The notes below the pieces were generated by a model that did no database searches, was not told the origin of the DNA, and saw nothing but the letters and a program-made list of their open reading frames with translations. A stretch of DNA of 64,000 bases from Faecalibacterium prausnitzii. Its GTDB lineage: Bacteria > Bacillota > Clostridia > Oscillospirales > Ruminococcaceae. Position numbers and translations under genes: made by a program. Positions 1 through 64,000 of the stretch are shown here, one piece after another. The DNA lies in NCBI RefSeq assembly GCF_003324185.1, contig NZ_PXUP01000001.1, positions 1 to 64,000 on the forward strand, written 5' to 3'. Within the stretch, counting starts at the first letter, position 1; each line of letters opens with the position of its first letter.

Positions 1-110
1 TGTTCGTCCAGAATTACCTTGCCGGAAAATTCATCGTGCTGGTAAACGAGGTACGCTTCGATGGCGGTGTAGTCCGAATTCTTAGAGGCGATATGCTTCA
101 GCGTTGCCAT
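1..110 (-). CDS. Relaxase/mobilization nuclease, N-terminal fragment (cut by window edge)
   Basis: The ATG at 110-108 opens a frame reading MATLKHIASKNSDYTAIEAY and onward to the window edge (36 codons visible). This is the usual start of MobA/VirD2-type relaxases from Clostridia, which nick DNA at oriT and pilot the strand during conjugation. Its start lies inside the 3' end of mobC (29-bp overlap), the normal arrangement for a relaxosome pair. The catalytic tyrosine and histidine motifs lie outside the window, so the family call rests on the N-terminus and on the mobC neighbour. Confidence 0.6.
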   Translation of the reverse strand, partial: MATLKHIASKNSDYTAIEAYLVYQHDEFSGKVILDE

Positions 111-516
111 ACAGTTCACCCAGAACTTTCTCGGCGTGGAGCCGGAATGCGGTCAGGTCTGCAAGTTCTTCAAGGAGTTTCGCCCGCAGCTGTTCAGTGT
201 CTGCGCCGCCGGAGTTGAAGTGTCGTGCGAGTTGGTTCAAATTTCCGCCCACCCTGCTGCACTGGGCAAGCAGGGTGGAAACGGCAGTCAGGGTTTCTTC
301 TCCGCCGCCGGTAACGACAACAGTGCGCTCGATCTTCGCACTGTGCAGCGCACGGCGGATGAGGGTGGACAGGGAGAGATGAAGGAGTTTTGCTGTGCAT
401 TGGAGTTCCATCTTTTCAGTTTCCGTCACTCGGAACTTGATGATGTGCGTTTTGTTGTTCGGCATGTCGTGGCGGTGGGTCGTGCTGGGATTCGCTTTGA
501 CATTCGTTTTGTTCAT
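82..516 (-). CDS. mobC: MobC-family relaxosome accessory protein
   Basis: A 144-residue protein. Residues about 25-60 (IIKFRVTETEKMELQ, then LSLSTLIRRALHSAK) form a ribbon-helix-helix DNA-binding motif. Residues 85-140 match the conserved MobC tail (VGGNLNQLARHFN, then helices). MobC proteins bind oriT and help the relaxase open and nick it. The gene overlaps the relaxase start by 29 bp and lies directly downstream of hairpins that could be the oriT. An AGGAGG-like sequence precedes the ATG. The family assignment is firm; the identity of the element it mobilizes is not. Confidence 0.85.
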   Translation of the reverse strand: MNKTNVKANPSTTHRHDMPNNKTHIIKFRVTETEKMELQCTAKLLHLSLSTLIRRALHSAKIERTVVVTGGGEETLTAVSTLLAQCSRVGGNLNQLARHFNSGGADTEQLRAKLLEELADLTAFRLHAEKVLGELYGNAEAYRL

Positions 517-612
517 TGAACCTCCTGTCTGTTCGATAACTCCTCGGTGAAGTTATGGAAACACGACACGCCGTTGCTGTTCGCGCTGCAGGGCGCGAAC
601 TATGAGCAGGGT

Positions 613-724
613 TTGGGGCAGGCACGCCCCAACAAGATCACTTTGAAAACTCGCAAGAGTTTGAAAAGTGAAGTCCCGGTGGAACACAAAATTTTCAAGA
701 ATTGAAAATTTGTGGCCACGGGAC
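613..724. other. Candidate oriT: three stacked inverted repeats
   Basis: Three inverted repeats follow one another upstream of mobC. The first is a perfect 7-bp pair TTGGGGC/GCCCCAA at 613-632. The second is a 14-bp hairpin at 639-670 (CACTTTGAAAACTC with a GCAA loop, two mismatches). The third is a long imperfect hairpin at 673-724 whose ends are GTCCCG and CGGGAC and whose core is ACAAAATTTTCAA against TTGAAAATTTGT. Nested or serial inverted repeats next to mobC and the relaxase are typical of oriT. No nic site can be assigned from sequence alone. Confidence 0.45.
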
Positions 725-1373
725 GGTTCTTGCCCTCTACCGCTGCGCTCAAAACCATTTCTGGGTAATTGTTTCCGAATGGTTAAGACGCAAAAATAAG
801 TAGAGGGTTCCGCTGCTCGTGTATGTTGATCGCCGTTTGCTCCGAACGAAGTTCCTACCCCTGTTTTGCAGCGGCGTTGACAAAAAGTCGGTATCACGTC
901 CGGTCGGCTCATGAAATTTTCAATGTGCAGCTCCCGTAAAAGAAAAATACCGCCCACGCAGCGCAGCGATGATTTTGTCGGGTGAATCGGCGGCAAAATG
1001 AATCGGGTGTGTTGCGGGGCGGTAGCTTCTTTCGTGGATTTTTCCTCACTGAAGTGGTGGGGCTCACGGTGATAACCAACCACTTTTGCAGAAGATTTGC
1101 AATCAATCTACAAGTTCAGTGGGATTTGTGATAGAGAATATCATGGTTCGTAGGGTACGTCAAGATGATTCCGAAGAAATTATTTATGAATGGAGACAAT
1201 AGTAAGACTTCTATTATGAATATGATACACTTTACATCATGAAAGAATTTAAGCTGCACAAAGATGATTCAAGCGGATGTGCAATGTGCACAATAAGTTT
1301 TCTACAGCAAAATACAGATGTGGTCATTTAGCTCTTTTACCAGACAACTTTTTTTATAAAATAAAAAAAGTTG
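725..1373. other. Non-coding stretch upstream of the cargo operon, with a possible gene remnant
   Basis: No credible complete gene is seen here. Open frames on both strands lack good ribosome binding sites and recognisable motifs. On the plus strand a frame from the ATG at 1143 reads MVRRVRQDDSEEIIYEWRQ, meets two stops in a row at 1200 and 1203, and then stays open to 1331 (..FYYEYDTLYIMKEFKLHK..). It may be a decayed remnant of an AT-rich gene; its family is not recognised. Confidence 0.3.
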
Positions 1374-1414
1374 TTGACTTGAAATTGCTTGAAATGTTAT
1401 CTTGTTGGTAACAA
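1374..1414 (+). promoter_or_regulatory. Promoter and palindromic operator of the transporter-sulfatase operon
   Basis: TTGACT (1374-1379) and TTATCT (1397-1402) are spaced by 17 bp, a near-consensus vegetative promoter. A perfect inverted repeat TTGTT-GGT-AACAA (1402-1414) starts on the last base of the -10 box and covers the transcription start. The wider sequence also gives TGTTA and TAACA arms at 1395-1399 and 1409-1413. A repressor bound here would block initiation. The GntR/LacI-type regulator encoded at the end of the same operon is the obvious candidate (inferred). Confidence 0.6.
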
Positions 1415-1471
1415 AAGCACGGTGAAGTGCTTGCTACCACACGAAAAGGCAAAACAAAAAAGGAGAGTAAA

Positions 1472-2440
1472 ATGATGAAAAAGCGTATTGCGGCGTTGGT
1501 CACCGCCGGTGTCCTTGCTTTGTCGATGCTTACCGGCTGCGGAAGCAAACAGGAGAGCTGGAAAGTTACCTGCCCGTGGGCACCGTCTGGTGTAGCAGCG
1601 ATGGTCAGCCAAAAGGCTGCTGCCAAGTCCCCTGATTATTCTGATAATAAAATCACACTGGTTGCTGAAGCCGTCAAGGGCGATGCTGCTACTGTCAACA
1701 CTTGGGTGTCCAGTACTAAGGCAAATGATAAGGAACTGGTCTTCGCCGGTGAGGGTCTGTTCGCCATTACCGAGACTCTGGATCCGGCCAAGCTGCAGTT
1801 CAGCTACGACGATTTTGAGTTCGTGGAGAACTTGTACTCCTCCGTCTTCGTCCTGTCCGCTGATTCTTCACTGAACCTCAAGAATCTGGACGATCTGGAG
1901 GCCTATGTCAAGGCAGGCAACCCCGTATCCGTGGCCGTTAACGGCGCTACCGGCTCCGAGGCTTTCCTGGCAGCGGCTCTGTTCGGCTCTATGGGTGCCG
2001 GCGACCAGCTGAAACTGACTCCGTACCAGTCCGCTGCGGAGGCTGCACAGGCTGTAGCTAAGGGTGAAACGAACTTCGCGGTCTCTCACCAGTCTCAGAT
2101 TCTTGAGACCTACCAGCAGGGCGGCGTTGATGTGGTTTGCGCATTCGATGACAAGGCTATCGAAAACGGCCCCTTCGCAGGCGTTGAGGGCGTTGGCTCC
2201 AAGGGCTACCCCTACTTCCGCAACCGCTGCTTTGTCATGGCTCGCAAAGGTACTGACGCCGCAAAGGTTGCCGAGCTGAAAGAGCTGTATGATAAGATCC
2301 TCGCCGATGATGAGATGGTCGAGTGGCTGAACGACACCATGCTGCTGGAAGTCGATACCATGACCGAGGACGATGTGAAGGCTCACATTGAGAACGTCAA
2401 GAGCATCGTCGAGCAGTATAAGGACATCGTGGCAGGCTGA
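1472..2440 (+). CDS. tctC: TctC/Bug-type substrate-binding lipoprotein of a tripartite tricarboxylate transporter
   Basis: This is the extracellular receptor of a secondary TTT transporter. The 322-residue product starts with MMKKR, a hydrophobic stretch and the lipobox LTGC, so it should be anchored to the outer face of the membrane. The rest fits the Bug/TctC fold (for example the LKLTPYQSAAEAAQAVAKGE segment). Family members usually have a PGG..D loop that contacts a ligand carboxylate; here the segment reads PWAPSGVAAM, without the acid. The ATG at 1472 follows AGGAGAG at good distance. It is the first gene of the operon with tctB, tctA and a sulfatase, which suggests a sulfated or otherwise unusual ligand (inferred). 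Confidence 0.85.
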   Translation: MMKKRIAALVTAGVLALSMLTGCGSKQESWKVTCPWAPSGVAAMVSQKAAAKSPDYSDNKITLVAEAVKGDAATVNTWVSSTKANDKELVFAGEGLFAITETLDPAKLQFSYDDFEFVENLYSSVFVLSADSSLNLKNLDDLEAYVKAGNPVSVAVNGATGSEAFLAAALFGSMGAGDQLKLTPYQSAAEAAQAVAKGETNFAVSHQSQILETYQQGGVDVVCAFDDKAIENGPFAGVEGVGSKGYPYFRNRCFVMARKGTDAAKVAELKELYDKILADDEMVEWLNDTMLLEVDTMTEDDVKAHIENVKSIVEQYKDIVAG

Positions 2441-2470
2441 TAAAAAGCCCTCATAGCGACAAAAAGCTGA

Positions 2471-2506
2471 AGCAGGGGGAACGGGGACATCCCCTTCTCC
2501 CTGCTT
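2471..2506 (+). terminator. Intercistronic hairpin between tctC and tctB
   Basis: AGCAGGGGGA and TCTCCCTGCT form a long GC-rich stem followed by TTTT. It lies between tctC and the ribosome binding site of tctB. Such partial terminators let a cell make more binding protein than membrane subunits. Strength is not known from sequence. Confidence 0.6.
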
Positions 2507-2533
2507 TTATGTTTCCAAAAGGAGTTGAAACAA

Positions 2534-3049
2534 GTGAAAAATCTGATAGAACGTGCCGAAGCAAAACTGGATGAATGGGGCGCAAAGCTCGAACAGAAGA
2601 ACATCGAGTACCCGGTAGACCTGATTTGCGGCATTCTGTTTCTGGTCATTGGCATCGTGCTGCTGCTCATCATGCCGCAGCAGGTGCAGATCTCGGAAAA
2701 AGACGTTGTGAATGGCCGCGCTTTCCCGACGATGCTGATTTGGCTCATGCTGGCCATGAGCGCCCTTCTGGTGGGCCGCGAGGCATACAACATGGTGATG
2801 CACCGCCCGACCAAAACTAAAACGCTGAATCTTTTGGTGGAAACAAAAGCACTCGTCATCGTCCTCATTCTGGTGGTCACTTATCTGCTGGCAGAGGTCA
2901 CGGATCTGTTTGTTGTGGGCGCTGTATTCTGCGCACTGGCATTTCTGGTCTTTTTCCGCTGCAAGAAACCCCTTTACTATGCCATCACAGTTTCAATGGC
3001 TGTGCTGATCTGGGTCGTGTTCCACTTTGTGCTGAATGTTAGTTTCTGA
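2534..3049 (+). CDS. tctB: TctB-type small membrane subunit of the TTT transporter
   Basis: A 171-residue protein with about four membrane segments (IEYPVDLICGILFLVIGIVL, then ALVIVLILVVTYLLAEV and two more), the layout of TctB. The GTG at 2534 is preferred because GGAG (2521-2524) lies 9 bases upstream; a TTG at 2525 would leave no spacing. tctA follows after 11 bases. TctB is small, divergent and required with TctA; its exact role in transport is poorly known. Confidence 0.8.
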   Translation: MKNLIERAEAKLDEWGAKLEQKNIEYPVDLICGILFLVIGIVLLLIMPQQVQISEKDVVNGRAFPTMLIWLMLAMSALLVGREAYNMVMHRPTKTKTLNLLVETKALVIVLILVVTYLLAEVTDLFVVGAVFCALAFLVFFRCKKPLYYAITVSMAVLIWVVFHFVLNVSF

Positions 3050-3060
3050 GGAGGCAGAAT

Positions 3061-4569
3061 ATGGGTTTGTTTGACTTTATCGGCCCGGCCTCCGGGCTGC
3101 TTTTCACCCTCGAAAATATCATCTGGATAAACCTCGGCGTCTTTATTGGCTGCGTGTTCGCGGCCATCCCGGGATTAAGTGTTATCCTCTGCATCATCCT
3201 ATTCCTGCCTGTCACTTATACCATGCGTGCGATTCCCGGCATGATGTTCCTGTTGGGCATTTACTGCGCAGGTGGCTATGGTGGATCGGTATCGGCTATC
3301 CTTATCAACACGCCGGGTACGCCCCACGCGGCGGCTACTATGCTGGACGGCTATCCGCTGTCCAAAATGGGCCGCACTAAGGCGGCGTTGAAAATTGCAC
3401 TTTATGCATCTACCTTTGGCGGTATCTTCTCTGCGCTGGTGCTGCTCTTCCTCGGCCCTCAGGTCGCAAAAATTTCGGCACAGCTCGGCACGGCGGAGTA
3501 CTTTATGGTCTGCCTGTTCGGCATGACGATTATTGCAGGCGTTTCTGGTAAGAGCCTTGTCAAGGGCATCATCGCCGCCTGCCTTGGTTTGCTTATTTCC
3601 TGTGTGGGCGCAGACCCCATGACCAGCTATGACCGCTTTACATTTGGTATTCCCCGTCTGTATCTGGGTCTTGACCTTGCCGTTACCCTCATCGGTTTGT
3701 TCGCACTGGTGGAAATCATTGGCAAGGCAGAGCTGAAGCGGAATGAGTTGAACCTTCACGCCGGAAAAATCGGCAATGATGACGGCAAAATCACAAAAGA
3801 TGAATACAAGCGGATGTTCCGACCAGTGCTGATGGGTTCTATCATCGGTTCCTGTGTTGGTATCGTACCTGGCACGGGTGCGTCGGAGGCCTCGTGGTTC
3901 TCCTACAACACTGCGAAGAACCTGTCCAAGCATCCCGAGGAATTCGGCCACGGTTCTGTGGAGGGCGTTGCGGCTGCTGAGTCTGCCAACAATGCCGTCT
4001 GTGGCGCGACCCTGATTCCCTTGCTGACGCTGGGCATCCCCGGCGACGGCTGCGTGGCCATCATGTTGTCGGCCCTGATGATAAATGGCCTGAACCCCGG
4101 TCTCTCGCTGTTCACCACCGACGGCGCTATCATGTATGCCATCATGCTGGGCCTTATCCTCGTGAACATCTTCATGTTCCTGCAGGGCAAATACCTGACT
4201 AGCCTGTTTGCAAAGGTCGTCTCCATCCCTCAGCAGATCTTGACTCCCATCATCGTGATTTTCTGTTTCGCCGGTGCTTACTCGGTGAACAGCAGCTATT
4301 TTGATTTGAGCGTTGCGCTGGTGTTCGGCGTGATGGCGTGGTTCATGCGCAAGCTGGAGCTGCCCGCTGTCCCTGTGCTGCTGGGCATGGTGCTGGGCAA
4401 TATGACCGAGACGAACTTCCGCCGCGCCCTGCTCATCTCGGATGGAAGTCCCAAAATCTTCTTCAGCAGTGTGTATTGCTGGATTTTTATCGCGCTAATC
4501 GTGGTGGTTATCATCGGCATCCTGCGCGGCAAGATGAAGGAAACGAAGAACGCGAAAGTGGAACAGTAA
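3061..4569 (+). CDS. tctA: TctA-type large membrane permease of the TTT transporter
   Basis: A 502-residue permease of the normal TctA length with about a dozen hydrophobic segments. Conserved glycine-rich stretches of the family are seen, such as GGYGGSVSAILINTPGTP near residue 80 and GIPGDGCVAIMLSALMINGL near residue 325. TctA moves the substrate with H+ or Na+ after delivery by TctC. The start follows GAGGAGG. It is cotranscribed with tctC, tctB and the sulfatase. Known substrates of the family are mostly carboxylates; the substrate here is unknown. Confidence 0.9.
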   Translation: MGLFDFIGPASGLLFTLENIIWINLGVFIGCVFAAIPGLSVILCIILFLPVTYTMRAIPGMMFLLGIYCAGGYGGSVSAILINTPGTPHAAATMLDGYPLSKMGRTKAALKIALYASTFGGIFSALVLLFLGPQVAKISAQLGTAEYFMVCLFGMTIIAGVSGKSLVKGIIAACLGLLISCVGADPMTSYDRFTFGIPRLYLGLDLAVTLIGLFALVEIIGKAELKRNELNLHAGKIGNDDGKITKDEYKRMFRPVLMGSIIGSCVGIVPGTGASEASWFSYNTAKNLSKHPEEFGHGSVEGVAAAESANNAVCGATLIPLLTLGIPGDGCVAIMLSALMINGLNPGLSLFTTDGAIMYAIMLGLILVNIFMFLQGKYLTSLFAKVVSIPQQILTPIIVIFCFAGAYSVNSSYFDLSVALVFGVMAWFMRKLELPAVPVLLGMVLGNMTETNFRRALLISDGSPKIFFSSVYCWIFIALIVVVIIGILRGKMKETKNAKVEQ

Positions 4570-4584
4570 AAGGAGGTAAAGACC

Positions 4585-5940
4585 GTGGCATATAACATTA
4601 TTTTCTACTTCAGTGACCAGCAGCGCTGGGATACCTGCGGCTGCTTCGGCCAGCCGCTCAACGTCACACCCAATCTGGACAAGCTGGCAGAGGAGGGCGT
4701 AAAATTTGACAATGCTTTCTCTCCCCAGCCGGTGTGCGGCCCTTGCCGCGCCCTATTCCAGACCGGAAAATACCCCACTGAGACAGGCTGTTTCCGCAAT
4801 AACCTGATGCTGCCCTCGAATATCAAGACTCTGGGCGAGTATATGGAAAAAGATGCCGGCTACGAAACTGCCTATGTCGGCAAGTGGCATCTGGCCTCGG
4901 ATGGCGAGCTGGAAAAGAAGCCGACCATTGACCATACCATTACAGCCGTTCCGTTGGAGTTGCGCGGCGGCTACACCGGCTACTGGCGTGCAGCCGATGT
5001 GCTGGAATTTACCTCCCACGGCTACGACGGCTATGTGTTCGACGAGAACAACAACCGCATCGATTTTAAGGGCTACCGTGCTGACTGCATCAACCAGTTC
5101 GCGCTGGACTACCTCGACCAGTACACCGGCGAAAAGCCCTTCTTCATGACCGTATCCCAAATTGAGCCGCACCATCAGAATGACCACAACCACTACGAAG
5201 GCCCCAACGGCTCGAAGCAGCGATTTGCGGATTTTGTCCTCCCCGAAGACTTGAAGGCTCTGGGCGGCAATGCAGCAGAAGAGTATCCGGATTATCTGGG
5301 ACAGTGCGCAAGCCTCGACGAGAACCTCGGCAAGCTGGTGGAAAAACTGAAAGAAAAGGGTCTGTATGAGAATACTGTTATCCTTTACGCTTCCGACCAT
5401 GGCTCTCATTTCAAGACCCGCAACCGCGACGCCCATCTGAACGGATACGATGACTATAAGCGCTCGTGCCACGACGGCTGCCTGCATGTGCCGCTGGTCA
5501 TCTGCGGCGGCCCGTTCAAGGGCGGCAAGGAAGTCACCGAGCTGGTCAGCACCGAGAGCATCCCCAAGACTCTGTTGGCTTTGGCAGGCGTGGATGTCGG
5601 CGACAAGATGATCGGCGAAAATCTGCTTGACGTTGTGGAAAAGAAAAATCATAATAGAGCTAATGAGGTCTACGCCCAAATCTCGGAGAGCCGCTGCGGC
5701 CGCTGCATCCGCACGGCAGATTATATGTACTCTGTCTATGCCCCCGGTGTCAATGGCGGCGAGGCTGCGGCATCTGATGTGTATGCGGACGACTTCCTCT
5801 ATGATATGCAGAAAGACCCGTGGCAGCTGAACAATGTTGTCGCAGATCCTGCATACGCCGACGTCAAAGCGGAGCTTCGTGAGCGCTTGCTGAACTGGAT
5901 ACAGCACGCAGAAGGCACCCGCCCCACCATCACCGACTGA
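4585..5940 (+). CDS. Cytoplasmic sulfatase of the formylglycine type
   Basis: A 451-residue alkaline-phosphatase-superfamily sulfatase. The metal-binding start (FYFSDQQRWD, Asp11) is followed by the active-site signature C51-G-P-C54-R-A-L-F-Q-T-G, and the second metal site SDHG lies at about residues 270-273. Cys51 must be oxidized to formylglycine; the Cys-type signature fits the anaerobic maturase encoded at 7117-8226. There is no signal peptide, so it acts in the cytoplasm on something that is imported. The single Asp-Gln start, rather than Asp-Asp, resembles choline-sulfatase and phosphonate monoester hydrolase branches, so phosphoester activity cannot be excluded. Translation starts at a GTG 8 bases after AGGAGG. 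Confidence 0.85.
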   Translation: MAYNIIFYFSDQQRWDTCGCFGQPLNVTPNLDKLAEEGVKFDNAFSPQPVCGPCRALFQTGKYPTETGCFRNNLMLPSNIKTLGEYMEKDAGYETAYVGKWHLASDGELEKKPTIDHTITAVPLELRGGYTGYWRAADVLEFTSHGYDGYVFDENNNRIDFKGYRADCINQFALDYLDQYTGEKPFFMTVSQIEPHHQNDHNHYEGPNGSKQRFADFVLPEDLKALGGNAAEEYPDYLGQCASLDENLGKLVEKLKEKGLYENTVILYASDHGSHFKTRNRDAHLNGYDDYKRSCHDGCLHVPLVICGGPFKGGKEVTELVSTESIPKTLLALAGVDVGDKMIGENLLDVVEKKNHNRANEVYAQISESRCGRCIRTADYMYSVYAPGVNGGEAAASDVYADDFLYDMQKDPWQLNNVVADPAYADVKAELRERLLNWIQHAEGTRPTITD

Positions 5941-5956
5941 AAAGGAGCGTTTGCCC

Positions 5957-7075
5957 ATGCTCTCGGCTGCTGAGAAAAAATCTGCTCAGGTATATCGTTG
6001 GCTTCTGGCTTATATCGACGAAAACAAGTTTTCTGGAAATCAACGACTGCCCTCGGAAAATGCACTCTGCCGAAAGCTGGGCGTCAGCCGGGAAACGATT
6101 CGAGTTGCCATTGACCGATTGGTGAATGAAGGAATCGTGTACAAAGTCAAAGGGAGCGGCACCTATTTCCACCGGGAAAAGGTGATGACGCGCGATTTGA
6201 ACACCGAGGATGCACTTTATAAGATCGGCCTTGTTTTGCAAGGTCAGGATACGAGTGCAAATTCGGGATTAATCGAAGGGGTTCGCAGTGTCCTGACGCA
6301 GGAGCAGGTTGACCTCCATGTATTTCTGACCGATAACAAATTCTGCAACGAACGCCGCTGTCTGGAGACTGTGGTACATCAGAATTTTCACGGTTTCATC
6401 GTGGATGGTGTCAAATCGAGCATCCTCAGCCCAAATCTTGACTGCTACAAGGAGCTTTACCGACGTAAGATCCCGGTGATATTCTACAACAACTTCTATC
6501 GGAACTTGCGCTGCCCCCGCGTAACGATCAATGATATCGAATGTGCCCATCAGCTGATAGAACGCCTGATGGATGCCGGACACAGCCACATTGCAGGCAT
6601 CTTCGTGTACGACAACTACCAGAGCGTAGAAAAGTTTCAAGGCATGGCGGAAGCGATGCGAAATCGTGGTTTGGAACTGAACGATGATTACATCAAGTGG
6701 TGTATTTCGGACGAAGCCCACAACGAAAGCTATGTCCGTTCCATTGAAAGATTTCTGAAGAGCATCCCTAAATGCACCGCTATCGTCTGCTGCAACTACA
6801 TCATCTATCGGCTGGTCATGAAAACCCTGCAGAAAATGGGGAAGACTGTACCCGAAGATTATTCGCTGGTCTGTTTTGATTATTCCGAAGAAACTTATCG
6901 GCAGGAGGATGTTACCTGCTCCGTGGAGCAAGGCTTCGAGATGGGACGTCAGCTTGCGCTGCGGCTTATGGAGATGATTTCCACCGGCGAATGCGATGAC
7001 CGGAACTACACTTATGTCATGAAGCCCATCCTCTACGATGGCCATTCCATCCGGAAGCTCAAAAAGGTAAAATAA
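5957..7075 (+). CDS. GntR-type regulator with LacI-like sensor domain
   Basis: A 372-residue chimeric regulator. Residues about 8-75 form a GntR winged helix (RLPSENALCRKLGVSRETIR, then the wing VKGSGTYF). Residues about 80-370 form a periplasmic-binding-like sensor as in LacI and AraR. It probably senses the sulfated compound or its product and represses the operon through the palindrome over the promoter at 1402-1414 (inferred). The ATG at 5957 lies 10 bases after GGAG; a TTG at 5951 is less well spaced. It is the last gene of the operon, 16 bases after the sulfatase. Confidence 0.85.
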   Translation: MLSAAEKKSAQVYRWLLAYIDENKFSGNQRLPSENALCRKLGVSRETIRVAIDRLVNEGIVYKVKGSGTYFHREKVMTRDLNTEDALYKIGLVLQGQDTSANSGLIEGVRSVLTQEQVDLHVFLTDNKFCNERRCLETVVHQNFHGFIVDGVKSSILSPNLDCYKELYRRKIPVIFYNNFYRNLRCPRVTINDIECAHQLIERLMDAGHSHIAGIFVYDNYQSVEKFQGMAEAMRNRGLELNDDYIKWCISDEAHNESYVRSIERFLKSIPKCTAIVCCNYIIYRLVMKTLQKMGKTVPEDYSLVCFDYSEETYRQEDVTCSVEQGFEMGRQLALRLMEMISTGECDDRNYTYVMKPILYDGHSIRKLKKVK

Positions 7076-7114
7076 AGATTCTCCCGGAGGCAGTACTGCT
7101 CTCCGGGAGAATCT
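7076..7114. terminator. Bidirectional terminator between regulator and maturase genes
   Basis: AGATTCTCCCGGAG and CTCCGGGAGAATCT form a 14-bp perfect stem with an 11-base loop. It lies between two convergent genes and has AT-rich flanks on both sides, so it can end transcription from either direction. Confidence 0.85.
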
Positions 7115-7116
7115 CT

Positions 7117-8226
7117 TTACCGGTTTTGTTGTGCCAGAAAATGTGCAGCAGTATGCAGGCGCGGAAGCACATAGGCAAAGAACTGCTTATACGCTGCGCA
7201 AAAGCGGTTGCTTCCAGAGGCGTCCCAATCTCGCTTGCATCCGCCCCGGCAGAGCAGCTGATAAGCACATGCTGCGCATTCCGCCGGGCGTTTGCGGCCC
7301 TGTGCCAGAAATGTCTGGCTTGTGGGAGAATCAAGCGCATCTTCAACGGTACAGTGGCTCAGATTTCCCAGCTTCCACTCATCCAGAACATAAAAGTCAC
7401 AGGGATAAAGGCTTCCGTCACCTTCTACGGTAAGATAATGTCCACAGGAACCGGAGGAAGCGCAGGAGGTAGGCGGCATTCCCAGCAGGATACGCAGATA
7501 GTCCTCAAAATTGCGAACGCTGATATAATTGCCTCGTTGCAGCTGCTGATACCAATTATCAAAGACGCCGCACAGAAAACGACCATAAAGTTCCGGCGTT
7601 AGAGAATATGCCTGCCCTCCAATCGTATCAAGTGGGTCAAGACATGGGATGAATTGCAGATTGTGCTGTCCCAACTCGCAGAGGCTTTTGAAGGCTCGCT
7701 GCGGCTTTCTGGCCAGCTGTCCGGTCACAACACAGAGCAGATTCGTTTCGACCCTGTAGGCATCCAGCAGCGCAAGCGCATGAGTTACTTTATCCCATGT
7801 GCCCTGCCCAGCTGCGTCCAGCCGATAGAGATCATGGTTCTCCTGTGTGCCGTCCAGAGAGAGGCCTACGAGGAAAGAGTTGGCTTTGAAAAAGGAAGCC
7901 CACTCTTCATCCAGACAAATGCCATTGGTCTGGATGCTGTGGAACACAGAGATATTGCGCTGCATGGAACGCTCCGTTTCCAGAAAGAACCGGAAGAAAT
8001 CCAACCCGGCAAGAGTCGGTTCGCCGCCCTGAAACAGAAAATGGACGCTGCCGCCTTCCTCTGTGGCTGCAAAAGCCTTTTCAACCAGTTCTCCTGCCAT
8101 TTCATGGGAAAGCAGTCCCATATTTTTGCAGGCTCGGCTGTTGGAAACATCGTCATAAAAGCAGTACCGGCAACGCAGATTGCACAGGCTGGACGCTGGC
8201 TTGACGAGAAATGTATTATGTTTCAT
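7117..8226 (-). CDS. Anaerobic sulfatase-maturating enzyme (radical SAM, SPASM domain)
   Basis: A 369-residue enzyme that oxidizes the active-site cysteine (or serine) of sulfatases to formylglycine without oxygen. The radical-SAM cluster motif is C15-x3-C19-x2-C22 (LCNLRCRYCFY), followed by the GGEP motif (FQGGEPTLAG, about residues 65-75). The C-terminal SPASM region has the expected cysteines (CGHYLTVEGDGSLYPCDFY; CAACAYQLLCRGGC) that bind two further clusters. Length and motifs match anSME/AslB. GGAGGG precedes the ATG. It converges on the operon carrying the Cys-type sulfatase, its likely client. Confidence 0.92.
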   Translation of the reverse strand: MKHNTFLVKPASSLCNLRCRYCFYDDVSNSRACKNMGLLSHEMAGELVEKAFAATEEGGSVHFLFQGGEPTLAGLDFFRFFLETERSMQRNISVFHSIQTNGICLDEEWASFFKANSFLVGLSLDGTQENHDLYRLDAAGQGTWDKVTHALALLDAYRVETNLLCVVTGQLARKPQRAFKSLCELGQHNLQFIPCLDPLDTIGGQAYSLTPELYGRFLCGVFDNWYQQLQRGNYISVRNFEDYLRILLGMPPTSCASSGSCGHYLTVEGDGSLYPCDFYVLDEWKLGNLSHCTVEDALDSPTSQTFLAQGRKRPAECAACAYQLLCRGGCKRDWDASGSNRFCAAYKQFFAYVLPRLHTAAHFLAQQNR

Positions 8227-8372
8227 AGAGATTCCCTCCGTGCTTCGCAGTTCTTAAAACAAGGATACCGGAAAATACGGGCTTTCGCAAGCAGTAACAG
8301 TTAAAAGCTGTTTGAAATAGTAAGAAAACGAATATAGTTGTCCGAAAATCAAAAAAGGAGAAGAAAACTTGT

Positions 8373-8960
8373 ATGGATGAAAATAAAACATACGGTACAC
8401 GGTCAGCACGGCTTTGGAAGCTGTTTTTGAGTACGCTGTACATTAGCAGCTTTACCTTCGGCGGCGGCTTTGTCATCGTGACCTTTATGAAGAAAAAATT
8501 TGTAGATGAGCTGCACTGGATCGATGAACAGGAAATGCTGGATATGACAGCGTTGGCGCAGTCCTCTCCGGGCGCAATCGCGGTCAATGCTGCAATTCTG
8601 GTAGGTTGGCAGGTAGAAGGCTTGATTGGAATGATCGTGGCAGTGTTGGGCACCATCATCCCACCTATGGTCATTCTTTCAATCATTTCTGTGTTCTACA
8701 ATGCTTTTGCCACCAATCGCTATATCGCGTTGTTACTCAAGGGAATGCAGGCTGGTGTGGCGGCGGTCATTCTGGATGTTGTATTCGACCTCGGCGGCAA
8801 GGTGCTGAAGATCCGCTCATGGGTGTATATTGCCCTGATGGTCGCAGCGTTTGTCGCAAATACGGTGTTTGATGTCAATGTGGTGGTGGTCATCCTTGCC
8901 GCTGCAGTATTCGGCGTGGTGCTGGCTCTGGTCCAGTGGAAAAAAGGTGGTGCAAAATGA
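8373..8960 (+). CDS. chrA: Short CHR-family (chromate/sulfate-type) transporter, subunit 1
   Basis: A 195-residue protein with one CHR domain: SFTFGGGFVIVTFMKKKFV near the start and the QSSPGAIAVNAAILVG motif near residue 68, then about five membrane segments. Paired short CHR proteins work together like the two halves of ChrA, which expels chromate, a sulfate analogue. The start lies 12 bases after GGAG. It overlaps the next gene by 4 bases. Its place next to a sulfatase system makes sulfate or another oxyanion a reasonable substrate (inferred). The 146-bp gap to the divergent maturase gene must hold both promoters. Confidence 0.8.
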   Translation: MDENKTYGTRSARLWKLFLSTLYISSFTFGGGFVIVTFMKKKFVDELHWIDEQEMLDMTALAQSSPGAIAVNAAILVGWQVEGLIGMIVAVLGTIIPPMVILSIISVFYNAFATNRYIALLLKGMQAGVAAVILDVVFDLGGKVLKIRSWVYIALMVAAFVANTVFDVNVVVVILAAAVFGVVLALVQWKKGGAK

Positions 8961-9520
8961 TCTACTTACAGCTTTTTCTCAGCTTTTTGCAGGTGGGTAT
9001 GTTCAGCGTAGGCGGCGGCTATGCGGCCATGCCGCTGATCCAGAGCCAAGTGGTGGAACAACATGGCTGGCTGACGATGCAGGAGTTTACTGACCTCATC
9101 ACGATTGCAGAAATGACCCCTGGTCCCATTGCGGTCAACTCGGCAACTTTTGTTGGTTTGCGTATCGCGCAGGTACCCGGAGCCATCATTGCAACACTAG
9201 GTTGCATTACACCGGCGCTGTTCTTTGTTTCACTTCTATCCTACATCTATCGTAAATACAAGGATATCTCTCTGCTGCAAAGTGTTCTGGCATGCCTGCG
9301 TCCGGTCATTGTAGCGCTTATCTTTGGTGCAGGTCTTTCTATACTGTCTATGGTGGTGTTCGGAGAGAGTGCAAAGGCGCTCGCCAACGTAGACTGGATC
9401 GGCATCGGCAGTTTTGCATCGGCATTTTTTGTCCTACGGAAGCTCAAGTGGAATCCCATCCTGACCATGTGCCTGTGCGGCGTGGCCGGGCTTGGACTTC
9501 ACATTTTGCTCGGAATATAA
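8957..9520 (+). CDS. chrA: Short CHR-family (chromate/sulfate-type) transporter, subunit 2
   Basis: A 187-residue partner of the preceding gene with the same domain: SVGGGYAAMPLIQSQVV and AEMTPGPIAVNSATFVG are the family's paired motifs. The ATG at 8957 overlaps the TGA of subunit 1 (ATGA) and follows AGGTGG, indicating translational coupling. In two-gene CHR systems the halves insert with opposite topologies and both are needed. Function in chromate resistance is known for relatives; a role in sulfate export here is inference from context. Confidence 0.8.
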   Translation: MIYLQLFLSFLQVGMFSVGGGYAAMPLIQSQVVEQHGWLTMQEFTDLITIAEMTPGPIAVNSATFVGLRIAQVPGAIIATLGCITPALFFVSLLSYIYRKYKDISLLQSVLACLRPVIVALIFGAGLSILSMVVFGESAKALANVDWIGIGSFASAFFVLRKLKWNPILTMCLCGVAGLGLHILLGI

Positions 9521-9664
9521 TCTTAAGACAATTTGTCTGTTGGAATCATGAAAATAAATCATTGGGCTTGCAATCAGGGCAAAGCTGTGGTATATACATT
9601 ATACGAAACATTGCTTTGATGAACGTATTACCGTTCAATGACGTATAAAATGGAGGTGCCCGCC
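9521..9664. promoter_or_regulatory. Upstream region of the recombinase with a short inverted repeat
   Basis: AT-rich gap. A perfect TGAACG-TATTAC-CGTTCA inverted repeat lies at 9620-9637, followed by TATAAA at 9644 and GGAGGT at 9652. It probably holds the recombinase promoter and may bind the recombinase or another regulator; this is not established. Confidence 0.4.
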
Positions 9665-11275
9665 ATGACTGCCGTGATCTATGCTCGCTATTCCTCGGAC
9701 AACCAGCGCGAAGAATCCATCGAAGGCCAGATCCGGGAATGCACGGCTTATGCCGAGAAAAACGGCATCACCATCGTCAAGCACTATATTGACCGTGCTA
9801 TCTCCGCCAAGACGGACAACCGCCCGGAGTTCCAGCAGATGATTAAGGACAGCGACAAGACGCTGTTTGACATTGTGCTGGTCTGGAAGCTGGACCGGTT
9901 TGCTCGGAACCGCTACGACAGTGCCCGGTATAAGACCCAACTGAAGAAGAACGGCGTCAAGCTCATGTCTGCCACCGAGATCATCTCCGAGGGGCCGGAG
10001 GGCATTATTCTGGAATCTGTGCTGGAAGGTTATGCCGAGTATTATTCCGCTGACCTTGCCGAGAAGGTCGTGCGTGGACAGACCGAGAACATCCTGAAAG
10101 GCCGCTGCAACGGTGGCCGTGGAACCTTTGGGTACACGCTGGATTCCGAGCGGAAGTTCCACATCGACCCTCTCACCTCGCCTTTTGTGCTTGAATCGTT
10201 CAAGAAGTACAATGAAGGCTCCACTATGAAGGAGATTCGGGACTGGCTGAACGAAAACGGCATCAAGAACCCGGTGGGCGGTGCATTTACTTATAACAGC
10301 GTTGAACATATGCTCAAGAACCGGCGGTACATCGGAGAACTGAAATTCCGGGATGTTGTCGTACCGGATGCTATCCCGCCCATCATTCCACTGGAACTGT
10401 TTGAGGATGTGCAGGAGAAGATCGCAAAAAACAAGAAAGCCCCTGCCCGTAGAAAGGCAGAGGACGATTATCTGCTCACCACCAAGCTGTTCTGCGGCTA
10501 CTGTGGGGCGTTGATGTTTGGCGAGAGCGGCACAAGCCGGACGGGTGAAATTCACCGCTACTATAAATGTGCTACTGCCAAAAAGCACAAGGGCTGCAAG
10601 AAAAAGACCGTCCGCAAACAGTGGCTGGAAGATTTGGTAGTCAACCAGACCATGCAGCTTGTGAAAGACGATGCCGCTATGGAATCCATCATCGCCAAGG
10701 TGATGGAACTGCAAAATAAGGAGAACACTAACATTCCACTCTATGAGAAGCAGCTTCGGGATGCGGAATCTGGTATCCAGAATATGCTGAACGCGATTCA
10801 AGCTGGAATCCTAACCAGTTCCACCAAGGAGCGGCTGGAGCAGCTGGAAGAAACCAAGCGTGAGCTTGAAGCCCGCATTGCGGAAGAAAAGCTGGCGAAG
10901 CCGAAAGTGACCGAAGAATTCATTCGGTTCTGGCTGCTGCGGTTCCGTAAGCTGGATATGAGCCTGAAAGACCAGCGGCAGGCGTTGGTGGATACCTTCA
11001 TCAATTCGATTTACCTGTATGATGATAAGGTTTTGATAACCTTCAATTATAAAGAAGGCACACAGACCGTGACCTTTGGAGAAGCGACAGAAGTTGCATC
11101 CGAGGGAAATGGTTCGGATTTGGATTGCTTTACTGCACCAAGGACTGCTGCACAGGTTATGTGCAGCAGTCCTTTTTATTTATTTTATCGAATCCATCTT
11201 GCAAAAGCAGCGCAGTGCCTTATAATAGAGGCTGTGCCCCGGTGTGCGCGGGTACGGTTAGGATGTATAGGATAA
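9665..11275 (+). CDS. Large serine recombinase (integrase); C-terminus reads through the element end
   Basis: Catalyses integration and excision. The N-terminal resolvase domain starts AVIYARYSSDNQREESIEGQ, with Ser10 as the expected nucleophile and WKLDRFARNRYD as the conserved arginine motif. The recombinase domain follows (about 160-260). A zinc ribbon begins at C277-x2-C280, with later Cys at YYKCATAKKHKGCKK. A coiled coil lies near 370-410. The ATG at 9665 follows GGAGGT; an upstream ATG at 9638 lacks a site. After the DLDCFTAPR segment the frame passes through a host-type terminator and the MATE promoter, so roughly the last 45 codons look host-derived and the natural C-terminus was probably different before integration. 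Confidence 0.9.
   Translation: MTAVIYARYSSDNQREESIEGQIRECTAYAEKNGITIVKHYIDRAISAKTDNRPEFQQMIKDSDKTLFDIVLVWKLDRFARNRYDSARYKTQLKKNGVKLMSATEIISEGPEGIILESVLEGYAEYYSADLAEKVVRGQTENILKGRCNGGRGTFGYTLDSERKFHIDPLTSPFVLESFKKYNEGSTMKEIRDWLNENGIKNPVGGAFTYNSVEHMLKNRRYIGELKFRDVVVPDAIPPIIPLELFEDVQEKIAKNKKAPARRKAEDDYLLTTKLFCGYCGALMFGESGTSRTGEIHRYYKCATAKKHKGCKKKTVRKQWLEDLVVNQTMQLVKDDAAMESIIAKVMELQNKENTNIPLYEKQLRDAESGIQNMLNAIQAGILTSSTKERLEQLEETKRELEARIAEEKLAKPKVTEEFIRFWLLRFRKLDMSLKDQRQALVDTFINSIYLYDDKVLITFNYKEGTQTVTFGEATEVASEGNGSDLDCFTAPRTAAQVMCSSPFYLFYRIHLAKAAQCLIIEAVPRCARVRLGCIG
11138..11182 (+). terminator. Host-type terminator at the element/host junction
   Basis: AAGGACTGCTGCAC and GTGCAGCAGTCCTT form a 14-bp stem with a 7-base loop, followed by a T-rich run. 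The same design recurs at 12666-12700 and 44513-44553, so it belongs to the host chromosome. It lies inside the recombinase reading frame. Confidence 0.8.
11199..11226 (+). promoter_or_regulatory. Promoter of the first MATE gene
   Basis: TTGCAA (11199-11204) and TATAAT (11221-11226) with 16 bp between them, about 60 bp before the MATE start codon. Confidence 0.65.
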
Positions 11276-11286
11276 AGGAAAAAAGT

Positions 11287-12648
11287 ATGAGTTCTCAAAC
11301 GAATACGCTGACGGAAGGCCCTCTGGCCAAGCAGATCTTTCTGGTCAGTCTGCCGCTGGCGCTTTCCAACCTGCTGCAGGTGCTGTTCAATATGTCGGAC
11401 GTGGCGGTGGTGGGGCGCTTTGCCGGGTCCACGGCGCTGGGCGCCGTGGGCTCCACCAGCACGCTGGTGACCCTGTTCACCGGCTTTCTCATCGGCCTGA
11501 GCAACGGCATCAACGTGCTGGTGGCGCGTTTTTACGGTGCGCGCCACCCCAAGGACGTGGAAAAGACCGTCCACTCGGCGGCCATCATCAGCGCCGTTGC
11601 CGGTGTGGCGTTGCTGCTCATCGGTCTGCTGGGTTCCCCTGCCATGCTGCGGCTGCTGAACACCAAAGAGGATCTGCTGCCCGGCGCGATTTTGTATCTG
11701 CGGGTGTATTTTCTGGGTATGCCGGCGCTGGCGCTGTACAACTTCGGCAACGCGGTGTTCAGCTCCATCGGCGACACCAAAAAGCCGCTGATATATCTGT
11801 CCATTGCCGGTGCCCTGAACATTGCACTGAACCTGTTCTTTGTCATCGTGTGCGATCTGAGCGTGGTGGGCGTGGCGCTGGCCAGCGCCATCAGCCAGTG
11901 CGTTTCCGCGTTTCTGATCCTGCGGGCGCTGACCCGGGTGCAGGACTGCTACGCGCTGGACCCGCACAAATTACAGCTGGACCCGGTGCAGGCCAAGAGC
12001 ATCCTTGCGCTGGGCGTACCTGCCGGGCTGCAGAATGCCATTTTTGCCATTGCCAACCTGTTCATTCAGGCGGGCGTCAACTCCTTTGACTCTTTGATGG
12101 TCAAGGGCAACAGCGCCGCCGCCAACGCGGATGGGCTGATCTACGACTGCATGGCGGCCTTCTACATGGCCTGCGCCAGCTTTATGAGCCAGAACTACGG
12201 CGCGGGACGGCCTGACCGGGTGAAGAAGAGCTACTTCATCAGTCTGGGCTACTCCTTCGGCGTGGGGCTTGTACTGGGCGCGGCGCTGTTCTTCTGCGGG
12301 CCGGCCTTCCTTGAGCTGTTCACCACCGAAGCGGCGGTCATTGATGCCGGCATGAAGCGTGTAGCTGTGATGGCCTTTGCCTACGGCATCTCGGCCTTTA
12401 TGGACTGCACCATCGCCGCCTCCCGCGGGCTGGGCAAGACGGTGGTGCCCACCGTCATCGTGGTGCTGGGCTCCTGCGTATTCCGGGTGATCTGGGTGTA
12501 CACCATCTTTGCCCACTTCCACACCATCCCGGCACTGTACCTGCTGTACCCGTGCAGCTGGATACTGACCGCGCTGGCGGAGATCGCCTATTTCGCCAGC
12601 TGCTACAAGCGTGCCATGGCGATTTTCCGCAAGCCCGCGGCGGCGTAA
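11287..12648 (+). CDS. MATE-family multidrug/cation antiporter
   Basis: A 453-residue integral membrane protein with two six-helix halves. The N-terminus (PLAKQIFLVSLPLALSNLLQ) and the SDVAVVGRFAGSTALGAVGS stretch are typical of the MATE/NorM-DinF family. These carriers expel drugs or metabolites in exchange for Na+ or H+. The start lies 7 bases after AAAGGA. It is a single-gene unit with its own promoter and terminator, directly next to the integration junction. The substrate is unknown. Confidence 0.9.
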   Translation: MSSQTNTLTEGPLAKQIFLVSLPLALSNLLQVLFNMSDVAVVGRFAGSTALGAVGSTSTLVTLFTGFLIGLSNGINVLVARFYGARHPKDVEKTVHSAAIISAVAGVALLLIGLLGSPAMLRLLNTKEDLLPGAILYLRVYFLGMPALALYNFGNAVFSSIGDTKKPLIYLSIAGALNIALNLFFVIVCDLSVVGVALASAISQCVSAFLILRALTRVQDCYALDPHKLQLDPVQAKSILALGVPAGLQNAIFAIANLFIQAGVNSFDSLMVKGNSAAANADGLIYDCMAAFYMACASFMSQNYGAGRPDRVKKSYFISLGYSFGVGLVLGAALFFCGPAFLELFTTEAAVIDAGMKRVAVMAFAYGISAFMDCTIAASRGLGKTVVPTVIVVLGSCVFRVIWVYTIFAHFHTIPALYLLYPCSWILTALAEIAYFASCYKRAMAIFRKPAAA

Positions 12649-12665
12649 GAGGAAATATGATATAA

Positions 12666-12700
12666 AAAGGGCTGCTGCACGGTTTGTGCAGCAGCCCTTT
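12666..12700. terminator. Bidirectional terminator after the MATE gene
   Basis: AAGGGCTGCTGCAC and GTGCAGCAGCCCTT form a stem with a 5-base loop and A/T flanks. It separates the convergent MATE and flavoprotein genes. Confidence 0.85.
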
Positions 12701-12733
12701 ATTTATGCTTTTGTCAGGGGGTCAGAGCGCAGC

Positions 12734-14647
12734 TCAGATCTCCTTCTTCAGGGTCTCGCCCATGATGTAGCCGTAGGTCAGAGCGGCGTCGAAGCCCATG
12801 CCGTACTGCTTGGCGTCCTTCTCCTCGATGGAGCCGCAGACGTCGCCGGCAGCGTACAGGCCGGGGATGGCCTTCTTGTCCTCGGTCAGGACGTGGCAAT
12901 CGGTGTCGATGGCCAGACCTGCGGTGGTCAGGTAGAAGGTGGGGTCAACGCGGATGGCCCACAGACCGTCGCGGGTCTCGATGTAGGGGCAGTTGCGGCG
13001 GCCGAACTCATCGGGCTCGCCAGCCAGAGCGGCGGCGTTGTTTGCCTCGATGGCGTCTGCCAGATTGGGCAGGTTCAGCTCCTCAGAGGCCTTCTCCACG
13101 CTGTCGTAGTGCACAGCCTCGCCCTTCTCGAACATGGCAACGTAACCGTTGAAGCCGTAGGACTCGCTGTCGCGCAGCTTGACGGCAGAGGACTCGTCGA
13201 ACACATAGTAGAAGGTGTCGCCGTTGTCCTTGTTCAGCTTTGCCTTGGCCATGGTGTAGTGGTTATCGGAGACGATGTTGCCGATGTTGTCGCCCTTGAT
13301 GTTGACCATGATGCCGGGGGCAGACTGGTGGATGAAGGCCAGCTCGAACTTGCTCTTGTAGCTGGACAGGAAGGCGGGCAGAGCGCGGTTCTCGCACTCC
13401 ACATAGCCGCCGGCGTCGATACCCATCTGGATGCCCTCGCCGGTCATGCTGGAGGCGCAATTGAAGAAGAAGTCGGCGTAGTCGGGGCTGTACTTCTTCA
13501 GCATTTCGGGGTTCTTGGCAAAACCGCCGGAAGCAAGGCAGACCGCCTTGCCGCGCAGGGTATAGCTTGCGCCGTTCTCGCCCTTGGCGTGGAAGCCCAC
13601 AACACGGCCGCTTTCGTCCTTGATCAGGTCGGTGACGCTGGTGGAGTAGATGATCTTGCCCTTCTCGTACTTCTCCACGCGCTGTGCCATGAACATCATG
13701 GCGTAGCCTGCGCCGCCCTCGTAGCAGCCGGGTGCCAGATACGGGGTGGAAGCGCCGTACTGGGTAGCGCTTTCGTAGTTGCCCATGGTGTTGAAGCCGA
13801 TGCCGATGCCTGCCATCCAGTCCACCAGATCACCGGCGACGGTGTACTGCTTGGTCATGTAGGGCATTTCACCGTTGAAGAACTCGGTGCGGTGGTACTT
13901 CTCCATGGTCTGCCAGAAGTTCATCATGCCCTCCAGCGTGCCCATGGCAGAGCTGCGGAAGCTGCCGTCCACATCGTAGTTGTACTGCAGCTTGGAGCCT
14001 GCGGTGGCAACGCCGCCGTAGGTCATGGACATGGAGCCGCCGGGGATATCGCGCTTCTCCACCAGAATGACGCTGTAGCCGGCCTCCAGCAGGCGGCAGG
14101 CGCAGGTCAGGCCGGAGGTGCCGGCACCCATGATGACGACATCAGCCTCTTCCTCGATGACCTCGTTGGAAGCAGCGATGGTGACCTCCTTGGAGAAGTC
14201 GTCCACGTTATAACCGGCCAGCTCGATGGCCTCCTTCACAGCTGCCTTGACAGCCATGGAGGTGATGGAGGAGCCGCGCAGGTTGGGCACGTTGACACTC
14301 TGGTGCTCGACGATGGCGGCGGGGATGCGGGAGCAGGCATAGTTGCCGATGCCGATGGTCTCCTCGTGAGACAGCACCTCACAGGCAGTGATCTTGCCGT
14401 CAAAGAAGGTGGTGGCAACGTGCACCCAGCTTTCGTGACCCATTGCCTTGGTGACGTACTTGCCGTCTACCGGGGAGGAGGGCTTGGTCACAGCGGAGGA
14501 GGCAGCAGAGGAAGCTGCGGAGGAAGCGGGAGCACCGGTGGTGCTGGAAGCGGAGTTGCCGCAGGCGGTCAGCAGACCGGCAGCAGCTGCGCCCATGGTG
14601 CCCACAGCGGCACCGCGCATAAAGTTGCGACGAGAGATCTTAGCCAT
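12734..14647 (-). CDS. Secreted FMN- and FAD-binding reductase (fumarate-reductase-like flavoprotein)
   Basis: A 637-residue lipoprotein with a Tat-like SRRNFM motif (residues 5-10) and a lipobox ending at Cys29. A Ser/Ala-rich linker (31-57) leads to an FMN-binding domain (about 60-145). The residues that normally read SGAT before ITS are GSS here, so the FMN would be attached to Ser127. Next comes an FAD_binding_2 domain starting with a Rossmann motif (GAGTSG, 174-179). Such extracellular reductases take electrons through flavin carriers and reduce fumarate, urocanate, cinnamates or similar acceptors. No ApbE flavin transferase is in the window. A LysR gene lies divergently upstream and probably controls it. 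AAAGG precedes the ATG. Confidence 0.85.
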   Translation of the reverse strand: MAKISRRNFMRGAAVGTMGAAAAGLLTACGNSASSTTGAPASSAASSAASSAVTKPSSPVDGKYVTKAMGHESWVHVATTFFDGKITACEVLSHEETIGIGNYACSRIPAAIVEHQSVNVPNLRGSSITSMAVKAAVKEAIELAGYNVDDFSKEVTIAASNEVIEEEADVVIMGAGTSGLTCACRLLEAGYSVILVEKRDIPGGSMSMTYGGVATAGSKLQYNYDVDGSFRSSAMGTLEGMMNFWQTMEKYHRTEFFNGEMPYMTKQYTVAGDLVDWMAGIGIGFNTMGNYESATQYGASTPYLAPGCYEGGAGYAMMFMAQRVEKYEKGKIIYSTSVTDLIKDESGRVVGFHAKGENGASYTLRGKAVCLASGGFAKNPEMLKKYSPDYADFFFNCASSMTGEGIQMGIDAGGYVECENRALPAFLSSYKSKFELAFIHQSAPGIMVNIKGDNIGNIVSDNHYTMAKAKLNKDNGDTFYYVFDESSAVKLRDSESYGFNGYVAMFEKGEAVHYDSVEKASEELNLPNLADAIEANNAAALAGEPDEFGRRNCPYIETRDGLWAIRVDPTFYLTTAGLAIDTDCHVLTEDKKAIPGLYAAGDVCGSIEEKDAKQYGMGFDAALTYGYIMGETLKKEI

Positions 14648-14724
14648 AAGGTTCGCCTTTCTTTTTCTTTTCTCTTCTTTTTTGCGTTTTTCCTGTTCCT
14701 TCGTGCATTTTGAACATTGATACG

Positions 14725-14753
14725 ATTATAGCAAAGTTTTGCCCCGGTGTGAA
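14725..14753 (-). promoter_or_regulatory. Promoter of the flavoprotein gene
   Basis: On the minus strand TTCACA (14753-14748) and TATAAT (14730-14725) are separated by 17 bp. The region between the two divergent promoters also holds ATACAAATTTGTGT, which fits the partial dyads bound by LysR proteins. Confidence 0.65.
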
Positions 14754-14803
14754 ATACAAATTTGTGTCAGAATTTATCAAATCTCTTTATAAATCGTTTT
14801 CCC

Positions 14804-14832
14804 TTTACGGCCTGTGCGGAATCCTGTATAAT
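14804..14832 (+). promoter_or_regulatory. Promoter of the LysR gene
   Basis: TTTACG (14804-14809) and TATAAT (14827-14832) with a 17-bp spacer, 40 bp before the start codon. It is divergent from the flavoprotein promoter. Confidence 0.6.
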
Positions 14833-14872
14833 AAAGATGACCAGCTTTTTACACAAGGAGGGGCGCCGTTCT

Positions 14873-15790
14873 ATGACGATTTACCAGTTGGAGTGCTTTA
14901 TTGCCGTAGCAGAGGAGCTGAATTTCAGCGCCGCCGCCGAGCGGCTGTTCACCACCCAGCCCGCCATCACCTACCAGATCAATGCACTGGAAAAGGAGAC
15001 CGGGCTGCGCCTGTTCGAGCGCACCACCCGCCGCACCAAGCTGACCGCTGCCGGGCAGTCCTTTTATCTGGACATGGTGCAGATGACCAGCTTTGGGCGG
15101 CAGGCGCTGAAGAAGGCGCAGGATATTCAGGACGCCGACCGCTCCCACCTGACCGTCGGGCTGCGGCAGCTGTTCGATTACAGCACCTTTTCCAGCATTC
15201 TGGCCCAGTTCCAGCACCAGTTTCCCAACGCCTGCGTAGACGTTGTGCCGCAGGACAACCGCCGCCCGCTGGAACAGCTGCGCTCCGGGCAGCTGGATAT
15301 CGGCTTTTTCTACGCCACCGAGCACTCCCGCGACCGGGACATCTCCTTTACGCCCCTGTTCGCCCTGGGCTACCATGTGCTGATGAATCCCAACTCTCCC
15401 CTTGCCGACCGGCGGGCGCTGCATCTGGCAGACCTGAAGGGGCAGAGCGTGGTGTCCTCCGGCGCGTTCGACAGCTTTCTGTCCGCCTGTCAGGGGCCGT
15501 CGCTGGAGCAGCTGGCGCAGGTGGGGGTGGATTGCAGCAAGATCACCCCCAGCTTTGAGGGTGCGCTGATCATGATCCAGATGGGCACCGCCATGTCCAT
15601 TGTGCCCTGCCTGTCCACGGCGGTGATCCCGGGCATCGTCAAGGTGCCGCTGCTGGATTTTCCCCCGGTGACTGTGGAGATCGCCGCCATGCGCCACGCA
15701 CCCCGGCTGGAGGTGCAGTCCTTTATCGAGATCGCCAAGCAGAAATACGCCCATCACCCCGACCCGCTGCGGATGGAGGCGCTGATCTGA
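14873..15790 (+). CDS. LysR-family transcriptional regulator, divergent to the flavoprotein gene
   Basis: A 305-residue LysR protein. The winged helix-turn-helix is at residues 1-60 (MTIYQLECFIAVAEELNFSA, then TTQPAITYQINALE), and a two-lobed effector domain follows from about 90. LysR proteins often activate a divergent gene in response to its substrate, so the reductase at 12734-14647 is the likely target (inferred). The ATG at 14873 lies 11-12 bases after GGAGG, and the upstream in-frame codons contain the promoter. Confidence 0.88.
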   Translation: MTIYQLECFIAVAEELNFSAAAERLFTTQPAITYQINALEKETGLRLFERTTRRTKLTAAGQSFYLDMVQMTSFGRQALKKAQDIQDADRSHLTVGLRQLFDYSTFSSILAQFQHQFPNACVDVVPQDNRRPLEQLRSGQLDIGFFYATEHSRDRDISFTPLFALGYHVLMNPNSPLADRRALHLADLKGQSVVSSGAFDSFLSACQGPSLEQLAQVGVDCSKITPSFEGALIMIQMGTAMSIVPCLSTAVIPGIVKVPLLDFPPVTVEIAAMRHAPRLEVQSFIEIAKQKYAHHPDPLRMEALI

Positions 15791-15876
15791 GACGCAGCTG
15801 CTACTGTTCAAAAGTCCCCTTGTGTCATAGGGCTTCGCCGCCTGTTCTGAACAGCAGCTCCTGCCCTGTAAAAGCA

Positions 15877-15910
15877 GAAAACCGGACAGCCTGCGGGCTG
15901 TCCGGTTTTC
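15877..15910. terminator. Bidirectional terminator between LysR gene and membrane protein gene
   Basis: AAAACCGGACAGCC and GGCTGTCCGGTTTT form a 14-bp perfect stem with a 4-base loop between convergent genes. Confidence 0.85.
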
Positions 15911-15927
15911 TGTGCTATCGAAAGGTT

Positions 15928-16944
15928 TTACTGATAATCGTGGTTGAGGAACAGGGCCTTGATGACCACCACCTCGTCATATTCCTCCTGCTCCACCTCC
16001 ACGTCCGCGTTCAAGGATTTCAGGCGCGCCTTGACTGCATCCAGTGCCTCGGGCACGGTGACAGCACGGCCCTCCTCCACGGCGTCCATCATCTGCTTAA
16101 GCACGATGGGGTGGGCGTACCAGCTTTTCACCGGGAAAGCACCGTGGGGGTAGTGCTTGACATACTCTGCCATGGCTGCCTCGGCCTTTTCAGCACGCTT
16201 CATGATGGCGTTGTTGTTATTGTGGGCGGTGGGCAGCATATTGTAGCTGGAAAACAGGAAGATGGCGGCAAAGCCGAACAGCGCAAAGTACACGCCGTAG
16301 CTGCCGGTGTGGCTGAACACGGAATACAGACCGTAGGCCGCAGCCGCAACGCCCAGCACAAAGATGGCCAGCGCCACATAGCGGTACACCGGCTTGCTTT
16401 GCAGCTGCGCACGCTTGCGGCGCTGGGCAGCGCTCAGCTCGGCAGAAAGTTCCGGCTTTGCATCCAGATACTCCTTTGCCCGGCGCAGCACGGTAAGGCT
16501 GTGCTGCGCGTCCTCGGAAAGCTCCGGCAGCTTGCGGGCGGCCTTTTCGGCAGCCTTTTTCTCCAGCGCCTGCTCACCGGCAGCGCTCAGCAGATGCAGC
16601 TGCGGCTGCTCCTTGGCAAGCACTTCCAGCAGGGCGTCCACGTCCCGCTCGTCCTTGAAGTTGCACTGCTTCTGCTTGCCGCCGTCGTACTCCACCACAA
16701 GATAGGCCATGGAGGCAAACACGCCCTTGCCGGAAAAGCCGCCGGAGCTCATAGCCACCCGCTTGAACACCCGGGTGATGCTGCCGTAGGGCAGATAATA
16801 GCGGCGGTCGATGTAAAAGCTGTTCAGGTACAGCGCCTTTTTGCCTACGCCGCAGGGGCCGATCTTCCGGCAGGCTTTTTTGTCTGCCTCCAGCTCCTGC
16901 GGGTCAAGCTTTGCCATGCCCAGCTGTGCGGGTTTGAAAATCAT
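15928..16944 (-). CDS. Uncharacterized membrane protein with an N-terminal PH-like region
   Basis: A 338-residue protein I cannot place in a named family. Residues about 35-110 (LYLNSFYIDRRYYLPYGSIT, then FASMAYLVVEYDGG) resemble bacterial PH-type domains, in which a basic strand pair follows YLPY..I. Residues 120-185 form a charged helical region. Two membrane segments (about 190-212 and 217-240: YVALAIFVLGVAAAAYGLYS; GVYFALFGFAAIFLFSSYNM) are followed by a helical cytoplasmic tail rich in Glu and Asp. It is a single gene ended by the terminator at 15877. A role in membrane homeostasis is only a guess. Confidence 0.7.
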   Translation of the reverse strand: MIFKPAQLGMAKLDPQELEADKKACRKIGPCGVGKKALYLNSFYIDRRYYLPYGSITRVFKRVAMSSGGFSGKGVFASMAYLVVEYDGGKQKQCNFKDERDVDALLEVLAKEQPQLHLLSAAGEQALEKKAAEKAARKLPELSEDAQHSLTVLRRAKEYLDAKPELSAELSAAQRRKRAQLQSKPVYRYVALAIFVLGVAAAAYGLYSVFSHTGSYGVYFALFGFAAIFLFSSYNMLPTAHNNNNAIMKRAEKAEAAMAEYVKHYPHGAFPVKSWYAHPIVLKQMMDAVEEGRAVTVPEALDAVKARLKSLNADVEVEQEEYDEVVVIKALFLNHDYQ

Positions 16945-17025
16945 GGGTAGTTCCCTTCTTTGCTTTAAATTCTACGCCCCTATTTTCCCACGGGACGGGG
17001 GCAATTGCAAGCCCTGATTTTTTCA

Positions 17026-17069
17026 AAAAACAGCGCCCGCCGCTGTACGGTCAGGCAGCGGCGGGCGCA
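17026..17069 (-). terminator. Terminator of the cstA-like gene
   Basis: GCGCCCGCCGCTG and CAGCGGCGGGCGC form a 13-bp stem with a 10-base loop. On the minus strand it is followed by a T-rich run (AAAAAA on plus at about 17026). Confidence 0.85.
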
Positions 17070-17102
17070 AGTTACTTACGGAAATATGGAGCCGTCAGTT
17101 CC

Positions 17103-18605
17103 TTATGCCTTGGAAGTAGAGCTCTTCTTGGTAGCATGGAGGAACAGAGCCAGCATTGCGATGGCAAAGACGATGCCGATGGGGTAAGCAACGGCGGTGT
17201 TGTAAGCCACCAGCTTGCCGTCCGCATAGGTGTTGATCATCTTGCCCAGGCACTCGGGAGCCAGCACGAAGTAGGTGCAGGACACAGCGCTCATGAAGGT
17301 TGCAGGCACGGCGGTGATCCAGAAGTTCTTCTTCTCCTTGAACAGGTACATGGAAGCAGCCCACAGGACGATCATAGCCAGCGTCTGGTTGGTCCAGCTG
17401 AAGTAACGCCAGATGACGGTGTAGTTGATGAAGCCCAGTGCGTTGCCGATGCCAAGGAAGGCACCAACGCCCAGCACGGGGACACACAGCTTCAGGCGGT
17501 TTGCGTAGCTGTCCTGATCGATCTTGAGCCAGTCGGCCAGAGTCAGACGAGCGGAACGGAATGCAGTATCACCAGAGGTGATGGGGCAGATAACGACACC
17601 GATCATAGCCAGTGCCACGCCGACATTACCCATGGTCTTGAGGCAGACGTCGTAGATAGCAGCAGACTGACCGGCAGCCAGAGCCTCGGCCAGACCGACC
17701 ATCTTGCCATCGGTGATGGTGTACAGTGCGCAGCCGGCAGCAGCCCAGATCAGAGCGATGATGCCCTCGCTGACCATTGCACCGTAGAATACGAAGTGAC
17801 CCTGCTTCTCACTCTTCATGCAGCGAGCCATCAGAGGCGACTGGGTGGAGTGGAAACCGGAGATAGCACCACAGGCAACGGTGATGAACATGAAGCTCCA
17901 GATAGGAGTGTTGGAGGGGTGCATATTGCTGAAGTTTGCCCAGATCTCGGGGATGGTGTAGGCGGGGTTGGTGAAGATACCAAAGATAACGCCCACAGCC
18001 ATGATGATCAGGCAGATGCCGAACACAGGGTAGATCTTACCGATGATGGCATCAATGGAGATAAAGGTTGCGATGAAGTAGTACACCAGAATGATGATCA
18101 GCCAGAACAGGGTGGTGGTCAGCACGCCGGACATACCGCCGTTCTTGCACAGGGTAACGATCAGGCCTGCGGGGCCGACTGCGAACACAGTACCGACCAT
18201 GATCAGCAGCACCACAGAGAACACACGCATGATGTTCTGCATCACGGGGCCCAGATAGCGGCCGGTGACCTCGGCGATGGAAGCGCCCTCATTGCGCTCA
18301 CTCATCATGCCGGAGAAGTAGTCATGTACGCCGCCGGCAAAGATGGTGCCGAAGGTGATCCACAGGAACACCACGGGACCCCACAGAGCACCCTGCAGTG
18401 CACCAAAGATGGGGCCCAGACCTGCAATGTTCAGCAGCTGGACGAGGAACAGCTTCCACTGGGGCATCACAACGTAGTCAACGCCATCGTTGATGCGCAC
18501 AGCAGGAGTTTCGCGGTCGTCCGGTCCGAACGTGTTGTCCACGATCTTACCATAGACAAAGTAGCCTACGATCAGAAGTGCCAGACACAGTAAGAAACTA
18601 ATCAT
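17103..18605 (-). CDS. cstA: CstA-family carrier (peptide or pyruvate transporter)
   Basis: A 500-residue protein with more than twelve hydrophobic segments. It starts with the family's VGYFVYGKIVDNTFGPDD and has the conserved HDYFSGMMSERNEGASIAEV segment near residue 100. CstA proteins import peptides or pyruvate during carbon limitation; this short form is the one common in Clostridia. GGAGG lies 7-8 bases before the ATG. It is transcribed alone. Substrate preference cannot be told from sequence. Confidence 0.88.
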   Translation of the reverse strand: MISFLLCLALLIVGYFVYGKIVDNTFGPDDRETPAVRINDGVDYVVMPQWKLFLVQLLNIAGLGPIFGALQGALWGPVVFLWITFGTIFAGGVHDYFSGMMSERNEGASIAEVTGRYLGPVMQNIMRVFSVVLLIMVGTVFAVGPAGLIVTLCKNGGMSGVLTTTLFWLIIILVYYFIATFISIDAIIGKIYPVFGICLIIMAVGVIFGIFTNPAYTIPEIWANFSNMHPSNTPIWSFMFITVACGAISGFHSTQSPLMARCMKSEKQGHFVFYGAMVSEGIIALIWAAAGCALYTITDGKMVGLAEALAAGQSAAIYDVCLKTMGNVGVALAMIGVVICPITSGDTAFRSARLTLADWLKIDQDSYANRLKLCVPVLGVGAFLGIGNALGFINYTVIWRYFSWTNQTLAMIVLWAASMYLFKEKKNFWITAVPATFMSAVSCTYFVLAPECLGKMINTYADGKLVAYNTAVAYPIGIVFAIAMLALFLHATKKSSTSKA

Positions 18606-18760
18606 ACCAGAAACCTCCTTTTGAATTTCAGCCGCCGACAGCTTATGCCATACTGCGGCTATGACCGATCTCTGGCTTCATGTTAACACCTTTTTCATAA
18701 TTGTGTTAATATTTTTTAGGTATGGTTCCTATATCAAAAAGTATATGGCCGCTCATTTTA
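18606..18760 (-). promoter_or_regulatory. Control region of the cstA-like gene with a TTAACAC/GTGTTAA dyad
   Basis: The AT-rich leader has a perfect 7-bp inverted repeat, TTAACAC (18683-18689) and GTGTTAA (18703-18709), with 13 bases between. On the minus strand TTGATA (18737-18732) followed by AATATT is a possible promoter, which would place the dyad at the start of transcription. The regulator is unknown. Confidence 0.4.
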
Positions 18761-18970
18761 TTTGTTTGCGTAAACTTTCATTTTGTGGCGATGGTTCGTT
18801 TTAATTTGCTCTATTGTTTCTCAAAAATATTCTTCCGGGAACGGTCAAACCCGCCCCCGCCAAACTTTGCGCCGCCTTTTTGTGCACTTTGCTTAATCGT
18901 TTGCGATTTTCTCCCCAAAACGTGGAATTTGAGACGAAAAGAAGGGAAATCTGCCCCCTCTCGTGAAAAT

Positions 18971-19006
18971 GCAATGTCGGGCAGCCCGCAGGCTGCCCGA
19001 CATTGC
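18971..19006 (-). terminator. Terminator hairpin, part of a repeated 3' element
   Basis: GCAATGTCGGGCAGCC and GGCTGCCCGACATTGC form a 16-bp perfect stem with a CGCA loop downstream of the LysR gene at 19168-20103. The 18606-19167 gap has no convincing gene. A similar arrangement exists at 29952-30055 (see the repeat entry). Confidence 0.75.
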
Positions 19007-19174
19007 TCTAATTAATTATAAATAATTCTTCCGCTGCAACAACGACGACCGCCGCCAGCGGCGGAAACAGGGAGGAGTTGTTGGGGCAGCGGCCAGCAAG
19101 ACGCGCGTGCCGCCCAAGGCACGATGCGGATGCTGGGTGCCGCAACCCGGAAGACGCGGCGCGCATTTCAAATC
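18971..19174 (-). repeat. Repeated 3' element, copy 1
   Basis: On the plus strand it consists of the GCAATG stem-loop, then AATAATTCTTCCGCTGC (19022 onward), and at the far end ACGCGGCGCGCATTTCAAAT (19154-19173), which overlaps the end of the LysR gene. Copy 2 at 29952-30053 has the same three blocks with only small changes but a shorter spacer. Both follow a minus-strand gene. Confidence 0.65.
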
Positions 19175-20103
19175 TTCTTCCACCCGCTGTCCTTAATGGT
19201 GGCATCCGCCTGCTTGTGCAGCAGTTGCACAAACAGCTGCTCCTCCGGCTGCAAAGGCTCCCGCTCCGGGTACACCAGCACATCCCGCATCTGCTGCTTC
19301 TGCGCCGGGCAGTTATGCAGTGCCAGATGGTACTGCTCCAGCGCGCGCTGCGGCATGGGAGACGACCACATATAGGCCGTGGGCAGGTTTTGCAGAATGG
19401 AGAACTGGCTGCACCGCTCGTACACATGGATCCGGCGGTTGGGGTTCGCCTGCCAGCGGGAGACGGTGCTCTCCTCCCCGGGCAGATGGGCGTCGCCGTG
19501 CAGCACCTCGATGTAATCGTTCAGTTCGTCCAGCTCGCGCACCTGCCGCCGCGCCAGCGGGCTGTCCTGACTGGTGAGCAGCAGGTAGGAAAACTCCATG
19601 ATAGGCTCCTGCCGCAGACCGTGGCGCTGGCAGTAGCGCAGATAGTAGTCCTCGTCCTCGGCGGCATAGCGCAGCAGCGCTATGTGGTAGCCCTGCCGCA
19701 GCACAAAATCCAAAGCTTCAATGGCACCGCTCTCCCGGATATGCACCCGCAGCTGCTCGCTGCGGGCTGCCTGCTGCAAAAAATCCACCGCCGCATAGGA
19801 GGCGTAGGTGGCATGGGTCAGCACCACCCGCAGCTCGGCGCAGCTGCGCTGCTGGTGCGCCTCCTGCTTCAGCTCGTCCACCTGCTGCAGCACCCGCTGC
19901 GCCTGCCGGATGAACCGTTTGCCCTGCTCGGTGGGGATCATACCCGTGGAGGAGCGCTCAAAGATGCGCAACCCGTATTCCTCTTCCAGGTTCTTCAGTG
20001 CCTTGCTGACGTTGGGCTGCGCCGCGTACAGCTGCTTTGCCGCCGCCGACACCGACCCCCATTTCATGATGGCTACCAGATACCGCAGTTCCGTAATATT
20101 CAT
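19168..20103 (-). CDS. LysR-family transcriptional regulator
   Basis: A 311-residue LysR protein. The helix-turn-helix spans residues 1-60 (MNITELRYLVAIMKWGSVSA; AAQPNVSKALKNLEEEYGLR) and the effector domain about 90-300. The ATG at 20103 is chosen because GGAGGGG stands 4-8 bases upstream; longer in-frame starts run through the divergent promoter. The CysB/CbI-like spacing SVSAAAKQLYAAQPNVSKAL hints at no particular ligand. Targets are unknown; the divergent small gene and phosphatase at 20261-21024 are candidates. Its last codons lie in the repeated 3' element. Confidence 0.85.
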   Translation of the reverse strand: MNITELRYLVAIMKWGSVSAAAKQLYAAQPNVSKALKNLEEEYGLRIFERSSTGMIPTEQGKRFIRQAQRVLQQVDELKQEAHQQRSCAELRVVLTHATYASYAAVDFLQQAARSEQLRVHIRESGAIEALDFVLRQGYHIALLRYAAEDEDYYLRYCQRHGLRQEPIMEFSYLLLTSQDSPLARRQVRELDELNDYIEVLHGDAHLPGEESTVSRWQANPNRRIHVYERCSQFSILQNLPTAYMWSSPMPQRALEQYHLALHNCPAQKQQMRDVLVYPEREPLQPEEQLFVQLLHKQADATIKDSGWKKI

Positions 20104-20201
20104 GAACCCCTCCACGTTGTTTGCAGTCGTAACTGTATTGTAACAATTTCTCCGCATCGCTGTCAAGCGGGGGAGAATAAACCCTCTCAGTCCGCTCCCC
20201 C

Positions 20202-20231
20202 TTGCACCAAAGCCCACGGGTGCTATATAAT
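20202..20231 (+). promoter_or_regulatory. Promoter of the small gene and phosphatase
   Basis: TTGCAC (20202-20207) and TATAAT (20226-20231) with an 18-bp spacer, 30 bp before the start codon. Confidence 0.6.
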
Positions 20232-20260
20232 AAGGAAAAACACAAAGGAGGGGCTGTACC

Positions 20261-20473
20261 ATGCCGGAATACCGCGTGCTGCGCATTGACGAGCAGCTGT
20301 ACGGCTGCGAGGAGCTGCCCGCCGGGCAGCCGGTGCTGTGCGATGTGACCCTGACCGATGCCGCCGGGGCTGCCTGTATTCTGCCCTACCCGGACAGGGA
20401 GCTGACATGTCTTGGCATCGACGAGGGAGACACCGTCTGTCTGCTGCCGGACGGCACCCTGCACAAGCTGTAA
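20261..20473 (+). CDS. Small protein of unknown function
   Basis: A 70-residue acidic protein (MPEYRVLRIDEQLYGCEELP.. to ..VCLLPDGTLHKL). It has no membrane segment or signal peptide and two pairs of cysteines that could bind metal. AAAGGAGGGG precedes the ATG at good distance and the promoter is clear, so it is very likely expressed. The phosphatase gene starts 12 bases after it, which points to one transcript. No family recognised. Confidence 0.75.
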   Translation: MPEYRVLRIDEQLYGCEELPAGQPVLCDVTLTDAAGAACILPYPDRELTCLGIDEGDTVCLLPDGTLHKL

Positions 20474-20484
20474 GGAGTAATTTT

Positions 20485-21024
20485 ATGCATAATATCTATT
20501 TCACCCGCCACGGCGAGACGGTATGGAACGTGGAAAATAAGATCTGCGGCATGACCGACAGCCCGCTGACCGCCCGCGGGCAGCAGCAGGCGCGGCAGCT
20601 GGGCGAGCTTGTCCGGGACAGCGGCCTGCACATCGACGAGATCTTGTACTCTCCCCTCTCCCGCGCCGCCGACACCGCAAAAGCCATTGCCGCCGCTACC
20701 GGTCTGCCCGCCCGCTGCGAGCCCCGCCTGCGGGAGCAGTGCTTCGGCAAATACGAGGGCACGCCCCGGGACGGTGCGGAGTTCCGCATCTCCAAGACCC
20801 ACTTTGCCGACCGCTATGACGGCGGCGAAAGCATGATGCAGCTGGCGCAGCGCATCTACAACCTGCTGGACGAATTGAAAGCCGACACCGGCAAGACTTA
20901 TCTGCTGGTGGCGCACAACGGCATCGCCCGGGTGGTGCACTCCTATTTTTACGACATGACCAACGAGGAGTACGCCGCTGCGGGCATCAAAAACTGCCAG
21001 CTGGTGGAGTACACCTTTGAATAA
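20485..21024 (+). CDS. Histidine phosphatase family protein (phosphoglycerate-mutase-like)
   Basis: A 179-residue enzyme. The N-terminal catalytic motif FTRHGETVWN carries the phosphorylated His9. LYSPLSRAADTA is the second substrate-binding region and VAHNGIARV near residue 152 carries the second catalytic His. Relatives are cofactor-type phosphatases for small phosphate esters (for example the alpha-ribazole phosphatase CobC or sugar phosphatases); the exact substrate is not predictable. The ATG follows AAGGAG, 12 bases after the small gene. Confidence 0.85.
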   Translation: MHNIYFTRHGETVWNVENKICGMTDSPLTARGQQQARQLGELVRDSGLHIDEILYSPLSRAADTAKAIAAATGLPARCEPRLREQCFGKYEGTPRDGAEFRISKTHFADRYDGGESMMQLAQRIYNLLDELKADTGKTYLLVAHNGIARVVHSYFYDMTNEEYAAAGIKNCQLVEYTFE

Positions 21025-21060
21025 CAGGAAAGCCGCCAGGGTCCCGGCGGCTTTTCTGTT
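21023..21060. terminator. Bidirectional terminator between phosphatase and MATE genes
   Basis: AACAGGAAAGCCGCC and GGCGGCTTTTCTGTT form a long stem with a 7-base loop and A/T flanks between convergent genes. Confidence 0.8.
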
Positions 21061-21068
21061 ATGGCGCG

Positions 21069-22418
21069 TCAACCATGACGGTAATGGAATTTCTGGTCTT
21101 TTGTCACAAACATATACACGCTCACCGCCAGCGCGGCAAGCTCGGCGGCGGTGACAGCCAGCCACACGCCGTCAATGCCCCACAGGGCGGGCAGCAGGAG
21201 CAGCGCGGCAAGCTGGAACACCAGCGTGCGCAGAAAGGAGATGAGGGCGCTGGTCACGCCATCGCCCAGCGCCGTGAAGAAGGAGGACGCATACACGTTG
21301 AAGCCCATGATGAGGAAGCTCAGCGCATACAGCCGGAAGGCGCGGCTGGTCAGCGCCAGCAGCTGGGCGTCGTAGCCCACAAAGATGCGTGCCACATAGG
21401 GAATGAGCACCATGGATACGGCGGTCATGCTCACAGCTACCACGGCGATGAGGCGCAGGCTCTTCTGGTAGAGGTTATGCACCTCGGCATGGTTGCGCGC
21501 GCCGTAATGGAAGCTGACGATGGGTGCGCTGCCCACGGCATAGCCCACGAACACCGCCACAAACAGGAAGGCAGCGTACATGATGACGCCGTAAGCCGCC
21601 ACGCCGTTTTCTCCGGCAAGCCGCAGCAGCTGGAAGTTATACAGGATATTGACCAGCGACATGGAAAGGTTGGTCATCAGCTCAGAAGAACCGTTGATAC
21701 AGGCATCCCACAGCACGCGGCCGTAAAACTGTGTTCTGCACAGGTGCAGGCGGCTGGTATTGTGGTGGTCGATAAAGTAGAACACCGGCAGCACGCCGCC
21801 CACCAATTGGCTGATAAGGGTGGCAACGGCAGCGCCCTCCACGCCCCAGTGCAGCATACCCACCATCACCACGTCCAGCACCATGTTGGTGCAGCCTGCA
21901 CCTACGGTGAACCAGAAGCCCAGAAGCGGCTTTTCGGCGGTGACGAAAAAGCTTTGGAACATATTTTGCAGCGCAAAGGGCGGCAGCGCCAGCATCAGGA
22001 TGCGCCCGTAGCGCACGGCGTAGTCCAGCAGCTCTCCCTTTGCGCCCAGCAGCACGGCGACCGGCCGCAGGAACACAAAGCCCAGCACGGCCAGCACGCT
22101 GACCGAAACAAGCGCCGCCAGCAGAAACATGGTAAAATAGCGGTCGGCTTTTTCCTGGTCGCCCTCGCCCAGCGTGATACCAACGATGGCGCTGCCGCCG
22201 GTGCCCAGCATAAAGCCGACAGTGCCCAGCAGCTGCGGCAGCGGCATGATGAGGTTGACCGCCGCAAAGGCCGTTTTGCCCACAAAGTTCGAGACGCACA
22301 GGCCGTCCACGATGCCGTAGATGGAAGTGAACAGCATGGTGCCGATGCAGGGCAGCACGAACCGCAGCAGGCGGGAATAGGTAAAATGATCGGACAATTG
22401 GATGGTTTTCTTTGGCAT
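21069..22418 (-). CDS. MATE-family efflux transporter under a structured leader RNA
   Basis: A 449-residue MATE protein closest in style to the MepA group: IGTMLFTSIYGIVDGLCVSN and NLIMPLPQLLGTVGFMLGTG are typical. It expels a small cationic or drug-like compound by Na+ or H+ antiport. The ATG at 22418 follows AGGAGG. Unlike the two other MATE genes in the window, it has its own strong promoter (22622-22594) and a leader of about 170 bases with a 15-bp closing stem, so expression is probably controlled by an RNA switch. That makes the leader the best clue to the substrate. Confidence 0.9.
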   Translation of the reverse strand: MPKKTIQLSDHFTYSRLLRFVLPCIGTMLFTSIYGIVDGLCVSNFVGKTAFAAVNLIMPLPQLLGTVGFMLGTGGSAIVGITLGEGDQEKADRYFTMFLLAALVSVSVLAVLGFVFLRPVAVLLGAKGELLDYAVRYGRILMLALPPFALQNMFQSFFVTAEKPLLGFWFTVGAGCTNMVLDVVMVGMLHWGVEGAAVATLISQLVGGVLPVFYFIDHHNTSRLHLCRTQFYGRVLWDACINGSSELMTNLSMSLVNILYNFQLLRLAGENGVAAYGVIMYAAFLFVAVFVGYAVGSAPIVSFHYGARNHAEVHNLYQKSLRLIAVVAVSMTAVSMVLIPYVARIFVGYDAQLLALTSRAFRLYALSFLIMGFNVYASSFFTALGDGVTSALISFLRTLVFQLAALLLLPALWGIDGVWLAVTAAELAALAVSVYMFVTKDQKFHYRHG

Positions 22419-22446
22419 AGCTCCTCCTTTTTGAACTTCACATATG

Positions 22447-22590
22447 CAAAAAGGCCGGATAAGAACCACCGCTCCGGTGCGTTCCCTCTTCTGCTGCGGC
22501 ACTACGGTGCCCACAGCCTCCGGGAAGCGCGAACGATGACATCTTATCCGGCCTTTCAATTACGTTGAAACAGCCCTCCGATGAGCGAAA
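22447..22590 (-). ncRNA. Structured 5' leader of the MATE gene, candidate riboswitch
   Basis: A perfect 15-bp stem closes the structure: AAAGGCCGGATAAGA (22556-22542, minus-strand reading) pairs with TCTTATCCGGCCTTT (22464-22450) and ends directly in TTTTT. Inside are two arms. One is GCGCTTCCC/GGGAACGC (22530-22522 with 22486-22479), capped by GCTGTGGGCAC/GTGCCGCAGC. The other is CACCG-GAG-CGGTG (22479-22467). The 5' arm can instead pair upstream, since GGCTGTTTCAA and TTGAAAGGCC (22576-22551) also form a hairpin. This is the layout of a transcription-attenuating riboswitch. I cannot assign a class. Guanidine-IV, known upstream of mepA-type MATE genes, is the first class to test. Confidence 0.6.
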
Positions 22591-22593
22591 AAC

Positions 22594-22622
22594 AGTATAG
22601 CAAAGTTTATTTTTTATGTCAA
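22594..22622 (-). promoter_or_regulatory. Promoter of the MATE leader RNA
   Basis: On the minus strand TTGACA (22622-22617) and TATACT (22599-22594) with an ideal 17-bp spacer. It begins only 14 bases after the jetC stop codon. Confidence 0.8.
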
Positions 22623-22635
22623 GCTCCGTTTTGCA

Positions 22636-25600
22636 TCATTCTGCCGCAATGCGGACAAAGGGCGCGATGGCGTTGGCATCGCCGTGGCGGACGATGGAGT
22701 AGGTGATATCGCAGTAGGGCTGGATGGCGGTGCTCTTTTCCACGGTGGAGATGAGCAGCACCTGCAATTGCAGGCGGCGGAACAGTTCCATCATGGGGCG
22801 GATGCGGTCGCTGGTCATTTTACTGAACGCTTCGTCCAGCAGCACCAGACGGATGCTGTTTTCGCTCTTCTGGTAAATTTGCAGAAGGCTTGCGCAGATG
22901 GCCACATAGAAGGGTGCCTGATTCTCGCCGCCGGAGGAATCGCGGCTGACGCGGGACAGATACGCCTGCTGCCCGGTGACCTGATTGGTCACCTTGATAT
23001 CGTAGTCCAGATAGGTGCGGTAGTCCACATAGTCCGAAAGGGTGGCACCGGCGGCGGTGCGTCCCTCCTGCCGGGCGCGGGTGTTCTCGTCCACGTCCGT
23101 CATGATCTTTTCCATCAGTTCGTCCACCTGACGCTCGTAGGCGGGGTCGGCGGTGGCGGCAAGGTTGTCCAGAGAGTCGCCCTCGGTCATCTGCTGGTTG
23201 CCCTTGTCCACGATGACCTGATAGAACGCCGCCAGCTGCGGGTCGCGGCTGGGCTCCAGCTCAAAGCGGTAGACTTCCTCGCCGTAGGTCAGCTGCTCCA
23301 TGACCTTGTTCAGCTCCCGGAACTGCCGCCGGGCGTTGAAGATATCGTCCTTCATGCGGAACAAAATATCCTTGCGGAAGCGGTCCTTGCAGTCCCGCTG
23401 CGCCTGCTCCAGGCGGGCGGCGTAGCGCTCCAGGTCGATGCGCACAAGGCTCTCATGCTGGGCGCGGTACTGTTCCAGCCCGGCAAGCCCCAGAGGATAA
23501 TCGCAGACGTAGCGCCGGTTGTATTCCCGCTGCGCCGGTTCCAGCGTGCTGTTCAGGTAGACGGTCAGCGCATCGTCCAGCTTGGCCTGTGCCTTTTCGG
23601 CAGCCTGCGCGGCGGCGCGGGGAGACTTGTCCGGCCCGGTCAGCGCCTGCTGACGGCTGCGGGAGAGCGGCTCCACCAGCGGGTGGGCGGCAAAGAAGCT
23701 TTCTGCGGCCTGTGCGCTCTTTTCGGCGGTGTCCACCGCCTTTTGCTGCTCCGCCTCACAGGAGGAGATCTGTTTTTCGCATACGCGCAGGTCGCCGCCG
23801 GTCTGCTCCACGGCAGTGCGGGCGGCTTCCCATGCGGCTTCGCGCACCTCTTCCTCCTTATACAGCTGCTGCAAAAGCGGATTCTCGCGGCACTCGGCCA
23901 GCTTTGCGGCCTGCTTGTCCACCGCCGCGCGGGCGGCGGTCAGGGCGGCGCGGGCGTCCCACAAAGCGGCAAGTTCTTCCAGCGTGGTGCCGCGCAAAAG
24001 GGTCTGGTACTGGCTGTATGCGGCTTTCAGGTTCTGCTCCGCCTGTGCGGCGGCGCGTACTTCTTCGGCAAGGGCGTTCATCTCCCCTGCCAGTGCCCCG
24101 GCGCGGGCGCGGCGGGCTTCCAAGCCGATATAGCGCTGCGGGGTGCGCAGACGCTCCAATCGGAAGGGATGGTGGCGCAGAAGGTCCCGGGTGGCGCTGT
24201 CGGGATAATTTTCCAGCGTGTCGGGGGTATCGCAGCAGACGATGCGGCGCAGGATGGTATCGGCGTACTGCGCGGCCAGCGGGTTTTCGCTGGTGACCTG
24301 TGCCGCCAGACTGTCGGCGGGGGCGGTGTCGGCGCGGCGGTTTGCCTTGCGCAGACCCGGGGTGTCCAGCAGACTGATGGGGCCGACTTTCTCTTTCAGC
24401 GCCACAAAAGCGCTCTTTGCGGCGGCGTAGTGGGCGGGCGGCACAAGGATATCGAACCGGCGGTCGCCCAGACAGGCTTCCACGCAGTCCTGCCAGCTTT
24501 CGTCCTCCACGTTCAGCAGCTCGCAGAAGATGCGGGCGTCCGGCTCCATGCCACGGCTCTTCAGCTCGGCGTTCACGGCGTCCCGCACCCGGGTGGCGGC
24601 GTCCCCGTGGGGATACACCCACTTGCCGCCGGATACGGCGTCCAGCTCGGCGCGTTTCTCGGTCTGCTGCCGCTGCAAGGCGGCGGTGTGCTGCCGGGCA
24701 GCAAAATAAGCTTCTTCCAGCGGCTTTTCCTGTGCGGTCAGCCAGTCGGTCAGGGCGGGCAGGGTGTCCGGGGTCAGGTCTGCCAGCTTTTGCCCGGCGG
24801 CAAAGCCGCTGCGGCGCAGCACCGCCAGCAGGTTGCCGGTCTTTTCGGCGGCTTTTTCGGCGGTATCGGCGCGGCGGGCGGCGGCATCCAGTGCGGTCTG
24901 CCGGTGCGCCAGCTCCTCGCTGAGGGCATCCAGTGCGCGGCCCTCGCCGCTGGCACCGGCGGCGCTGTGGGCGGTCAGGTAGGCGCGGCGGGCTTCCGCT
25001 TCGGCGGTCTTGGCTTCGGCGTAGCGGGTGCGCAGCGTTTCCTGCTGGCGGCGTCCGGCGTCTACCCGCTCCTGCCAGACGGCCTTTTCCCCGGCATCGG
25101 CAGCAGCCCGCGCCAGCAGGGCGGCACCCCGGTTTACAAGGGCTTCGGTCTGTTTTTCGGTGGCTTCGCGGCCATAGCGCACGATCTCGTCCAGCGCATC
25201 GGCGCGGGTCTGGGCTTCCGCCAGAACGGCGTGCAGGTTTTCCAGCTCCAAGCGGTCACCCTGCAAGGCTTCCAAGTCCAGTTCCGGCTGCGGGAGGATG
25301 TACTGGTACAGAAACTCCCGGAAGTTCGGGATCTCGTCCATGCTGGTGCCCATCTGGAACACCTCGTTGAACTTTTTACCCAGCGGGCTGGCTGCACGTC
25401 CAATGCCCAATGCGCGGCAGATGCGGTCCCGCGCTTCGCTGGGGCTGCGGGTATAGGAAAGCCGCCCCTCGGCGGGCTTGAAGTCCTCCTTGGCGCTGGG
25501 CGCACCGGTGCGCGGGTCGATGAAGGGCAGCTGTTCCAGCGTGATGCCGTCCTCCGAGATGTACCACGTCTGGTCGCCGGGGTGCAGCTCCTGCATGGGG

Positions 25601-25935
25601 CCTTCGGACTCCACCCGCACCGCGATGACAAAGCTGGTGTGCTTTACGCTGTCCCAAAACTCCGCCCCGATATAGGCCACGGTATGCCCCGGGCGGCGGT
25701 AGGCGTTTTCGCCGCGCTGCTTGGCGTGGACAGAGCCCTGCAGGGTGCGTCCGCTCTTTTTATTGCCCAGCGCATTGAAGTTGCGGTTGGTGGTAAGGCA
25801 GTAGCGAATGGCGTCCAGAATGGTGGTCTTGCCCACGGCGTTCACGCCGATCATATAGGTCAGGCGGGCGCAGTCGAAGGTGGTATTTTCAAAGTTGTGC
25901 CAGTTGATCAGTTTCAGGCGCTTGAGTTCGATCAT
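22636..25935 (-). CDS. jetC: JetC/MksB-like SMC-family ATPase
   Basis: A 1099-residue SMC-like ATPase. The N-terminal head has Walker A GVNAVGKTT (residues 30-38). A long coiled-coil middle (about 230-480 and 640-900) flanks a hinge region. The C-terminal head has the ABC signature RDSSGGENQAPFY and Walker B RLVLLDEAFSK. In Wadjet this subunit, with JetA and JetB, forms a loop-extruding complex that recognises plasmid-sized circles; in MksBEF it condenses chromosomes. Its start overlaps jetB (ATGA). jetD, the nuclease subunit, is not found next to it: the next downstream gene is a MATE transporter with its own promoter. Confidence 0.88.
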   Translation of the reverse strand: MIELKRLKLINWHNFENTTFDCARLTYMIGVNAVGKTTILDAIRYCLTTNRNFNALGNKKSGRTLQGSVHAKQRGENAYRRPGHTVAYIGAEFWDSVKHTSFVIAVRVESEGPMQELHPGDQTWYISEDGITLEQLPFIDPRTGAPSAKEDFKPAEGRLSYTRSPSEARDRICRALGIGRAASPLGKKFNEVFQMGTSMDEIPNFREFLYQYILPQPELDLEALQGDRLELENLHAVLAEAQTRADALDEIVRYGREATEKQTEALVNRGAALLARAAADAGEKAVWQERVDAGRRQQETLRTRYAEAKTAEAEARRAYLTAHSAAGASGEGRALDALSEELAHRQTALDAAARRADTAEKAAEKTGNLLAVLRRSGFAAGQKLADLTPDTLPALTDWLTAQEKPLEEAYFAARQHTAALQRQQTEKRAELDAVSGGKWVYPHGDAATRVRDAVNAELKSRGMEPDARIFCELLNVEDESWQDCVEACLGDRRFDILVPPAHYAAAKSAFVALKEKVGPISLLDTPGLRKANRRADTAPADSLAAQVTSENPLAAQYADTILRRIVCCDTPDTLENYPDSATRDLLRHHPFRLERLRTPQRYIGLEARRARAGALAGEMNALAEEVRAAAQAEQNLKAAYSQYQTLLRGTTLEELAALWDARAALTAARAAVDKQAAKLAECRENPLLQQLYKEEEVREAAWEAARTAVEQTGGDLRVCEKQISSCEAEQQKAVDTAEKSAQAAESFFAAHPLVEPLSRSRQQALTGPDKSPRAAAQAAEKAQAKLDDALTVYLNSTLEPAQREYNRRYVCDYPLGLAGLEQYRAQHESLVRIDLERYAARLEQAQRDCKDRFRKDILFRMKDDIFNARRQFRELNKVMEQLTYGEEVYRFELEPSRDPQLAAFYQVIVDKGNQQMTEGDSLDNLAATADPAYERQVDELMEKIMTDVDENTRARQEGRTAAGATLSDYVDYRTYLDYDIKVTNQVTGQQAYLSRVSRDSSGGENQAPFYVAICASLLQIYQKSENSIRLVLLDEAFSKMTSDRIRPMMELFRRLQLQVLLISTVEKSTAIQPYCDITYSIVRHGDANAIAPFVRIAAE

Positions 25936-26540
25936 GCTTCACCCTCCCCTGCTTCCATGTCTGCGCCCTCCGGGCGCTCGTACAGGCCAAGCTCGGTGCG
26001 GGTGCGGGCGCTCTCGGCGGCGGCATCTGCAAGGTCAGCGTCCGGCAGCGCCAGCAGCACCGTGGGGAACACCTCAATGCGGCTGTCCAGCCCGGAGAGC
26101 CGTCCCACCGGACGCGCCAGATTGTACCGGCGCAGGGTGCGCATGAGCTTTTCCAGCGTTTGCTGATCCAGCTTGCGGGGCAGATTCATCTTTTGCAGCT
26201 CTGCCTGTACTTCTTCTACGGTCACCAGCACCTCGTCTGCGCTGGCGGCAAGGCTTTCCCGCTTTTGCAGGTACAAAAGCCGCAGCACCAGCAGCAGAAT
26301 GCTCTCGTACTTGAGCAGCCGTGCCTGACTGCCCTCGTGCTCGTTGACCAGCGCCGCCGCCTGCATGGGCGCGGGGTACAAAAGCACCGCGTAGCCCAAG
26401 GGTTTGAACACCGCACGCACCTCGTTGAGGTGATCCTGAATATACAGATATTTTGCCCGCTGTTCCTCTACGCAGCCCAGCACAAAGCAGTGGTTGAGCA
26501 GATAGTTTGCGGTTTCTTCCAGCAGATCAATGGTTGCCAT
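25932..26540 (-). CDS. jetB: JetB/MksE-like subunit
   Basis: A 202-residue winged-helix (kite-like) protein. Helical N-terminus (IDLLEETANYLLNHCFVLGC), then a wHTH region about 70-150 (VTVEEVQAELQKMNLPRKLD, LEKLMRTLRRYNLARPVGRL) and an acidic tail. In Wadjet/Mks complexes this kite subunit bridges JetA and the SMC arms. It overlaps jetA by 14 bp and jetC by 4 bp, so the three are translated together. It belongs to the divergent JetB group common in Clostridia; identity rests largely on context. Confidence 0.8.
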   Translation of the reverse strand: MATIDLLEETANYLLNHCFVLGCVEEQRAKYLYIQDHLNEVRAVFKPLGYAVLLYPAPMQAAALVNEHEGSQARLLKYESILLLVLRLLYLQKRESLAASADEVLVTVEEVQAELQKMNLPRKLDQQTLEKLMRTLRRYNLARPVGRLSGLDSRIEVFPTVLLALPDADLADAAAESARTRTELGLYERPEGADMEAGEGEA

Positions 26541-27957
26541 CCGTGTTTACCTCCTTGCGGCGGGTCAGGACAAAATCCTGAAACCGGAAGCCGCCGCGCT
26601 CCACCCAGTTTCCGGTCATGGTGATATCATACTCCCGGTGCGGCGACTGGGAATAGGTGTGCAGGCCGATGATGCCTGTAAAGTCGTTCGGGTATTCCTC
26701 CACAAGGGTGGAAGCGTTCACCTGCCCGCGGGCAGCCAGTGCCTGCCGCGCCAGCAGCGCCACGTTTTCCTCGGTGACGGCAAGGCGGGCGTAGTCCAGC
26801 AAAAGCTGCTGCTCCTGCCGCAGCCGTTCGGGGTCCAGGGGTTCGGTGCGCACCGGGGCAAGAGGTGCTTCGGTGCGGGGCGCGGCGGGGGGATACAGCG
26901 GCTTTGCGCCGAACACTGCCGCCGGGTACAGGTGCAGCCGCGCTGCCACCGGGCCATCGTCCGGCTCAAACAGCTGTTCCGGGCTGCGGATGTCCTCGGC
27001 GTAGCGGCGCAGCAGGGCGGTGACGCTGCCCTGCGCCGAGCGGTCGCTCAGCAGCAAAAACTGTGCCCGCTGCACCGCCCGCTTGCGGTAGCGGATGTGG
27101 CTGGCGTCAATTTCCTTCATCAGGGTGCTCATCTCCTCCAGCGCGTCCCGCTGCTGCTGGATGAGGGCACGCACCCGGGGTGCAGCCTCGCCGGGGGCGC
27201 AGCGCTCCACCCGGGCGTAATCCAGCGCCAGACGGGGCAGCTGGTTCTGCTCGCAGTCGTCCAGTTCTTCTTCCAGATAGGCGCGATAATTGAACAGGTT
27301 ATCGCTGGTTTTAAAGCGATGGTACGCTGCTGCCACCACCTTTTCCTCGTACTGGTCGAACAGTTCCAGCACCTCCTGCGGGGTGCGGTTATGGGTCAGG
27401 CGGTCGATATAATGCCCGATGGAAGCGTTGAGGGCGCGCAGGGACTTGTTCAAGGTCTCAAGGTCTGCCGCCACCTCCCGCAGCACGTTCTCGTAGGGGC
27501 TTTTTTCCTGCCCGATGCTGCCCAGCAGCTGCCACGCCTTGTACAGCTTGCCGGTATAGGTGACCACCCGGGGGTTCAGGATCTCTTCCAGCGCATCCAG
27601 CAGCGGGGTGACCTCCGGCATAAAGGCAAGGGTGGGCTCCGTCTCGTAGCTGCCGGGCTGCTCCTCCAGCCAGCCGGTGCGGCGCAGACGCAGCAGAAAG
27701 CCCACCGCCAGCGTGTGGGGGTCGCGGGTGGGCTGCTCGTCCTCATCGCCCGCACCATCGGCATCCAGCGCCAGCGGCTTTGCCAGCGCGGCAAAATAAT
27801 CCTCGGCACGGGAGACGGCTTCGGCGCGGGAAATGCTGTAATCTGCCGTATGGCGGCACTCTTCCCAGAGCAGCAGCAAAAGCTCTGCATAAAACGCCCG
27901 GTTGGGCCCCGCCAGCGGGCGGAACAGCCGTGGGCTGACCAGTTCAAACAGCTGCAT
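26527..27957 (-). CDS. jetA: JetA/MksF-like kleisin subunit
   Basis: A 476-residue protein starting MQLFELVSPRLFRPLAGPNR, which matches the Clostridial Wadjet JetA family. An N-terminal winged-helix region (1-115), helical middle with coiled coils (about 130-330), a Pro-rich linker (about 385-405) and a C-terminal wHTH (ending FQDFVLTRRKEVNTDGNH) give the kleisin layout that links the two SMC heads. The ATG at 27957 follows AAAGGA. First gene of the operon, with a promoter at 27994-28022. Confidence 0.82.
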   Translation of the reverse strand: MQLFELVSPRLFRPLAGPNRAFYAELLLLLWEECRHTADYSISRAEAVSRAEDYFAALAKPLALDADGAGDEDEQPTRDPHTLAVGFLLRLRRTGWLEEQPGSYETEPTLAFMPEVTPLLDALEEILNPRVVTYTGKLYKAWQLLGSIGQEKSPYENVLREVAADLETLNKSLRALNASIGHYIDRLTHNRTPQEVLELFDQYEEKVVAAAYHRFKTSDNLFNYRAYLEEELDDCEQNQLPRLALDYARVERCAPGEAAPRVRALIQQQRDALEEMSTLMKEIDASHIRYRKRAVQRAQFLLLSDRSAQGSVTALLRRYAEDIRSPEQLFEPDDGPVAARLHLYPAAVFGAKPLYPPAAPRTEAPLAPVRTEPLDPERLRQEQQLLLDYARLAVTEENVALLARQALAARGQVNASTLVEEYPNDFTGIIGLHTYSQSPHREYDITMTGNWVERGGFRFQDFVLTRRKEVNTDGNH

Positions 27958-27993
27958 GGAAACGTCCTTTCTGTGTGAGTTCGATACCCTTTT

Positions 27994-28022
27994 ATTGTAC
28001 CACAGCGGGCGGGGTTTGTCAC
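27994..28022 (-). promoter_or_regulatory. Promoter of jetABC
   Basis: On the minus strand GTGACA (28022-28017) and TACAAT (27999-27994) are 17 bp apart, about 37 bp before the jetA start codon. Confidence 0.6.
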
Positions 28023-28040
28023 AAAAAGGCGCAAAAAAGC

Positions 28041-28199
28041 AAACTCCCTCAGTCAAAGCCTGACGGCTTTGCCAGCTCCCTCGGGGAGGGAGCCTCTGGC
28101 GCACCCGGAAACTTTGCGCTTTAGCCGGAAACTTTACCGCCATGCCAAAGGCCCCATCCCAGAGGGGGCTGTCGAGCGAATGCGAGACTGGGGGAGTTT
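28041..28199. repeat. MITE-like repeat family 1, solo copy
   Basis: Terminal inverted repeats AAACTCCCTCAGTC (28041-28054) and GACTGGGGGAGTTT (28186-28199; two mismatches) enclose palindromes and the internal marker GCCATGCCAAAGGCCCCAT. The marker is present in reverse at 54377-54393 and 60003-60021. There is no coding capacity. A GCGCCTGAGAGGGC fragment of family 2 follows at 28208. Confidence 0.75.
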
Positions 28200-28264
28200 C
28201 TTCGGGAGCGCCTGAGAGGGCACGCAAAAAAGCCCGCCGGGCAGGCGGGCTTTGGGAGCGTATT

Positions 28265-28936
28265 TCACCCCAGCACTTTGAGGGGAGAATTTTCCACCCA
28301 TAGGGTATCGTCCAGCAGGCGGGTGACCGCAAGGCGGCCATTGGCGGTGACCCGGGCAGGGTCGAGGGCGTAGAAATCGCTCTCGGTCAGGTTTTCCGGG
28401 TCGGCAGTGGACGAGATGCCCGCCACGCACACCCAGTGGCCGTAGGTGCTGCTGGTGGCAATGTGGGGGTAGTTCACCTCGCTCCAGCCGGAGGAAGTCA
28501 GGTGGTATTCATAAGTAGAGGTGCGGTTCGTGTGCCTTTTGACCCCGCTCACCGTGGTGTTTTTCAGGTGCACGATCACCGGACGCCCGGCGGCAAGCTC
28601 GTTGTACAGCTTTTTCAGGCACTCGGCGCGGGTGCCGGCGTACCCCGTGTAGCCCGCAGCGGACCACACCGCACCGTTTGACCACATCCCGCTGCCGGAG
28701 CAGACCTTGCCGTCCAGAATGGTGCGGGCGTAGCGCAGTGCGTACAGGCTGCACTTGCCGGAGGTCTGGTTGCCGATGGAAAGGATGTGGCTGGTGTCAA
28801 AGCTGAGCAGCCGGATGCCGTTTTTCTCCTTCAGCTCAGCGGCGTGGGCACGGGGCAAAAAGGCACACAGCAGCAAAACCAGCGCCAGAACTGCCGCCGC
28901 CAGCCGCTGTGCCGCGCGGGCGGGACAGTGTTGCAT
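28265..28936 (-). CDS. Secreted C39-like cysteine peptidase
   Basis: A 223-residue exported protein. Signal peptide residues 1-32 (AAAVLALVLLLCAFLPRAHA, cleavage after AHA). The mature part has the triad of papain-like C39 enzymes: Cys in SGKCSLYALRYA (about 62), His in YGHWVCVAG (about 166), Asp in YALDPARV (about 190). Relatives cleave peptides or act on the wall. GGAGGA precedes the ATG. A single-gene unit; substrate unknown. Confidence 0.75.
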   Translation of the reverse strand: MQHCPARAAQRLAAAVLALVLLLCAFLPRAHAAELKEKNGIRLLSFDTSHILSIGNQTSGKCSLYALRYARTILDGKVCSGSGMWSNGAVWSAAGYTGYAGTRAECLKKLYNELAAGRPVIVHLKNTTVSGVKRHTNRTSTYEYHLTSSGWSEVNYPHIATSSTYGHWVCVAGISSTADPENLTESDFYALDPARVTANGRLAVTRLLDDTLWVENSPLKVLG

Positions 28937-29210
28937 GGGTACTTCCTCCGAGTTCGTTTCAATTCAGACATGATTTTACCACTAAAACGTGGTGAAAATG
29001 TGTAAAAAGGCAAAATAGAGGTTTGACACAACATATGTCCAAATTTAAGTATTTCCGTGCCCGGCAAAGCCACGCCGCCGGGGCGGGGACAAGGGCGTTT
29101 GAAAAGTTGTCGACAAAATCAGCCTGAAAATATACCAGAACTGCAACAAACCCGACCTGTTTTCATCCTTTTTCACGAAACTGTTTCAGGAAGTTTAGCT
29201 ATATTCCCGA
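28937..29210. other. Intergenic stretch, no gene seen
   Basis: AT-rich and GC-rich patches alternate. A TTTGACA sequence at 29021 and TATTTTG-like patches could be promoter elements of the peptidase gene (minus strand). Short frames here lack ribosome binding sites. Confidence 0.4.
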
Positions 29211-29240
29211 TTGACAAAACCGTCACCGGTCGGATATAAT
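29211..29240 (+). promoter_or_regulatory. Promoter of the lipoprotein gene
   Basis: TTGACA (29211-29216) and TATAAT (29235-29240), both perfect, with an 18-bp spacer. The untranslated leader is about 80 bases. Confidence 0.8.
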
Positions 29241-29325
29241 CAGGGCAGAAAGACGACAACGGTTGCGCAAAGTCTTTCCGAAAAAAGAAACATAACCACA
29301 AAAAGCTGATTGGAGGGATACCCTT

Positions 29326-29850
29326 ATGAAGAAACTTTCAAAGATCGTCGCTCTGCTGCTTGCAGGCGCAATGGCCATGCTGATGTTTACTGCCTGTTCC
29401 GGCGGTGGCGGCGGCGCAGACACACAGAAGGAAGAAGCGATCCGGAAGCAGCTCGGTACAAAGAGCGAAGCTGTAAAGCTGTGCGATAACGATGGCAAGG
29501 TCAAGAATGACAGCAAGCTCTATAAAGAGACTGCAGAACTGCTGGATGCACGAATCAAGGCTGAAACCAGTGCATTTGGCATTCTCCTTGTTGATTTTGA
29601 TGTCAAGGGCGTCAATCCTGCAGAGCCGTATGTGACTGTTACCCTGTCGGCAGACTATAAGACTGCAGGTCTCGTAGCTGGCCTTGTCAATTTGATCACC
29701 GAGAAGCTTGGCAAAATCGATGCTACCAACAGCAACGTGAAGCTCGACACCGAGTGGGCAAAGGCTGCTGTCGTTGTCAGAACCAATGAAAAGGGCAGCT
29801 ATGCTGCAATCGCAATTCAGGTCAAGAACCTCGCATACCCCAAGACCTGA
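29326..29850 (+). CDS. Lipoprotein of unknown function
   Basis: A 174-residue lipoprotein: MKKLSKIVALLLAGAMAMLM, then lipobox FTAC and a Gly-rich linker. The mature domain (about 35-170) alternates strands and helices and contains no motif I recognise. Two repeats of polar strand segments (VTVTLSADYKTAGLVAGLVN; VVVRTNEKGSYAAIAIQVKN) suggest a small alpha/beta fold. Consensus promoter and GGAGGG site indicate good expression. Its codon use is more AT-rich than that of its neighbours. Confidence 0.75.
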   Translation: MKKLSKIVALLLAGAMAMLMFTACSGGGGGADTQKEEAIRKQLGTKSEAVKLCDNDGKVKNDSKLYKETAELLDARIKAETSAFGILLVDFDVKGVNPAEPYVTVTLSADYKTAGLVAGLVNLITEKLGKIDATNSNVKLDTEWAKAAVVVRTNEKGSYAAIAIQVKNLAYPKT

Positions 29851-29861
29851 TAATATTAACA

Positions 29862-29900
29862 TCGTTCCCCGGAGAGCAGCCGCCCTCCGGGGCTTTTTTG
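29862..29900 (+). terminator. Terminator of the lipoprotein gene
   Basis: CCCCGGAG and CTCCGGGG form the stem, followed by CTTTTTTG. Confidence 0.85.
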
Positions 29901-29951
29901 TTTGTATCGCGGTAAATACCGCTTGCTTTTACAGCTCTCTCCCGGGAAAAG

Positions 29952-30055
29952 GCAATGCCGGAAGATCCACAGATCTTCCGGCATTGCAAATTTAGAATAA
30001 TTTTTCCGCTGCTTATGCGCACAGCACACGCGGCGCGCATTTCAAATCGTCTTTT
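29952..30055 (-). repeat. Repeated 3' element, copy 2 (with terminator hairpin)
   Basis: GCAATGCCGGAAGATC and GATCTTCCGGCATTGC form a 16-bp stem. Then follow AATAATTTTTCCGCTGC and ACGCGGCGCGCATTTCAAAT (from about 30031). The same blocks appear at 18971-19174. In both places the element lies immediately downstream of a minus-strand gene, here the acylphosphatase gene. Confidence 0.65.
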
Positions 30056-30382
30056 TTAATACCCCTTTACCGAGAACCCGCGCTCCCACGGGTCGGGCGG
30101 GATGTCCTTTTGGCGGATGCCGGTGATCTGGATATAGTCGCTTTTCTGGATCATGGCGAACAGGGTGAGAAATTTGTCCGGGTCGCCCTGCACTTCCAGC
30201 GTCACGCTGCCGTCATCCTCGTTCTGCGCCCAGCCGGTCAGGTCAAGGGTCTGCGCGGCGTACCGCGCACGGTAGCGGAAGCCCACTCCCTGCACCTGCC
30301 CGGTGATGATGTAGCGCCGCCGCACTGTGCCTTCCGGCAAAACGGGCGGGGTGCGGTCCTTTTTGTTTGAAAAGTTGAACAT
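30056..30382 (-). CDS. acyP: Acylphosphatase
   Basis: A 108-residue protein that hydrolyses acyl phosphates. The core motif GQVQGVGFRYRARYAAQ (about residues 28-44) holds the catalytic Arg, and GWAQNEDDGSVTLEVQG holds the catalytic Asn. An extra N-terminal stretch of about 22 residues (MFNFSNKKDRTPPVLPEGTV) precedes the fold. The ATG at 30382 is used because longer in-frame starts lie inside the repeat at 30404-30592. Confidence 0.88.
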   Translation of the reverse strand: MFNFSNKKDRTPPVLPEGTVRRRYIITGQVQGVGFRYRARYAAQTLDLTGWAQNEDDGSVTLEVQGDPDKFLTLFAMIQKSDYIQITGIRQKDIPPDPWERGFSVKGY

Positions 30383-30403
30383 AGCATTTAAACCTTTACC
30401 GGG

Positions 30404-30592
30404 CTCGCCCTCTCCGTCATTGCTCCGCAATGCCACCTCTCCCAGAGTGAGAGGCTTTGGCAGTCCATGCAACGTTTGCTGTTTTGCCAAGGGCTCCCCC
30501 TTTGAGGAAAGACTTCCCCCGCACCGGGGGAAGATGTTGCGTAAGCGACAAAAAGGGGAATCTGTCGAGCAAAGCGAGACTGAGAGGGCGAG
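30404..30592. repeat. MITE-like repeat family 2, copy A
   Basis: Terminal inverted repeats CTCGCCCTCTC (30404-30414) and GAGAGGGCGAG (30582-30592) bound 189 bp of nested palindromes, including CTTCCCCCG/CGGGGGAAG and GCCAAGGGCTCCC. It fills the gap between ppaC and acyP. Confidence 0.8.
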
Positions 30593-30608
30593 GAAGCTTT
30601 CCTTTCCC

Positions 30609-32264
30609 TCAAAGCTCCTGATAAGCGGTCATCAGGGCGGGGATGAACTGCTTTTTGCGGCTCACCACGCCCGGCAGCGTCCAGCTGGCATCGGCGGCGG
30701 GCTGGGTGTCAAAGCCGTCGGACAGCACCTCGGCGGCATAGCGTCCGTTGCAGATGACCACGCTCTCCTCCTTGGGCACGTCGGTCAGCAGCATATAGAT
30801 ATCTTCCACGTTCTGCTTGTTGCGTGCTTCCTCGAGATACGGCTTCAGCAGCGCCTCGGCGGCGGTCAGGTTCTTGCGGGTCATATAGCTGCCCTGCGCC
30901 ACGCCAAAGCGGATATCGCCGCACATGAACACCTTGAAGTCCTGCAAAAAGACCTCTTCGGCGGTCTTGCCGTCCAGCTTTTCGCCGGCTTCAAACATTT
31001 CGTTGGCAAACTCGTTGATGTCCACCCCGGCGATCTTTGCCAGACGGTTGGCGGCGTTTACGTCGATGGGGGTGCAGGTGGGGCTGCGGAATACCAGCGT
31101 ATCCGACAGGATGGCGGCCAGCAGCAGACCGGCTGTCTTTTGCGGGATGGTCACGCCGTTTTCATCGTACATCTGGGTGACGATGGTGGCGGTGCAGCCC
31201 ACCGGCTGGTTGCGGAAGTACACCGGGCCGCTGGTCTCCAGACTGCCGATGCGGTGGTGGTCGATGATCTCCAGGATCTCGGCCTGATCAAAGCCCTCCA
31301 CCGCCTGTGTGGCTTCGTTGTGGTCCACCAGAATGATGCGGCGCTTGCGCAGGTTGATGATGTTGCGGCGGCTGATCATGCCGCAGTACTTACCGTCTGC
31401 GTCCAGAATGGGGAAATACCGGTGGCGCACCTTTGCCATCACGCGGGTGACGTCTGCCACCGGGCTGACGAGGGTGAATTTAATGATATTGTCCCGGGTC
31501 ATGTAATAGGAGATGGGTGCACACTGACTGATGAGCTTTGCCGCCGCATAGGTATCGCAGGGGGCACTCATAATGGCTACGCCGGTCTCGGCGGCGATAT
31601 GCTGGATGGTGCGGCCTACCTTTGCGCCGTTGCAGATGATGATGAGAGAAGCTTCCTTCTCGATGGCGCAGAGCTGGCTTTCGTAGCGGTTGGTCAGGAT
31701 GACGATATCGCCCTTTTCCATGCTGCTTTCCAGCATTTCCGGGGTGGCGGTGCCAATGCGGATGTGGCCGGTGGTGCACACTGCGTCCTCGCTGCCCACC
31801 ACCATGGTAGCGCCCAGTGTTTCCAGAATATTGCGGTAGCTGGTGCGGCTCTTGGCAAGGATGCCGGTGTCGAACAGATCCATGTTGGCGGTGGCGATAT
31901 CCTTCACCGTGATGACGCCCTGCAGTTCATCCTCCTCGCTGGTCACGGCAAGGGTGTCGATCTTCTGGTCGCGCATGATCTCCCACGCCTTGCGCAGGCT
32001 GGTAGAGCCGGGGATGCCGGGAATCTGGCGGTAATCCACGTCCCGAATTTTAGGGTTGACATCGGTGCACATCCGGGGCGGCGTGACCCCGAACTTTTTC
32101 AGCACGAATTCTGTTTCCTGATTCATCTTGCCCGCACGCCGGGCTTCGCAGACCAGATCACTGGTCTTGTTTTTCAGCTCTGCATAGGCAATGGCAGAGC
32201 AGATGGAGTCGGTGTCCGGGTTGCGGTGCCCGATGACAACGACCTTGTGCGCAGTTTGCTGCAT
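30609..32264 (-). CDS. ppaC: Manganese-dependent inorganic pyrophosphatase, family II, with CBS and DRTGG regulatory domains
   Basis: Splits pyrophosphate to drive biosynthesis. The 551-residue product has the DHH domain split by an insert: GHRNPDTDSICSAIAY (12-27) with metal ligands His and Asp, then two CBS modules and a DRTGG domain (about 75-300), then the second half of DHH with DHHRIGS (about 336) and the DHHA2 domain at the C-terminus (about 430-551). CBS inserts bind adenine nucleotides and switch activity. An AAGGGGG site precedes the ATG. Single-gene unit. Confidence 0.92.
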   Translation of the reverse strand: MQQTAHKVVVIGHRNPDTDSICSAIAYAELKNKTSDLVCEARRAGKMNQETEFVLKKFGVTPPRMCTDVNPKIRDVDYRQIPGIPGSTSLRKAWEIMRDQKIDTLAVTSEEDELQGVITVKDIATANMDLFDTGILAKSRTSYRNILETLGATMVVGSEDAVCTTGHIRIGTATPEMLESSMEKGDIVILTNRYESQLCAIEKEASLIIICNGAKVGRTIQHIAAETGVAIMSAPCDTYAAAKLISQCAPISYYMTRDNIIKFTLVSPVADVTRVMAKVRHRYFPILDADGKYCGMISRRNIINLRKRRIILVDHNEATQAVEGFDQAEILEIIDHHRIGSLETSGPVYFRNQPVGCTATIVTQMYDENGVTIPQKTAGLLLAAILSDTLVFRSPTCTPIDVNAANRLAKIAGVDINEFANEMFEAGEKLDGKTAEEVFLQDFKVFMCGDIRFGVAQGSYMTRKNLTAAEALLKPYLEEARNKQNVEDIYMLLTDVPKEESVVICNGRYAAEVLSDGFDTQPAADASWTLPGVVSRKKQFIPALMTAYQEL

Positions 32265-32465
32265 AGTTTACCCCCTTATGGGTCCTCAACTTCTTATCAT
32301 ATATCTTATCATTTACCAAACAGCGCCCCTCTCCTGCACAGCGGGGCGGGCTGCAACCTTATTTTAACACAACTATGTCCGGGGGTAAAGGGAAACAAAC
32401 GGCTTGACCTGACCGGCAAATTGCTTTAAGCTTATAGAAAATATTGCTGATACGGAGGAACACCC

Positions 32466-33248
32466 ATGAAAAAGCTTTCCCGCCTGCTGCTTGTCCTCGG
32501 CCTTGCGCTGTGCATAAGCCTTACCGCCTATGCCGAGGACGCGCCCGCTGCCCAGCCCACAGCCAAGGAGCCCCGCACCCTGACCGCCCGCACCGGCACC
32601 GAGACCTCGCTGTGGAACGCTTACGCCTTCCTTGCCCAGCACGGCACAGCCTACCGCTTTGCCCCCTGCGCGGTGCAGACCCCGGCAGACGCCGCCGGTA
32701 CCGCCCCTGCCGAGGATGCCGTGGCGGTGCTGCGGCTCTACACCACCTATGTGGAAAAGGATACGCCCGTCAACATTGACGGTCATGTGTTTCTTGCGGT
32801 GACCAACAACACTGACGCCGACCTTGTGGTGGGCGGGCTTTCCATTGCGCCGGGCACCAGCATTACCATGGGCACCCGGGGCAACAACCGGGAGCACGCC
32901 GGGCTGTGGTACAACGTCGAAAGCTATAATACGCACTATCTCCCGGATTTTTATGTCAACCTGACCTGTCTGCAGCTGTCCATGAACGCCGAGCAGCTGG
33001 CAGCTGTGAACGCCGCCCTTGCCAAGGCGGACAAGTGGTCGGCATGGCACAACTGCGCCGCCTTTGGCGCGGCGGTGTGGAACACCGTGTGCACCGACAA
33101 GGTAGACCCCGGCACTCCGCCTACCCCGGCAAGCCTTGCCGAAAGCGTGCGCAGCTGCACCGGCAAGTGGAATGCCGACCCGGCAGTGCCCTTTGACTAC
33201 GTTGTTTACTACGGCTACCCTGCCGTGCCCAGCAAAGAATTTGCCTGA
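32466..33248 (+). CDS. Secreted protein with an HNC motif, possibly a papain-like or NlpC/P60-like fold
   Basis: A 260-residue exported protein with a signal peptide (residues 1-23, ending AYA). After a variable Ala/Pro/Thr region, the mature part has FLAVTNNTDADLVVGGLSIA and the motif WHNCAAFGAAVWNTVC (about 195-210). The His-Asn-Cys arrangement resembles permuted NlpC/P60 or DUF4105-type cysteine hydrolases, but the remaining catalytic residues are not certain. AGGAACACCC precedes the start. I assign it only as a secreted putative hydrolase. Confidence 0.6.
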   Translation: MKKLSRLLLVLGLALCISLTAYAEDAPAAQPTAKEPRTLTARTGTETSLWNAYAFLAQHGTAYRFAPCAVQTPADAAGTAPAEDAVAVLRLYTTYVEKDTPVNIDGHVFLAVTNNTDADLVVGGLSIAPGTSITMGTRGNNREHAGLWYNVESYNTHYLPDFYVNLTCLQLSMNAEQLAAVNAALAKADKWSAWHNCAAFGAAVWNTVCTDKVDPGTPPTPASLAESVRSCTGKWNADPAVPFDYVVYYGYPAVPSKEFA

Positions 33249-33260
33249 GCAGGAAAATTA

Positions 33261-33302
33261 TTGTATACAACACTTGCATTTCGACAGCTTCCGCTGTATG
33301 AT
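33261..33302 (+). promoter_or_regulatory. Promoter of the third MATE gene with an upstream palindrome
   Basis: TTGCAT (33274-33279) and TATGAT (33297-33302) are 17 bp apart. A perfect palindrome TTGTATACAA (33261-33270) lies just upstream of the -35 box and could bind a regulator. Confidence 0.55.
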
Positions 33303-33344
33303 AGGAGCATTCGAGCTTTTTTGTCATTTGCAACGGAGGACAGC

Positions 33345-34703
33345 ATGAAATCGTCCAAATTTACATCCACTCCCCTGTTTCCACGGCAGGCGCTGGTGGC
33401 GCTGCTGCTGCCGCTGATCGCGGAGCAGGCGTTAAGCGTGACCATTGGTCTGGCTGATACTTTGATGGTATCCTCGGTGGGCGAAGCCGCCGTGTCCGGC
33501 GTGAGCCTTGTGGACAGCTTCAACACCCTGATGATCCAGATCATGAGCGCGCTGGCCACCGGCGGTGCGGTGGTCACCAGCCAGTACATCGGCCATCAGG
33601 AGCCAAAAAACGCCAAGGCGGCGGCGGCGCAGATTTTATTCGTGCTGTCCAGTTTCAGTGTGCTGGTGGCGGCGGTGGTCATCGGCGGGCGGCACGCCAT
33701 CCTGCGGGGCATCTTCGGCTCCATTGATGCGGACGTGATGCACTACGCCGAGACCTACTTTCTGCTTTCGGCGCTGAGCTATCCCTTCATTGGCCTGTAC
33801 AACGCCGGTGCGGCGCTGTTCCGGGCGCAGGGCAACAGCAAGATCAGTATGCTGTCCAGTCTGGTGATGAACGTGGTGAACATCGGCGGCAACGCGGTGC
33901 TGATCTACGGCTTCGGCATGGGGGTCATGGGCGCGGCGCTTGCCAGCCTTGTGTCCCGCGCCATTGCCTGCGCGGTGGTGTTGTATCTGCTGCAAAAGCC
34001 GGGCTGCGCCCTGCGGGTGGACAGCCTGCGGGCAATGGTACCGAACGGCGGGCTGATCCGGCGCATCCTGCGGGTGGGCATCCCTGCCGGCATTGAGAAC
34101 GGGATGTTCCAGATCGGCAAGCTGTCGGTCTCCAGCCTGACCTCCACCCTTGGCACGGCAGCCATTGCCGCAAATGCGGTGGCAAATACCACCACCACCT
34201 TTTTGAACATCCCCGCCAACGCCGTGGGCATGGCTGCCCTGACCGTGGTAGGCCAGTGTCTGGGCGCAGGCGAAAAGGAGCAGGCAGTGTACTACTCCCG
34301 CCGCCTGATGCTGACCGCCTACTGCGGTGCGTGGGTGATGAACCTGTCGGCCTTCTTCTTCGCCAACCGGTTCGCGGTGTCCCTGTTCAACCTCTCGCCG
34401 GAGGCGCAGGCCATGGCGCTGGACATCATGGTGTGGTTTAACATCGTTTCCCTGTTCGTGTGGCCGTCCAGCTTTACCCTGCCCAACATCCTGCGCGCCG
34501 CCGGTGATGCCCGGTTTACCATGACCGTGAGCATCGTGTCCATGTGGACGTTCCGGGTGGGCTTCTGCTATCTGGCCGTGCTGTGCTTCGGCGGCGGGCT
34601 GCTGAGCATCTGGATGGGTATGTATCTGGACTGGGTGTTCCGCTCGCTGTGCTTCTATCTGCGCTTCCGCCGCGGCAGCTGGCTGGAGCAGAGTGTGATC
34701 TGA
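33345..34703 (+). CDS. MATE-family efflux transporter
   Basis: A 452-residue MATE protein (VALLLPLIAEQALSVTIGLA, then ADTLMVSSVGEAAVSGVSLV). The ATG at 33345 follows GGAGGA. It has twelve predicted membrane segments and no acidic signature that would tell Na+ from H+ coupling. It differs from the other two MATE proteins here. The palindrome ahead of its promoter suggests regulation by a small repressor not encoded nearby. Confidence 0.88.
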   Translation: MKSSKFTSTPLFPRQALVALLLPLIAEQALSVTIGLADTLMVSSVGEAAVSGVSLVDSFNTLMIQIMSALATGGAVVTSQYIGHQEPKNAKAAAAQILFVLSSFSVLVAAVVIGGRHAILRGIFGSIDADVMHYAETYFLLSALSYPFIGLYNAGAALFRAQGNSKISMLSSLVMNVVNIGGNAVLIYGFGMGVMGAALASLVSRAIACAVVLYLLQKPGCALRVDSLRAMVPNGGLIRRILRVGIPAGIENGMFQIGKLSVSSLTSTLGTAAIAANAVANTTTTFLNIPANAVGMAALTVVGQCLGAGEKEQAVYYSRRLMLTAYCGAWVMNLSAFFFANRFAVSLFNLSPEAQAMALDIMVWFNIVSLFVWPSSFTLPNILRAAGDARFTMTVSIVSMWTFRVGFCYLAVLCFGGGLLSIWMGMYLDWVFRSLCFYLRFRRGSWLEQSVI

Positions 34704-34824
34704 TTTTTTCTTTTTGCAGGAAACCGCCGCTCTGATTCGTATTATCAGCAGAAGAACGATGGTATTTTTTACAAGTTCCACAAATTATTTTTTCAGCACT
34801 TGACAAAGTTTTCACCTTTCGTTC

Positions 34825-34853
34825 TTGCAATCTTCATCGTTCGGGCGTATAAT
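34825..34853 (+). promoter_or_regulatory. Promoter of the PAP2 phosphatase gene
   Basis: TTGCAA (34825-34830) and TATAAT (34848-34853), spacer 17 bp. Confidence 0.65.
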
Positions 34854-34900
34854 TTCTCAATGCTATCGAGTTCTGCTCTTCTGCAAAAGGAGGCTATTCT

Positions 34901-35557
34901 ATGAAACGCAGCTGGCTTGCGCGCCACCCGGTCGGGTTCATGGCGCTGTATTCTATATTTTATCTTTCCGTTTTTCACTATCTGGAGGCAAACGTCCCCC
35001 TGCGCAGCATTCTGGTGCACTGCCGTCTGGACGATCTGATCCCCTTCTGCAAATATGCGGTGATCCCCTACTTTGCATGGTTCGTATGGATCCCCTTCAC
35101 CCTGTTCTATCTGCTGTGGAAAGCCCCGCGTGAGGACTTCTGGCGGCTGTGCCTGCCGCTGTTCTCCGGCATGACCATTGCACTGGCGTGCTACGCCGTG
35201 CTGCCCACAGCGCTGGACCTGCGCCCCTACTGGGTGCCGGGCAGCGATATCTTTGCGCGGGTGGTGCGCTTTTTGTACCGCACCGACACCGCCACCAACG
35301 TCTGCCCTTCCATCCATGTGTTCAACTCGGTGACACTGCTGCTGGCGTACTACCGCAGCCATATCTTTGATGCACCGCGCCGCCGCTGGATGCGTCCCGC
35401 AGCCGCTGTGCTGTGCATTTCCATCGTCTGCTCCACCGTGCTGCTCAAGCAGCACAGCTGCATCGATGTGGCCTTGGGTGCGCTGCTGGCACTGGCGCTG
35501 GACAGTGCCTTTACCGCCGCCGAGCGCAGCCAGCTGCCCCAGGTGCGGAGAGCTTAA
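34901..35557 (+). CDS. PAP2-family membrane phosphatase
   Basis: A 218-residue protein with about six membrane segments. The PAP2 signature is split as usual: CPSIHVFNSV (about 131-140) with the catalytic His, and VLLKQHSCIDVALG (about 185-198) with the second His and the Asp. The first motif (KxxxxxxRP) is only weakly seen around LDLRPYW. Relatives dephosphorylate phosphatidic acid or isoprenoid pyrophosphates, possibly overlapping in function with UppP at 44573. AGGAGG precedes the ATG. Confidence 0.82.
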   Translation: MKRSWLARHPVGFMALYSIFYLSVFHYLEANVPLRSILVHCRLDDLIPFCKYAVIPYFAWFVWIPFTLFYLLWKAPREDFWRLCLPLFSGMTIALACYAVLPTALDLRPYWVPGSDIFARVVRFLYRTDTATNVCPSIHVFNSVTLLLAYYRSHIFDAPRRRWMRPAAAVLCISIVCSTVLLKQHSCIDVALGALLALALDSAFTAAERSQLPQVRRA

Positions 35558-35566
35558 GGAAGAAAG

Positions 35567-35614
35567 AAAAAGCGACTCCTGTCAGCGCCTTTGGCGCTGG
35601 CAGGGGTCGTTTTT
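35567..35614. terminator. Bidirectional terminator between PAP2 and gluQ
   Basis: CGACTCCTGTCAGCGCC and GCGCTGGCAGGGGTCG form a long stem with a short loop and run into TTTTTT on plus and an A-rich run on the left. Confidence 0.85.
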
Positions 35615-35626
35615 TCATTTCCTTTT

Positions 35627-36598
35627 TTAAAACAGCCCCTCGGGCAGGCAGATATCCTGCTTGGGGACTTTTGTCCACGCAAAGTCCGGCACAAGGCTTT
35701 CCGGGGTGCGGGGTGCCGGCTCCGGCTGCAAGCCGTAGGCATACGCCAGCTTACCGATGATCTCCGGGGCGGTGTACTTTGCCCGCAGGTTTTCAAGGCT
35801 CTGGTCGCCGTCCCGCTTGGACAGCCGCCGCCCGTCCGCTGCCAGCAGCAACGGGCAGTGGGCAAAGCGGGGCGGCTGCAGACCCAGCAGACGATACAGG
35901 TACAGCTGCCGCGCCGTGGAGGATAGCAGGTCTGCCCCGCGCACCACCTCGGTGACGCCCATGCGGGCATCGTCCACCACCACCGCCAACTGATAGGCAA
36001 ACACGCCGTCTGCCCGGCGCAGATAGAAATCACCGCAGTCCCGCAGCAGGTTTTCCGTGTGGGTGCCCATGCAGCCGTCCGTAAAGGTGATCTCCTCATC
36101 CGGCACCATCAGGCGGTAGGCAGGGGCTTTCTTTTTGCGTTTTTCCGCGATCTCTTCCGGCGTCAGCCCCCGGCAGGTGCCCGGGTAGATGACGTTGCCG
36201 TCCGAGGTGTGGGGTGCGCTGGCGGCGTGCAGCTGAGAGCGGGAGCAAAAGCAGGGGTACACCAGCCCCCTCTGTTCCAGCTTGCGGTAGCTTTGGGTAT
36301 AGATGTCCCCGCATTCGCTCTGGTAATAGGGTGCGTGTGCGCCGCCGGTGCTGCCGCCCTCGTCCCATGTAAGCCCCAGCCACGCAAGGTCCTGCTCCAG
36401 CAAGTCGGCATAAACGCGGGGACAGCGCTCGGCGTCCAGATCCTCGATGCGCAGCACGATGCGCCCGCCCTGACTTTTTGCGCTGAGCCATGCCAGCAGG
36501 CTGCACGCCAGATTGCCCAGATGCAGCCGTCCGCTGGGGCTGGGCGCAAAGCGCCCGGTGACCGGGCGGCTGGTGGATACAGGGGCTTTGTTTTGCAT
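35627..36598 (-). CDS. gluQ: Glutamyl-queuosine tRNA(Asp) synthetase
   Basis: Attaches glutamate to the queuosine base of tRNA(Asp). The 323-residue product is a shortened class I GluRS catalytic domain without the anticodon-binding half. Signature HIGH-type motif PSGRLHLGN, Cys ligands in the CFCSRS...GTC segment (zinc site, about 115-145), and LSKRDGD as the KMSKS-type loop. The ATG at 36598 follows AAAGGAAG. Its presence implies queuosine use. It stands alone with its own terminator. Confidence 0.88.
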   Translation of the reverse strand: MQNKAPVSTSRPVTGRFAPSPSGRLHLGNLACSLLAWLSAKSQGGRIVLRIEDLDAERCPRVYADLLEQDLAWLGLTWDEGGSTGGAHAPYYQSECGDIYTQSYRKLEQRGLVYPCFCSRSQLHAASAPHTSDGNVIYPGTCRGLTPEEIAEKRKKKAPAYRLMVPDEEITFTDGCMGTHTENLLRDCGDFYLRRADGVFAYQLAVVVDDARMGVTEVVRGADLLSSTARQLYLYRLLGLQPPRFAHCPLLLAADGRRLSKRDGDQSLENLRAKYTAPEIIGKLAYAYGLQPEPAPRTPESLVPDFAWTKVPKQDICLPEGLF

Positions 36599-36670
36599 GG
36601 GTGTGCTTCCTTTCGCTTTTACTGGTTTTTTCTCATTATAAGCCCTTGCTGTGCAAAGGTCAATGCGCAT

Positions 36671-36707
36671 AAAAAAGCCGCCGCAGGCGGCAATGCCTGC
36701 GGCGGCT
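36671..36707 (-). terminator. Terminator of the alpha-glucoside operon
   Basis: GCCGCCGCAGGC and GCCTGCGGCGGC form a 12-bp stem; the minus strand then runs into TTTTTT. Confidence 0.85.
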
Positions 36708-36721
36708 GTAAGGTCGGCTGC

Positions 36722-38080
36722 TCAGTGCAGCTCCGGCCAGTAGCCCTTGTTGGCTTCGATCATATCGTCCAGAATGGCCTTGGCAACGTTCATGCTGGGC
36801 ACAGTCTTGTTCAGGGTGAAGGCCTGCAGCACCTTCTCGTAGCTGCCTTCCACGCAGCCCTCCACCAGCAGCTTTTCGCTGTTGAGCTGCTGCATCATCA
36901 AGCCCTGCTGGAACAGCGGGATGTTGTCCCGGGCAATGACCTCCGGGCCGTTCTTGCCGATGTAAGCGGGCAGCTCCACCATTGCGTCATAGGGCATATT
37001 GGGGATCGCGCCGCGGTTCTCGGTGATGATGAGGAAGCGTGCCTTGGTGTCGTTCTTCAGCGCAGCGGAAAGATCTGCGATCCAGTCGCCGTGGCTGCCG
37101 GCATAGAAGGTGTTGGCGTCCACTTCGCCGGTCTTGAGGTAGTGGTCGATGCCGTCGAACAGGTTCTTTTCGCGGGTCTCCTCCACCTCGTTGGCGCGGG
37201 TGTGGTTCGGGTCCGAGTGCTCCACGAACTCCTTGGCCTGCAGATAGTAGTTCAGGTAGGTGTTGGGCAGGTACTCCGGGAAGTTTTCCATGATCTCGTA
37301 CTCGCCCTTCCACACATAGTACCAGCTGCCCTTGGTGTGGCGGTTCTGGCTGCTGGAGGAAGTCAGCGCGCCCATGCCCTTGAGGTAGCTTTCCGGCAGA
37401 AGGATCTTGTTCTCCTTGATGTAGGCGCGCAGCTTGGGCATCAGATCCTCGCCGTGGTACTGGATGGAGGTGAACCAGCCGAAGTGGTTCAGGCCAAAGT
37501 AATCGTAGACGATCTCCTTCTTGTTCTGGATGCCCATGGCAGCTGCCACCACGTCAATGATGGCGATGGGCATATCGCAGATGTTGATGATCCGTGCCTT
37601 CGGGCGCAGCTTGCGGCAGGCTTCGGATACGATGGCGGCGGGGTTGGAGTAGTTCAGGATCCAGTAGTCCTTCTTGGCATACTTTTCCACATCGTCGATC
37701 AGCTTGATCATGGGGAAGATGGTGCGCATTCCGTAGGCCATGCCGCCGCAGCCGCAGGTCTCCTGTCCCACGCAGCCGTGGCGCAGAGGGATCTTTTCGT
37801 CCTGCTCCCGCATGGCGTAGCCGCCCACGCGCATCTGGGCAAACACAAAAGAGGTGTCCGTGTAAGCCTGCTGCACATCGGTGGTGACCACCAGCTTGAT
37901 GTCGGTATTCAGCTCCTTGTGCAGGACCCAGTCCACCACAACGGCAACCTTGTCCTGCCGCTCCTTGTTGATGTCGAACAGACGGATCTCGTCCACTTCC
38001 AGTTCTTCCCGGCGCAGGGCGATGGATTTGACGATACCGGCGGTAAAAGTGCTACCGCCGCCAGCGATGGTAATGACCAT
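36722..38080 (-). CDS. 6-phospho-alpha-glucosidase, glycoside hydrolase family 4
   Basis: Splits phosphorylated disaccharides such as maltose 6'-phosphate using NAD+ and a divalent metal. The 452-residue protein starts with the NAD-binding ITIAGGGSTFTAGIV. It has the QETCGCGGMAYGMR segment (about 107-120) and the CDMP motif (NICDMPIA, about 172) that marks the 6-phospho-alpha-glucosidases of family 4; GLNHFGWF holds the next metal ligand. It follows the PTS gene in the operon, which delivers its substrate. Confidence 0.9.
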   Translation of the reverse strand: MVITIAGGGSTFTAGIVKSIALRREELEVDEIRLFDINKERQDKVAVVVDWVLHKELNTDIKLVVTTDVQQAYTDTSFVFAQMRVGGYAMREQDEKIPLRHGCVGQETCGCGGMAYGMRTIFPMIKLIDDVEKYAKKDYWILNYSNPAAIVSEACRKLRPKARIINICDMPIAIIDVVAAAMGIQNKKEIVYDYFGLNHFGWFTSIQYHGEDLMPKLRAYIKENKILLPESYLKGMGALTSSSSQNRHTKGSWYYVWKGEYEIMENFPEYLPNTYLNYYLQAKEFVEHSDPNHTRANEVEETREKNLFDGIDHYLKTGEVDANTFYAGSHGDWIADLSAALKNDTKARFLIITENRGAIPNMPYDAMVELPAYIGKNGPEVIARDNIPLFQQGLMMQQLNSEKLLVEGCVEGSYEKVLQAFTLNKTVPSMNVAKAILDDMIEANKGYWPELH

Positions 38081-38149
38081 AGTTAAACGCTCCTTTTTTG
38101 TATTTTTCAGGTTAGCCCGGCGCAGTCCGCCGGGGCGCGGAAAAGCGGT

Positions 38150-39709
38150 TTACTGGTTTTCCAGCTGTGCTTCCACAGCACGCTTGATATCGGCTACCTG
38201 CAGACCGTAAACGATCTGGATATCGGTACCCTTTTTCACGATGCCGCTGTTCGGCAGTTTGTTGATGGCAGCTTCGTCCAGCTTTGCGGGGTCCTTGATG
38301 TTTACCCGCAGGCGGGTGAAGCAGTTGTCCACCGACAGGATATTCTCCTTGCCGCCCAGACCGTCGATGACGCACTGCACCTCGGCAGCGTTCTTCACGC
38401 TTGCCTTCTTGGCGGGTGCATCGCTCCCCGCGGTCTCGGTGCTCACCTCTTCCCGGCCGGGGGTGTGCAGGTTGAAGGCCTTGATCAGCAGGGTGAACAC
38501 CACAAAGTACACTGCGATCTGGCACAGCGCCAGCAGGTACAGGGTGGGATAGTTGGTCTTATCTGCACCGGCGGAAAGGTTCATCAGAATCGAGCCGAGG
38601 AGGTTGGTGGTAAAGCCGGTGACATGGAAGATGTGCAGCAGCACGATGAACAGGCCGGAAATGCAGGCGTGTGCCACCCACAGGATGGGCGCAGAGAAGC
38701 AGAACATGAAGTCCAGCGGCTCGGTGATGGAAGCCAGAGAAGCGGTAAAGGCCAGCGGCACCAGAACGGCAGCGGTCTTTTTGCGGTTCTCCTTGCGGGC
38801 GCAGAAGATGAAGGCCGCCACGATGCCAAAGTAGCCGAAGGTCTTGGTGAAGCCGGTGTACATCCACACGATGCCGTCCGAGAAGGGCAGACCCATGCTG
38901 TACTCCATCATCATGACGATGTAGGAGCCGGTGTAGGTGGCATCGCCCACGGTCAGGCTGTTGCCCAGTGCAGAGAACTGGAAGGGGGTGTAGATGAGGT
39001 GGTGCAGGCCGGTGGGGATGAGGAAGCGCTCCAAAAAGCCGTACAGGAACAGGCCGAAGTTGCCGGAGGTGGCGATCAGGTCGGTCAGTGCGCTGATCAC
39101 GTTCTGCACCGGCGGCCAGAAGAAGCAGGAGCCAAAGCCGAACAGGATGGAAAAGACCACCATGCAGGTAAAGGACCAGCGGTTGCCGGAATAGATCTGG
39201 GTGATGATGCCCTTGAACTGCTTTTCACAGGTGCGGTTGTACACCCAGCCGCAGACCAAGCCCAGCAGGATGCCGCCGAACACGCCCATATCCACCGTCT
39301 GGATGCCGAACACGGTGGACTGACCGGTGCCGTACAGACCCACCATCGGGTCAGGCTCTGCCAGCATACCCAGCTGGGTCAGGGTGACGTTGCCGGCGGT
39401 CAGGTACATAAAGTAGCTCATCAGGCCGATGATGGCAGCCTGCTGCTTGTTCTTTTTGGCAAGCGCCGCTGCGATGCCCACGCAGAACATCAGGCTGAGG
39501 TTGTTGATGATGACCATGATGCAGTTGTAGATCAGCTGTCCCAGCAGCTTGATAGGGGTCCACTGCAGAACGGGGATCATCGCACTAAGGCTTGTGCTGG
39601 TAAGCAATGCGCCCAGCACAAGGATCAGGCCTGCTGCCGAGATATACGACAGCGGTGAGAGCATGGCTTTGGAGAACTTTTCCAAGCCATTCATGACTTT
39701 TTCTTTCAT
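38150..39709 (-). CDS. Alpha-glucoside-specific PTS EIICB component
   Basis: A 519-residue sugar transporter. The EIIC domain (about 10-420) has about ten membrane segments. The EIIB domain (about 435-519) has the phosphorylation site at Cys463 (SVDNCFTRLRV). No EIIA domain is present, so a general glucose-type EIIA elsewhere must donate phosphate. Operon position before the CDMP-type hydrolase points to maltose or another alpha-glucoside. GAGGAG precedes the ATG. Confidence 0.9.
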   Translation of the reverse strand: MKEKVMNGLEKFSKAMLSPLSYISAAGLILVLGALLTSTSLSAMIPVLQWTPIKLLGQLIYNCIMVIINNLSLMFCVGIAAALAKKNKQQAAIIGLMSYFMYLTAGNVTLTQLGMLAEPDPMVGLYGTGQSTVFGIQTVDMGVFGGILLGLVCGWVYNRTCEKQFKGIITQIYSGNRWSFTCMVVFSILFGFGSCFFWPPVQNVISALTDLIATSGNFGLFLYGFLERFLIPTGLHHLIYTPFQFSALGNSLTVGDATYTGSYIVMMMEYSMGLPFSDGIVWMYTGFTKTFGYFGIVAAFIFCARKENRKKTAAVLVPLAFTASLASITEPLDFMFCFSAPILWVAHACISGLFIVLLHIFHVTGFTTNLLGSILMNLSAGADKTNYPTLYLLALCQIAVYFVVFTLLIKAFNLHTPGREEVSTETAGSDAPAKKASVKNAAEVQCVIDGLGGKENILSVDNCFTRLRVNIKDPAKLDEAAINKLPNSGIVKKGTDIQIVYGLQVADIKRAVEAQLENQ

Positions 39710-39795
39710 CGTGTAATACTCCTCACTTTTTGACTTGACTGTTTTGGGGGATGATTTCTATTCCGCAGGGCTTCCGGACGCCCTGTTGAAGCGTT

Positions 39796-40614
39796 TTATC
39801 CTACGATCTTGGTCAGGTGGATGAGCAGATAGACCTGCTCCTGATGATCCAGCTCGTAATCAAATTCCTGCCGCAGATAGGCATTGATGCGCTGCAAGCA
39901 CACCTCGTTGCGGCTGTCGCGCTGCAAAAGCACCGTGTACATGGACTCCAGCCCGGCGTCCTGCCAAGGAGTGTGCCGCAGAATGCGCGCCGCCAGAAAC
40001 TTGAGGTGTACGGTCAGGCGGGTGGTCTCAAGGCTTTCTTCCTCAAAGGTGCAGTGATAGGTATCACAGATGATCTCCTTGACCGCCTTGACGAACTTTA
40101 CGGTATCGTAGGCCAGCGCGCCGTCCGCCGCACCGGCTACCAGATGCAGGGCAATGTAGCCCGCTTCGTCCTCCGGCAGCTGTACGCCGCAGAACTGCCG
40201 GACAAGTTCCAGCGCCCTTTGCCCCACCGCGTACTCCTTCGGGTACAGCATCCGGGTCTCCGAGAGCATGAGGTTGGGCAGAAAAGTACCCTTTTCCACA
40301 CGTTCCAGCGCAAAACTGATGTGGTCCACCAGCGAGATGGTGCTTTTGCTGCTGAGCAGGATGCCCTGCTCCTCTGCCGCCAGCGAGATGCGCTCGGCGG
40401 CCTGCATCACCTGCGGGGTAACGTTATCCAGCATCTTGAGGAACTTGGTCTGCAGCTCGTTCTGCACATAGTACACCTTGGAAACGCGGCTTTTGTCGAT
40501 CACGTCCCCCGGGCGGCGGCCAAACCCAAGCCCGTTGCCCACGAGAATGGCTTCCCTGCCGTCCGGCATGACCACCGACACCGCATTGTTATTGAATACC
40601 TTTACAGCCTGCAT
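39796..40614 (-). CDS. licT: BglG/LicT-family transcriptional antiterminator
   Basis: A 272-residue antiterminator. The RNA-binding CAT domain is residues 1-56 (AVKVFNNNAVSVV; GNGLGFGRRPGDVID). Two PTS regulation domains follow (PRD1 about 65-165 and PRD2 about 175-272), with histidines in DHISFALERV and ALHLVAGA that the PTS phosphorylates. It binds the RAT-like site in its own leader and so allows transcription of the operon when the alpha-glucoside is present. The ATG at 40614 follows GGAGGAG. Confidence 0.9.
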   Translation of the reverse strand: MQAVKVFNNNAVSVVMPDGREAILVGNGLGFGRRPGDVIDKSRVSKVYYVQNELQTKFLKMLDNVTPQVMQAAERISLAAEEQGILLSSKSTISLVDHISFALERVEKGTFLPNLMLSETRMLYPKEYAVGQRALELVRQFCGVQLPEDEAGYIALHLVAGAADGALAYDTVKFVKAVKEIICDTYHCTFEEESLETTRLTVHLKFLAARILRHTPWQDAGLESMYTVLLQRDSRNEVCLQRINAYLRQEFDYELDHQEQVYLLIHLTKIVG

Positions 40615-40704
40615 CGCCGCACTCCTCCGCTTCCATGCCGCAGCTTTTATAAAAAGAAAAGGGCACAAGAACCAAAGGGATGCCGTTGCCGCCTTCCCTC
40701 TGAT

Positions 40705-40732
40705 GCTCATGCCTGATCGAACAGTTACACGC
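40705..40732 (-). promoter_or_regulatory. RAT-like antiterminator site in the licT leader
   Basis: On the minus strand GCGTGTAACTG-TTCGAT-CAGGCATGAGC matches the pattern of ribonucleic antiterminator sites (GTTACTG...CAGGCA). It lies about 30 bases after the promoter start and is followed by a T-rich stretch near 40660 that would be the terminator. Strong agreement in the conserved ACTG/CAGGCA core, weaker at the ends. Confidence 0.65.
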
Positions 40733-40759
40733 ACTGATAAATTCACTTGTCTGCCTTTG

Positions 40760-40788
40760 ATTATACGAGCCAGCGCGGAGAATGTCAA
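40760..40788 (-). promoter_or_regulatory. Promoter of the licT-PTS-hydrolase operon
   Basis: TTGACA (40788-40783) and TATAAT (40765-40760), both perfect, with a 17-bp spacer. Such a strong promoter fits control by antitermination downstream of it. Confidence 0.85.
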
Positions 40789-40870
40789 TGCGTGGAACTG
40801 CCCGAAATTCAAGCTGCATTTTTGTATATCCTGCACAGGTGCTGCTTGAAATTCGTCCTGCGCGGAACGA

Positions 40871-40899
40871 TTGACAACGCCGTGCGCAGAACGTATACT
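40871..40899 (+). promoter_or_regulatory. Promoter of the lipoprotein gene at 40963
   Basis: TTGACA (40871-40876) and TATACT (40894-40899), spacer 17 bp; about 65 bp before the start codon. Confidence 0.75.
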
Positions 40900-40962
40900 T
40901 AGGGTGTAGATCCCGCATTGCTCCGGCGGCTTGCCGGGGCACCAGTTACGGAGGTTTTTCTT

Positions 40963-41577
40963 ATGACATCGAAATATATCCGCTCCCTTGCGCTGCTGCT
41001 GTGCGCCGCTTTACTGGGCTGTCTGCTGGCAGCCTGCGGCGGCTCTGCAAGCAGCCCCGCATCCAGCGCTGCGCCCGCCTCGGACAGCGCATCCGCTTCC
41101 GGCAGCAGTGAGCTGCCTTCCTCCACCACAGAAGCCAACACCGGAGAGCTGAACCCCGGCAACTTTGACGAGAACTCGGTGTTCTCCATCACCGGCACGG
41201 AAAACGCCTTTGCGCCCTGTCTGGGCTGGGGGCCCGGGGTATCCGGCTGCTCCTTGAAATCGGTCATCGCGGCGGCATCGCTGCTGCACTGGGCCGAGGA
41301 CGCGCGGATGTCCAGCCGCTCCCCGGAAGCCATTCAGGATGCCTTTTACAGCTGGTACGACGGTCTGACCGACAACCAGCAGGAGGGCTTTGCCGAGGCA
41401 TGGCCGCTGGTCAAGGACGCCGCGCTGGACCTGCTCAGCGACAAGGACAGCATGACCGGCCGCATCGCGGACGCAGGGCTGGACGCTGACACCCTGCCCG
41501 GCTGCACCCTGAAAAACTGGCAGGCGCTGCAGACCGTGCTGGACGGCATTGTGCCGGAGACAAACGGCGAAGCTTAA
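40963..41577 (+). CDS. Lipoprotein of unknown function
   Basis: A 204-residue lipoprotein: a hydrophobic signal (IRSLALLLCAALLGCLLAA) with lipobox LAAC, then a Ser/Ala-rich linker (28-60), then a compact alpha-helical domain of about 140 residues with four cysteines (APCLGWGPGVSGCSLK; LPGCTLKNW). GGAGG precedes the ATG. It is monocistronic with its own promoter and terminator. No family recognised. Confidence 0.75.
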   Translation: MTSKYIRSLALLLCAALLGCLLAACGGSASSPASSAAPASDSASASGSSELPSSTTEANTGELNPGNFDENSVFSITGTENAFAPCLGWGPGVSGCSLKSVIAAASLLHWAEDARMSSRSPEAIQDAFYSWYDGLTDNQQEGFAEAWPLVKDAALDLLSDKDSMTGRIADAGLDADTLPGCTLKNWQALQTVLDGIVPETNGEA

Positions 41578-41585
41578 TAAAACAA

Positions 41586-41654
41586 AAAAGCATCTGCAAC
41601 CATCGCTTCTGAATTTCAGAATCAGCGATTTTGTTGCAGATGCTTTTTCTTTAG
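41586..41654 (+). terminator. Terminator after the lipoprotein gene
   Basis: AAAAAGCATCTGCAAC and TTGCAGATGCTTTTT form the outer stem. TCGCTTCTGA and TCAGAATCAGCGA pair inside. Confidence 0.8.
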
Positions 41655-41658
41655 CGGG

Positions 41659-41843
41659 CTCGCCCTCTCCGTCACCTACGGTGACACCTCTCCCAAAGGG
41701 AGAGGCCTTGGCAGAAAGATGAAGTCTGCGTGGACTGCCAAGGGCTCCCACTTTGAGGGACGACTTCCCCCGGTCGGGGGAAGATGTCGCGCAGCGACAA
41801 AAGGGGGAGTCTGGCATCGCGAAGCGATGGCTGAGAGGGCGAG
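41659..41843. repeat. MITE-like repeat family 2, copy B
   Basis: Same terminal inverted repeats as copy A, CTCGCCCTCTC (41659-41669) and GAGAGGGCGAG (41833-41843), 185 bp, with the same internal order: CACCTACGGTGACACC, CTCTCCC, GCCAAGGGCTCCC, CTTCCCCC/GGGGGAAG. No coding capacity. Confidence 0.85.
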
Positions 41844-41882
41844 GATGCTGACCATGTGCAGCATCCCTTCTGTTTCTGATTT

Positions 41883-43007
41883 TTATACCTTTTTCAGCAC
41901 ATACTGGCGGGTGCCCATGCCCACCTTCTCGGCCTGGTCAAGGGTGGCCTTCCACTCGATGTTGGGGTTGGAGTCCTTGAAGTTGTCGTGGTAGCAGTTC
42001 CAGCCCGGCTTTGCAAGGTTTGCGCCCAGCTGGCTGTTGGGCAGCGGGGCGGCGTTCAGGCAGGCGTCCACGCAGGCTTGGTCCAGCGCCACCGGGTCAA
42101 AGGATGCAAAGATACCGATATCCGGCAGGATGGGTGCATCGTTCTCGCCGTGGCAGTCGCAGTTGGGGCTGATGTCCTGCACCAGAGAAACGTGGAAGCA
42201 GGGACGGTCGTGGCAGACTGCGGCGGCGTACTCGGCCATCTTGCGGTCCAGCAGCTCGTTGGCGCAGTCGTTGGGAGAATAGATGGCGTCAAAGCTGCAG
42301 GCACCGATGCAGCGGCCGCAGCCCTTGCACTTGTCGTAGTCGATGACCGCCTTGTTTTCGGCATTGTAAGTAATGGCGTCCGAGCCGCACTCCTTGGCGC
42401 AGCGGTGGCAGCCGCGGCACAGCCCCTCCTGCACGGCGGGCTTGCCGGCAGCGTGCTGCTCCATCTTGCCCGCGCGGGAGCCGCAGCCCATGCCGATATT
42501 CTTGAGCGCACCGCCGAAGCCGGTGGACTCGTGGCCCTTGAAGTGGGTCAGGCTGATGAACACGTCCGCGTCCATGATAGCACGGCCGATTTTCGCGGTC
42601 TTGCAGTATTCGCCGTTCGGCACCGGCACTTCCACCTCATCCGTGCCGCGCAGACCGTCACCAATGATCACCTGACAGCCGGTGGTCATGGGCCAGAAGC
42701 CGTTCAGCTGGGCGCAGCTCAGGTGCTCCAGTGCATTCTTGCGGCTGCCCGGGTACAGGGTGTTGCAGTCGGTCAGGAAGGGCATACCGCCCTGCTCCTT
42801 GCACAGGTCTGCCACCACCTTGGCGTAGTTGGGACGCAGAAAAGCCAGATTGCCCAGCTCGCCGAAGTGCATCTTGATGGCCACGAACCGGCCGTCCATG
42901 TCGATGTCCTTGATGCCGGCGGCAATGCACACCCGGCGCAGCTTTTCCAGCAGGCTGGTGCCCACCGGACAGCGGAAATCCGTATAGTAAACTTTGGATG
43001 CTTCCAT
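41883..43007 (-). CDS. DUF362-family protein with two 4Fe-4S clusters
   Basis: A 374-residue protein. The DUF362 domain surrounds a ferredoxin-like segment with two CxxCxxCxxxC motifs (CRGCHRCAKEC at about 198 and CKGCGRCIGAC at about 229). Family members are soluble iron-sulfur proteins of uncertain function. The conserved MHFGELGN and FKGHESTGFGGALKN segments are present. The ATG at 43007 follows GAGG. It is a single gene; electron transfer is likely, partner unknown. Confidence 0.85.
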   Translation of the reverse strand: MEASKVYYTDFRCPVGTSLLEKLRRVCIAAGIKDIDMDGRFVAIKMHFGELGNLAFLRPNYAKVVADLCKEQGGMPFLTDCNTLYPGSRKNALEHLSCAQLNGFWPMTTGCQVIIGDGLRGTDEVEVPVPNGEYCKTAKIGRAIMDADVFISLTHFKGHESTGFGGALKNIGMGCGSRAGKMEQHAAGKPAVQEGLCRGCHRCAKECGSDAITYNAENKAVIDYDKCKGCGRCIGACSFDAIYSPNDCANELLDRKMAEYAAAVCHDRPCFHVSLVQDISPNCDCHGENDAPILPDIGIFASFDPVALDQACVDACLNAAPLPNSQLGANLAKPGWNCYHDNFKDSNPNIEWKATLDQAEKVGMGTRQYVLKKV

Positions 43008-43216
43008 GGTGTTTTTCCTCCCATATCCTTCCGGCGGCGTCTGCCGCGCGGTCTCTCTTTTGTTCAGTATAGCACACCCGGCCGAGCGGTGTAAACAGAA
43101 AATGGAGCAGCGCCGTTTTTCTCTGCCCATTTTGGGGTTGACAGTCCTGCCCTGCGGTGTTATCTTATATCGGTTCCAAAAAACAGAACGGATGTCAAGA
43201 TACAGGAGTTATTTCT

Positions 43217-44494
43217 ATGAACGATTTTGATACATTCCGGCGCGAAGCCGTAGCCGCCGTCCGGGTGGCGCTGCAATGGTTCTTTCTGGCGGTCCCCATG
43301 GGTCTGCTCTGCGGATTTCTGGGCACCTTGTTCCATCTTGCTGTCGAGCACGCCACCGAGCTGCGTGCCGCGCAGCCCTGGCTGCTGTTCCTTTTGCCTG
43401 TGGCGGGTCTGCTCATCACCGCCCTTTATAAAGTAACAAAGTGCGAGGGCGTGGGCACCAACAACGTTATCCGCGCTGTGCAGAGCGGCGAGCCGGTCAG
43501 CATTCTGCTGGTGCCCGCTATCTTTTTGGGCACGGTGCTCACCCACCTGTGCGGCGGCTCTGCCGGCCGCGAGGGCGCTGCGCTGCAGATGGGCGGCAGC
43601 ATCGGCTGGAACCTTGGCACCCTGCTGCGGCTCAAGGACCACGACCGCCGCACCGCCACCATCAGCGGCATGGCTGCGTTCTTCTCTGCCCTGTTCGGCA
43701 CCCCGCTAGCGGCGGCCTGCTTTGCTATGATGGTGGAGGATGTGGGTCTGACCTTTACTTCTGCCTTTGTCCCCGCCTTTACCTCTGCCCTCATCGCCTA
43801 CGGCTGCTCGCTGGTCTTTGGCATCGCGCCCACCCACTTTGCCCTCACTGCGCCGGAGCTGAATGTCCGCACCGCCCTGCTGGTCATCCTGCTGGGCGTG
43901 GCCTGCGCTGCCGTTTCCCGCCTGTTCTGCTATACGCTCCACTTCATGGAGCACACCGTGCCAAAGCTTCTCCCAAACCCGTGGGTGCGGGTCTTTGCGG
44001 GCGGCGTGCTGGTCGTCGGCTTTTCCTATCTCTTCGGCGTGGGGCGCTATAACGGCGCGGGCATGAGCGTCATCACCGCTGCCGTGGAGCAGGGACAGGC
44101 ACTGCCGTGGGATTTTCTGTGCAAGATCTTCCTTACCGCGCTGACCCTTGCCTGCGGGTTCAAGGGCGGCGAGGTGGTGCCCAGCTTCTTTGTGGGCGCT
44201 ACCTTCGGCTGCGTGGTCGGCCCGCTGCTGGGTCTACCCGCCGAATTTGCGGCGGCGGTGGGGCTGGTGTCCATCTTCTGCGGTGCCACCAACGTCCTGA
44301 TCCCCTCCATCCTGCTGGGCTTTGAGCTGTTCAGCGGCGCCGGGCTGGAGCTCATCGCGCTGGGCTGCGGTATCTGCTTTATGCTCTCCGGCCACCACGG
44401 CCTGTACAGCAGCCAGACCTTTGTTACCAACAAACTGCGCTCGGAGTATATGTCCCACAAGTGGCGCGTAAAGGTGAAAAAAGCGGAAGAGTGA
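43217..44494 (+). CDS. ClC-family anion transporter or channel
   Basis: A 425-residue ClC protein. The external gating glutamate lies in GSAGREGAALQMGG (about 118-131), and the GGEVVPSFFVGATFG segment (about 318) matches the third selectivity region. The first selectivity region, usually GSGIP, reads EGVGTNNV here, without the ion-coordinating serine, so chloride selectivity is doubtful and fluoride export should be considered. AGGAG precedes the ATG. It converges on uppP. Confidence 0.85.
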   Translation: MNDFDTFRREAVAAVRVALQWFFLAVPMGLLCGFLGTLFHLAVEHATELRAAQPWLLFLLPVAGLLITALYKVTKCEGVGTNNVIRAVQSGEPVSILLVPAIFLGTVLTHLCGGSAGREGAALQMGGSIGWNLGTLLRLKDHDRRTATISGMAAFFSALFGTPLAAACFAMMVEDVGLTFTSAFVPAFTSALIAYGCSLVFGIAPTHFALTAPELNVRTALLVILLGVACAAVSRLFCYTLHFMEHTVPKLLPNPWVRVFAGGVLVVGFSYLFGVGRYNGAGMSVITAAVEQGQALPWDFLCKIFLTALTLACGFKGGEVVPSFFVGATFGCVVGPLLGLPAEFAAAVGLVSIFCGATNVLIPSILLGFELFSGAGLELIALGCGICFMLSGHHGLYSSQTFVTNKLRSEYMSHKWRVKVKKAEE

Positions 44495-44512
44495 GCGTTT
44501 AATACTAAAAAA

Positions 44513-44555
44513 CAGGGGCTGCTGCACCGAATGCCGTGCAGCAGCCCCTGTTATC
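44513..44555. terminator. Bidirectional terminator between ClC and uppP genes
   Basis: AACAGGGGCTGCTGCAC and GTGCAGCAGCCCCTGTT form a 17-bp perfect stem. It is the same GCTGCTGCAC design as at 11138 and 12666. Confidence 0.85.
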
Positions 44556-44572
44556 ATTATTAAGATTTTCTC

Positions 44573-45424
44573 TTATGCCAGCGCGGTGATGGCTGCCACA
44601 GCCAGCACGATGACACCCAGCACGATGCGGTAGATGCCGAAGAACTTGAAGTCGTGGCGCTTGACGTAATCCATCAGGAAGCGGATAGCTGCAAGGCTGA
44701 CGGCAAAGGCCACAACACAGCCCACCAGCAGCACAGCGATCTCGGTGCCGGTAATGGCCGTACCGGAAAACGCGAACTTGACCACCTTGAGCAGAGATGC
44801 ACCCGCCATGACCGGAATAGCCAGATAGAAGGTAAACTCCGCCACGCAGGCGCGGGAGAGCCCCAGCAGCAGACCGCCCACGATGGTAGCGCCGGAGCGG
44901 GAGGTGCCGGGGATGATGGCAAGGCACTGCCACACGCCGATGAGCAGCGCATCCCGGTAGCTGATCTGTTCCAGCTTTGTGACCCGGGGCGTGGTGCGGC
45001 GGTTCTCCACCACAAGGAAGAGCACGCCGTACAGGATCAGCATGGCGGCTACGGTGATGTAGTTATAGAAGTGTGCCTCCATCCAGTCGTCCAGCGGGCT
45101 GATGACCAGCACCGGCAGGGTGGCGGCTACCACCTTGAACCACAGGATCCACACGCTGGGCTTGGAGATGACCTTGCCCTGCCGCAGCCCGAAGGGCCAC
45201 AGCTTATTCCAGAACAGCACCACCACGGCCAGAATGGCACCCAGCTGGATGACCACCCGGAACATGGACATGAATTCTTCACTGGCATTGAACTTGACGA
45301 CCTGCTCCACAAGGATCATGTGACCGGTGGAGGAGATGGGCAGCCACTCGGTAATGCCCTCCACGATACCCATCAGGATCGCTTTGATGATCTCGAAAAA
45401 CGTAATAAATCCCTCCTGCAGCAC
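44573..45424 (-). CDS. uppP: Undecaprenyl-diphosphatase
   Basis: Recycles the lipid carrier of cell-wall synthesis and gives bacitracin tolerance. The 283-residue product has about eight membrane segments and both UppP signatures: EGITEWLPISSTGHM (22-36) and PGTSRSGATIV (about 172-182). It has the normal length. An AGGAGG-like sequence overlaps the start region. Divergent from the trkA pair across 197 bp that holds a TTTCCCCCGGG/CCCCGGGAAA hairpin. Confidence 0.93.
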   Translation of the reverse strand: MLQEGFITFFEIIKAILMGIVEGITEWLPISSTGHMILVEQVVKFNASEEFMSMFRVVIQLGAILAVVVLFWNKLWPFGLRQGKVISKPSVWILWFKVVAATLPVLVISPLDDWMEAHFYNYITVAAMLILYGVLFLVVENRRTTPRVTKLEQISYRDALLIGVWQCLAIIPGTSRSGATIVGGLLLGLSRACVAEFTFYLAIPVMAGASLLKVVKFAFSGTAITGTEIAVLLVGCVVAFAVSLAAIRFLMDYVKRHDFKFFGIYRIVLGVIVLAVAAITALA

Positions 45425-45621
45425 CCGGTTGGATGCGTAGTTTTTTCAAAAGCAGTTTCAGTATACCATACTATGAGCCCCTGTGCATACAGATTATAGA
45501 AATTTTCCCCCGGGCGCTGTATTTATCTGCCCCGGGAAATGTGCTATACTATAAAAATAAGAAGTCTGTCCGCTTTCTGCGCCCGACGCTGAAAGCACTG
45601 AGAACAACGAGGTGAACCTTC

Positions 45622-46035
45622 ATGAACATACTGGTGATCGGCTGCGATCAGGTGGGTGCGGCGCTGATCCGCGATCTGGAGCGCATCGGCCATGATATCT
45701 CGGTGGTGGAAAAGGACCCTGAGCAGCTCAAGCGTCTGGATGCCTTTGACGATTATACCTTTCACGGCACTGCCCTTGTGGGCGACCCTACCGACCCGGA
45801 CACCCTGCGCCGGGGCGGCGTGGAGAACTGCGACGCCGTGGCGGCGGTGACCGAGGAGGACTCGGTGAACCTGATGGCGGCGCAGCTGGCAAAGAACATC
45901 TTCCGCCGGGATAAGGTCATCTGCCGGGTATCCGACCCGCATCTGCAAATTTTATACCACAAGGCCTACGAGCTGGAGACCATCTGCCCCACCGTGCTGA
46001 CTGAGCAGGCGGTGTTCCGGGCTCTTTCCAAGTAA
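45622..46035 (+). CDS. Short TrkA-N (RCK-N) protein
   Basis: A 137-residue NAD(H)- or nucleotide-binding protein with only the Rossmann half of a TrkA/KtrA subunit (ILVIGCDQVGAALIRDLERI, 3-22). The C-terminal RCK-C domain is missing. It ends at a clean stop before the next gene. TATACT at 45545 and AGGTG before the ATG support expression. It is followed after 44 bp by a full-length TrkA-like protein; the two may form a mixed ring that gates a potassium channel encoded elsewhere. Confidence 0.8.
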   Translation: MNILVIGCDQVGAALIRDLERIGHDISVVEKDPEQLKRLDAFDDYTFHGTALVGDPTDPDTLRRGGVENCDAVAAVTEEDSVNLMAAQLAKNIFRRDKVICRVSDPHLQILYHKAYELETICPTVLTEQAVFRALSK

Positions 46036-46079
46036 AACAGCCTGTTTTCACTTTACAAGCCGTAGAATGAGGTAACGAT

Positions 46080-46748
46080 ATGAAAGTTTGTATTGCCGGC
46101 GGCGGCCGGGTGGGCATGTATCTTGCCCAAAGCCTGCTGTCCCACCGCCATAAGGTGACCATCATCGAGCCGCAGGAGGCGCTGTGCCGCACCCTTGCGG
46201 ATACGCTGGATATCCCGGTCATCTGCGGCGACTCTCTGAGCTTTGACACCCTGCGCACCGCCGATGTGGCCAGCTGCGACGCCTTTGTGGCGGTGACCAA
46301 CACCGACGAGACCAATCTGGTGGCGTGCCAGATCGCCAAGCGGGAGTTCGGCGTGAATCGCACCGTGGCGCGCGCCTCCAACCCCAAAAACCGGGACATC
46401 CTGCACACGCTGGGCGTGGACACCGTGGTGTGCGGCACCGACAACCTGAGCCACATTCTGGAGCGGGAGATCGAGACCGACACCATCCGGCAGCTGCTTT
46501 CTCTGGGCGGCGGCACTGCCAGCCTGAATGAAATTTTGCTGCCGGAGGACTTTCAGTTTGCGGGCAAGGAGATCAAGGAGATCCCCATTCCCGGCGATGC
46601 CATTCTGGTCAGCATCACCCGGGATACCGAGTTCATCATCCCTCACGGCAGCACGGTGCTGCTGCCGTGGGACCGGCTGCTGTGCCTGACACAGGACGAC
46701 ACCCTGCATCTGCTGATGGATGCGTGGGGTCTTTCCTCCCACAAATGA
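46080..46748 (+). CDS. trkA: TrkA-type regulatory subunit of a potassium uptake system
   Basis: A 222-residue protein with TrkA-N (KVCIAGGGRVGMYLAQSLLS, about 2-120) and TrkA-C (about 140-222) domains. TrkA/KtrA rings bind nucleotides and cyclic di-AMP and gate TrkH/KtrB. No membrane subunit is in the window. ATGAGG-type spacing before the start is weak but the start is clear. It overlaps the next gene by 4 bp (ATGA), forming an operon of four genes. Confidence 0.88.
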   Translation: MKVCIAGGGRVGMYLAQSLLSHRHKVTIIEPQEALCRTLADTLDIPVICGDSLSFDTLRTADVASCDAFVAVTNTDETNLVACQIAKREFGVNRTVARASNPKNRDILHTLGVDTVVCGTDNLSHILEREIETDTIRQLLSLGGGTASLNEILLPEDFQFAGKEIKEIPIPGDAILVSITRDTEFIIPHGSTVLLPWDRLLCLTQDDTLHLLMDAWGLSSHK

Positions 46749-47176
46749 GCGAGCAGGAGCTGCTGCACACCGCGCTGGTGCTGCCGCCCCGCGCCCGCCG
46801 GGTGCTCTGCGTCTGGGCAGCCGTGCCCGGGCTGCTCTGTGCGCCCTTTGCCTTCTGGCAGAGTGTGTGGGCGGGCGCAGTCTTTTGCGCTGTATGGGCG
46901 GCGCTGGTGGCGCTTGTCCGGGCGCGCTGCTGCAGCTTTGTCGCCGCCCTGACGGCAGACAGCGTCACGGTGCAGTCCGGAATAGCCATCCCTGTGCTGC
47001 ACCGCATCCCGCGCCGGGCGGTCACCGGGGTGCAGCTGCTGCGCACCCCACTGCTGTGGGCGGCAGGGTGCACTGTGCTCCTTGTGCGCAGCCCGGGGCT
47101 GCAATTGGTGCTGCCCGGCATCCCCGCCGCACAGGCCACCGCGCTGGCGGCGGTACTGATGGAGGGCAACGTATGA
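46745..47176 (+). CDS. Membrane protein with bacterial PH domain (YdbS-like)
   Basis: A 143-residue protein: two membrane segments (about 17-55: VLCVWAAVPGLLCAPFAFWQ; WAGAVFCAVWAALVALVRAR) and a bPH2-type domain (about 60-135; LTADSVTVQSGIAIPVLHRI). It starts inside the trkA stop (ATGA) and its own stop overlaps the next start (ATGA). It pairs with the next gene as YdbS does with YdbT. Confidence 0.7.
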   Translation: MSEQELLHTALVLPPRARRVLCVWAAVPGLLCAPFAFWQSVWAGAVFCAVWAALVALVRARCCSFVAALTADSVTVQSGIAIPVLHRIPRRAVTGVQLLRTPLLWAAGCTVLLVRSPGLQLVLPGIPAAQATALAAVLMEGNV

Positions 47177-48528
47177 ACCGGGAAAAGCACTTCCACCCGC
47201 TGGCGGCACTGCATCTGCTGCGCAAGACCCTGCTGGTGTACCTTCTGCCGCTGGTACAGGTGCTTTTTGACCGCAACTGGGACGCTTTGCGTGCGGCGCT
47301 GCGGCAGGAGCTTGTATTGCTCTTCTTTATCAGCGCCGTGTGCTGGGCGGTGTACTATGGCGGCCGCTGGCAGGTGGATGCCAAGGGCACGGTGCACGTC
47401 AGCTGGCGGCTGGGAGTGCGGCTGGACCGCGCCCTGCGCGCCGAGGGGCTGGCGGCGCTGATGCTGGAGCAGCCCCTGCTCTACCGCTTGACCGGTGCCT
47501 GCCGGGTGGTGCTGTACCCTGTGGGGCAGACCAAGACCATTACTTTGTATCTTACCCGGCAGCAGGCCGAGGAGCTTGCCGATGTGCTGCTGCCGGTGAC
47601 AGACCCGCTGTGGCACGCGCCCAAGGGCGGCGAAAAGCTGGCCTTTACGGTGCTGGGTGCCAATGGCCTGTCTACCCTGATTTTATGGTGGCTGGCCATC
47701 CACCAGACCCAAAGCTACGCCCCGGACGCCCAGACCGCTGCCCTTGCGCAACTGGGACAGCTGGCGGCGTTTGCCGCCCGCTGGCTGCCGCTGGGCACGG
47801 CGTGGCTGCTGGTACTGGCGGGCACCCTGTTCTTCATCAGTCTGGTGCGCAGCGCTTTGCAGGCGGTGCATTACACCGTCTGGCGCACCGACACCCAGCT
47901 GGGCAGTCGGGGCGGGCTTGTACGCCGGTACGAGATGCGGCTGCGGCTCAGCCAGCTGAACTACGCCGACCTGCGCCGCTCCCCCGCCACATGGGCGCTG
48001 CATTACTGCCCGGTATTTGTCTCGGCAGGGGCGTGCCGCCCGGAGCTGCCCTTGTTCGTCTGGCGGGAGGGCACCCCGCTGCTGCGGGAACTGCTGCCCG
48101 AGATGGCGCAGCTGCCTCCGGATACCCGCACCGACACCACTGACCGCAGCATGGTATTTTTTCTGCCGGCGGGCATCCCGCTGGCGCTCTGCCTGCTGCT
48201 GACGGCGGTATCCCGCACCACTCTGCCTGCCCTTACCCTGCCGCTGCTCATCCCCACCGGGGTATTTGCCGCCCTGCTGGGCGCTGCCGCCGTGGGCTGG
48301 CACCGAGAGGGCGTATGGCAGCAGCAGGGACAGCTGCTGCTCTGTCGGCAGCACCAGTTCCATCTGCACCAGCTGTGCGTGTTCCACCCGGACACCGGCT
48401 TTACCGCGTTGCAATCCCCTTGGGCGGTGACGGTACAGCGTGCCAACCTGACCCTTGTATTTCCCGGCAAAGAAAAGGTCACCGTGCGCAGCGTGCCGCT
48501 GGCGGCTCTTGATTTTCTGGAGATATAG
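47173..48528 (+). CDS. Membrane protein with paired PH domains (YdbT-like)
   Basis: A 451-residue protein with several hydrophobic segments (about 45-60, 165-180, 205-222, 328-366) alternating with bPH2-like beta domains (for example QVDAKGTVHVSWRLGVRLDR and VWRTDTQLGSRGGLVRRYEM). YdbS/YdbT-type pairs are linked to membrane homeostasis, though how they act is uncertain. Translationally coupled to the preceding gene by ATGA overlap. Sequence is divergent, so the family call leans on topology and pairing. Confidence 0.65.
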   Translation: MNREKHFHPLAALHLLRKTLLVYLLPLVQVLFDRNWDALRAALRQELVLLFFISAVCWAVYYGGRWQVDAKGTVHVSWRLGVRLDRALRAEGLAALMLEQPLLYRLTGACRVVLYPVGQTKTITLYLTRQQAEELADVLLPVTDPLWHAPKGGEKLAFTVLGANGLSTLILWWLAIHQTQSYAPDAQTAALAQLGQLAAFAARWLPLGTAWLLVLAGTLFFISLVRSALQAVHYTVWRTDTQLGSRGGLVRRYEMRLRLSQLNYADLRRSPATWALHYCPVFVSAGACRPELPLFVWREGTPLLRELLPEMAQLPPDTRTDTTDRSMVFFLPAGIPLALCLLLTAVSRTTLPALTLPLLIPTGVFAALLGAAAVGWHREGVWQQQGQLLLCRQHQFHLHQLCVFHPDTGFTALQSPWAVTVQRANLTLVFPGKEKVTVRSVPLAALDFLEI

Positions 48529-48540
48529 AAGTATACTTGC

Positions 48541-48579
48541 GATGCCCCGCTGAACCTACGGTCGGCGGGGCATTTTTTG
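48541..48579 (+). terminator. Terminator after the trkA/ydbT operon
   Basis: TGCCCCGC and GCGGGGCA form the stem, followed by TTTTTT. The HAD gene starts 27 bp further and needs its own promoter or read-through. Confidence 0.8.
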
Positions 48580-48605
48580 TATCACAGACCAACGGAGACT
48601 ATTTT

Positions 48606-49268
48606 ATGATAAAGACTGTATTATTTGATCTGGACGGCACCCTGCTGAACACCATCGACGACCTTGCCGATGCCGGCAACTGGGTGTGCGCACAAAACGG
48701 CTGGCCCACCTTTACGGTGGCACAGTTCAAGCTGATGGTGGGCAACGGCATCCCCAAGCTGGTGGAGCGATTCTCTCCCGCCGAAGCCCGCACCCCGGCG
48801 CAGCTGGCGGCGACGCTGGCGCAGTTCACCGCCCGGTACGACGCCCACAAGGAGGACAAGACCGCGCCCTACCCCGGCATTCCGGCACTGCTGGACGCAC
48901 TGAAGGCCGAGGGCATCCAGTGCGCGGTATTCTCCAACAAAGCCGATGCCCTGTGCGGCGGCATCATTGCCCACTACTTTGGCACCGGCCGCTTTGACGC
49001 CGTGCGGGGCAACCGCCCGGGCGTGCCTACCAAGCCCGACCCCACCGGGCTGTACGCCCTGATGACCGAGCTGGGCGCAGACCCCGCCGCTACCCTTTTT
49101 GTGGGCGACAGTGACGTGGACATCCTCACCGGGCACAACGCCCACCTGCCCGCCATGGGCGCGCTGTGGGGCTTCCGCGGTCGCGCCGAGCTGACCGCCG
49201 CCGGTGCGGATGCACTGGCAGAGGTGCCGGAGGATATCCTGCGGTATGTGCAGGAGCAGAATAAATAA
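48606..49268 (+). CDS. gph: HAD-superfamily phosphatase, phosphoglycolate-phosphatase-like
   Basis: A 220-residue HAD hydrolase. Motif I LFDLDGTLLNT gives nucleophile Asp8 and acid Asp10. Motif II is VFSNKADALC (about 110) and motif IV GDSDVDILTG (about 178). The cap between motifs I and II (about 20-80) is the C1 helical type of Gph and PGPase. Substrate could be phosphoglycolate or a related small phosphate. AACGGAGAC precedes the ATG. Terminated by the hairpin at 49273-49310. Confidence 0.85.
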   Translation: MIKTVLFDLDGTLLNTIDDLADAGNWVCAQNGWPTFTVAQFKLMVGNGIPKLVERFSPAEARTPAQLAATLAQFTARYDAHKEDKTAPYPGIPALLDALKAEGIQCAVFSNKADALCGGIIAHYFGTGRFDAVRGNRPGVPTKPDPTGLYALMTELGADPAATLFVGDSDVDILTGHNAHLPAMGALWGFRGRAELTAAGADALAEVPEDILRYVQEQNK

Positions 49269-49272
49269 ATAA

Positions 49273-49310
49273 AAACACGGGAAGGTCTGCGGATCTTCCC
49301 GTGTTTTTGC
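49273..49310. terminator. Terminator between gph and DUF2442 genes
   Basis: AAACACGGGAAG and CTTCCCGTGTTT form a 12-bp stem between convergent genes; T-rich downstream and A-rich upstream, so it can work both ways. Confidence 0.85.
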
Positions 49311-49323
49311 GTATTTTTGCGGC

Positions 49324-49623
49324 TCAGGATGCCGATTCCAGCGGGTCTACCACCACAGGGCAGGTCTCGTACAACTCGATGGGGTCCAAGTCCACACAGC
49401 TGCCCGGGTCCCGGTCACCGGTCACATCCCATGCTGCGGTATCGTTCAGGACGGTCAGGCGGCTTTTGAAAAAAGCTTCATCCTGCAAGGGCGCAAAGAC
49501 CCCGCCCAGTGCAAGCAGCGGCTTTGCGTCATACAGACGCACAGAGCCATCGTTGAAATAGAGGTACACCGTAAAGTCCTCGCCCGCAACAGCCTGCAAG
49601 ACCTTGGGGAACAACGTATCCAT
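49324..49623 (-). CDS. DUF2442-family protein
   Basis: A 99-residue protein (DFTVYLYFNDGSVRLYDAKP, then AWDVTGDRDPGSCVDLDPIE), matching DUF2442. These proteins are repeatedly found next to DUF4160 partners, as here, with 17 bp between the genes, and the pair has the look of a toxin-antitoxin-type module; this is a proposal, not an established function. GGAGGC precedes the ATG. Confidence 0.82.
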   Translation of the reverse strand: MDTLFPKVLQAVAGEDFTVYLYFNDGSVRLYDAKPLLALGGVFAPLQDEAFFKSRLTVLNDTAAWDVTGDRDPGSCVDLDPIELYETCPVVVDPLESAS

Positions 49624-49640
49624 AGAGATGCCTCCTTTTT

Positions 49641-49901
49641 TTAGATCAGCGGTGCAATGTGATTGAGCGGTGCAGCAGTTCTGGCCAGTTCCCAGTTCTG
49701 CATCAGCTCATCCTTATGCAGCTCGCACCATGCAAGGATCAGCTTTAGCTGCCGCCCCGGCAATGCACCACGGATCACACAGGAATTTTGAATATCGATC
49801 AATGCCTTGAATCCGCCGTATTCGGCGTGAAAATGCGGCGGATTATGGTCACTGTAAAACATTGTGACCCGTATCCCGCAAAACAAACTGATCTCCGGCA
49901 T
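49641..49901 (-). CDS. DUF4160-family protein
   Basis: An 86-residue protein with the family's core SLFCGIRVTMFYSDHNPPHF followed by HAEY: the DHNPPHFHA metal-like His cluster is typical of DUF4160. The ATG at 49901 is preferred over 49913 because GGTGGG lies 7 bases upstream. First gene of the two-gene unit with DUF2442. Confidence 0.85.
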   Translation of the reverse strand: MPEISLFCGIRVTMFYSDHNPPHFHAEYGGFKALIDIQNSCVIRGALPGRQLKLILAWCELHKDELMQNWELARTAAPLNHIAPLI

Positions 49902-49995
49902 AACACATCCCACCTTTTCAACGTAAGTATATCTTATTTTTTGAAAAAAGTCTATCCTGTATTATGTAGCCAGGCTTCCCATCCGGGACAAAGTA

Positions 49996-50030
49996 AAAAC
50001 GCCCTTGCGCATTGCGCAAAGGCGTTTTTA
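49996..50030 (-). terminator. Terminator of the tRNA unit
   Basis: AAAACGCC and GGCGTTTT with TTGCGC and GCGCAA inside form a long stem just after the 3' end of tRNA-Glu (minus strand). Confidence 0.8.
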
Positions 50031-50102
50031 TGACCCGTACGGGAATCGAACCCATGTTACAGCCGTGAAAGGGCCGTGTCTTAACCGCTTGACCAACGGG
50101 CC
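50031..50102 (-). tRNA. tRNA-Glu (anticodon UUC)
   Basis: The minus strand folds into a full cloverleaf: acceptor GGCCCGT/ACGGGTC, D-arm with GGTCAAGCGGTTAAGACA, anticodon loop CTTTCAC (anticodon at 50069-50067), and T-arm GGGTTCGATTCCCGT. Discriminator A at 50031; CCA is not encoded. Confidence 0.95.
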
Positions 50103-50107
50103 TTACA

Positions 50108-50191
50108 AATACAGAGCTTCGCTAAAACCTCCGACTTTCATCGTCCACTACTGCGGACGACCGTCCCCCTTATCTTAGCGAAACTCTGTAA
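50108..50191. other. Long hairpin in the spacer between two tRNA genes
   Basis: TACAGAGCTTCGCTAA (50110-50125) and TTAGCGAAACTCTGTA (50175-50190) pair over 16 bp with one mismatch. Inside, TCGTCC and GGACGA (50141-50160) form a second hairpin. The spacer is part of the tRNA transcript. It may be a processing signal or a small palindromic insertion. Confidence 0.6.
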
Positions 50192-50193
50192 CG

Positions 50194-50270
50194 TGGTAGC
50201 GGTAACTGGATTTGAACCGGTGACACTTCGGGTATGAACCGAATGCTCTAGCCAACTGAGCTATACCGCC
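50194..50270 (-). tRNA. tRNA-Met (anticodon CAU), CCA encoded
   Basis: Cloverleaf on the minus strand: acceptor GGCGGTA/TACCGCT, D-arm AGCTCAGTTGGCTAGAGC, anticodon loop TTCATAC, T-arm CCGGTTCAAATCCAG. The 3' CCA is encoded (50196-50194). The TTCGG/CCGAA anticodon stem lacks the three G-C pairs of an initiator tRNA, so it is the elongator or, after lysidine modification, an Ile tRNA. Confidence 0.9.
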
Positions 50271-50304
50271 ACATATTTAACTTGCACTCGAACGGTGCTT
50301 TATT

Positions 50305-50333
50305 ATTATATCCATAGATGCCCCTTTTGTCAA
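50305..50333 (-). promoter_or_regulatory. Promoter of the tRNA-Met/tRNA-Glu unit
   Basis: TTGACA (50333-50328) and TATAAT (50310-50305), both perfect, with a 17-bp spacer. Confidence 0.85.
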
Positions 50334-50432
50334 CACATATTTTCAAAAAATTTTGCAGTTTTTTGATATTCTTAATTTATTTACATAGGTGCGTTGAAAT
50401 ACGGGTTTTCTCGCCGCTTTTGCGGGTAAAAA
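50334..50432. other. AT-rich intergenic stretch
   Basis: No gene seen; it separates the tRNA promoter from the repeat at 50433. Confidence 0.5.
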
Positions 50433-50636
50433 GCCCTCTCAGGCGCTCCCGCGCCAGATTCCCCCTTTTGTCACCTACGGTGACATCTTCCCCCGGAGCG
50501 GGGGAAGTCTTTCCTCAAAGGGAGAGCCAAGGTCTAAGGCTCGTTGCTAAAGTATCAGGTGTAAAGAGAAAGTTTCCGGCAGTGCTCTTGCCTCTCCCTT
50601 TGGGAGAGGTGTCACCGCAGGTGGCGGAGAGGGCGC
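50433..50636. repeat. MITE-like repeat family 2, copy C (inverted orientation)
   Basis: It begins GCCCTCTC (50433) and ends GAGAGGGC (50636). Internal blocks match copies A and B in reverse: CCCCCTTTTGTCACC, CATCTTCCCCCGGAGCG, TCCTCAAAGGGAGAGCCAAG, then the CTCTCCC/GGGAGAG hairpin and CACCGCAGGTG. The segment GCTAAAGTATCAGGTG occurs twice nearby (50547 and 50652), with GAGAAAGTTTCCGGCAGTGC after the first copy and a near copy after the second. That marks a short direct repeat of about 50 bp. Confidence 0.75.
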
Positions 50637-50726
50637 ACGCCGTTAGCACTGTCGCTAAAGTATCAGGTGCAATGAGAAAGCTTCCGGCAGTGCTCTTGGC
50701 TGAAAGGGTGCTCCCGCTTCCCATGC

Positions 50727-50766
50727 AAAAAGCACCGCTTCCCTGTGCGGAAAGCGGTGCTTTTTT
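50727..50766. terminator. Terminator of serS
   Basis: AAAAAGCACCGCTT and AAGCGGTGCTTTTT form a 14-bp perfect stem with an 11-base loop. Confidence 0.85.
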
Positions 50767-50806
50767 CAACCTTTTTCTGCCCGGTTGTGGAAAACCCGGT
50801 GCAGTT

Positions 50807-52138
50807 TTAGTTCTTCTTATTGGTGGGGACCATGACCTTCAGGCCGCCCATGTACGGCTGCAGCACTTCGGGAATGGTCACGCTGCCGTCGGCCTGCAGA
50901 TGATTCTCCAGGAAGGCGATCAGCATACGCGGAGGTGCCACGCAGGTGTTGTTCAGAGTGTGAGCCAGATAGGTCTTGCCGTCCTTGCCCTTGATGCGGA
51001 TGTGCAGACGGCGTGCCTGTGCGTCACCCAGATTGGAGCAGGAGCAGACCTCGAAGTACTTCTGCTGGCGGGGGCTCCAAGCCTCGATATCGCAGCTCTT
51101 GACCTTCAGGTCAGCCAGATCGCCGGAGCAGCAGTTCAGCTGGCGCACGGGGATCTCCATGCTGCGGAACAGCTCCACAGACATCTGCCACAGCTTCTCG
51201 TACCAGTCGGCGCTCTCCTCGGGGCGGCAGACCACGATCATCTCCTGCTTCTCGAACTGGTGGATGCGGTAGATGCCGCGCTCCTCGATGCCGTGTGCGC
51301 CCTTCTCCTTGCGGAAGCAGGGGCTGTAAGAGGTCAGGGTCAGAGGCATCTTGCTCTCGTCCAGCGTCTGGTCGATGAAGCGGCCGATCATGGTGTGCTC
51401 GCTGGTGCCGATCAGGTACAGATCCTCACCCTCGATCTTGTACATCATGGCGTCCATCTCGGGGAAGGACATGACGCCCTGCACCACGTTGCCGTGCATC
51501 ATGAAGGGCGGGATGACGTAGGTGAAGCCCTTGTTGATCATAAAGTCGCGGGCGTAAGCCAGCACAGCCTCGTGCAGGCGTGCGATGTTGCCCAGCAGGT
51601 AGTAGAAGCCGTTACCGGCCACGCGGCCTGCGGCGTCCATATCGATGCCGTCAAAGCTCTCCATGATCTCGGTGTGGTACGGGATGGGGAAATCCGGCAC
51701 GACAGGCTCGCCGAAGCGCTGGGCTTCCACGTTATAGGTATCGTCCGGGCCGATGGGCACGCTGGGGTCGATCATCTGGGGAATGGAGTACATGATCTCC
51801 TGAATGCGGGCGGACAGTGCCTCCTCTTCCTTCTCCAGCTCTGCCATCTTGTCGGCGTCCGCCTTGACGGCGGCGTTGTTGGCGTCGATCTGTGCCTGCA
51901 GCTCAGCCTTCTGTGCCTCGTCGGTGCACTTCTTCAGCTGACCGAACAGCGGGCCGTTGGCCTTGCTCAGCTTGTTGCGGGCGGCCTTCAGGGCCTCCAC
52001 TTCCTTCAGGGCTGCACGGTACTTGGCATCCTTTTCGATGACCTCGTCCACCAGCGGCAGCTTTGCATCCTGAAACTTCTTTTTGATGTTTTCCTTAACG
52101 GCGTCCGGGTTCTCGCGGACAAATTTGATATCCAGCAT
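50807..52138 (-). CDS. serS: Seryl-tRNA synthetase
   Basis: Charges tRNA-Ser and, if present, tRNA-Sec. The 443-residue class II enzyme has the long N-terminal coiled-coil arm (about 30-110), motif 2 (CFRKEKGAHGIEERGIYRIH) and motif 3 (NNTCVAPPRMLIAFLEN, near residue 395). Length is normal. The 95-bp gap upstream is too short for a T-box riboswitch. It lies downstream of parB, in the same direction. Confidence 0.95.
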   Translation of the reverse strand: MLDIKFVRENPDAVKENIKKKFQDAKLPLVDEVIEKDAKYRAALKEVEALKAARNKLSKANGPLFGQLKKCTDEAQKAELQAQIDANNAAVKADADKMAELEKEEEALSARIQEIMYSIPQMIDPSVPIGPDDTYNVEAQRFGEPVVPDFPIPYHTEIMESFDGIDMDAAGRVAGNGFYYLLGNIARLHEAVLAYARDFMINKGFTYVIPPFMMHGNVVQGVMSFPEMDAMMYKIEGEDLYLIGTSEHTMIGRFIDQTLDESKMPLTLTSYSPCFRKEKGAHGIEERGIYRIHQFEKQEMIVVCRPEESADWYEKLWQMSVELFRSMEIPVRQLNCCSGDLADLKVKSCDIEAWSPRQQKYFEVCSCSNLGDAQARRLHIRIKGKDGKTYLAHTLNNTCVAPPRMLIAFLENHLQADGSVTIPEVLQPYMGGLKVMVPTNKKN

Positions 52139-52233
52139 GATTGACTCTCCTTAACTCTATTGGGCTTGCAGCGGTGCACTTGCGGCTTTCCGCTGCCGTT
52201 CAAAGGCGGCAGTTCCCGCCTTGGATCGCATGA

Positions 52234-53109
52234 TTATTCGGTTTCCATCTGGTACTGTCCCAGCAGGTTTGCAAAGGCGCGCAGCTGCTCGTCGGAGTAA
52301 AAATGCACCGTCAGCTTGCCCTTACCGCCGTGGTAGGCCACGTTCACCTCGCTGCCCAGCACCTGTTTCAGGCTCTCTTCCACCTCCACCGGCAAAGTGC
52401 CGCGGGGTGCGGGTTCGCGGGGCTCCTTGGCGGGCTTTGCCATCTTTTTGCAAAGCGCCTCGGCCTGCCGGACGTTCAGCTGGTTGTCCGCGATGATCTG
52501 CGCGGCTTCGGCCTGCAATTCCGGTGTAGGCAGACCCAGCACCACCTTGGCGTGGCCGGTATTGATAAAACCGCTCTTCAGCAGCTCCAGCACCGTTTCC
52601 GGTAAGTTGAGCAGACGCAGGCTGTTTGCCAGCGCGCTGCGGCTCTTGCCCAGCTTGCGGGCGGCCTGCTCCTGTGTCAGGTCGCAGCGGGTCATCAGCT
52701 CCCGGATGCCGGCAGCTTCTTCCACCGGGTCCAGATCCTCGCGCTGCAGGTTCTCTACCAGCGCCAGCTCCATGGCCTGCTCATCGGACACATCCTTGAT
52801 GACCACCGGCACCTCCGTAAGACCCGCCATGCGGGAGGCGCGCCAGCGGCGCTCGCCTGCCACGATGCTGTAACCGCCCATGGGTCTTGGCCGCACCGCG
52901 ATGGGCTGCAGCAAGCCGTGCTCGGCGATGCTGGCAGCCAGCTCACTGAGGGTCTCCTGCTCAAAGGTCTTGCGGGGCTGGTCGGGGTCCGGCTCGATCT
53001 CGCGCAGCGGCAACGTTTCCACCGCTGCGTGCTCTGACTCAAAGACCGGTGCTGCGTCCTCAAACAGACTGTCCAGCCCGCGTCCGAGCCCTCCTTTTCC
53101 TCTTGCCAT
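52234..53109 (-). CDS. parB: Chromosome-partitioning protein ParB (Spo0J)
   Basis: A 291-residue CTPase that loads on parS and spreads to recruit the SMC complex. The N-terminal GKGGLGRGLDSLF box binds ParA. The ParB CTPase core has GERRWRASRMAG (about 86-97), the helix-turn-helix follows at about 130-175 (SRSALANSLRLL), and the C-terminal dimer domain ends the protein. It starts 22 bp after parA. The three parS-like sites in this window are its expected targets. Confidence 0.94.
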   Translation of the reverse strand: MARGKGGLGRGLDSLFEDAAPVFESEHAAVETLPLREIEPDPDQPRKTFEQETLSELAASIAEHGLLQPIAVRPRPMGGYSIVAGERRWRASRMAGLTEVPVVIKDVSDEQAMELALVENLQREDLDPVEEAAGIRELMTRCDLTQEQAARKLGKSRSALANSLRLLNLPETVLELLKSGFINTGHAKVVLGLPTPELQAEAAQIIADNQLNVRQAEALCKKMAKPAKEPREPAPRGTLPVEVEESLKQVLGSEVNVAYHGGKGKLTVHFYSDEQLRAFANLLGQYQMETE

Positions 53110-53131
53110 TGTTTACCTTGTTCCCCCTGTT

Positions 53132-53965
53132 TTAATCTTCCAGAGCATTTTTCGCCGGCTCTGCGGCGGGTGCAGCCTTTGCGCGGGACTTTTTAGGTTC
53201 CTGCGGGCGGTTGTGCTTGACGAATTCGATGGCCAAGTCCATATAGGCTTCGCTGCCCTTGCCCTTCGGCTCGTAGAAATTGATGGGCTGGCCGTAGCTG
53301 GGCGCTTCCGAAATGCGGATGGAGCGCGGGATGGTGGTCTTGTACACCTTGGAGCCGAAGTACTTCTGCACCTGCTCCACCACCTGCACGGTCAGGTTGT
53401 ACCGCAGCGAGAACATGGTGAACACCACACCCTCGATATCCAGATACGGATTATACTTTTTGCGGATGGTCTTGAGGGTGCTGATGAGCTCCGACAATCC
53501 TTCCAGCGCATAGTACTCGCACTGCACCGGGATGAGCACACTGTCGCAGGCGCTCAGGCCGTTGAGGGTGAGCAGATCCAGACTGGGCGGGCAGTCGATA
53601 AAGATGAAGTCGTAATCTTTCTGCACCTCAGCCAGCGCCTTGCGCAGACGCCCCTCACGGCCGGGCAGGTCGATCATTTCCAGACTGGCACCGGCCAGAC
53701 GGGTGTTGGAGCCGATGACATCGGTGCGGTACTCGGTGTGCCGGATGGCCTGTGCCGCCGTTGCACGACCGATGAGCACCTCATAGGTGCCCGCCTCCAC
53801 GCTGCGCTTTGGGATGCCATAGCCGGTGGTGGTGTTGCCCTGCGGGTCAAGGTCTACGATAAGCACCTTTTTGCCCAGTGCCGCTACGCAGGACGAAAGG
53901 TTGACGGCGGTGGTGGTTTTGCCCACTCCGCCCTTCTGGTTTGCGATCGCTACAATTTTTGCCAC
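53132..53965 (-). CDS. parA: Chromosome-partitioning ATPase ParA (Soj)
   Basis: A 277-residue Walker ATPase. The deviant P-loop KGGVGKTTTAVNLSS near residue 11 has the signature lysine; Walker B is FIFIDCPPSLDLLTLNGLSA. It has an Ala/Lys-rich C-terminal tail. I prefer the GTG at 53965 because GGAGG is about 10 bases upstream. An ATG at 54010 would place a parS site inside the coding sequence and has no ribosome site. Confidence 0.93.
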   Translation of the reverse strand: MAKIVAIANQKGGVGKTTTAVNLSSCVAALGKKVLIVDLDPQGNTTTGYGIPKRSVEAGTYEVLIGRATAAQAIRHTEYRTDVIGSNTRLAGASLEMIDLPGREGRLRKALAEVQKDYDFIFIDCPPSLDLLTLNGLSACDSVLIPVQCEYYALEGLSELISTLKTIRKKYNPYLDIEGVVFTMFSLRYNLTVQVVEQVQKYFGSKVYKTTIPRSIRISEAPSYGQPINFYEPKGKGSEAYMDLAIEFVKHNRPQEPKKSRAKAAPAAEPAKNALED

Positions 53966-53993
53966 GCGCTTTTCTTCCTCCCGGGGAAAGATT

Positions 53994-54009
53994 TGTTCCA
54001 CGTGGAACA
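53994..54009. promoter_or_regulatory. parS site 1
   Basis: TGTTCCACGTGGAACA is a perfect 16-bp palindrome matching the ParB-site consensus TGTTNCACGTGNAACA. It lies just upstream of parA. Confidence 0.93.
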
Positions 54010-54015
54010 CGCAGT

Positions 54016-54142
54016 CGTGCCCGCCGGTTTCCCCGTCCGGCAGACACCTTGGCTTCTAGTATAACACATCCAAATTGTTTTTTGAACCATCTGGAGCGTT
54101 TTTCAGCTGGATTTTTAACTTTTGGGGGTGGGAAAGTGGAAA
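54016..54142. other. Intergenic stretch upstream of parA
   Basis: No gene seen. It presumably carries the parA promoter or read-through from noc; the repeat block begins at 54143. Confidence 0.4.
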
Positions 54143-54332
54143 TTACCCCTTCCGTCATCGCCTACGGCGATGCCACCCGCTCCCCACTCTGTCGCTAACG
54201 CGACATCTCTCCCCGGCCGGGGAGAGTCTGTCCAAGGGGACGGCTTTTGGTGGTGGCGATAAGGTTTCCGGCATAGCGCAAAGGCGTCCCCTTGGGGGAG
54301 CTGGCGCGTAGCGCCTGAGGGGGTATCTGCCG
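54143..54332. repeat. MITE-like repeat block related to family 2, joined to family 1
   Basis: CCCTTCCGTCATCGCCTACG, then GGCGATGCCACC and nested palindromes (ACATCTCTCCCC/GGGGAGAG; GGGGACGCC and its complement). The opening resembles 59767-59800. It abuts a family 1 copy at 54333. Confidence 0.65.
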
Positions 54333-54487
54333 AAACTCCCCCAGTCTGCTGCGCAGACAGCCCCCTCTGAGATGGGGCCTTTGGCATGGCGGGAGAGTTT
54401 CTGGCTGAAGTGCAAAGCTTCCGGGAGCGCCAGAGGCTCCCTCTCCGAGGGAGCTGGCAAAACCGTCAGGTTTTGACTGAGGGAGTT
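54333..54487. repeat. MITE-like repeat family 1, copy next to noc
   Basis: AAACTCCCCCAGTC at the left and GACTGAGGGAGTT at the right are the family 1 terminal repeats. GGGGCCTTTGGCATGGCGG and the AGTGCAAAGCTTCCGG block match 28041-28199 in reverse. It is 155 bp long. Confidence 0.8.
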
Positions 54488-54499
54488 CGTTCCCTCCCC

Positions 54500-54515
54500 T
54501 GTTCCACATGGAACA
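54500..54515. promoter_or_regulatory. parS-like site 2
   Basis: TGTTCCACATGGAACA differs from the perfect parS palindrome at one position. It lies directly at the 3' end of noc. Confidence 0.75.
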
Positions 54516-54517
54516 AT

Positions 54518-55312
54518 TCACTTCTCCGCAGCGGCGGTGGGGATGCGGACGGTGTACTCGATGTAGCCGTCCTTCTCTTCCCGGTGGGCGGTGGCGGGCA
54601 CGCCGTTGTCGGTCATCAGCCGGATGGCGTGGTCGATGGTATTGACAAAGATGCGCACGTCCCGCACCATGGAGATGCGGTGCCCGGCCTTGGGCGGGCT
54701 GTTCAGCAGCTGCTCGATGTAGCTGTCGGTTTGGCGGGCGTTCAGGCGGCGCTTGGCAATGGTGATCAGCGCTTCGCTGCGGCGGTTCTCCGGCAGGCGC
54801 AGCACCGCGCGGGCGTGGCGCTCGGTGAGGTTATTGTCCAGCACGAACTGCCGCTGGTCTGCCGTCAGTTGCAACAGCCGCAGCTTGTTGGCAAAGGTGG
54901 GCTGCGCCATACCCAAACGCTTGGCGGCTTCGGCTTGGGTGCAGTCCCACAGCACCATCACATCCCGCAGCCCCTGCGCCTGCTCAAAGGGGTTCAGGTC
55001 GGCGCGCTGGATGTTTTCCAGCAGACCCAGCGCAGCGGTGCGGTCGTCGGCGTAGCTGCACAGGATGGCGGGGATGGTGGTCATCTTTGCCAGCTGACAG
55101 GCGCGCAGCCGCCGCTCCCCTGCCACCAGCTCGTAGCCCTCTGCCGCCTTGCGCACCGTGACCGGCTGGAGCAGACCGTTTTCCCGGATGCTCTGCGCCA
55201 GCGCCGTCAGCTCCTGCTCGTCAAAGCTTTTCCGCGCCTGAAAGGGCGATGGGTGGATCTGGTCGATGGGCAGAGAGAGTAATTTCCCGGACGGTTTCTT
55301 GCGTTCAAACAT
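54518..55312 (-). CDS. noc: Second ParB-family protein, Noc-like
   Basis: A 264-residue ParB paralogue located between rsmG and parA, exactly where noc sits in Bacillus. It has the CTPase motif GERRLRACQLAK (about 67-78), a helix-turn-helix (QAEAAKRLGMAQPTFANKLR, about 123-142) and a C-terminal dimer domain. Noc binds its own DNA sites and keeps the division ring off the nucleoid; the N-terminal amphipathic helix of Bacillus Noc is not obvious here (MFERKKPSGKLLSLPIDQIH). ATG at 55312 follows AAAGGGG. Confidence 0.85.
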   Translation of the reverse strand: MFERKKPSGKLLSLPIDQIHPSPFQARKSFDEQELTALAQSIRENGLLQPVTVRKAAEGYELVAGERRLRACQLAKMTTIPAILCSYADDRTAALGLLENIQRADLNPFEQAQGLRDVMVLWDCTQAEAAKRLGMAQPTFANKLRLLQLTADQRQFVLDNNLTERHARAVLRLPENRRSEALITIAKRRLNARQTDSYIEQLLNSPPKAGHRISMVRDVRIFVNTIDHAIRLMTDNGVPATAHREEKDGYIEYTVRIPTAAAEK

Positions 55313-55466
55313 GATGCTGCCCCTTTCCTGTGAAATAAACCTTCGGTTTTTCCACATTTCTCCGGGAAATCGTGGAAAACCTGTTCAGCTTCAGTGTAGC
55401 ACACAAAGAAAGACCCCGCCAGAAATTTCGTTCGGCAGGGTCTTACAGGTTGCGTCAAATTATGCG

Positions 55467-56174
55467 TTATTTCAGCGGGCTTTTTGCAATTTTACCGCCG
55501 TTTCTGGGGTATGCTGTCGGAGTTTGCGAAATCTTTTTGCACAAAATCAGCGTGCGGGTGTCGCCGCCGGGCAGGTGCAAAGTGCGGGTCTCGCGGTACT
55601 CGCCGCCCAGCTTTTTGATGGCACCCCGGGCGGCGGTCAGCTCCTCTTCCCCGGAGGCACCCTTCATGGCAAGGAAGTTGCCGCCCACTTTTACCAGCGG
55701 CAGGCAGTATTCTGCCAGCATGGGCAGGGCTGCCACGGCGCGGGCAGAAGCAAGATCAAACTGCTCCCGCCACACCTTGCGGGCAGCTTCCTCGGCGCGC
55801 TCCTTGGCAAACTCTACCCCGGTCAGCCCCAGCTGGGCGCAGGCGTACTTCAAAAACTCCACCCGCTTGCCGGTGGGTTCCATCAGGGTCAGTTCCAGCT
55901 CCGGTTTGAAGATCTTGGTCACGATGCCCGGAAAGCCCGCCCCGGCACCCACGTCCACCATGCGCCCGGCTACCTCCGGCTGGCTGGCAAACAGCAGGCT
56001 GTCGAGGAAGTGTTTGTCCTCGATGCCCTCCGGGTCGGTGATGGCGGTCAGGTTGACCTTCTGGTTGTAGTCTACAAGGATCTGGGCAAAGGCGTCCAGC
56101 TGATCCAGCTGGGTGCCGGTAAGGGTGATGTTCCATGTGGAACATTTTGCTTCCAGACGCTGTTTGTCGATCAT
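55467..56174 (-). CDS. rsmG: 16S rRNA (guanine-N7) methyltransferase
   Basis: Methylates G527 of 16S rRNA. A 235-residue Rossmann-fold enzyme with the SAM motif MVDVGAGAGFPGIV (about 70-83) and the EPTGKRVEFLKYA segment. The position next to mnmG is conserved in almost all bacteria. ATG at 56174 follows AAAGGA. A parS-like palindrome lies within its first codons. Confidence 0.94.
   Translation of the reverse strand: MIDKQRLEAKCSTWNITLTGTQLDQLDAFAQILVDYNQKVNLTAITDPEGIEDKHFLDSLLFASQPEVAGRMVDVGAGAGFPGIVTKIFKPELELTLMEPTGKRVEFLKYACAQLGLTGVEFAKERAEEAARKVWREQFDLASARAVAALPMLAEYCLPLVKVGGNFLAMKGASGEEELTAARGAIKKLGGEYRETRTLHLPGGDTRTLILCKKISQTPTAYPRNGGKIAKSPLK
56129..56144. promoter_or_regulatory. parS-like site 3, inside the start of rsmG
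   Basis: TGTTCCATGTGGAACA differs from the perfect palindrome at one position and overlaps codons 11 to 16 of rsmG. Confidence 0.75.
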
Positions 56175-56238
56175 TGGTGTTGTCCTTTCTGTCAGGTGGT
56201 TGGGGTAGCACAATCGTTTATTTTATCGCAATTTCGTA

Positions 56239-58113
56239 TTATTTTTGTTGTTTCCCTGCCAAGGCGATGCTCAGCTGCGCCACATCGGAGGGCGAAACGC
56301 CGGGGATGCGCCCTGCCTGCCCCAGATTGCGGGGACGGATGCGGGCAAGCTTTTCCCGGGCTTCCAGCGTCAGGCCGGTCAGAGCGGCGTACTCGAAATC
56401 CTCCGGGATGAGGGTCTTTTCGTGGCGTGCCACCTCCCGGATCATCCTGTCCTGCCGGGCGATGTAACCGGCGTACTTGATCTCGGTTTCCAGCCGCTCC
56501 GCCAGCATGGGGGTGATTTCCTCTCCCCAGCCGATGATGCCCGCCACCAGCGGGTAGCTGATCTCGGGACGGCGCAGCAGCTCCTCGGCAATGCCGCCCT
56601 CGGCGGCGGGGGCAAGACCGGCGGCTTCCATGGCGGCGCGCAGGTCTGCGGTGCGCAGATGCGCTTCGTGCAGGCGGCGGCGCTCGGCTTCCAAAATGTT
56701 CTGGGTGTGCTGGTACTTTGCCCAGCGGTCATCCTGCACAAGGCCGTATTCCCTGCCGATGGGGGTCAGGCGCTGGTCGGCGTTGTCCTGCCGCAGGGTC
56801 AGCCGGTACTCGCTGCGGCTGGTCATCATGCGGTAGGGGTCCATGACGCCCTTGGTCACAAGGTCGTCCACCAGTGTGCCCAGATAGCTGGTGTGCCGGG
56901 GCAGCACCAGCTGCTCCTTGCCCAGCGCGTTGCGGGCGGCGTTCAGCCCCGCCAGCAGACCCTGCGCGGCGGCTTCCTCGTAGCCGGAGGTGCCGTTGAA
57001 CTGCCCTGCCCCGTACAGACCCCGCACCACCTTGCTTTCCAGCGTGGCTTCCAGACTGGTGGGGTCTACGCAGTCGTACTCGATGGCATAGGCGGGGCGC
57101 ATGATCTCCAGATGCTCAAAGCCTTTGATGCTGTGGTAGAAGGCGTTCTGCACGTCCTCCGGCAGGCTGCTGGATGCGCCCTGCAGATACATTTCCTCGG
57201 TGTTCTCGCCGCAGGGCTCTACAAAGAGCGGGTGGCGATCCTTGCCGGAGAAGCGCACCACCTTATCCTCAATGGAGGGGCAGTAGCGCGGGCCGACGCC
57301 CTCGATCATGCCACCGTACAGCGGGCTGCGCTGGATATTATCCAGAATGATCTTGTGGGTCTCCGGGTTCGTGTAGGCGATCCAACACTCCACCTTGTTG
57401 TGCATGGGTGCATCGGTCAGAAAACTGAAGGGCTGCAATTCGCTGTCCGGGTCGCCGGGCTGGCATTCCAGCTTGGAAAAATCAATGCTGCGGCGGTGCA
57501 CCCGGGCAGGGGTGCCGGTCTTGAACCGGCGCAGCGGCAGACCGGCGGCTTTCAGGCTGTCGGTCAGGGCGTTGGCGGCGTGCATCCCGTCCGGGCCGGA
57601 CGCATACCACGCATCGCCCACAAATATTTTGCCACCGAGGTTCGTACCGGTGGCAAGCACCACGCACTTGGCGGTGTACTCGCCGTGCAGCTGGGTGACA
57701 ACGCCCTTCACATGACCGTCCTCGACTTCCAGCGCCACTACCTCGGCCTGATGGATGGCCAGACCCGGGGTCTGTTCCAGCGCGTGCTTCATGTATTCGT
57801 TGTAGCGGCGGCGGTCGGTCTGCACCCGCAGTGCGTGCACGGCGGGGCCTTTGCCCTTGTTCAGCATCCGGCTTTGCAGATAGGTGGCGTCTGCCGCCAG
57901 ACCCATCACGCCGCCCAGCGCGTCCACCTCCCGCACCAGCGTGCCCTTGGCAGTGCCGCCGATGCTGGGGTTGCAGGGCATATTGCCGATGGCGTCCAGA
58001 CTCATGGTAAAGACAGCCGTTTTTGCGCCCAGCACAGCAGCTGCGTGGGCGGCTTCGATGCCCGCATGGCCAGCGCCGATGACGATGACATCATAATCTC
58101 CTAAGTGGTTCAT
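56239..58113 (-). CDS. mnmG: tRNA uridine-34 5-carboxymethylaminomethyl modification enzyme MnmG
   Basis: Works with MnmE to modify the wobble uridine of certain tRNAs. The 624-residue flavoprotein has the FAD motif IVIGAGHAGIEAAHA (about 10-24), the conserved CNPSIGGTAKGTLVREVDAL (about 47-66) and a helical C-terminal domain that meets MnmE and tRNA. Length is normal. It lies 35 bp downstream of mnmE in the same direction. Confidence 0.95.
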   Translation of the reverse strand: MNHLGDYDVIVIGAGHAGIEAAHAAAVLGAKTAVFTMSLDAIGNMPCNPSIGGTAKGTLVREVDALGGVMGLAADATYLQSRMLNKGKGPAVHALRVQTDRRRYNEYMKHALEQTPGLAIHQAEVVALEVEDGHVKGVVTQLHGEYTAKCVVLATGTNLGGKIFVGDAWYASGPDGMHAANALTDSLKAAGLPLRRFKTGTPARVHRRSIDFSKLECQPGDPDSELQPFSFLTDAPMHNKVECWIAYTNPETHKIILDNIQRSPLYGGMIEGVGPRYCPSIEDKVVRFSGKDRHPLFVEPCGENTEEMYLQGASSSLPEDVQNAFYHSIKGFEHLEIMRPAYAIEYDCVDPTSLEATLESKVVRGLYGAGQFNGTSGYEEAAAQGLLAGLNAARNALGKEQLVLPRHTSYLGTLVDDLVTKGVMDPYRMMTSRSEYRLTLRQDNADQRLTPIGREYGLVQDDRWAKYQHTQNILEAERRRLHEAHLRTADLRAAMEAAGLAPAAEGGIAEELLRRPEISYPLVAGIIGWGEEITPMLAERLETEIKYAGYIARQDRMIREVARHEKTLIPEDFEYAALTGLTLEAREKLARIRPRNLGQAGRIPGVSPSDVAQLSIALAGKQQK

Positions 58114-58148
58114 ATACTTTCGGGTTTCCTCTAATCAATGATTTGAAT

Positions 58149-59519
58149 TTATTTCCCCACACAGAACCGCTCGAACACCTGTTCAATGACGGCTTCCGAA
58201 GCGTTTTCGCCGGTCAGGTCGCAGAGGGCATCCAGTGCGTCATCCACGCAGACCGAGACGGCGTCCAGCCCAAAGCCACCGGCGGCGGCATCCAGTGCCC
58301 CGGCTGCGGCGTCCCGGGCGCGGAGGGCAGCGGAAAGCTGCCGCTGCCCGGACAGGCTGGCGGCGTGGGGGTCGATGCTGCCGGTGCCCAGCAGCCGCGC
58401 CACCGCAGCGGCGATGACCTTGCGGCTCCCCTCTTCCCGGCAGCAGACCGGCAGCACCATGGCAAAATACGGGGCGATGAGCTCTGCATCGAACCGGGTG
58501 GGCTTGTCCTCCTTGTTGACAAGGGCGATGGCGGGGCGACCGGCGCAGCGCTGTGCCAGCGCCAAGTCCTCCCGGCTGGGCGGCTCAGAGCCGTCAAAGA
58601 CAGCTAAGATCAGTCCCGTTTCTTCCAGCTTTTTCCAGCTGCGGCGGATACCCTCTGCTTCAATAGCGTCCTCGGTCTCCCGCAGACCGGCGGTGTCGAA
58701 GAGGTTCAGCCGGATATCTCCCAGCTGCACCGCCTGCTCCACCACATCGCGGGTAGTGCCCGCTACCGGGGTGACGATGGCACGGTCGAAGCCTGCCAGC
58801 AGGTTCAGCAAGGTAGACTTGCCCGCGTTGGGGCGTCCCACGATGGCGCAGTCCACGCCCTCGCGCAGCACCGCACCGGCATCGTAGCTGCGGATCAGGC
58901 CGTCCAGCTCCTCCCGCACTGCGCCCAGCACGGTACGCAGGTGGGCGGGGTCCAGCTCCGGGACATCCTCCTCCGGGAAGTCCACCCAAGCGGCCAGATG
59001 CGCCTGCAGGGCGGTCAGCTGGGCTTTCTGGGCGTTGATCTTTTTCGCCAGCGCACCGCCCAGCGCGGCGTTTGCCAGCGCTGCCCCCTGCCGCCCGTCT
59101 GCCGAGATCAGATCCATGACCGCTTCGGCCTGGGTCAGACCCAGCTTGCCGTTCAGAAAGGCGCGGCGGGTGTACTCGCCGGGGGCGGCAGGCTGTGCAC
59201 CCGCTGCAAGACAGGCTTCCACCAGCCGCCGCGCCACCGCGCTGCCGCCATGGCAGGAAAGCTCCACCACGTCCTCGCCGGTGTAGCTGTGGGGTGCGCG
59301 GAAAAACAGGGCAACGCCCTCGTCAAAGGCTTCTTCCCTGTCCACAAAATGCCCGAACAGCGCGGTGTAGCCTTTGGCCTCTTCCACTTTTTTTGCCGGG
59401 TTTGCCGGGTGGAACACCCGGGCCGCCACCTGATAGCTCTCCGCACCGGAGAGCCGCACCACGGCAATGCCGCCTGCACCCGGTGCTGTTGCAATTGCTG
59501 CAATGGTCGCTTCCTGCAT
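58149..59519 (-). CDS. mnmE: tRNA modification GTPase MnmE
   Basis: The GTPase partner of MnmG. The 456-residue product has the tetrahydrofolate-binding N-terminal domain (1-118), helices, and an inserted G domain with GRPNAGKSTLLNLL (G1, about 228), TPVAGTTRDVVEQ (G2, about 250), DTAGLRE (G3) and NKED (G4). The C-terminal CVGK carries the catalytic cysteine. Normal length and position in the origin cluster. Confidence 0.95.
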   Translation of the reverse strand: MQEATIAAIATAPGAGGIAVVRLSGAESYQVAARVFHPANPAKKVEEAKGYTALFGHFVDREEAFDEGVALFFRAPHSYTGEDVVELSCHGGSAVARRLVEACLAAGAQPAAPGEYTRRAFLNGKLGLTQAEAVMDLISADGRQGAALANAALGGALAKKINAQKAQLTALQAHLAAWVDFPEEDVPELDPAHLRTVLGAVREELDGLIRSYDAGAVLREGVDCAIVGRPNAGKSTLLNLLAGFDRAIVTPVAGTTRDVVEQAVQLGDIRLNLFDTAGLRETEDAIEAEGIRRSWKKLEETGLILAVFDGSEPPSREDLALAQRCAGRPAIALVNKEDKPTRFDAELIAPYFAMVLPVCCREEGSRKVIAAAVARLLGTGSIDPHAASLSGQRQLSAALRARDAAAGALDAAAGGFGLDAVSVCVDDALDALCDLTGENASEAVIEQVFERFCVGK

Positions 59520-59766
59520 GGTTTTTTCTGGCTTCCTTTCCGCGCACCCGTCCTTGCGGGTGTGCTATTCGTGCGCCCGGTACGGCAGAGCCGCCGCAGC
59601 GCACACTTTCTGATTTTACAGTTTATTTTACCACGTTTTTGCGCAAAAAGATACACCCGCCACGCGGTTTTTCCACATCTTCCAAAATGTTTGTGGAAAA
59701 AGAGATCGAAAATGGCGGGTACTTTCTCTTTGTACTTAATACTTTAGTGCTAAACTTTACGGCTTG
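59520..59766. other. Intergenic stretch upstream of mnmE
   Basis: GC-rich then AT-rich; no gene seen. A TTTCCACATC sequence and GTTTGTGGAAAAAG around 59670-59705 form an imperfect inverted repeat. Probably contains the promoter left for mnmE after the insertion to its right separated it from jag. Confidence 0.4.
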
Positions 59767-59907
59767 AACCCTCTCCGTCATCGCCTACGGCGATGCCACC
59801 TCCCCCGAAAGGGGGAGGTTTTGCTCTACTTACCGCCAGATGGCGAAAAGCTCCCCCTTCGGGGGAGCTGCTGAGCGCAGCGAAGCGGAGAGGGTTTACC
59901 CCGCGAG
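59767..59907. repeat. MITE-like repeat block, left part of composite
   Basis: AACCCTCTCCGTCATCGCCT, then ACGGCGATGCCACC and the CCTCCCCC/GGGGGAGG hairpin, ending AGCGAAGCGGAGAGGGTT (59878-59895). A similar end, AGCGAAGCTGAGAGGGTT, is seen at 61378-61395. Confidence 0.75.
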
Positions 59908-60119
59908 AAACTCCCCCAGTCATCTCGCTTTGCTCGATGCCAGATTCCCCTTTTTGTCGCTGCGCGACATCTTCCCCCGCTCCGGGGGAAGTCATCTTCG
60001 GAGATGGGGCCTTTGGCATGGCGGCGAAGTTTTTGGCTAAAGTGCAAAACGTCCGGGCGCGCCAGAGGCTCCCTCCCAGAGGGAGCTGGCAAAACCGTCA
60101 GGTTTTGACTGAGGGAGTC
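59908..60119. repeat. MITE-like repeat family 1, copy carrying a family 2-like segment
   Basis: AAACTCCCCCAGTC at the left, GACTGAGGGAGTC at the right. The interior has the family 1 block GGGGCCTTTGGCATGGCGG and AGTGCAAAACGTCCGGGCGC. It also has an extra piece, ATTCCCCTTTTTGTCGC with CTTCCCCCGCTCCGGGGGAAG, that is typical of family 2. Composite structure suggests nested insertion or recombination. Confidence 0.75.
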
Positions 60120-60266
60120 AAGGGGCTGTTGCAAAAAGCAGCGTCCATATTTTTAACGGTAACATGCGATAATCTTTAAGAAATTTCACAAAAAACAAAT
60201 TGAAAATTAGTTTAAACAGCGGTATACTGATGACAAGAAAGGCTTTCCATAGAAGGAGGAATCGAC

Positions 60267-61217
60267 ATGAAAAGAAAACTTTCTGCTGCACTGCTTACAA
60301 TAGTACTGCTGTGTATGTGCTTCTGTGGCAGTGCATTTGCGGCTAAAAAACCGAGTATTGAAATTATAACAATGCAGGTCAACTGGGAAGATAATTATGT
60401 ATGCGACCCGACAATTTATAGCCGCAATAATACGAACAAAACAATGAAATATGTTGATTTCTATGCAACTGCATACAATCGCGTCGGAGACCCTATTCCG
60501 GGCGTGGCGACAAAAAAATTAACAGTAGTTGGGCCAATAGAACCTTTTCGAGTGGCGAGAAATAATGGGGCACAGTTGTATATGGATCAGAATTTCTCAG
60601 ATGATAGTCCGTTTAAATACTATACAGAGTCGGACTATGCCGTATCAATTGGAGAAGATGACGTTTTGACGAGGGTTTATTGTGATTCGTATGGGAATTT
60701 CTTTGTTATGCCAGATACAAACAACATTGACAGTTGTACATATCTGTCCGAAGATGAGGTTCAAAATGCAACATGTGACGGCGGATGCAGATTTGATAAC
60801 GTAATGTGGACAAGCAATATTATCGACCACATTAATGTGGATTATGCGGTAGTTACTTATATGGATGGAAGTAGAGAAACTGTAAGAAATGCCGATAATG
60901 GCGCTCATCGGGGAATACGGTTGCAGAACCCGCCGTTTGTACAGCAGTTGGCACAGTACCAAGCAGTTTACAATTACAAGGATTATCTGAAACTGAACCC
61001 TGACCTTGCAGAGGTATTTGGGACAAATCAGAAAGCACTTTTTGAGCATTTTGTTACAAATGGCATGAAAGAGGGGCGGCAGGGAAATTATCAGTTCAAC
61101 CTGGCTGCCTATAAGACAAATAACCCGGATCTTGTAGCAGCGTTTGGCAATAGTAATGTGAAATACTACGAACATTATATTTCTAACGGAAAGGCAGAAG
61201 GCAGAATTGCAAGCTAA
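60267..61217 (+). CDS. Secreted protein with two C-terminal 40-residue repeats, inserted between mnmE and jag
   Basis: A 316-residue exported protein. The signal peptide (1-25) ends CGSAFAA. The middle (about 28-225) is a beta-rich domain with four cysteines (YVCDPTIYS; DSCTYL; ATCDGGCRFDN). Residues about 234-313 hold two copies of a motif Y..Y...NPDL...FG......EH....G..EGR, which resembles surface-protein repeats of gut Firmicutes. The gene is AT-rich, opposite in direction to its neighbours, and flanked by MITE-like repeats and a transposase remnant, all signs of acquisition. AGGAGG precedes the ATG. Function unknown; surface or cell-wall attachment is possible. Confidence 0.8.
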   Translation: MKRKLSAALLTIVLLCMCFCGSAFAAKKPSIEIITMQVNWEDNYVCDPTIYSRNNTNKTMKYVDFYATAYNRVGDPIPGVATKKLTVVGPIEPFRVARNNGAQLYMDQNFSDDSPFKYYTESDYAVSIGEDDVLTRVYCDSYGNFFVMPDTNNIDSCTYLSEDEVQNATCDGGCRFDNVMWTSNIIDHINVDYAVVTYMDGSRETVRNADNGAHRGIRLQNPPFVQQLAQYQAVYNYKDYLKLNPDLAEVFGTNQKALFEHFVTNGMKEGRQGNYQFNLAAYKTNNPDLVAAFGNSNVKYYEHYISNGKAEGRIAS

Positions 61218-61279
61218 GGCAATACCGCACAATGGCAATATAACCACAGAAGTGATATAATACAGATATGAACAAATAA

Positions 61280-61372
61280 ATGAGTCTGTCGGCGCTGAGC
61301 GATGAGTTGTCGCAGGTGCTGACAAAGAAACGCGAATTTCTAGCAGAGATAGACCGCATCGTACCGTGCTGA
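61280..61372 (+). pseudogene. Remnant of an IS5-type transposase N-terminus
   Basis: ATG at 61280 opens MSLSALSDELSQVLTKKREF, followed by LAEIDRIVPC and a stop. This is the usual start of IS5-family transposases, in which the Pro-Trp that follows IVP is replaced by Pro-Cys-stop. The frame breaks where a MITE end (GAACGCAGCGAAGCTGAGAG) begins. Confidence 0.7.
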
Positions 61373-61399
61373 ACGCAGCGAAGCTGAGAGGGTTCAGCC
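61369..61399. repeat. Fragment of a MITE-like repeat end
   Basis: GAACGCAGCGAAGCTGAGAG continues GGTTCAGCCC. It matches the right part of the block at 59871-59898 with a few changes. It lies exactly at the break of the transposase remnant. Confidence 0.65.
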
Positions 61400-61501
61400 C
61401 GCTGAAAACCTGTGCAGACTTTTCCCGCAGCGCTGCGCTTTCGCAGAAAGCGGCGCTGCAAATGCCGTTTTACTCCACGACCCTCTCCTGTGAAACCAAA
61501 A

Positions 61502-61540
61502 AAAGCGCCCCGCACTTCCGGTGGAAATGCGGGGCGCTTC
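61502..61540 (-). terminator. Terminator of the yidC-jag transcript
   Basis: AAGCGCCCCGCACTTCC and GGAAATGCGGGGCGCTT form a 17-bp stem with one mismatch; the minus strand then runs into TTTTTTT. Its place shows that jag is now separate from mnmE. Confidence 0.85.
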
Positions 61541-61563
61541 ATGGTTCTGTTTCGGGTTACAGC

Positions 61564-62709
61564 TTACAGCTCGATCTTGCCGAAGCTGAAATCTGCAAAG
61601 TCATCCACGCGCTCGGTGCGCTTGGGTGCTACGGGTGCTGCGCTCTCGGCGTCGCGGGGGGCGTAGGTGCGCTCCGGCACACTGGACGAACGCGGGCCGC
61701 GGGGTGCACCGCTGCGGTTGCCACGGTAGCCGCCATTGCTGCGGCGCTCACCGCGATAACCGCCGTTGCGGTTGCCGCCGGGACGACGGCCATTCCGGTT
61801 GCCGCCACGGCCACGGCGCTCGCCGTAGGTGTTCTCGGTCTGAGCATCCGGTGCGGTGGAGTAGATGACCACGCGGCGGTCACGGCCCTCGCCCTTGCTC
61901 TCGCTGCGCACACCCTCCATCTTGCTGATGGCAGAGTGGATGATGCGGCGCTCGTAGGGGTTCATGGGCTCCATGGCAAAGCTGCGGCCGGTCTTGCGCA
62001 CCTTGGCGCCAATGCGCTGTGCCAGTGCGGTCAGGTCGCTCTCGCGCTTGTCGCGGTAGCCGGCAACGTCCAGACCCAGCTTGATGTAATCGCCCTCCAG
62101 ACGGTTTGCCACAAGGCTTGCCAGATAGGACAGGCTCTCCATGGTCTCGCCACGGCGGCCGATGAGGGCGCCCAGCTTTTCACCGTCCAGACGGATGATG
62201 GTGGCTTCGCCCTTCTGCACGGCGCTGAAGGTCACATTCTCCACGCCCATCAGGGTGATGACCTCCCGCAGATAGTCCACAGCGGCCTTCACCTTGGCGT
62301 TCTCCTCGATGACGATGGGCTCTTCCACCTCTTCTGTCTCCTCGGCAGCTTCGGCGGGCTGCTGGGCAGCGGGGGTCTGCTCTGCGGCGGGAGCGGCAGG
62401 CTCTGCCACAGCAGCGGGAACTTCCTCTGCCACAGGAGCAGTCTCCTGCACGGGGGCGGCAGTCTCAACAGGCTGCTCTGCCACCGGCTCCACCGGCTTT
62501 GCGGGCGCAGCGGCAGGGGCATCCGGCAACTCTACGCTCACGCGCACCTTGGCGGGGGTGGTCTTTAAGCCCAGAAAACCGGTCTTCTGGGGCATTTCCA
62601 GCACTTCATAGCTGACATTCAGATCGTCGGCCTGCACGCCCAGCAGGGCGCAGGCTTTGGCGCGGGCTTCATCCACCGTCTTGCCGGTGGATTCCTGTGT
62701 ACGGATCAT
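61564..62709 (-). CDS. jag: RNA-binding protein Jag/KhpB with an RGG-like C-terminal tail
   Basis: A 381-residue RNA-binding protein, far longer than typical Jag (about 200-250). Jag-N domain 1-58; Ala/Pro/Glu-rich linker 62-132; KH domain about 135-215 (LGALIGRRGETMESLSYLAS); R3H domain about 220-285 (MNPYERRIIHSAI). Then follows an unusual Arg/Gly/Asn-rich region 297-340 with repeated RGG, GGNRNG and GGYRG units, and an acidic end (RVDDFADFSFGKIEL). KhpB works with KhpA on RNAs of cell-wall and division genes. It follows yidC by 18 bp. Confidence 0.93.
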   Translation of the reverse strand: MIRTQESTGKTVDEARAKACALLGVQADDLNVSYEVLEMPQKTGFLGLKTTPAKVRVSVELPDAPAAAPAKPVEPVAEQPVETAAPVQETAPVAEEVPAAVAEPAAPAAEQTPAAQQPAEAAEETEEVEEPIVIEENAKVKAAVDYLREVITLMGVENVTFSAVQKGEATIIRLDGEKLGALIGRRGETMESLSYLASLVANRLEGDYIKLGLDVAGYRDKRESDLTALAQRIGAKVRKTGRSFAMEPMNPYERRIIHSAISKMEGVRSESKGEGRDRRVVIYSTAPDAQTENTYGERRGRGGNRNGRRPGGNRNGGYRGERRSNGGYRGNRSGAPRGPRSSSVPERTYAPRDAESAAPVAPKRTERVDDFADFSFGKIEL

Positions 62710-62727
62710 AACCGTTTACCTCCCTTG

Positions 62728-63801
62728 TTACTGTTTATCCTGCTTGTTCAGCTCGCTCAGCGGCACGGTGCGCTCGTCCTTGTAGCGCTCGGCGTCCAAC
62801 TGACGGGCATACTCCAGCCGGCGCTTGTTCATCTCGCTGGCGGAAAGGTTCTTTTCCACGCTCTTGCCGGTCTTGGGGTCGGTCACCGTGATGGTGGTGT
62901 TCTTCACACCGCGCTTTTCCTGCTTGCGTTTGGCGGCGATCTCCGCTTCCACTTCCTTGCGCATCTTCTCGGGGTCGTAGAACTTGCGCATGATCTGGGT
63001 CTGTGCGGTCATGACGATGTTGGAAATGACGTAGTACAGAGAGAATGCCAGAGGGAAGGTAAAGCAGAAGAACAGGTACATCAGCGGCATCATGTACATG
63101 GTCAGCTTCATGCTGCCCTGCATCTGCTGGCCGGAAGCCTTCATGCTGATGTGGGTGGACAGGAACATGGTGATGACCGACAGCAGCGGCAGCACGATAT
63201 CCAGAGACAGACCGATCTGCGGGATGCGGGTCAGGTCGATGCCAAGGAAGTTCATGTGCTGGCCGAACTCGGTGATGGTAGCGATCTGCTCGACGCTGAA
63301 GCAGCCCAGCACGCCGCTGTTGCCTGCCAGTACCTCGGCGATGATGTTGGTATCGCGGGTGATGGCGGTAAAGGAGATGCCGGCGGCGGTCATAGCCTCG
63401 CCAGCGCTGGCCAGTGCAGCGGCGCTGATGTGGAAAATGCGCTCCAGCGGGTTATACACCACGCCGATAACACCGAACATGACAAGGAAATTCAGCAGCA
63501 TGGGCACGCAGCCGGCCGTGGGCTTATAGCCAAAGTCCTGCTGCAGCTTCATCAGCTCAGCCTGCTGCTTTTCGGGCTTGTCCTTGTACTTGGTCTGGAT
63601 CTCCGCGATCATGGGCTGGAACGCAGACATTTTTGCCATGCTCTTCTGCTGGCTGGTCTGCAGGGGGATCTTGACGAGGTTGATGAGCAGGGTGAAGAGG
63701 ATGATGTCCCAGCCGTAGTTCGGCAGCAGCTTGTAGATCCACTCCATGACATAGCCGAGAGGACCGCTCAGGATGTAAAAGAAGTTCATACCTTTGTCCA
63801 T
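62728..63801 (-). CDS. yidC: Membrane protein insertase YidC/SpoIIIJ
   Basis: Inserts and folds membrane proteins alone or with SecYEG. A 357-residue Gram-positive-type YidC with five membrane segments. YGWDIILFTLLINLVKIPLQ is the first TM of the core with its conserved groove arginine/lysine region, followed by the long loop QSKSMAKMSAFQPMIAEIQ-like segment and TGCVPMLLNFLVMFG. The charged tail (about 280-357) is long and basic. A second ATG at residue 5 is possible. It precedes jag and follows yidD. Confidence 0.93.
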   Translation of the reverse strand: MDKGMNFFYILSGPLGYVMEWIYKLLPNYGWDIILFTLLINLVKIPLQTSQQKSMAKMSAFQPMIAEIQTKYKDKPEKQQAELMKLQQDFGYKPTAGCVPMLLNFLVMFGVIGVVYNPLERIFHISAAALASAGEAMTAAGISFTAITRDTNIIAEVLAGNSGVLGCFSVEQIATITEFGQHMNFLGIDLTRIPQIGLSLDIVLPLLSVITMFLSTHISMKASGQQMQGSMKLTMYMMPLMYLFFCFTFPLAFSLYYVISNIVMTAQTQIMRKFYDPEKMRKEVEAEIAAKRKQEKRGVKNTTITVTDPKTGKSVEKNLSASEMNKRRLEYARQLDAERYKDERTVPLSELNKQDKQ

Positions 63802-63888
63802 TCTGCCCCGGCTGTGGCCCGGGACGCATTATTTTTTTATCGTAGGACACGCCGCCCACAGTGCAGCGCGTCACAAGAAGCGAAAACT

Positions 63889-64000
63889 TTATCCCCTATG
63901 CCGCTTTTCAAACAGCTTTGCGGGCTGCAGGTTGCGGGCGGGGCTTTGCCAGCGGCCGGGCGGCGGCACGGGGTCGTATCCCCACTTGCCCAGCGGATTG
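63889..64000 (-). CDS. yidD: Membrane protein insertion efficiency factor YidD, C-terminal fragment
   Basis: From the window edge the frame reads NPLGKWGYDPVPPPGRWQ to the stop at 63889-63891. NPLGKWGYDPVP closely follows the YidD C-terminal consensus. In Firmicutes rpmH, rnpA and yidD precede yidC, so the origin region lies to the right. Only the last 37 codons are visible. Confidence 0.82.
   Translation of the reverse strand, partial: NPLGKWGYDPVPPPGRWQSPARNLQPAKLFEKRHRG

Follow-up and report, generated by a model that had tools for sequence, protein, structure and literature searches.

A candidate cassette for the import and cytoplasmic desulfation of a small sulfated sugar in Faecalibacterium prausnitzii

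Introduction

Colonic mucin is believed to be protected by its sulfation, and research on sulfatases has dealt mostly with Bacteroides enzymes of the periplasm and cell surface. A locus in Faecalibacterium prausnitzii (contig NZ_PXUP01000001.1; the window is the whole stretch analysed, 64,000 nucleotides) raises the question of what a sulfatase without a signal peptide may act on when it is encoded beside a transporter, a sulfatase maturase, a regulator and a pair of short CHR proteins. The answer favoured here, with a probability of roughly 0.56, is that the block is a probably mobile cassette for the catabolism of a small sulfated sugar, most likely a hexosamine-containing one from host mucin.

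Samples

The locus survey comprised the best 80 of 187 sulfatase relatives. Genomes were sampled at the family level (n = 297, 17 of them with the sulfatase) and at the genus level (n = 31). Genes outside the window were predicted with a codon-based caller and are approximate.

Gene content of the locus

Open frames and family profiles bore out the genes listed in an earlier note on this DNA (tctCBA, sulfatase, regulator, anSME and CHR pair). The features were as follows:

1340..1377, + strand: predicted operator in the tctC promoter region, CCAGACAACTTT + spacer + AAAGTTGTTG
1475..2440, + strand: tctC, lipoprotein substrate-binding protein of a tripartite tricarboxylate transporter (TTT; PF03401, 36.9 bits)
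2525..3049, + strand: tctB, small membrane subunit (PF07331)
3061..4569, + strand: tctA, large membrane subunit (PF01970, 491 bits)
4585..5940, + strand: Cys-type S1 sulfatase without signal peptide (PF00884, CGPCR motif)
5951..7075, + strand: regulator with GntR DNA-binding domain and LacI-type sensor (PF00392, PF13377 Peripla_BP_3)
7076..7114, no strand: terminator-like inverted repeat between the convergent regulator and anSME genes (opposite-strand self-match of the sequence)
7117..8226, - strand: anSME, radical SAM/SPASM anaerobic sulfatase maturase (TIGR03942, above cut-off)
8333..8345, - strand: possible operator half-site TCGGACAACTATA between anSME and chr1 (10.9 bits)
8373..8960, + strand: chr1, short CHR transporter half (PF02417, 153.3 bits)
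8957..9520, + strand: chr2, short CHR transporter half (PF02417, 165.3 bits)
9638..11275, + strand: large serine recombinase (PF00239, PF07508, PF13408)

The run tctCBA-sulfatase-regulator occupies the + strand and anSME the - strand, with chr1-chr2 divergent from anSME; an alternative start for tctC, an ATG at 1472, is possible. The linkage of these genes is not due to chance, by the counts from the 80 loci (best 80 of 187 relatives) and from the genus.

The C-G-P-C-R sequence (CxPxR) lies at sulfatase residues 51-55, and C51, G52, P53 and R55 were invariant across 59 aligned sequences, including that of the window. A hidden signal peptide is impossible because the open frame extends only five codons upstream of the start used (456 vs 451 aa), which upholds the earlier placement of the enzyme in the cytoplasm. 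The anSME scored 366.3 bits with TIGR03942 (cut-off 349.45), and 376.2 bits with the sister model NF010321, below its own cut-off of 441. Enzymes of this family convert the active-site cysteine of the sulfatase to formylglycine; the motif and the linked anSME together identify a Cys-type S1 sulfatase and agree with the earlier proposal that it is matured by its neighbour, as judged from sequence.

The AlphaFold2 model of the sulfatase had a mean pLDDT of 93.3. Carbohydrate 6-sulfatases supplied its top three profile matches (S1_11 structures 5g2v, 7lha and 7p24) and its best fold match, an S1_11 6-sulfatase, with S1_11 enzymes at ranks 1, 6 and 15. The Bacteroides S1_11 6-O-sulfatases concerned (BT4656, BT3177 and BuS1_11) are nevertheless only 21-23% identical to the window sulfatase, and the His that precedes the GIRT stretch in S1_11 chains had no His opposite it in the profile alignment, read by eye. 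The sulfatase is at most a candidate for S1_11, a subfamily with a recognition triad of His (O3) and Asp/Arg (O4); assignment by that triad was rejected. BT4656 is described as periplasmic, unlike the window sulfatase, which has no signal peptide, and BT3177 is reported to attack whole mucin glycans (PMC10154612).

The probable importer and the regulator

PF03401, PF07331 and PF01970 were all found above cut-off and encoded together, identifying a TTT system, although the TctC match was weak (cut-off 27 bits); a lipobox-like signal was seen by eye at the TctC start. TctA lay directly upstream of the sulfatase in 45/80 loci, and the complete order tctC-tctB-tctA-sulfatase was found in 43/80 (both among the best 80 of 187 relatives). 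The only TctA relatives of more than 47% identity in the 297 family genomes, in G000 and G064, were both at this sulfatase (2/2). These observations support the earlier view of the TTT system as importer, and a role dedicated to the sulfatase substrate, as far as gene neighbourhoods can indicate it.

Relatives of the regulator occurred within 8 kb of the sulfatase in 39/80 loci (best 80 of 187 relatives). An ACAACTT half-site was conserved in 31/33 tctC upstream regions (the window and 32 loci with the regulator), being absent upstream of tctC in L014 and L021; in L042, where TTT genes are not nearby, it stood upstream of the sulfatase instead. The half-site TCGGACAACTATA was considered as proof that the CHR pair belongs to the regulon and was rejected as too weak, since it represents a single independent occurrence, in Faecalibacterium only. 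Among the anSME upstream regions (n = 12), three near-identical Faecalibacterium ones scored 10.9 bits and the other nine at most 5.8; TauE upstream regions (n = 7) scored at most 4.6 bits, and 2/213 other upstream regions reached 9 bits.

The CHR pair and the probable exporter slot

Short CHR pairs are known as chromate pumps. The window's pair (195 and 187 aa) resembles the short paired chromate transporters in having two PF02417 halves in tandem, both far above the gathering score of 28.6 bits. It differs from chromate ChrA/ChrB in its linkage to sulfatase maturation and in scoring below the NCBIfam equivalog cut-offs of 250 bits (chr1, 63.6 and 59.8; chr2, 95.4 and 74.5).

In all seven genus genomes with the sulfatase, a CHR pair was on the sulfatase's contig and only a few kb from it, among the matches listed. 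A strict CHR-sulfatase pairing was rejected, given that, beyond the genus, the CHR2 relatives most similar to the window's protein (79, 76 and 74% identity) belong to genomes without this sulfatase at E 1e-40. Following these relatives led to a link with anSME: in the 297 family genomes, an anSME stood no more than 5 kb from 7 of 83 CHR places (6 if that of the window is set aside), against an expected 0.2, a figure that assumes 2.4 Mb genomes and ignores contig breaks and shared ancestry, so that P values are too small. The count was based on 83 CHR2 and 83 anSME matches with 47 same-genome pairs, and leaves out G128, whose partial anSME (L152) was missing from the anSME list. At four of the seven places (L163-L166) a sulfatase of another type was also nearby.

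In many relatives TauE/SafE occupied the slot held here by CHR. Near relatives carried different exporters directly behind anSME (CHR in L008; TauE in L013, L015 and L017), and L059 presented chr1-chr2-sulfatase-anSME in a single run. TauE was within 5 kb of anSME in 8/39 places in the family genomes (0.14 expected, with the same assumptions), and anSME was present in 32/38 TauE genomes vs 81/297 family genomes overall. Both importer and exporter are exchanged around one sulfatase; the counts of such changes on the tree (13 importer, 16 exporter) mix true absence with cut contigs, and no evidence was drawn from them.

The pair might instead be a chromate or general oxyanion transporter outside the pathway, carried along by the same element. 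The block and the serine recombinase are shared as one unit, CHR genes are common (54/61 relatives, among the matches listed), and CHR was within 8 kb of the sulfatase in only 6/80 loci (best 80 of 187 relatives), two of which, L016 and L078, had distant CHR types (30-36% identity). Among 12 CHR regions away from this sulfatase (L147-L158, the genome's own second pair included), anSME stood beside the pair in L148, L149 and L152 and was lacking in the other nine, including L147, which holds the 79% CHR2 relative. Against this, the CHR-anSME linkage exceeds chance in other genera, with other sulfatases nearby in L163-L166, linkage is also seen in L008 and L059, and TauE takes the same place; a passenger role is considered unlikely. 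The evidence supports a partnership between the CHR pair and sulfatases, in which the pair is the predicted exporter.

An exporter is not part of every locus. Of the 28 TTT loci flanked on each side by 6 kb or more of sequence (best 80 of 187 relatives), 15 had neither CHR nor TauE within 8 kb, and nine had no anSME within 8 kb. The earlier note's export step gained support, but its module is not always complete; the co-occurrence that it had proposed to search for was conserved for TctA and the sulfatase but seldom found for CHR.

Evidence on the substrate

The earlier note had suggested aryl, steroid, choline or hydroxy-acid sulfates, a set not supported by the genes that adjoin the sulfatase relatives: sugar ABC transporters, GH112 (lacto-N-biose/galacto-N-biose phosphorylase), beta-galactosidase or hexosamine genes. 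Sulfatases 77-83% identical to that of the window, at L019, L027, L029, L036, L039, L044 and L046, are accompanied by sugar-type substrate-binding proteins and permeases and no TTT, and fall within the TTT clade of the tree; within 8 kb, five of these seven loci have GH112 and one a GH2 beta-galactosidase. A substrate-binding protein and permease were found within 8 kb in 11 loci without an adjacent TTT (best 80 of 187 relatives), though the matches in L057 and L059 were weak or distant. A glucosamine-6-phosphate isomerase-type gene in L126 and fucose genes in L118 also agree with a sugar substrate.

In the family sample, GH112 was present in 9/17 genomes with the sulfatase (the window's included) vs 32/280 without it (Fisher P = 8e-5; the 41 GH112 genomes include one match below cut-off, G131), and the two genes were at most 5 kb apart in 6/17 sulfatase genomes. 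Two of these six GH112-linked sulfatases were 78% identical to the window's and four 54-56%. Together, the neighbours of the sulfatase relatives point to a sulfated host-type sugar. Outside this locus the genome also encodes GH112, an APH-type kinase and a sugar ABC transporter, and its GH112 operon (L133) has no sulfatase; because GH112 is common in the genus (24/31 genomes), finding it in this genome carries little weight.

A non-sugar sulfate ester (aryl, steroid, choline or hydroxy-acid), with the CHR pair again exporting the sulfate, would suit the importer. TctC proteins with known ligands are mostly carboxylate binders, typically taking small carboxylates and aromatic acids, and terephthalate-binding proteins are the solved relatives closest to this TctC in sequence (E about 1e-6). 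No GH112 or LacZ was found within 8 kb of any TTT-type locus (best 80 of 187 relatives), so the sugar assignment is borrowed from relatives that use other importers. However, sugar ABC transporters and GH112 adjoin sulfatases about 80% identical to this one, the sensor of the regulator is of the LacI type, and the sulfatase scored far below the cut-offs of the choline-sulfatase model TIGR03417 (118.7 vs 433.45 bits) and the arylsulfatase model (143.8 vs 481 bits). Choline and aryl sulfates were rejected on these grounds, and a non-sugar ester in general appears quite unlikely.

Proposed pathway

For a sulfated mucin sugar, candidate substrates are sulfated lacto-N-biose or galacto-N-biose, or a free sulfated N-acetylhexosamine. 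The TctC lipoprotein would bind the sugar and TctAB would take it in, as suggested by the dedicated linkage of the TTT genes to the sulfatase; the anSME-activated sulfatase would then strip the sulfate in the cytoplasm. The freed sugar would enter ordinary catabolism, for which the genome has the GH112, sugar ABC transporter and APH-type kinase encoded outside the locus, and the CHR pair, or in many relatives the TauE/SafE protein, would export sulfate or an equivalent oxyanion. The GntR/LacI regulator would act at the ACAACTT...GTTG operator and keep the operon repressed as long as the sugar is absent.

The CHR pair could conversely import the sulfated substrate or sulfate, since direction cannot be read from sequence. 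In L059 the pair occupies the position that TTT has elsewhere, immediately upstream of the sulfatase, and a sugar ABC transporter, albeit recognised by weak or distant matches, starts 6.6 kb away. Import by CHR is improbable: the window has a TTT system besides its CHR pair, and the corresponding position in relatives is held by TauE (PF01925), whose family name denotes an exporter. That the sulfatase acts chiefly as a phosphodiesterase or phosphonate monoester hydrolase, enzymes of the same superfamily that appear through a Phosphodiest match (PF01663, 57 bits) and among its PDB sequence matches, is hardly credible given the far higher PF00884 score (154 bits), the Cys nucleophile with linked anSME, and the carbohydrate sulfatases as nearest folds.

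Relation to known systems

The window's gene combination was not found in print among open-licence PMC papers. The earlier statement that no such pathway had been described was too strong, as a report on Streptococcus pneumoniae describes the operon SPH1922-SPH1929, encoding a PTS, a sulfatase, a sulfatase-modifying enzyme and TauE, and proposes uptake, desulfation and export of sulfated sugars such as those of mucin (PMC3302838). Both systems link an importer, a sulfatase, its modifying enzyme and a predicted oxyanion exporter, a likeness by gene role between components of different families; the pneumococcal operon has a PTS, TauE and a MarR/ROK regulator, whereas the window has TTT, the CHR pair and a GntR/LacI regulator. 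The TTT/CHR form is new relative to that operon, and import-desulfate-export of sulfated host sugars is hardly described in this bacterial group.

The GNB/LNB (GH112) pathway of gut anaerobes shares with relatives of the sulfatase the neighbouring GH112, the ABC transporter with its substrate-binding protein and, in L046, the APH-type kinase, but the window sulfatase has its own TTT importer. In the Gram-positive mucin degraders Limousia and Hoskinsella, sulfatases are reported not to be raised on mucin (PMC12997984, PMC13096917), which was counted against the mucin-sugar explanation to the extent that those enzymes are comparable.

Somewhat short of an even chance is the broader proposition that an as yet unrecognised class of pathway is common to gut Clostridia and to some Pasteurellaceae and spirochaetes: intact sulfated mucin sugars would be taken up and would lose their sulfate inside the cytoplasm, from where it would be pumped out, with TTT as a sulfosugar importer and short CHR pairs as the physiological sulfate exporters of cytoplasmic sulfatases. 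If true, it would give Faecalibacterium-like butyrate producers a cryptic route to sulfated host glycans, feeding sulfate to sulfate reducers and linking host mucin sulfate to free gut sulfate, and would provide a physiological role for CHR pairs and a new substrate class for TTT transporters.

Distribution and mobility

The sulfatase was present in 7/31 genus genomes, and the nearest named record was Faecalibacterium sp. I4-1-79. The large serine recombinase may mobilise the block, with no part in the pathway itself; homology to other Faecalibacterium loci ended at 11140-11142 in five of six cases.

Gene content of the module and conservation of the import genes

Each of the genes that the earlier note had called between positions 1374 and 9520 was borne out by open frames and family profiles, and the module is real and conserved. 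It comprises:

within 1374-9520, + strand: tctC, tctB and tctA (TTT transporter), the sulfatase and a GntR/LacI-type regulator
within 1374-9520, - strand: anaerobic sulfatase maturase (anSME)
within 1374-9520, + strand: two short CHR genes, chr1 and chr2 (CHR pair)

A CxPxR motif is present in the sulfatase, whose open frame is too short upstream to encode a signal peptide; the anSME scored above the TIGR03942 cut-off. A scan of genome contigs yielded 187 sulfatase relatives, with Faecalibacterium sp. I4-1-79 as the best named one; according to record titles, the hosts included Oscillospiraceae, Lachnospiraceae, Anaerobiospirillum, spirochaetes and the Pasteurellaceae Lonepinella, Gallibacterium and Spirabiliibacterium. 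Among the best 80 of the 187 (L-numbers denote loci here and below), the sulfatase lay immediately 3' of TctA in 45 loci and the complete order tctC-tctB-tctA-sulfatase was kept in 43. The regulator was also present in 38 of these 45 loci, and anSME was found within 8 kb in 31. In a sample of 297 family genomes (G-numbers), 17 had the sulfatase at E 1e-40, and the TctA proteins nearest to that of the window were itself and one at 80%, both located at the sulfatase, followed by one at 47%. Import and cytoplasmic desulfation by the module are well supported.

Some arrangements differed in detail. Five Pasteurellaceae loci (L051-L055) carried tctCBA and the sulfatase, with anSME and TauE within 8 kb in L051 only, so in L052-L055 maturation must come from a gene elsewhere. 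In L063 and L064 one TTT system adjoined two sulfatases: tctCBA was followed by a distant second sulfatase (24-26% identity to that of the window), two more genes (a LacI regulator and a DUF4432 protein in L064) and a sulfatase of the window's family. In L049 (8461-13157) the sulfatase was flanked by a Rieske-domain FAD oxidoreductase on one side and a dihydroxy-acid/6-phosphogluconate dehydratase on the other, with neither TTT nor ABC genes within 8 kb.

Sugar genes around sulfatase relatives

Seven loci with sulfatases at 77-83% identity (L019, L027, L029, L036, L039, L044 and L046) had a sugar-type SBP and permeases and no TTT genes, and in the sulfatase tree they nested within the TTT clade, where a starred set of six joined L019 and L027 with Faecalibacterium sequences. 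GH112 (lacto-N-biose/galacto-N-biose phosphorylase) was present in 5/7 of them, including L046 (ABC, AraC, GH112, APH-type kinase, sulfatase and anSME), and a GH2 beta-galactosidase in L027; GH2 also occurred near the sulfatases of L060 (66% identity) and L080 (51%). Neither GH112 nor LacZ was found within 8 kb in any TTT-type locus. In the family sample GH112 was present in 9/17 sulfatase genomes, that of the window included, compared with 32/280 others (P = 8e-5), and within 5 kb of the sulfatase in 6/17. The sulfatases beside GH112 were 78% identical to that of the window in G152 and G257, and 54-56% in G020, G031, G266 and G275; the gene run was SBP-permease-permease-sulfatase-GH112 in G031, G266 and G275, with a small frame preceding the sulfatase in G031 and G266. 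The GH112 operon of the window's own genome (L133) had no sulfatase. Further neighbours were fucose genes in L118 and, in L126, a gene of the glucosamine-6-phosphate isomerase type. What these neighbours have in common is an amino sugar of host type, or galactosides of it. A sulfated host-type sugar as the substrate is moderately supported.

The predicted structure of the sulfatase (mean pLDDT 93.3) agrees with such a sugar: its best fold match was BuS1_11 (TM 0.77, 23% identity), with BT4656 at rank 6 and BT3177 at rank 15. In an alignment read by eye, one His of the S1_11 family faced no His in the window sulfatase; because of this unmatched residue, and as triad numbering was lacking, the enzyme was not placed in S1_11 and the sulfate position was left unassigned.

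Putative exporters near sulfatase and anSME

The sulfatase was present in 7 of 31 genus genomes, and all seven (L003 and L004 among them) had the CHR pair within a few kb. Outside the genus, CHR lay near the sulfatase at L008 and L059, with distant CHR types at L016 and L078. A TauE/SafE protein (PF01925, checked in L023 and L051) was near the sulfatase in 21/80 loci, of which L016 has CHR as well, and the slot behind anSME was taken by CHR in L008 and by TauE in L013, L015 and L017.

The family sample gave 83 CHR2 matches in 75/297 genomes; for anSME it also gave 83 matches, spread over 81 genomes. Of the 47 CHR2-anSME pairs sharing a genome, seven, that of the window included, were at most 5 kb apart, against 0.2 expected, and near-subfamily TauE lay within 5 kb of anSME in 8/39 places, against 0.14 expected (2.4 Mb genomes assumed, contig breaks and shared ancestry ignored). 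At four of the seven close places (L163-L166) a different type of sulfatase was close by, and in L148 a TRAP DctM protein and a sulfatase lay a few kb away; these other-type sulfatases start straight at the catalytic domain, PF00884 beginning at residues 3-6 in the four tested, and L165 being judged by eye. To our knowledge, the only use of anSME is sulfatase maturation, so CHR and TauE, both putative exporters, appear to serve sulfatases working inside the cell. Sulfate export by CHR or TauE is moderately supported.

Several observations weigh against the proposed import-desulfate-export model, the missing GH112 and LacZ at TTT-type loci among them. Of the 28 TTT loci flanked by 6 kb or more on each side, 15 had neither CHR nor TauE within 8 kb and nine had no anSME there. 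Of 12 CHR regions away from the window-type sulfatase (L147-L158, some on short contigs), nine had no anSME beside the CHR pair, including L147 (79%, the closest relative outside the genus) and L158 (the second pair of the window's genome); CHR genes were also common in general (54/61 relatives). Counting the nine anSME-free regions slightly lowered our confidence in the whole model, in which a small sulfated sugar would be imported by TTT and desulfated in the cytoplasm and the sulfate exported by the CHR pair, and which we rate at somewhat above even odds (about 0.56).

The regions L148, L149, L152 and L163-L166, with a CHR pair and anSME, represent a wider CHR-sulfatase association, and in several of them a LysR-type gene adjoined CHR (Pfam-checked in L149, by eye in the others). 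A TauE/SafE-type gene lay directly 5' of sulfatases at 51-55% identity in L066, L069, L070 and L080.

Upstream motif and comparison with a known operon

An ACAACTT half-site preceded tctC in 31 of 33 upstream regions from loci with the regulator, followed in many of them, by eye, by a TTGTTG-like part; in L042, with no TTT genes nearby, the predicted site preceded the sulfatase instead. A weaker site (10.9 bits) lay between anSME and chr1 in the window, L003 and L004, which count as a single event since their DNA is near-identical there; 2/213 other upstream regions scored at least 9 bits, and scoring of the remaining anSME upstream regions, and of those of TauE, gave no such site. This is only a hint that anSME and the exporter may belong to the regulon of the GntR/LacI-type regulator.

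A search of open-licence papers found none that links a TTT system or a CHR transporter to a sulfatase. In Streptococcus pneumoniae, a sulfatase gene shares an operon with genes for a PTS, a sulfatase-modifying enzyme and a TauE exporter; its authors proposed uptake of sulfated sugars, mucin sugars among them, and named sulphite as the exported product (PMC3302838). The window module would follow the same idea with other parts.

Probable mobility of the block

The module was common to the window and six other Faecalibacterium genomes as a single block. At the right end the match stopped at 11140-11142, within the 3' part of the gene for a large serine recombinase, in 5/6 loci and continued in L003; at the left end it stopped at 605-627 in three loci and reached the window edge in the other three. 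Past the right end the DNA of the five loci was unlike that of the window, but the next 58 bases were identical in L004, L160 and L162. In L160, window DNA of 11182-11658 sat on the opposite side of the block, as if the block had been turned round or moved. Given this flank and the sharp ends at 11140-11142, the block at 605-11142 is probably a mobile element, which suits its patchy presence in the genus. The window also has a NikA/MobC-like gene at 82-516 and, at 12734-14647, a flavoprotein with a Tat-like signal that by eye resembles FMN-binding fumarate reductase-type enzymes.
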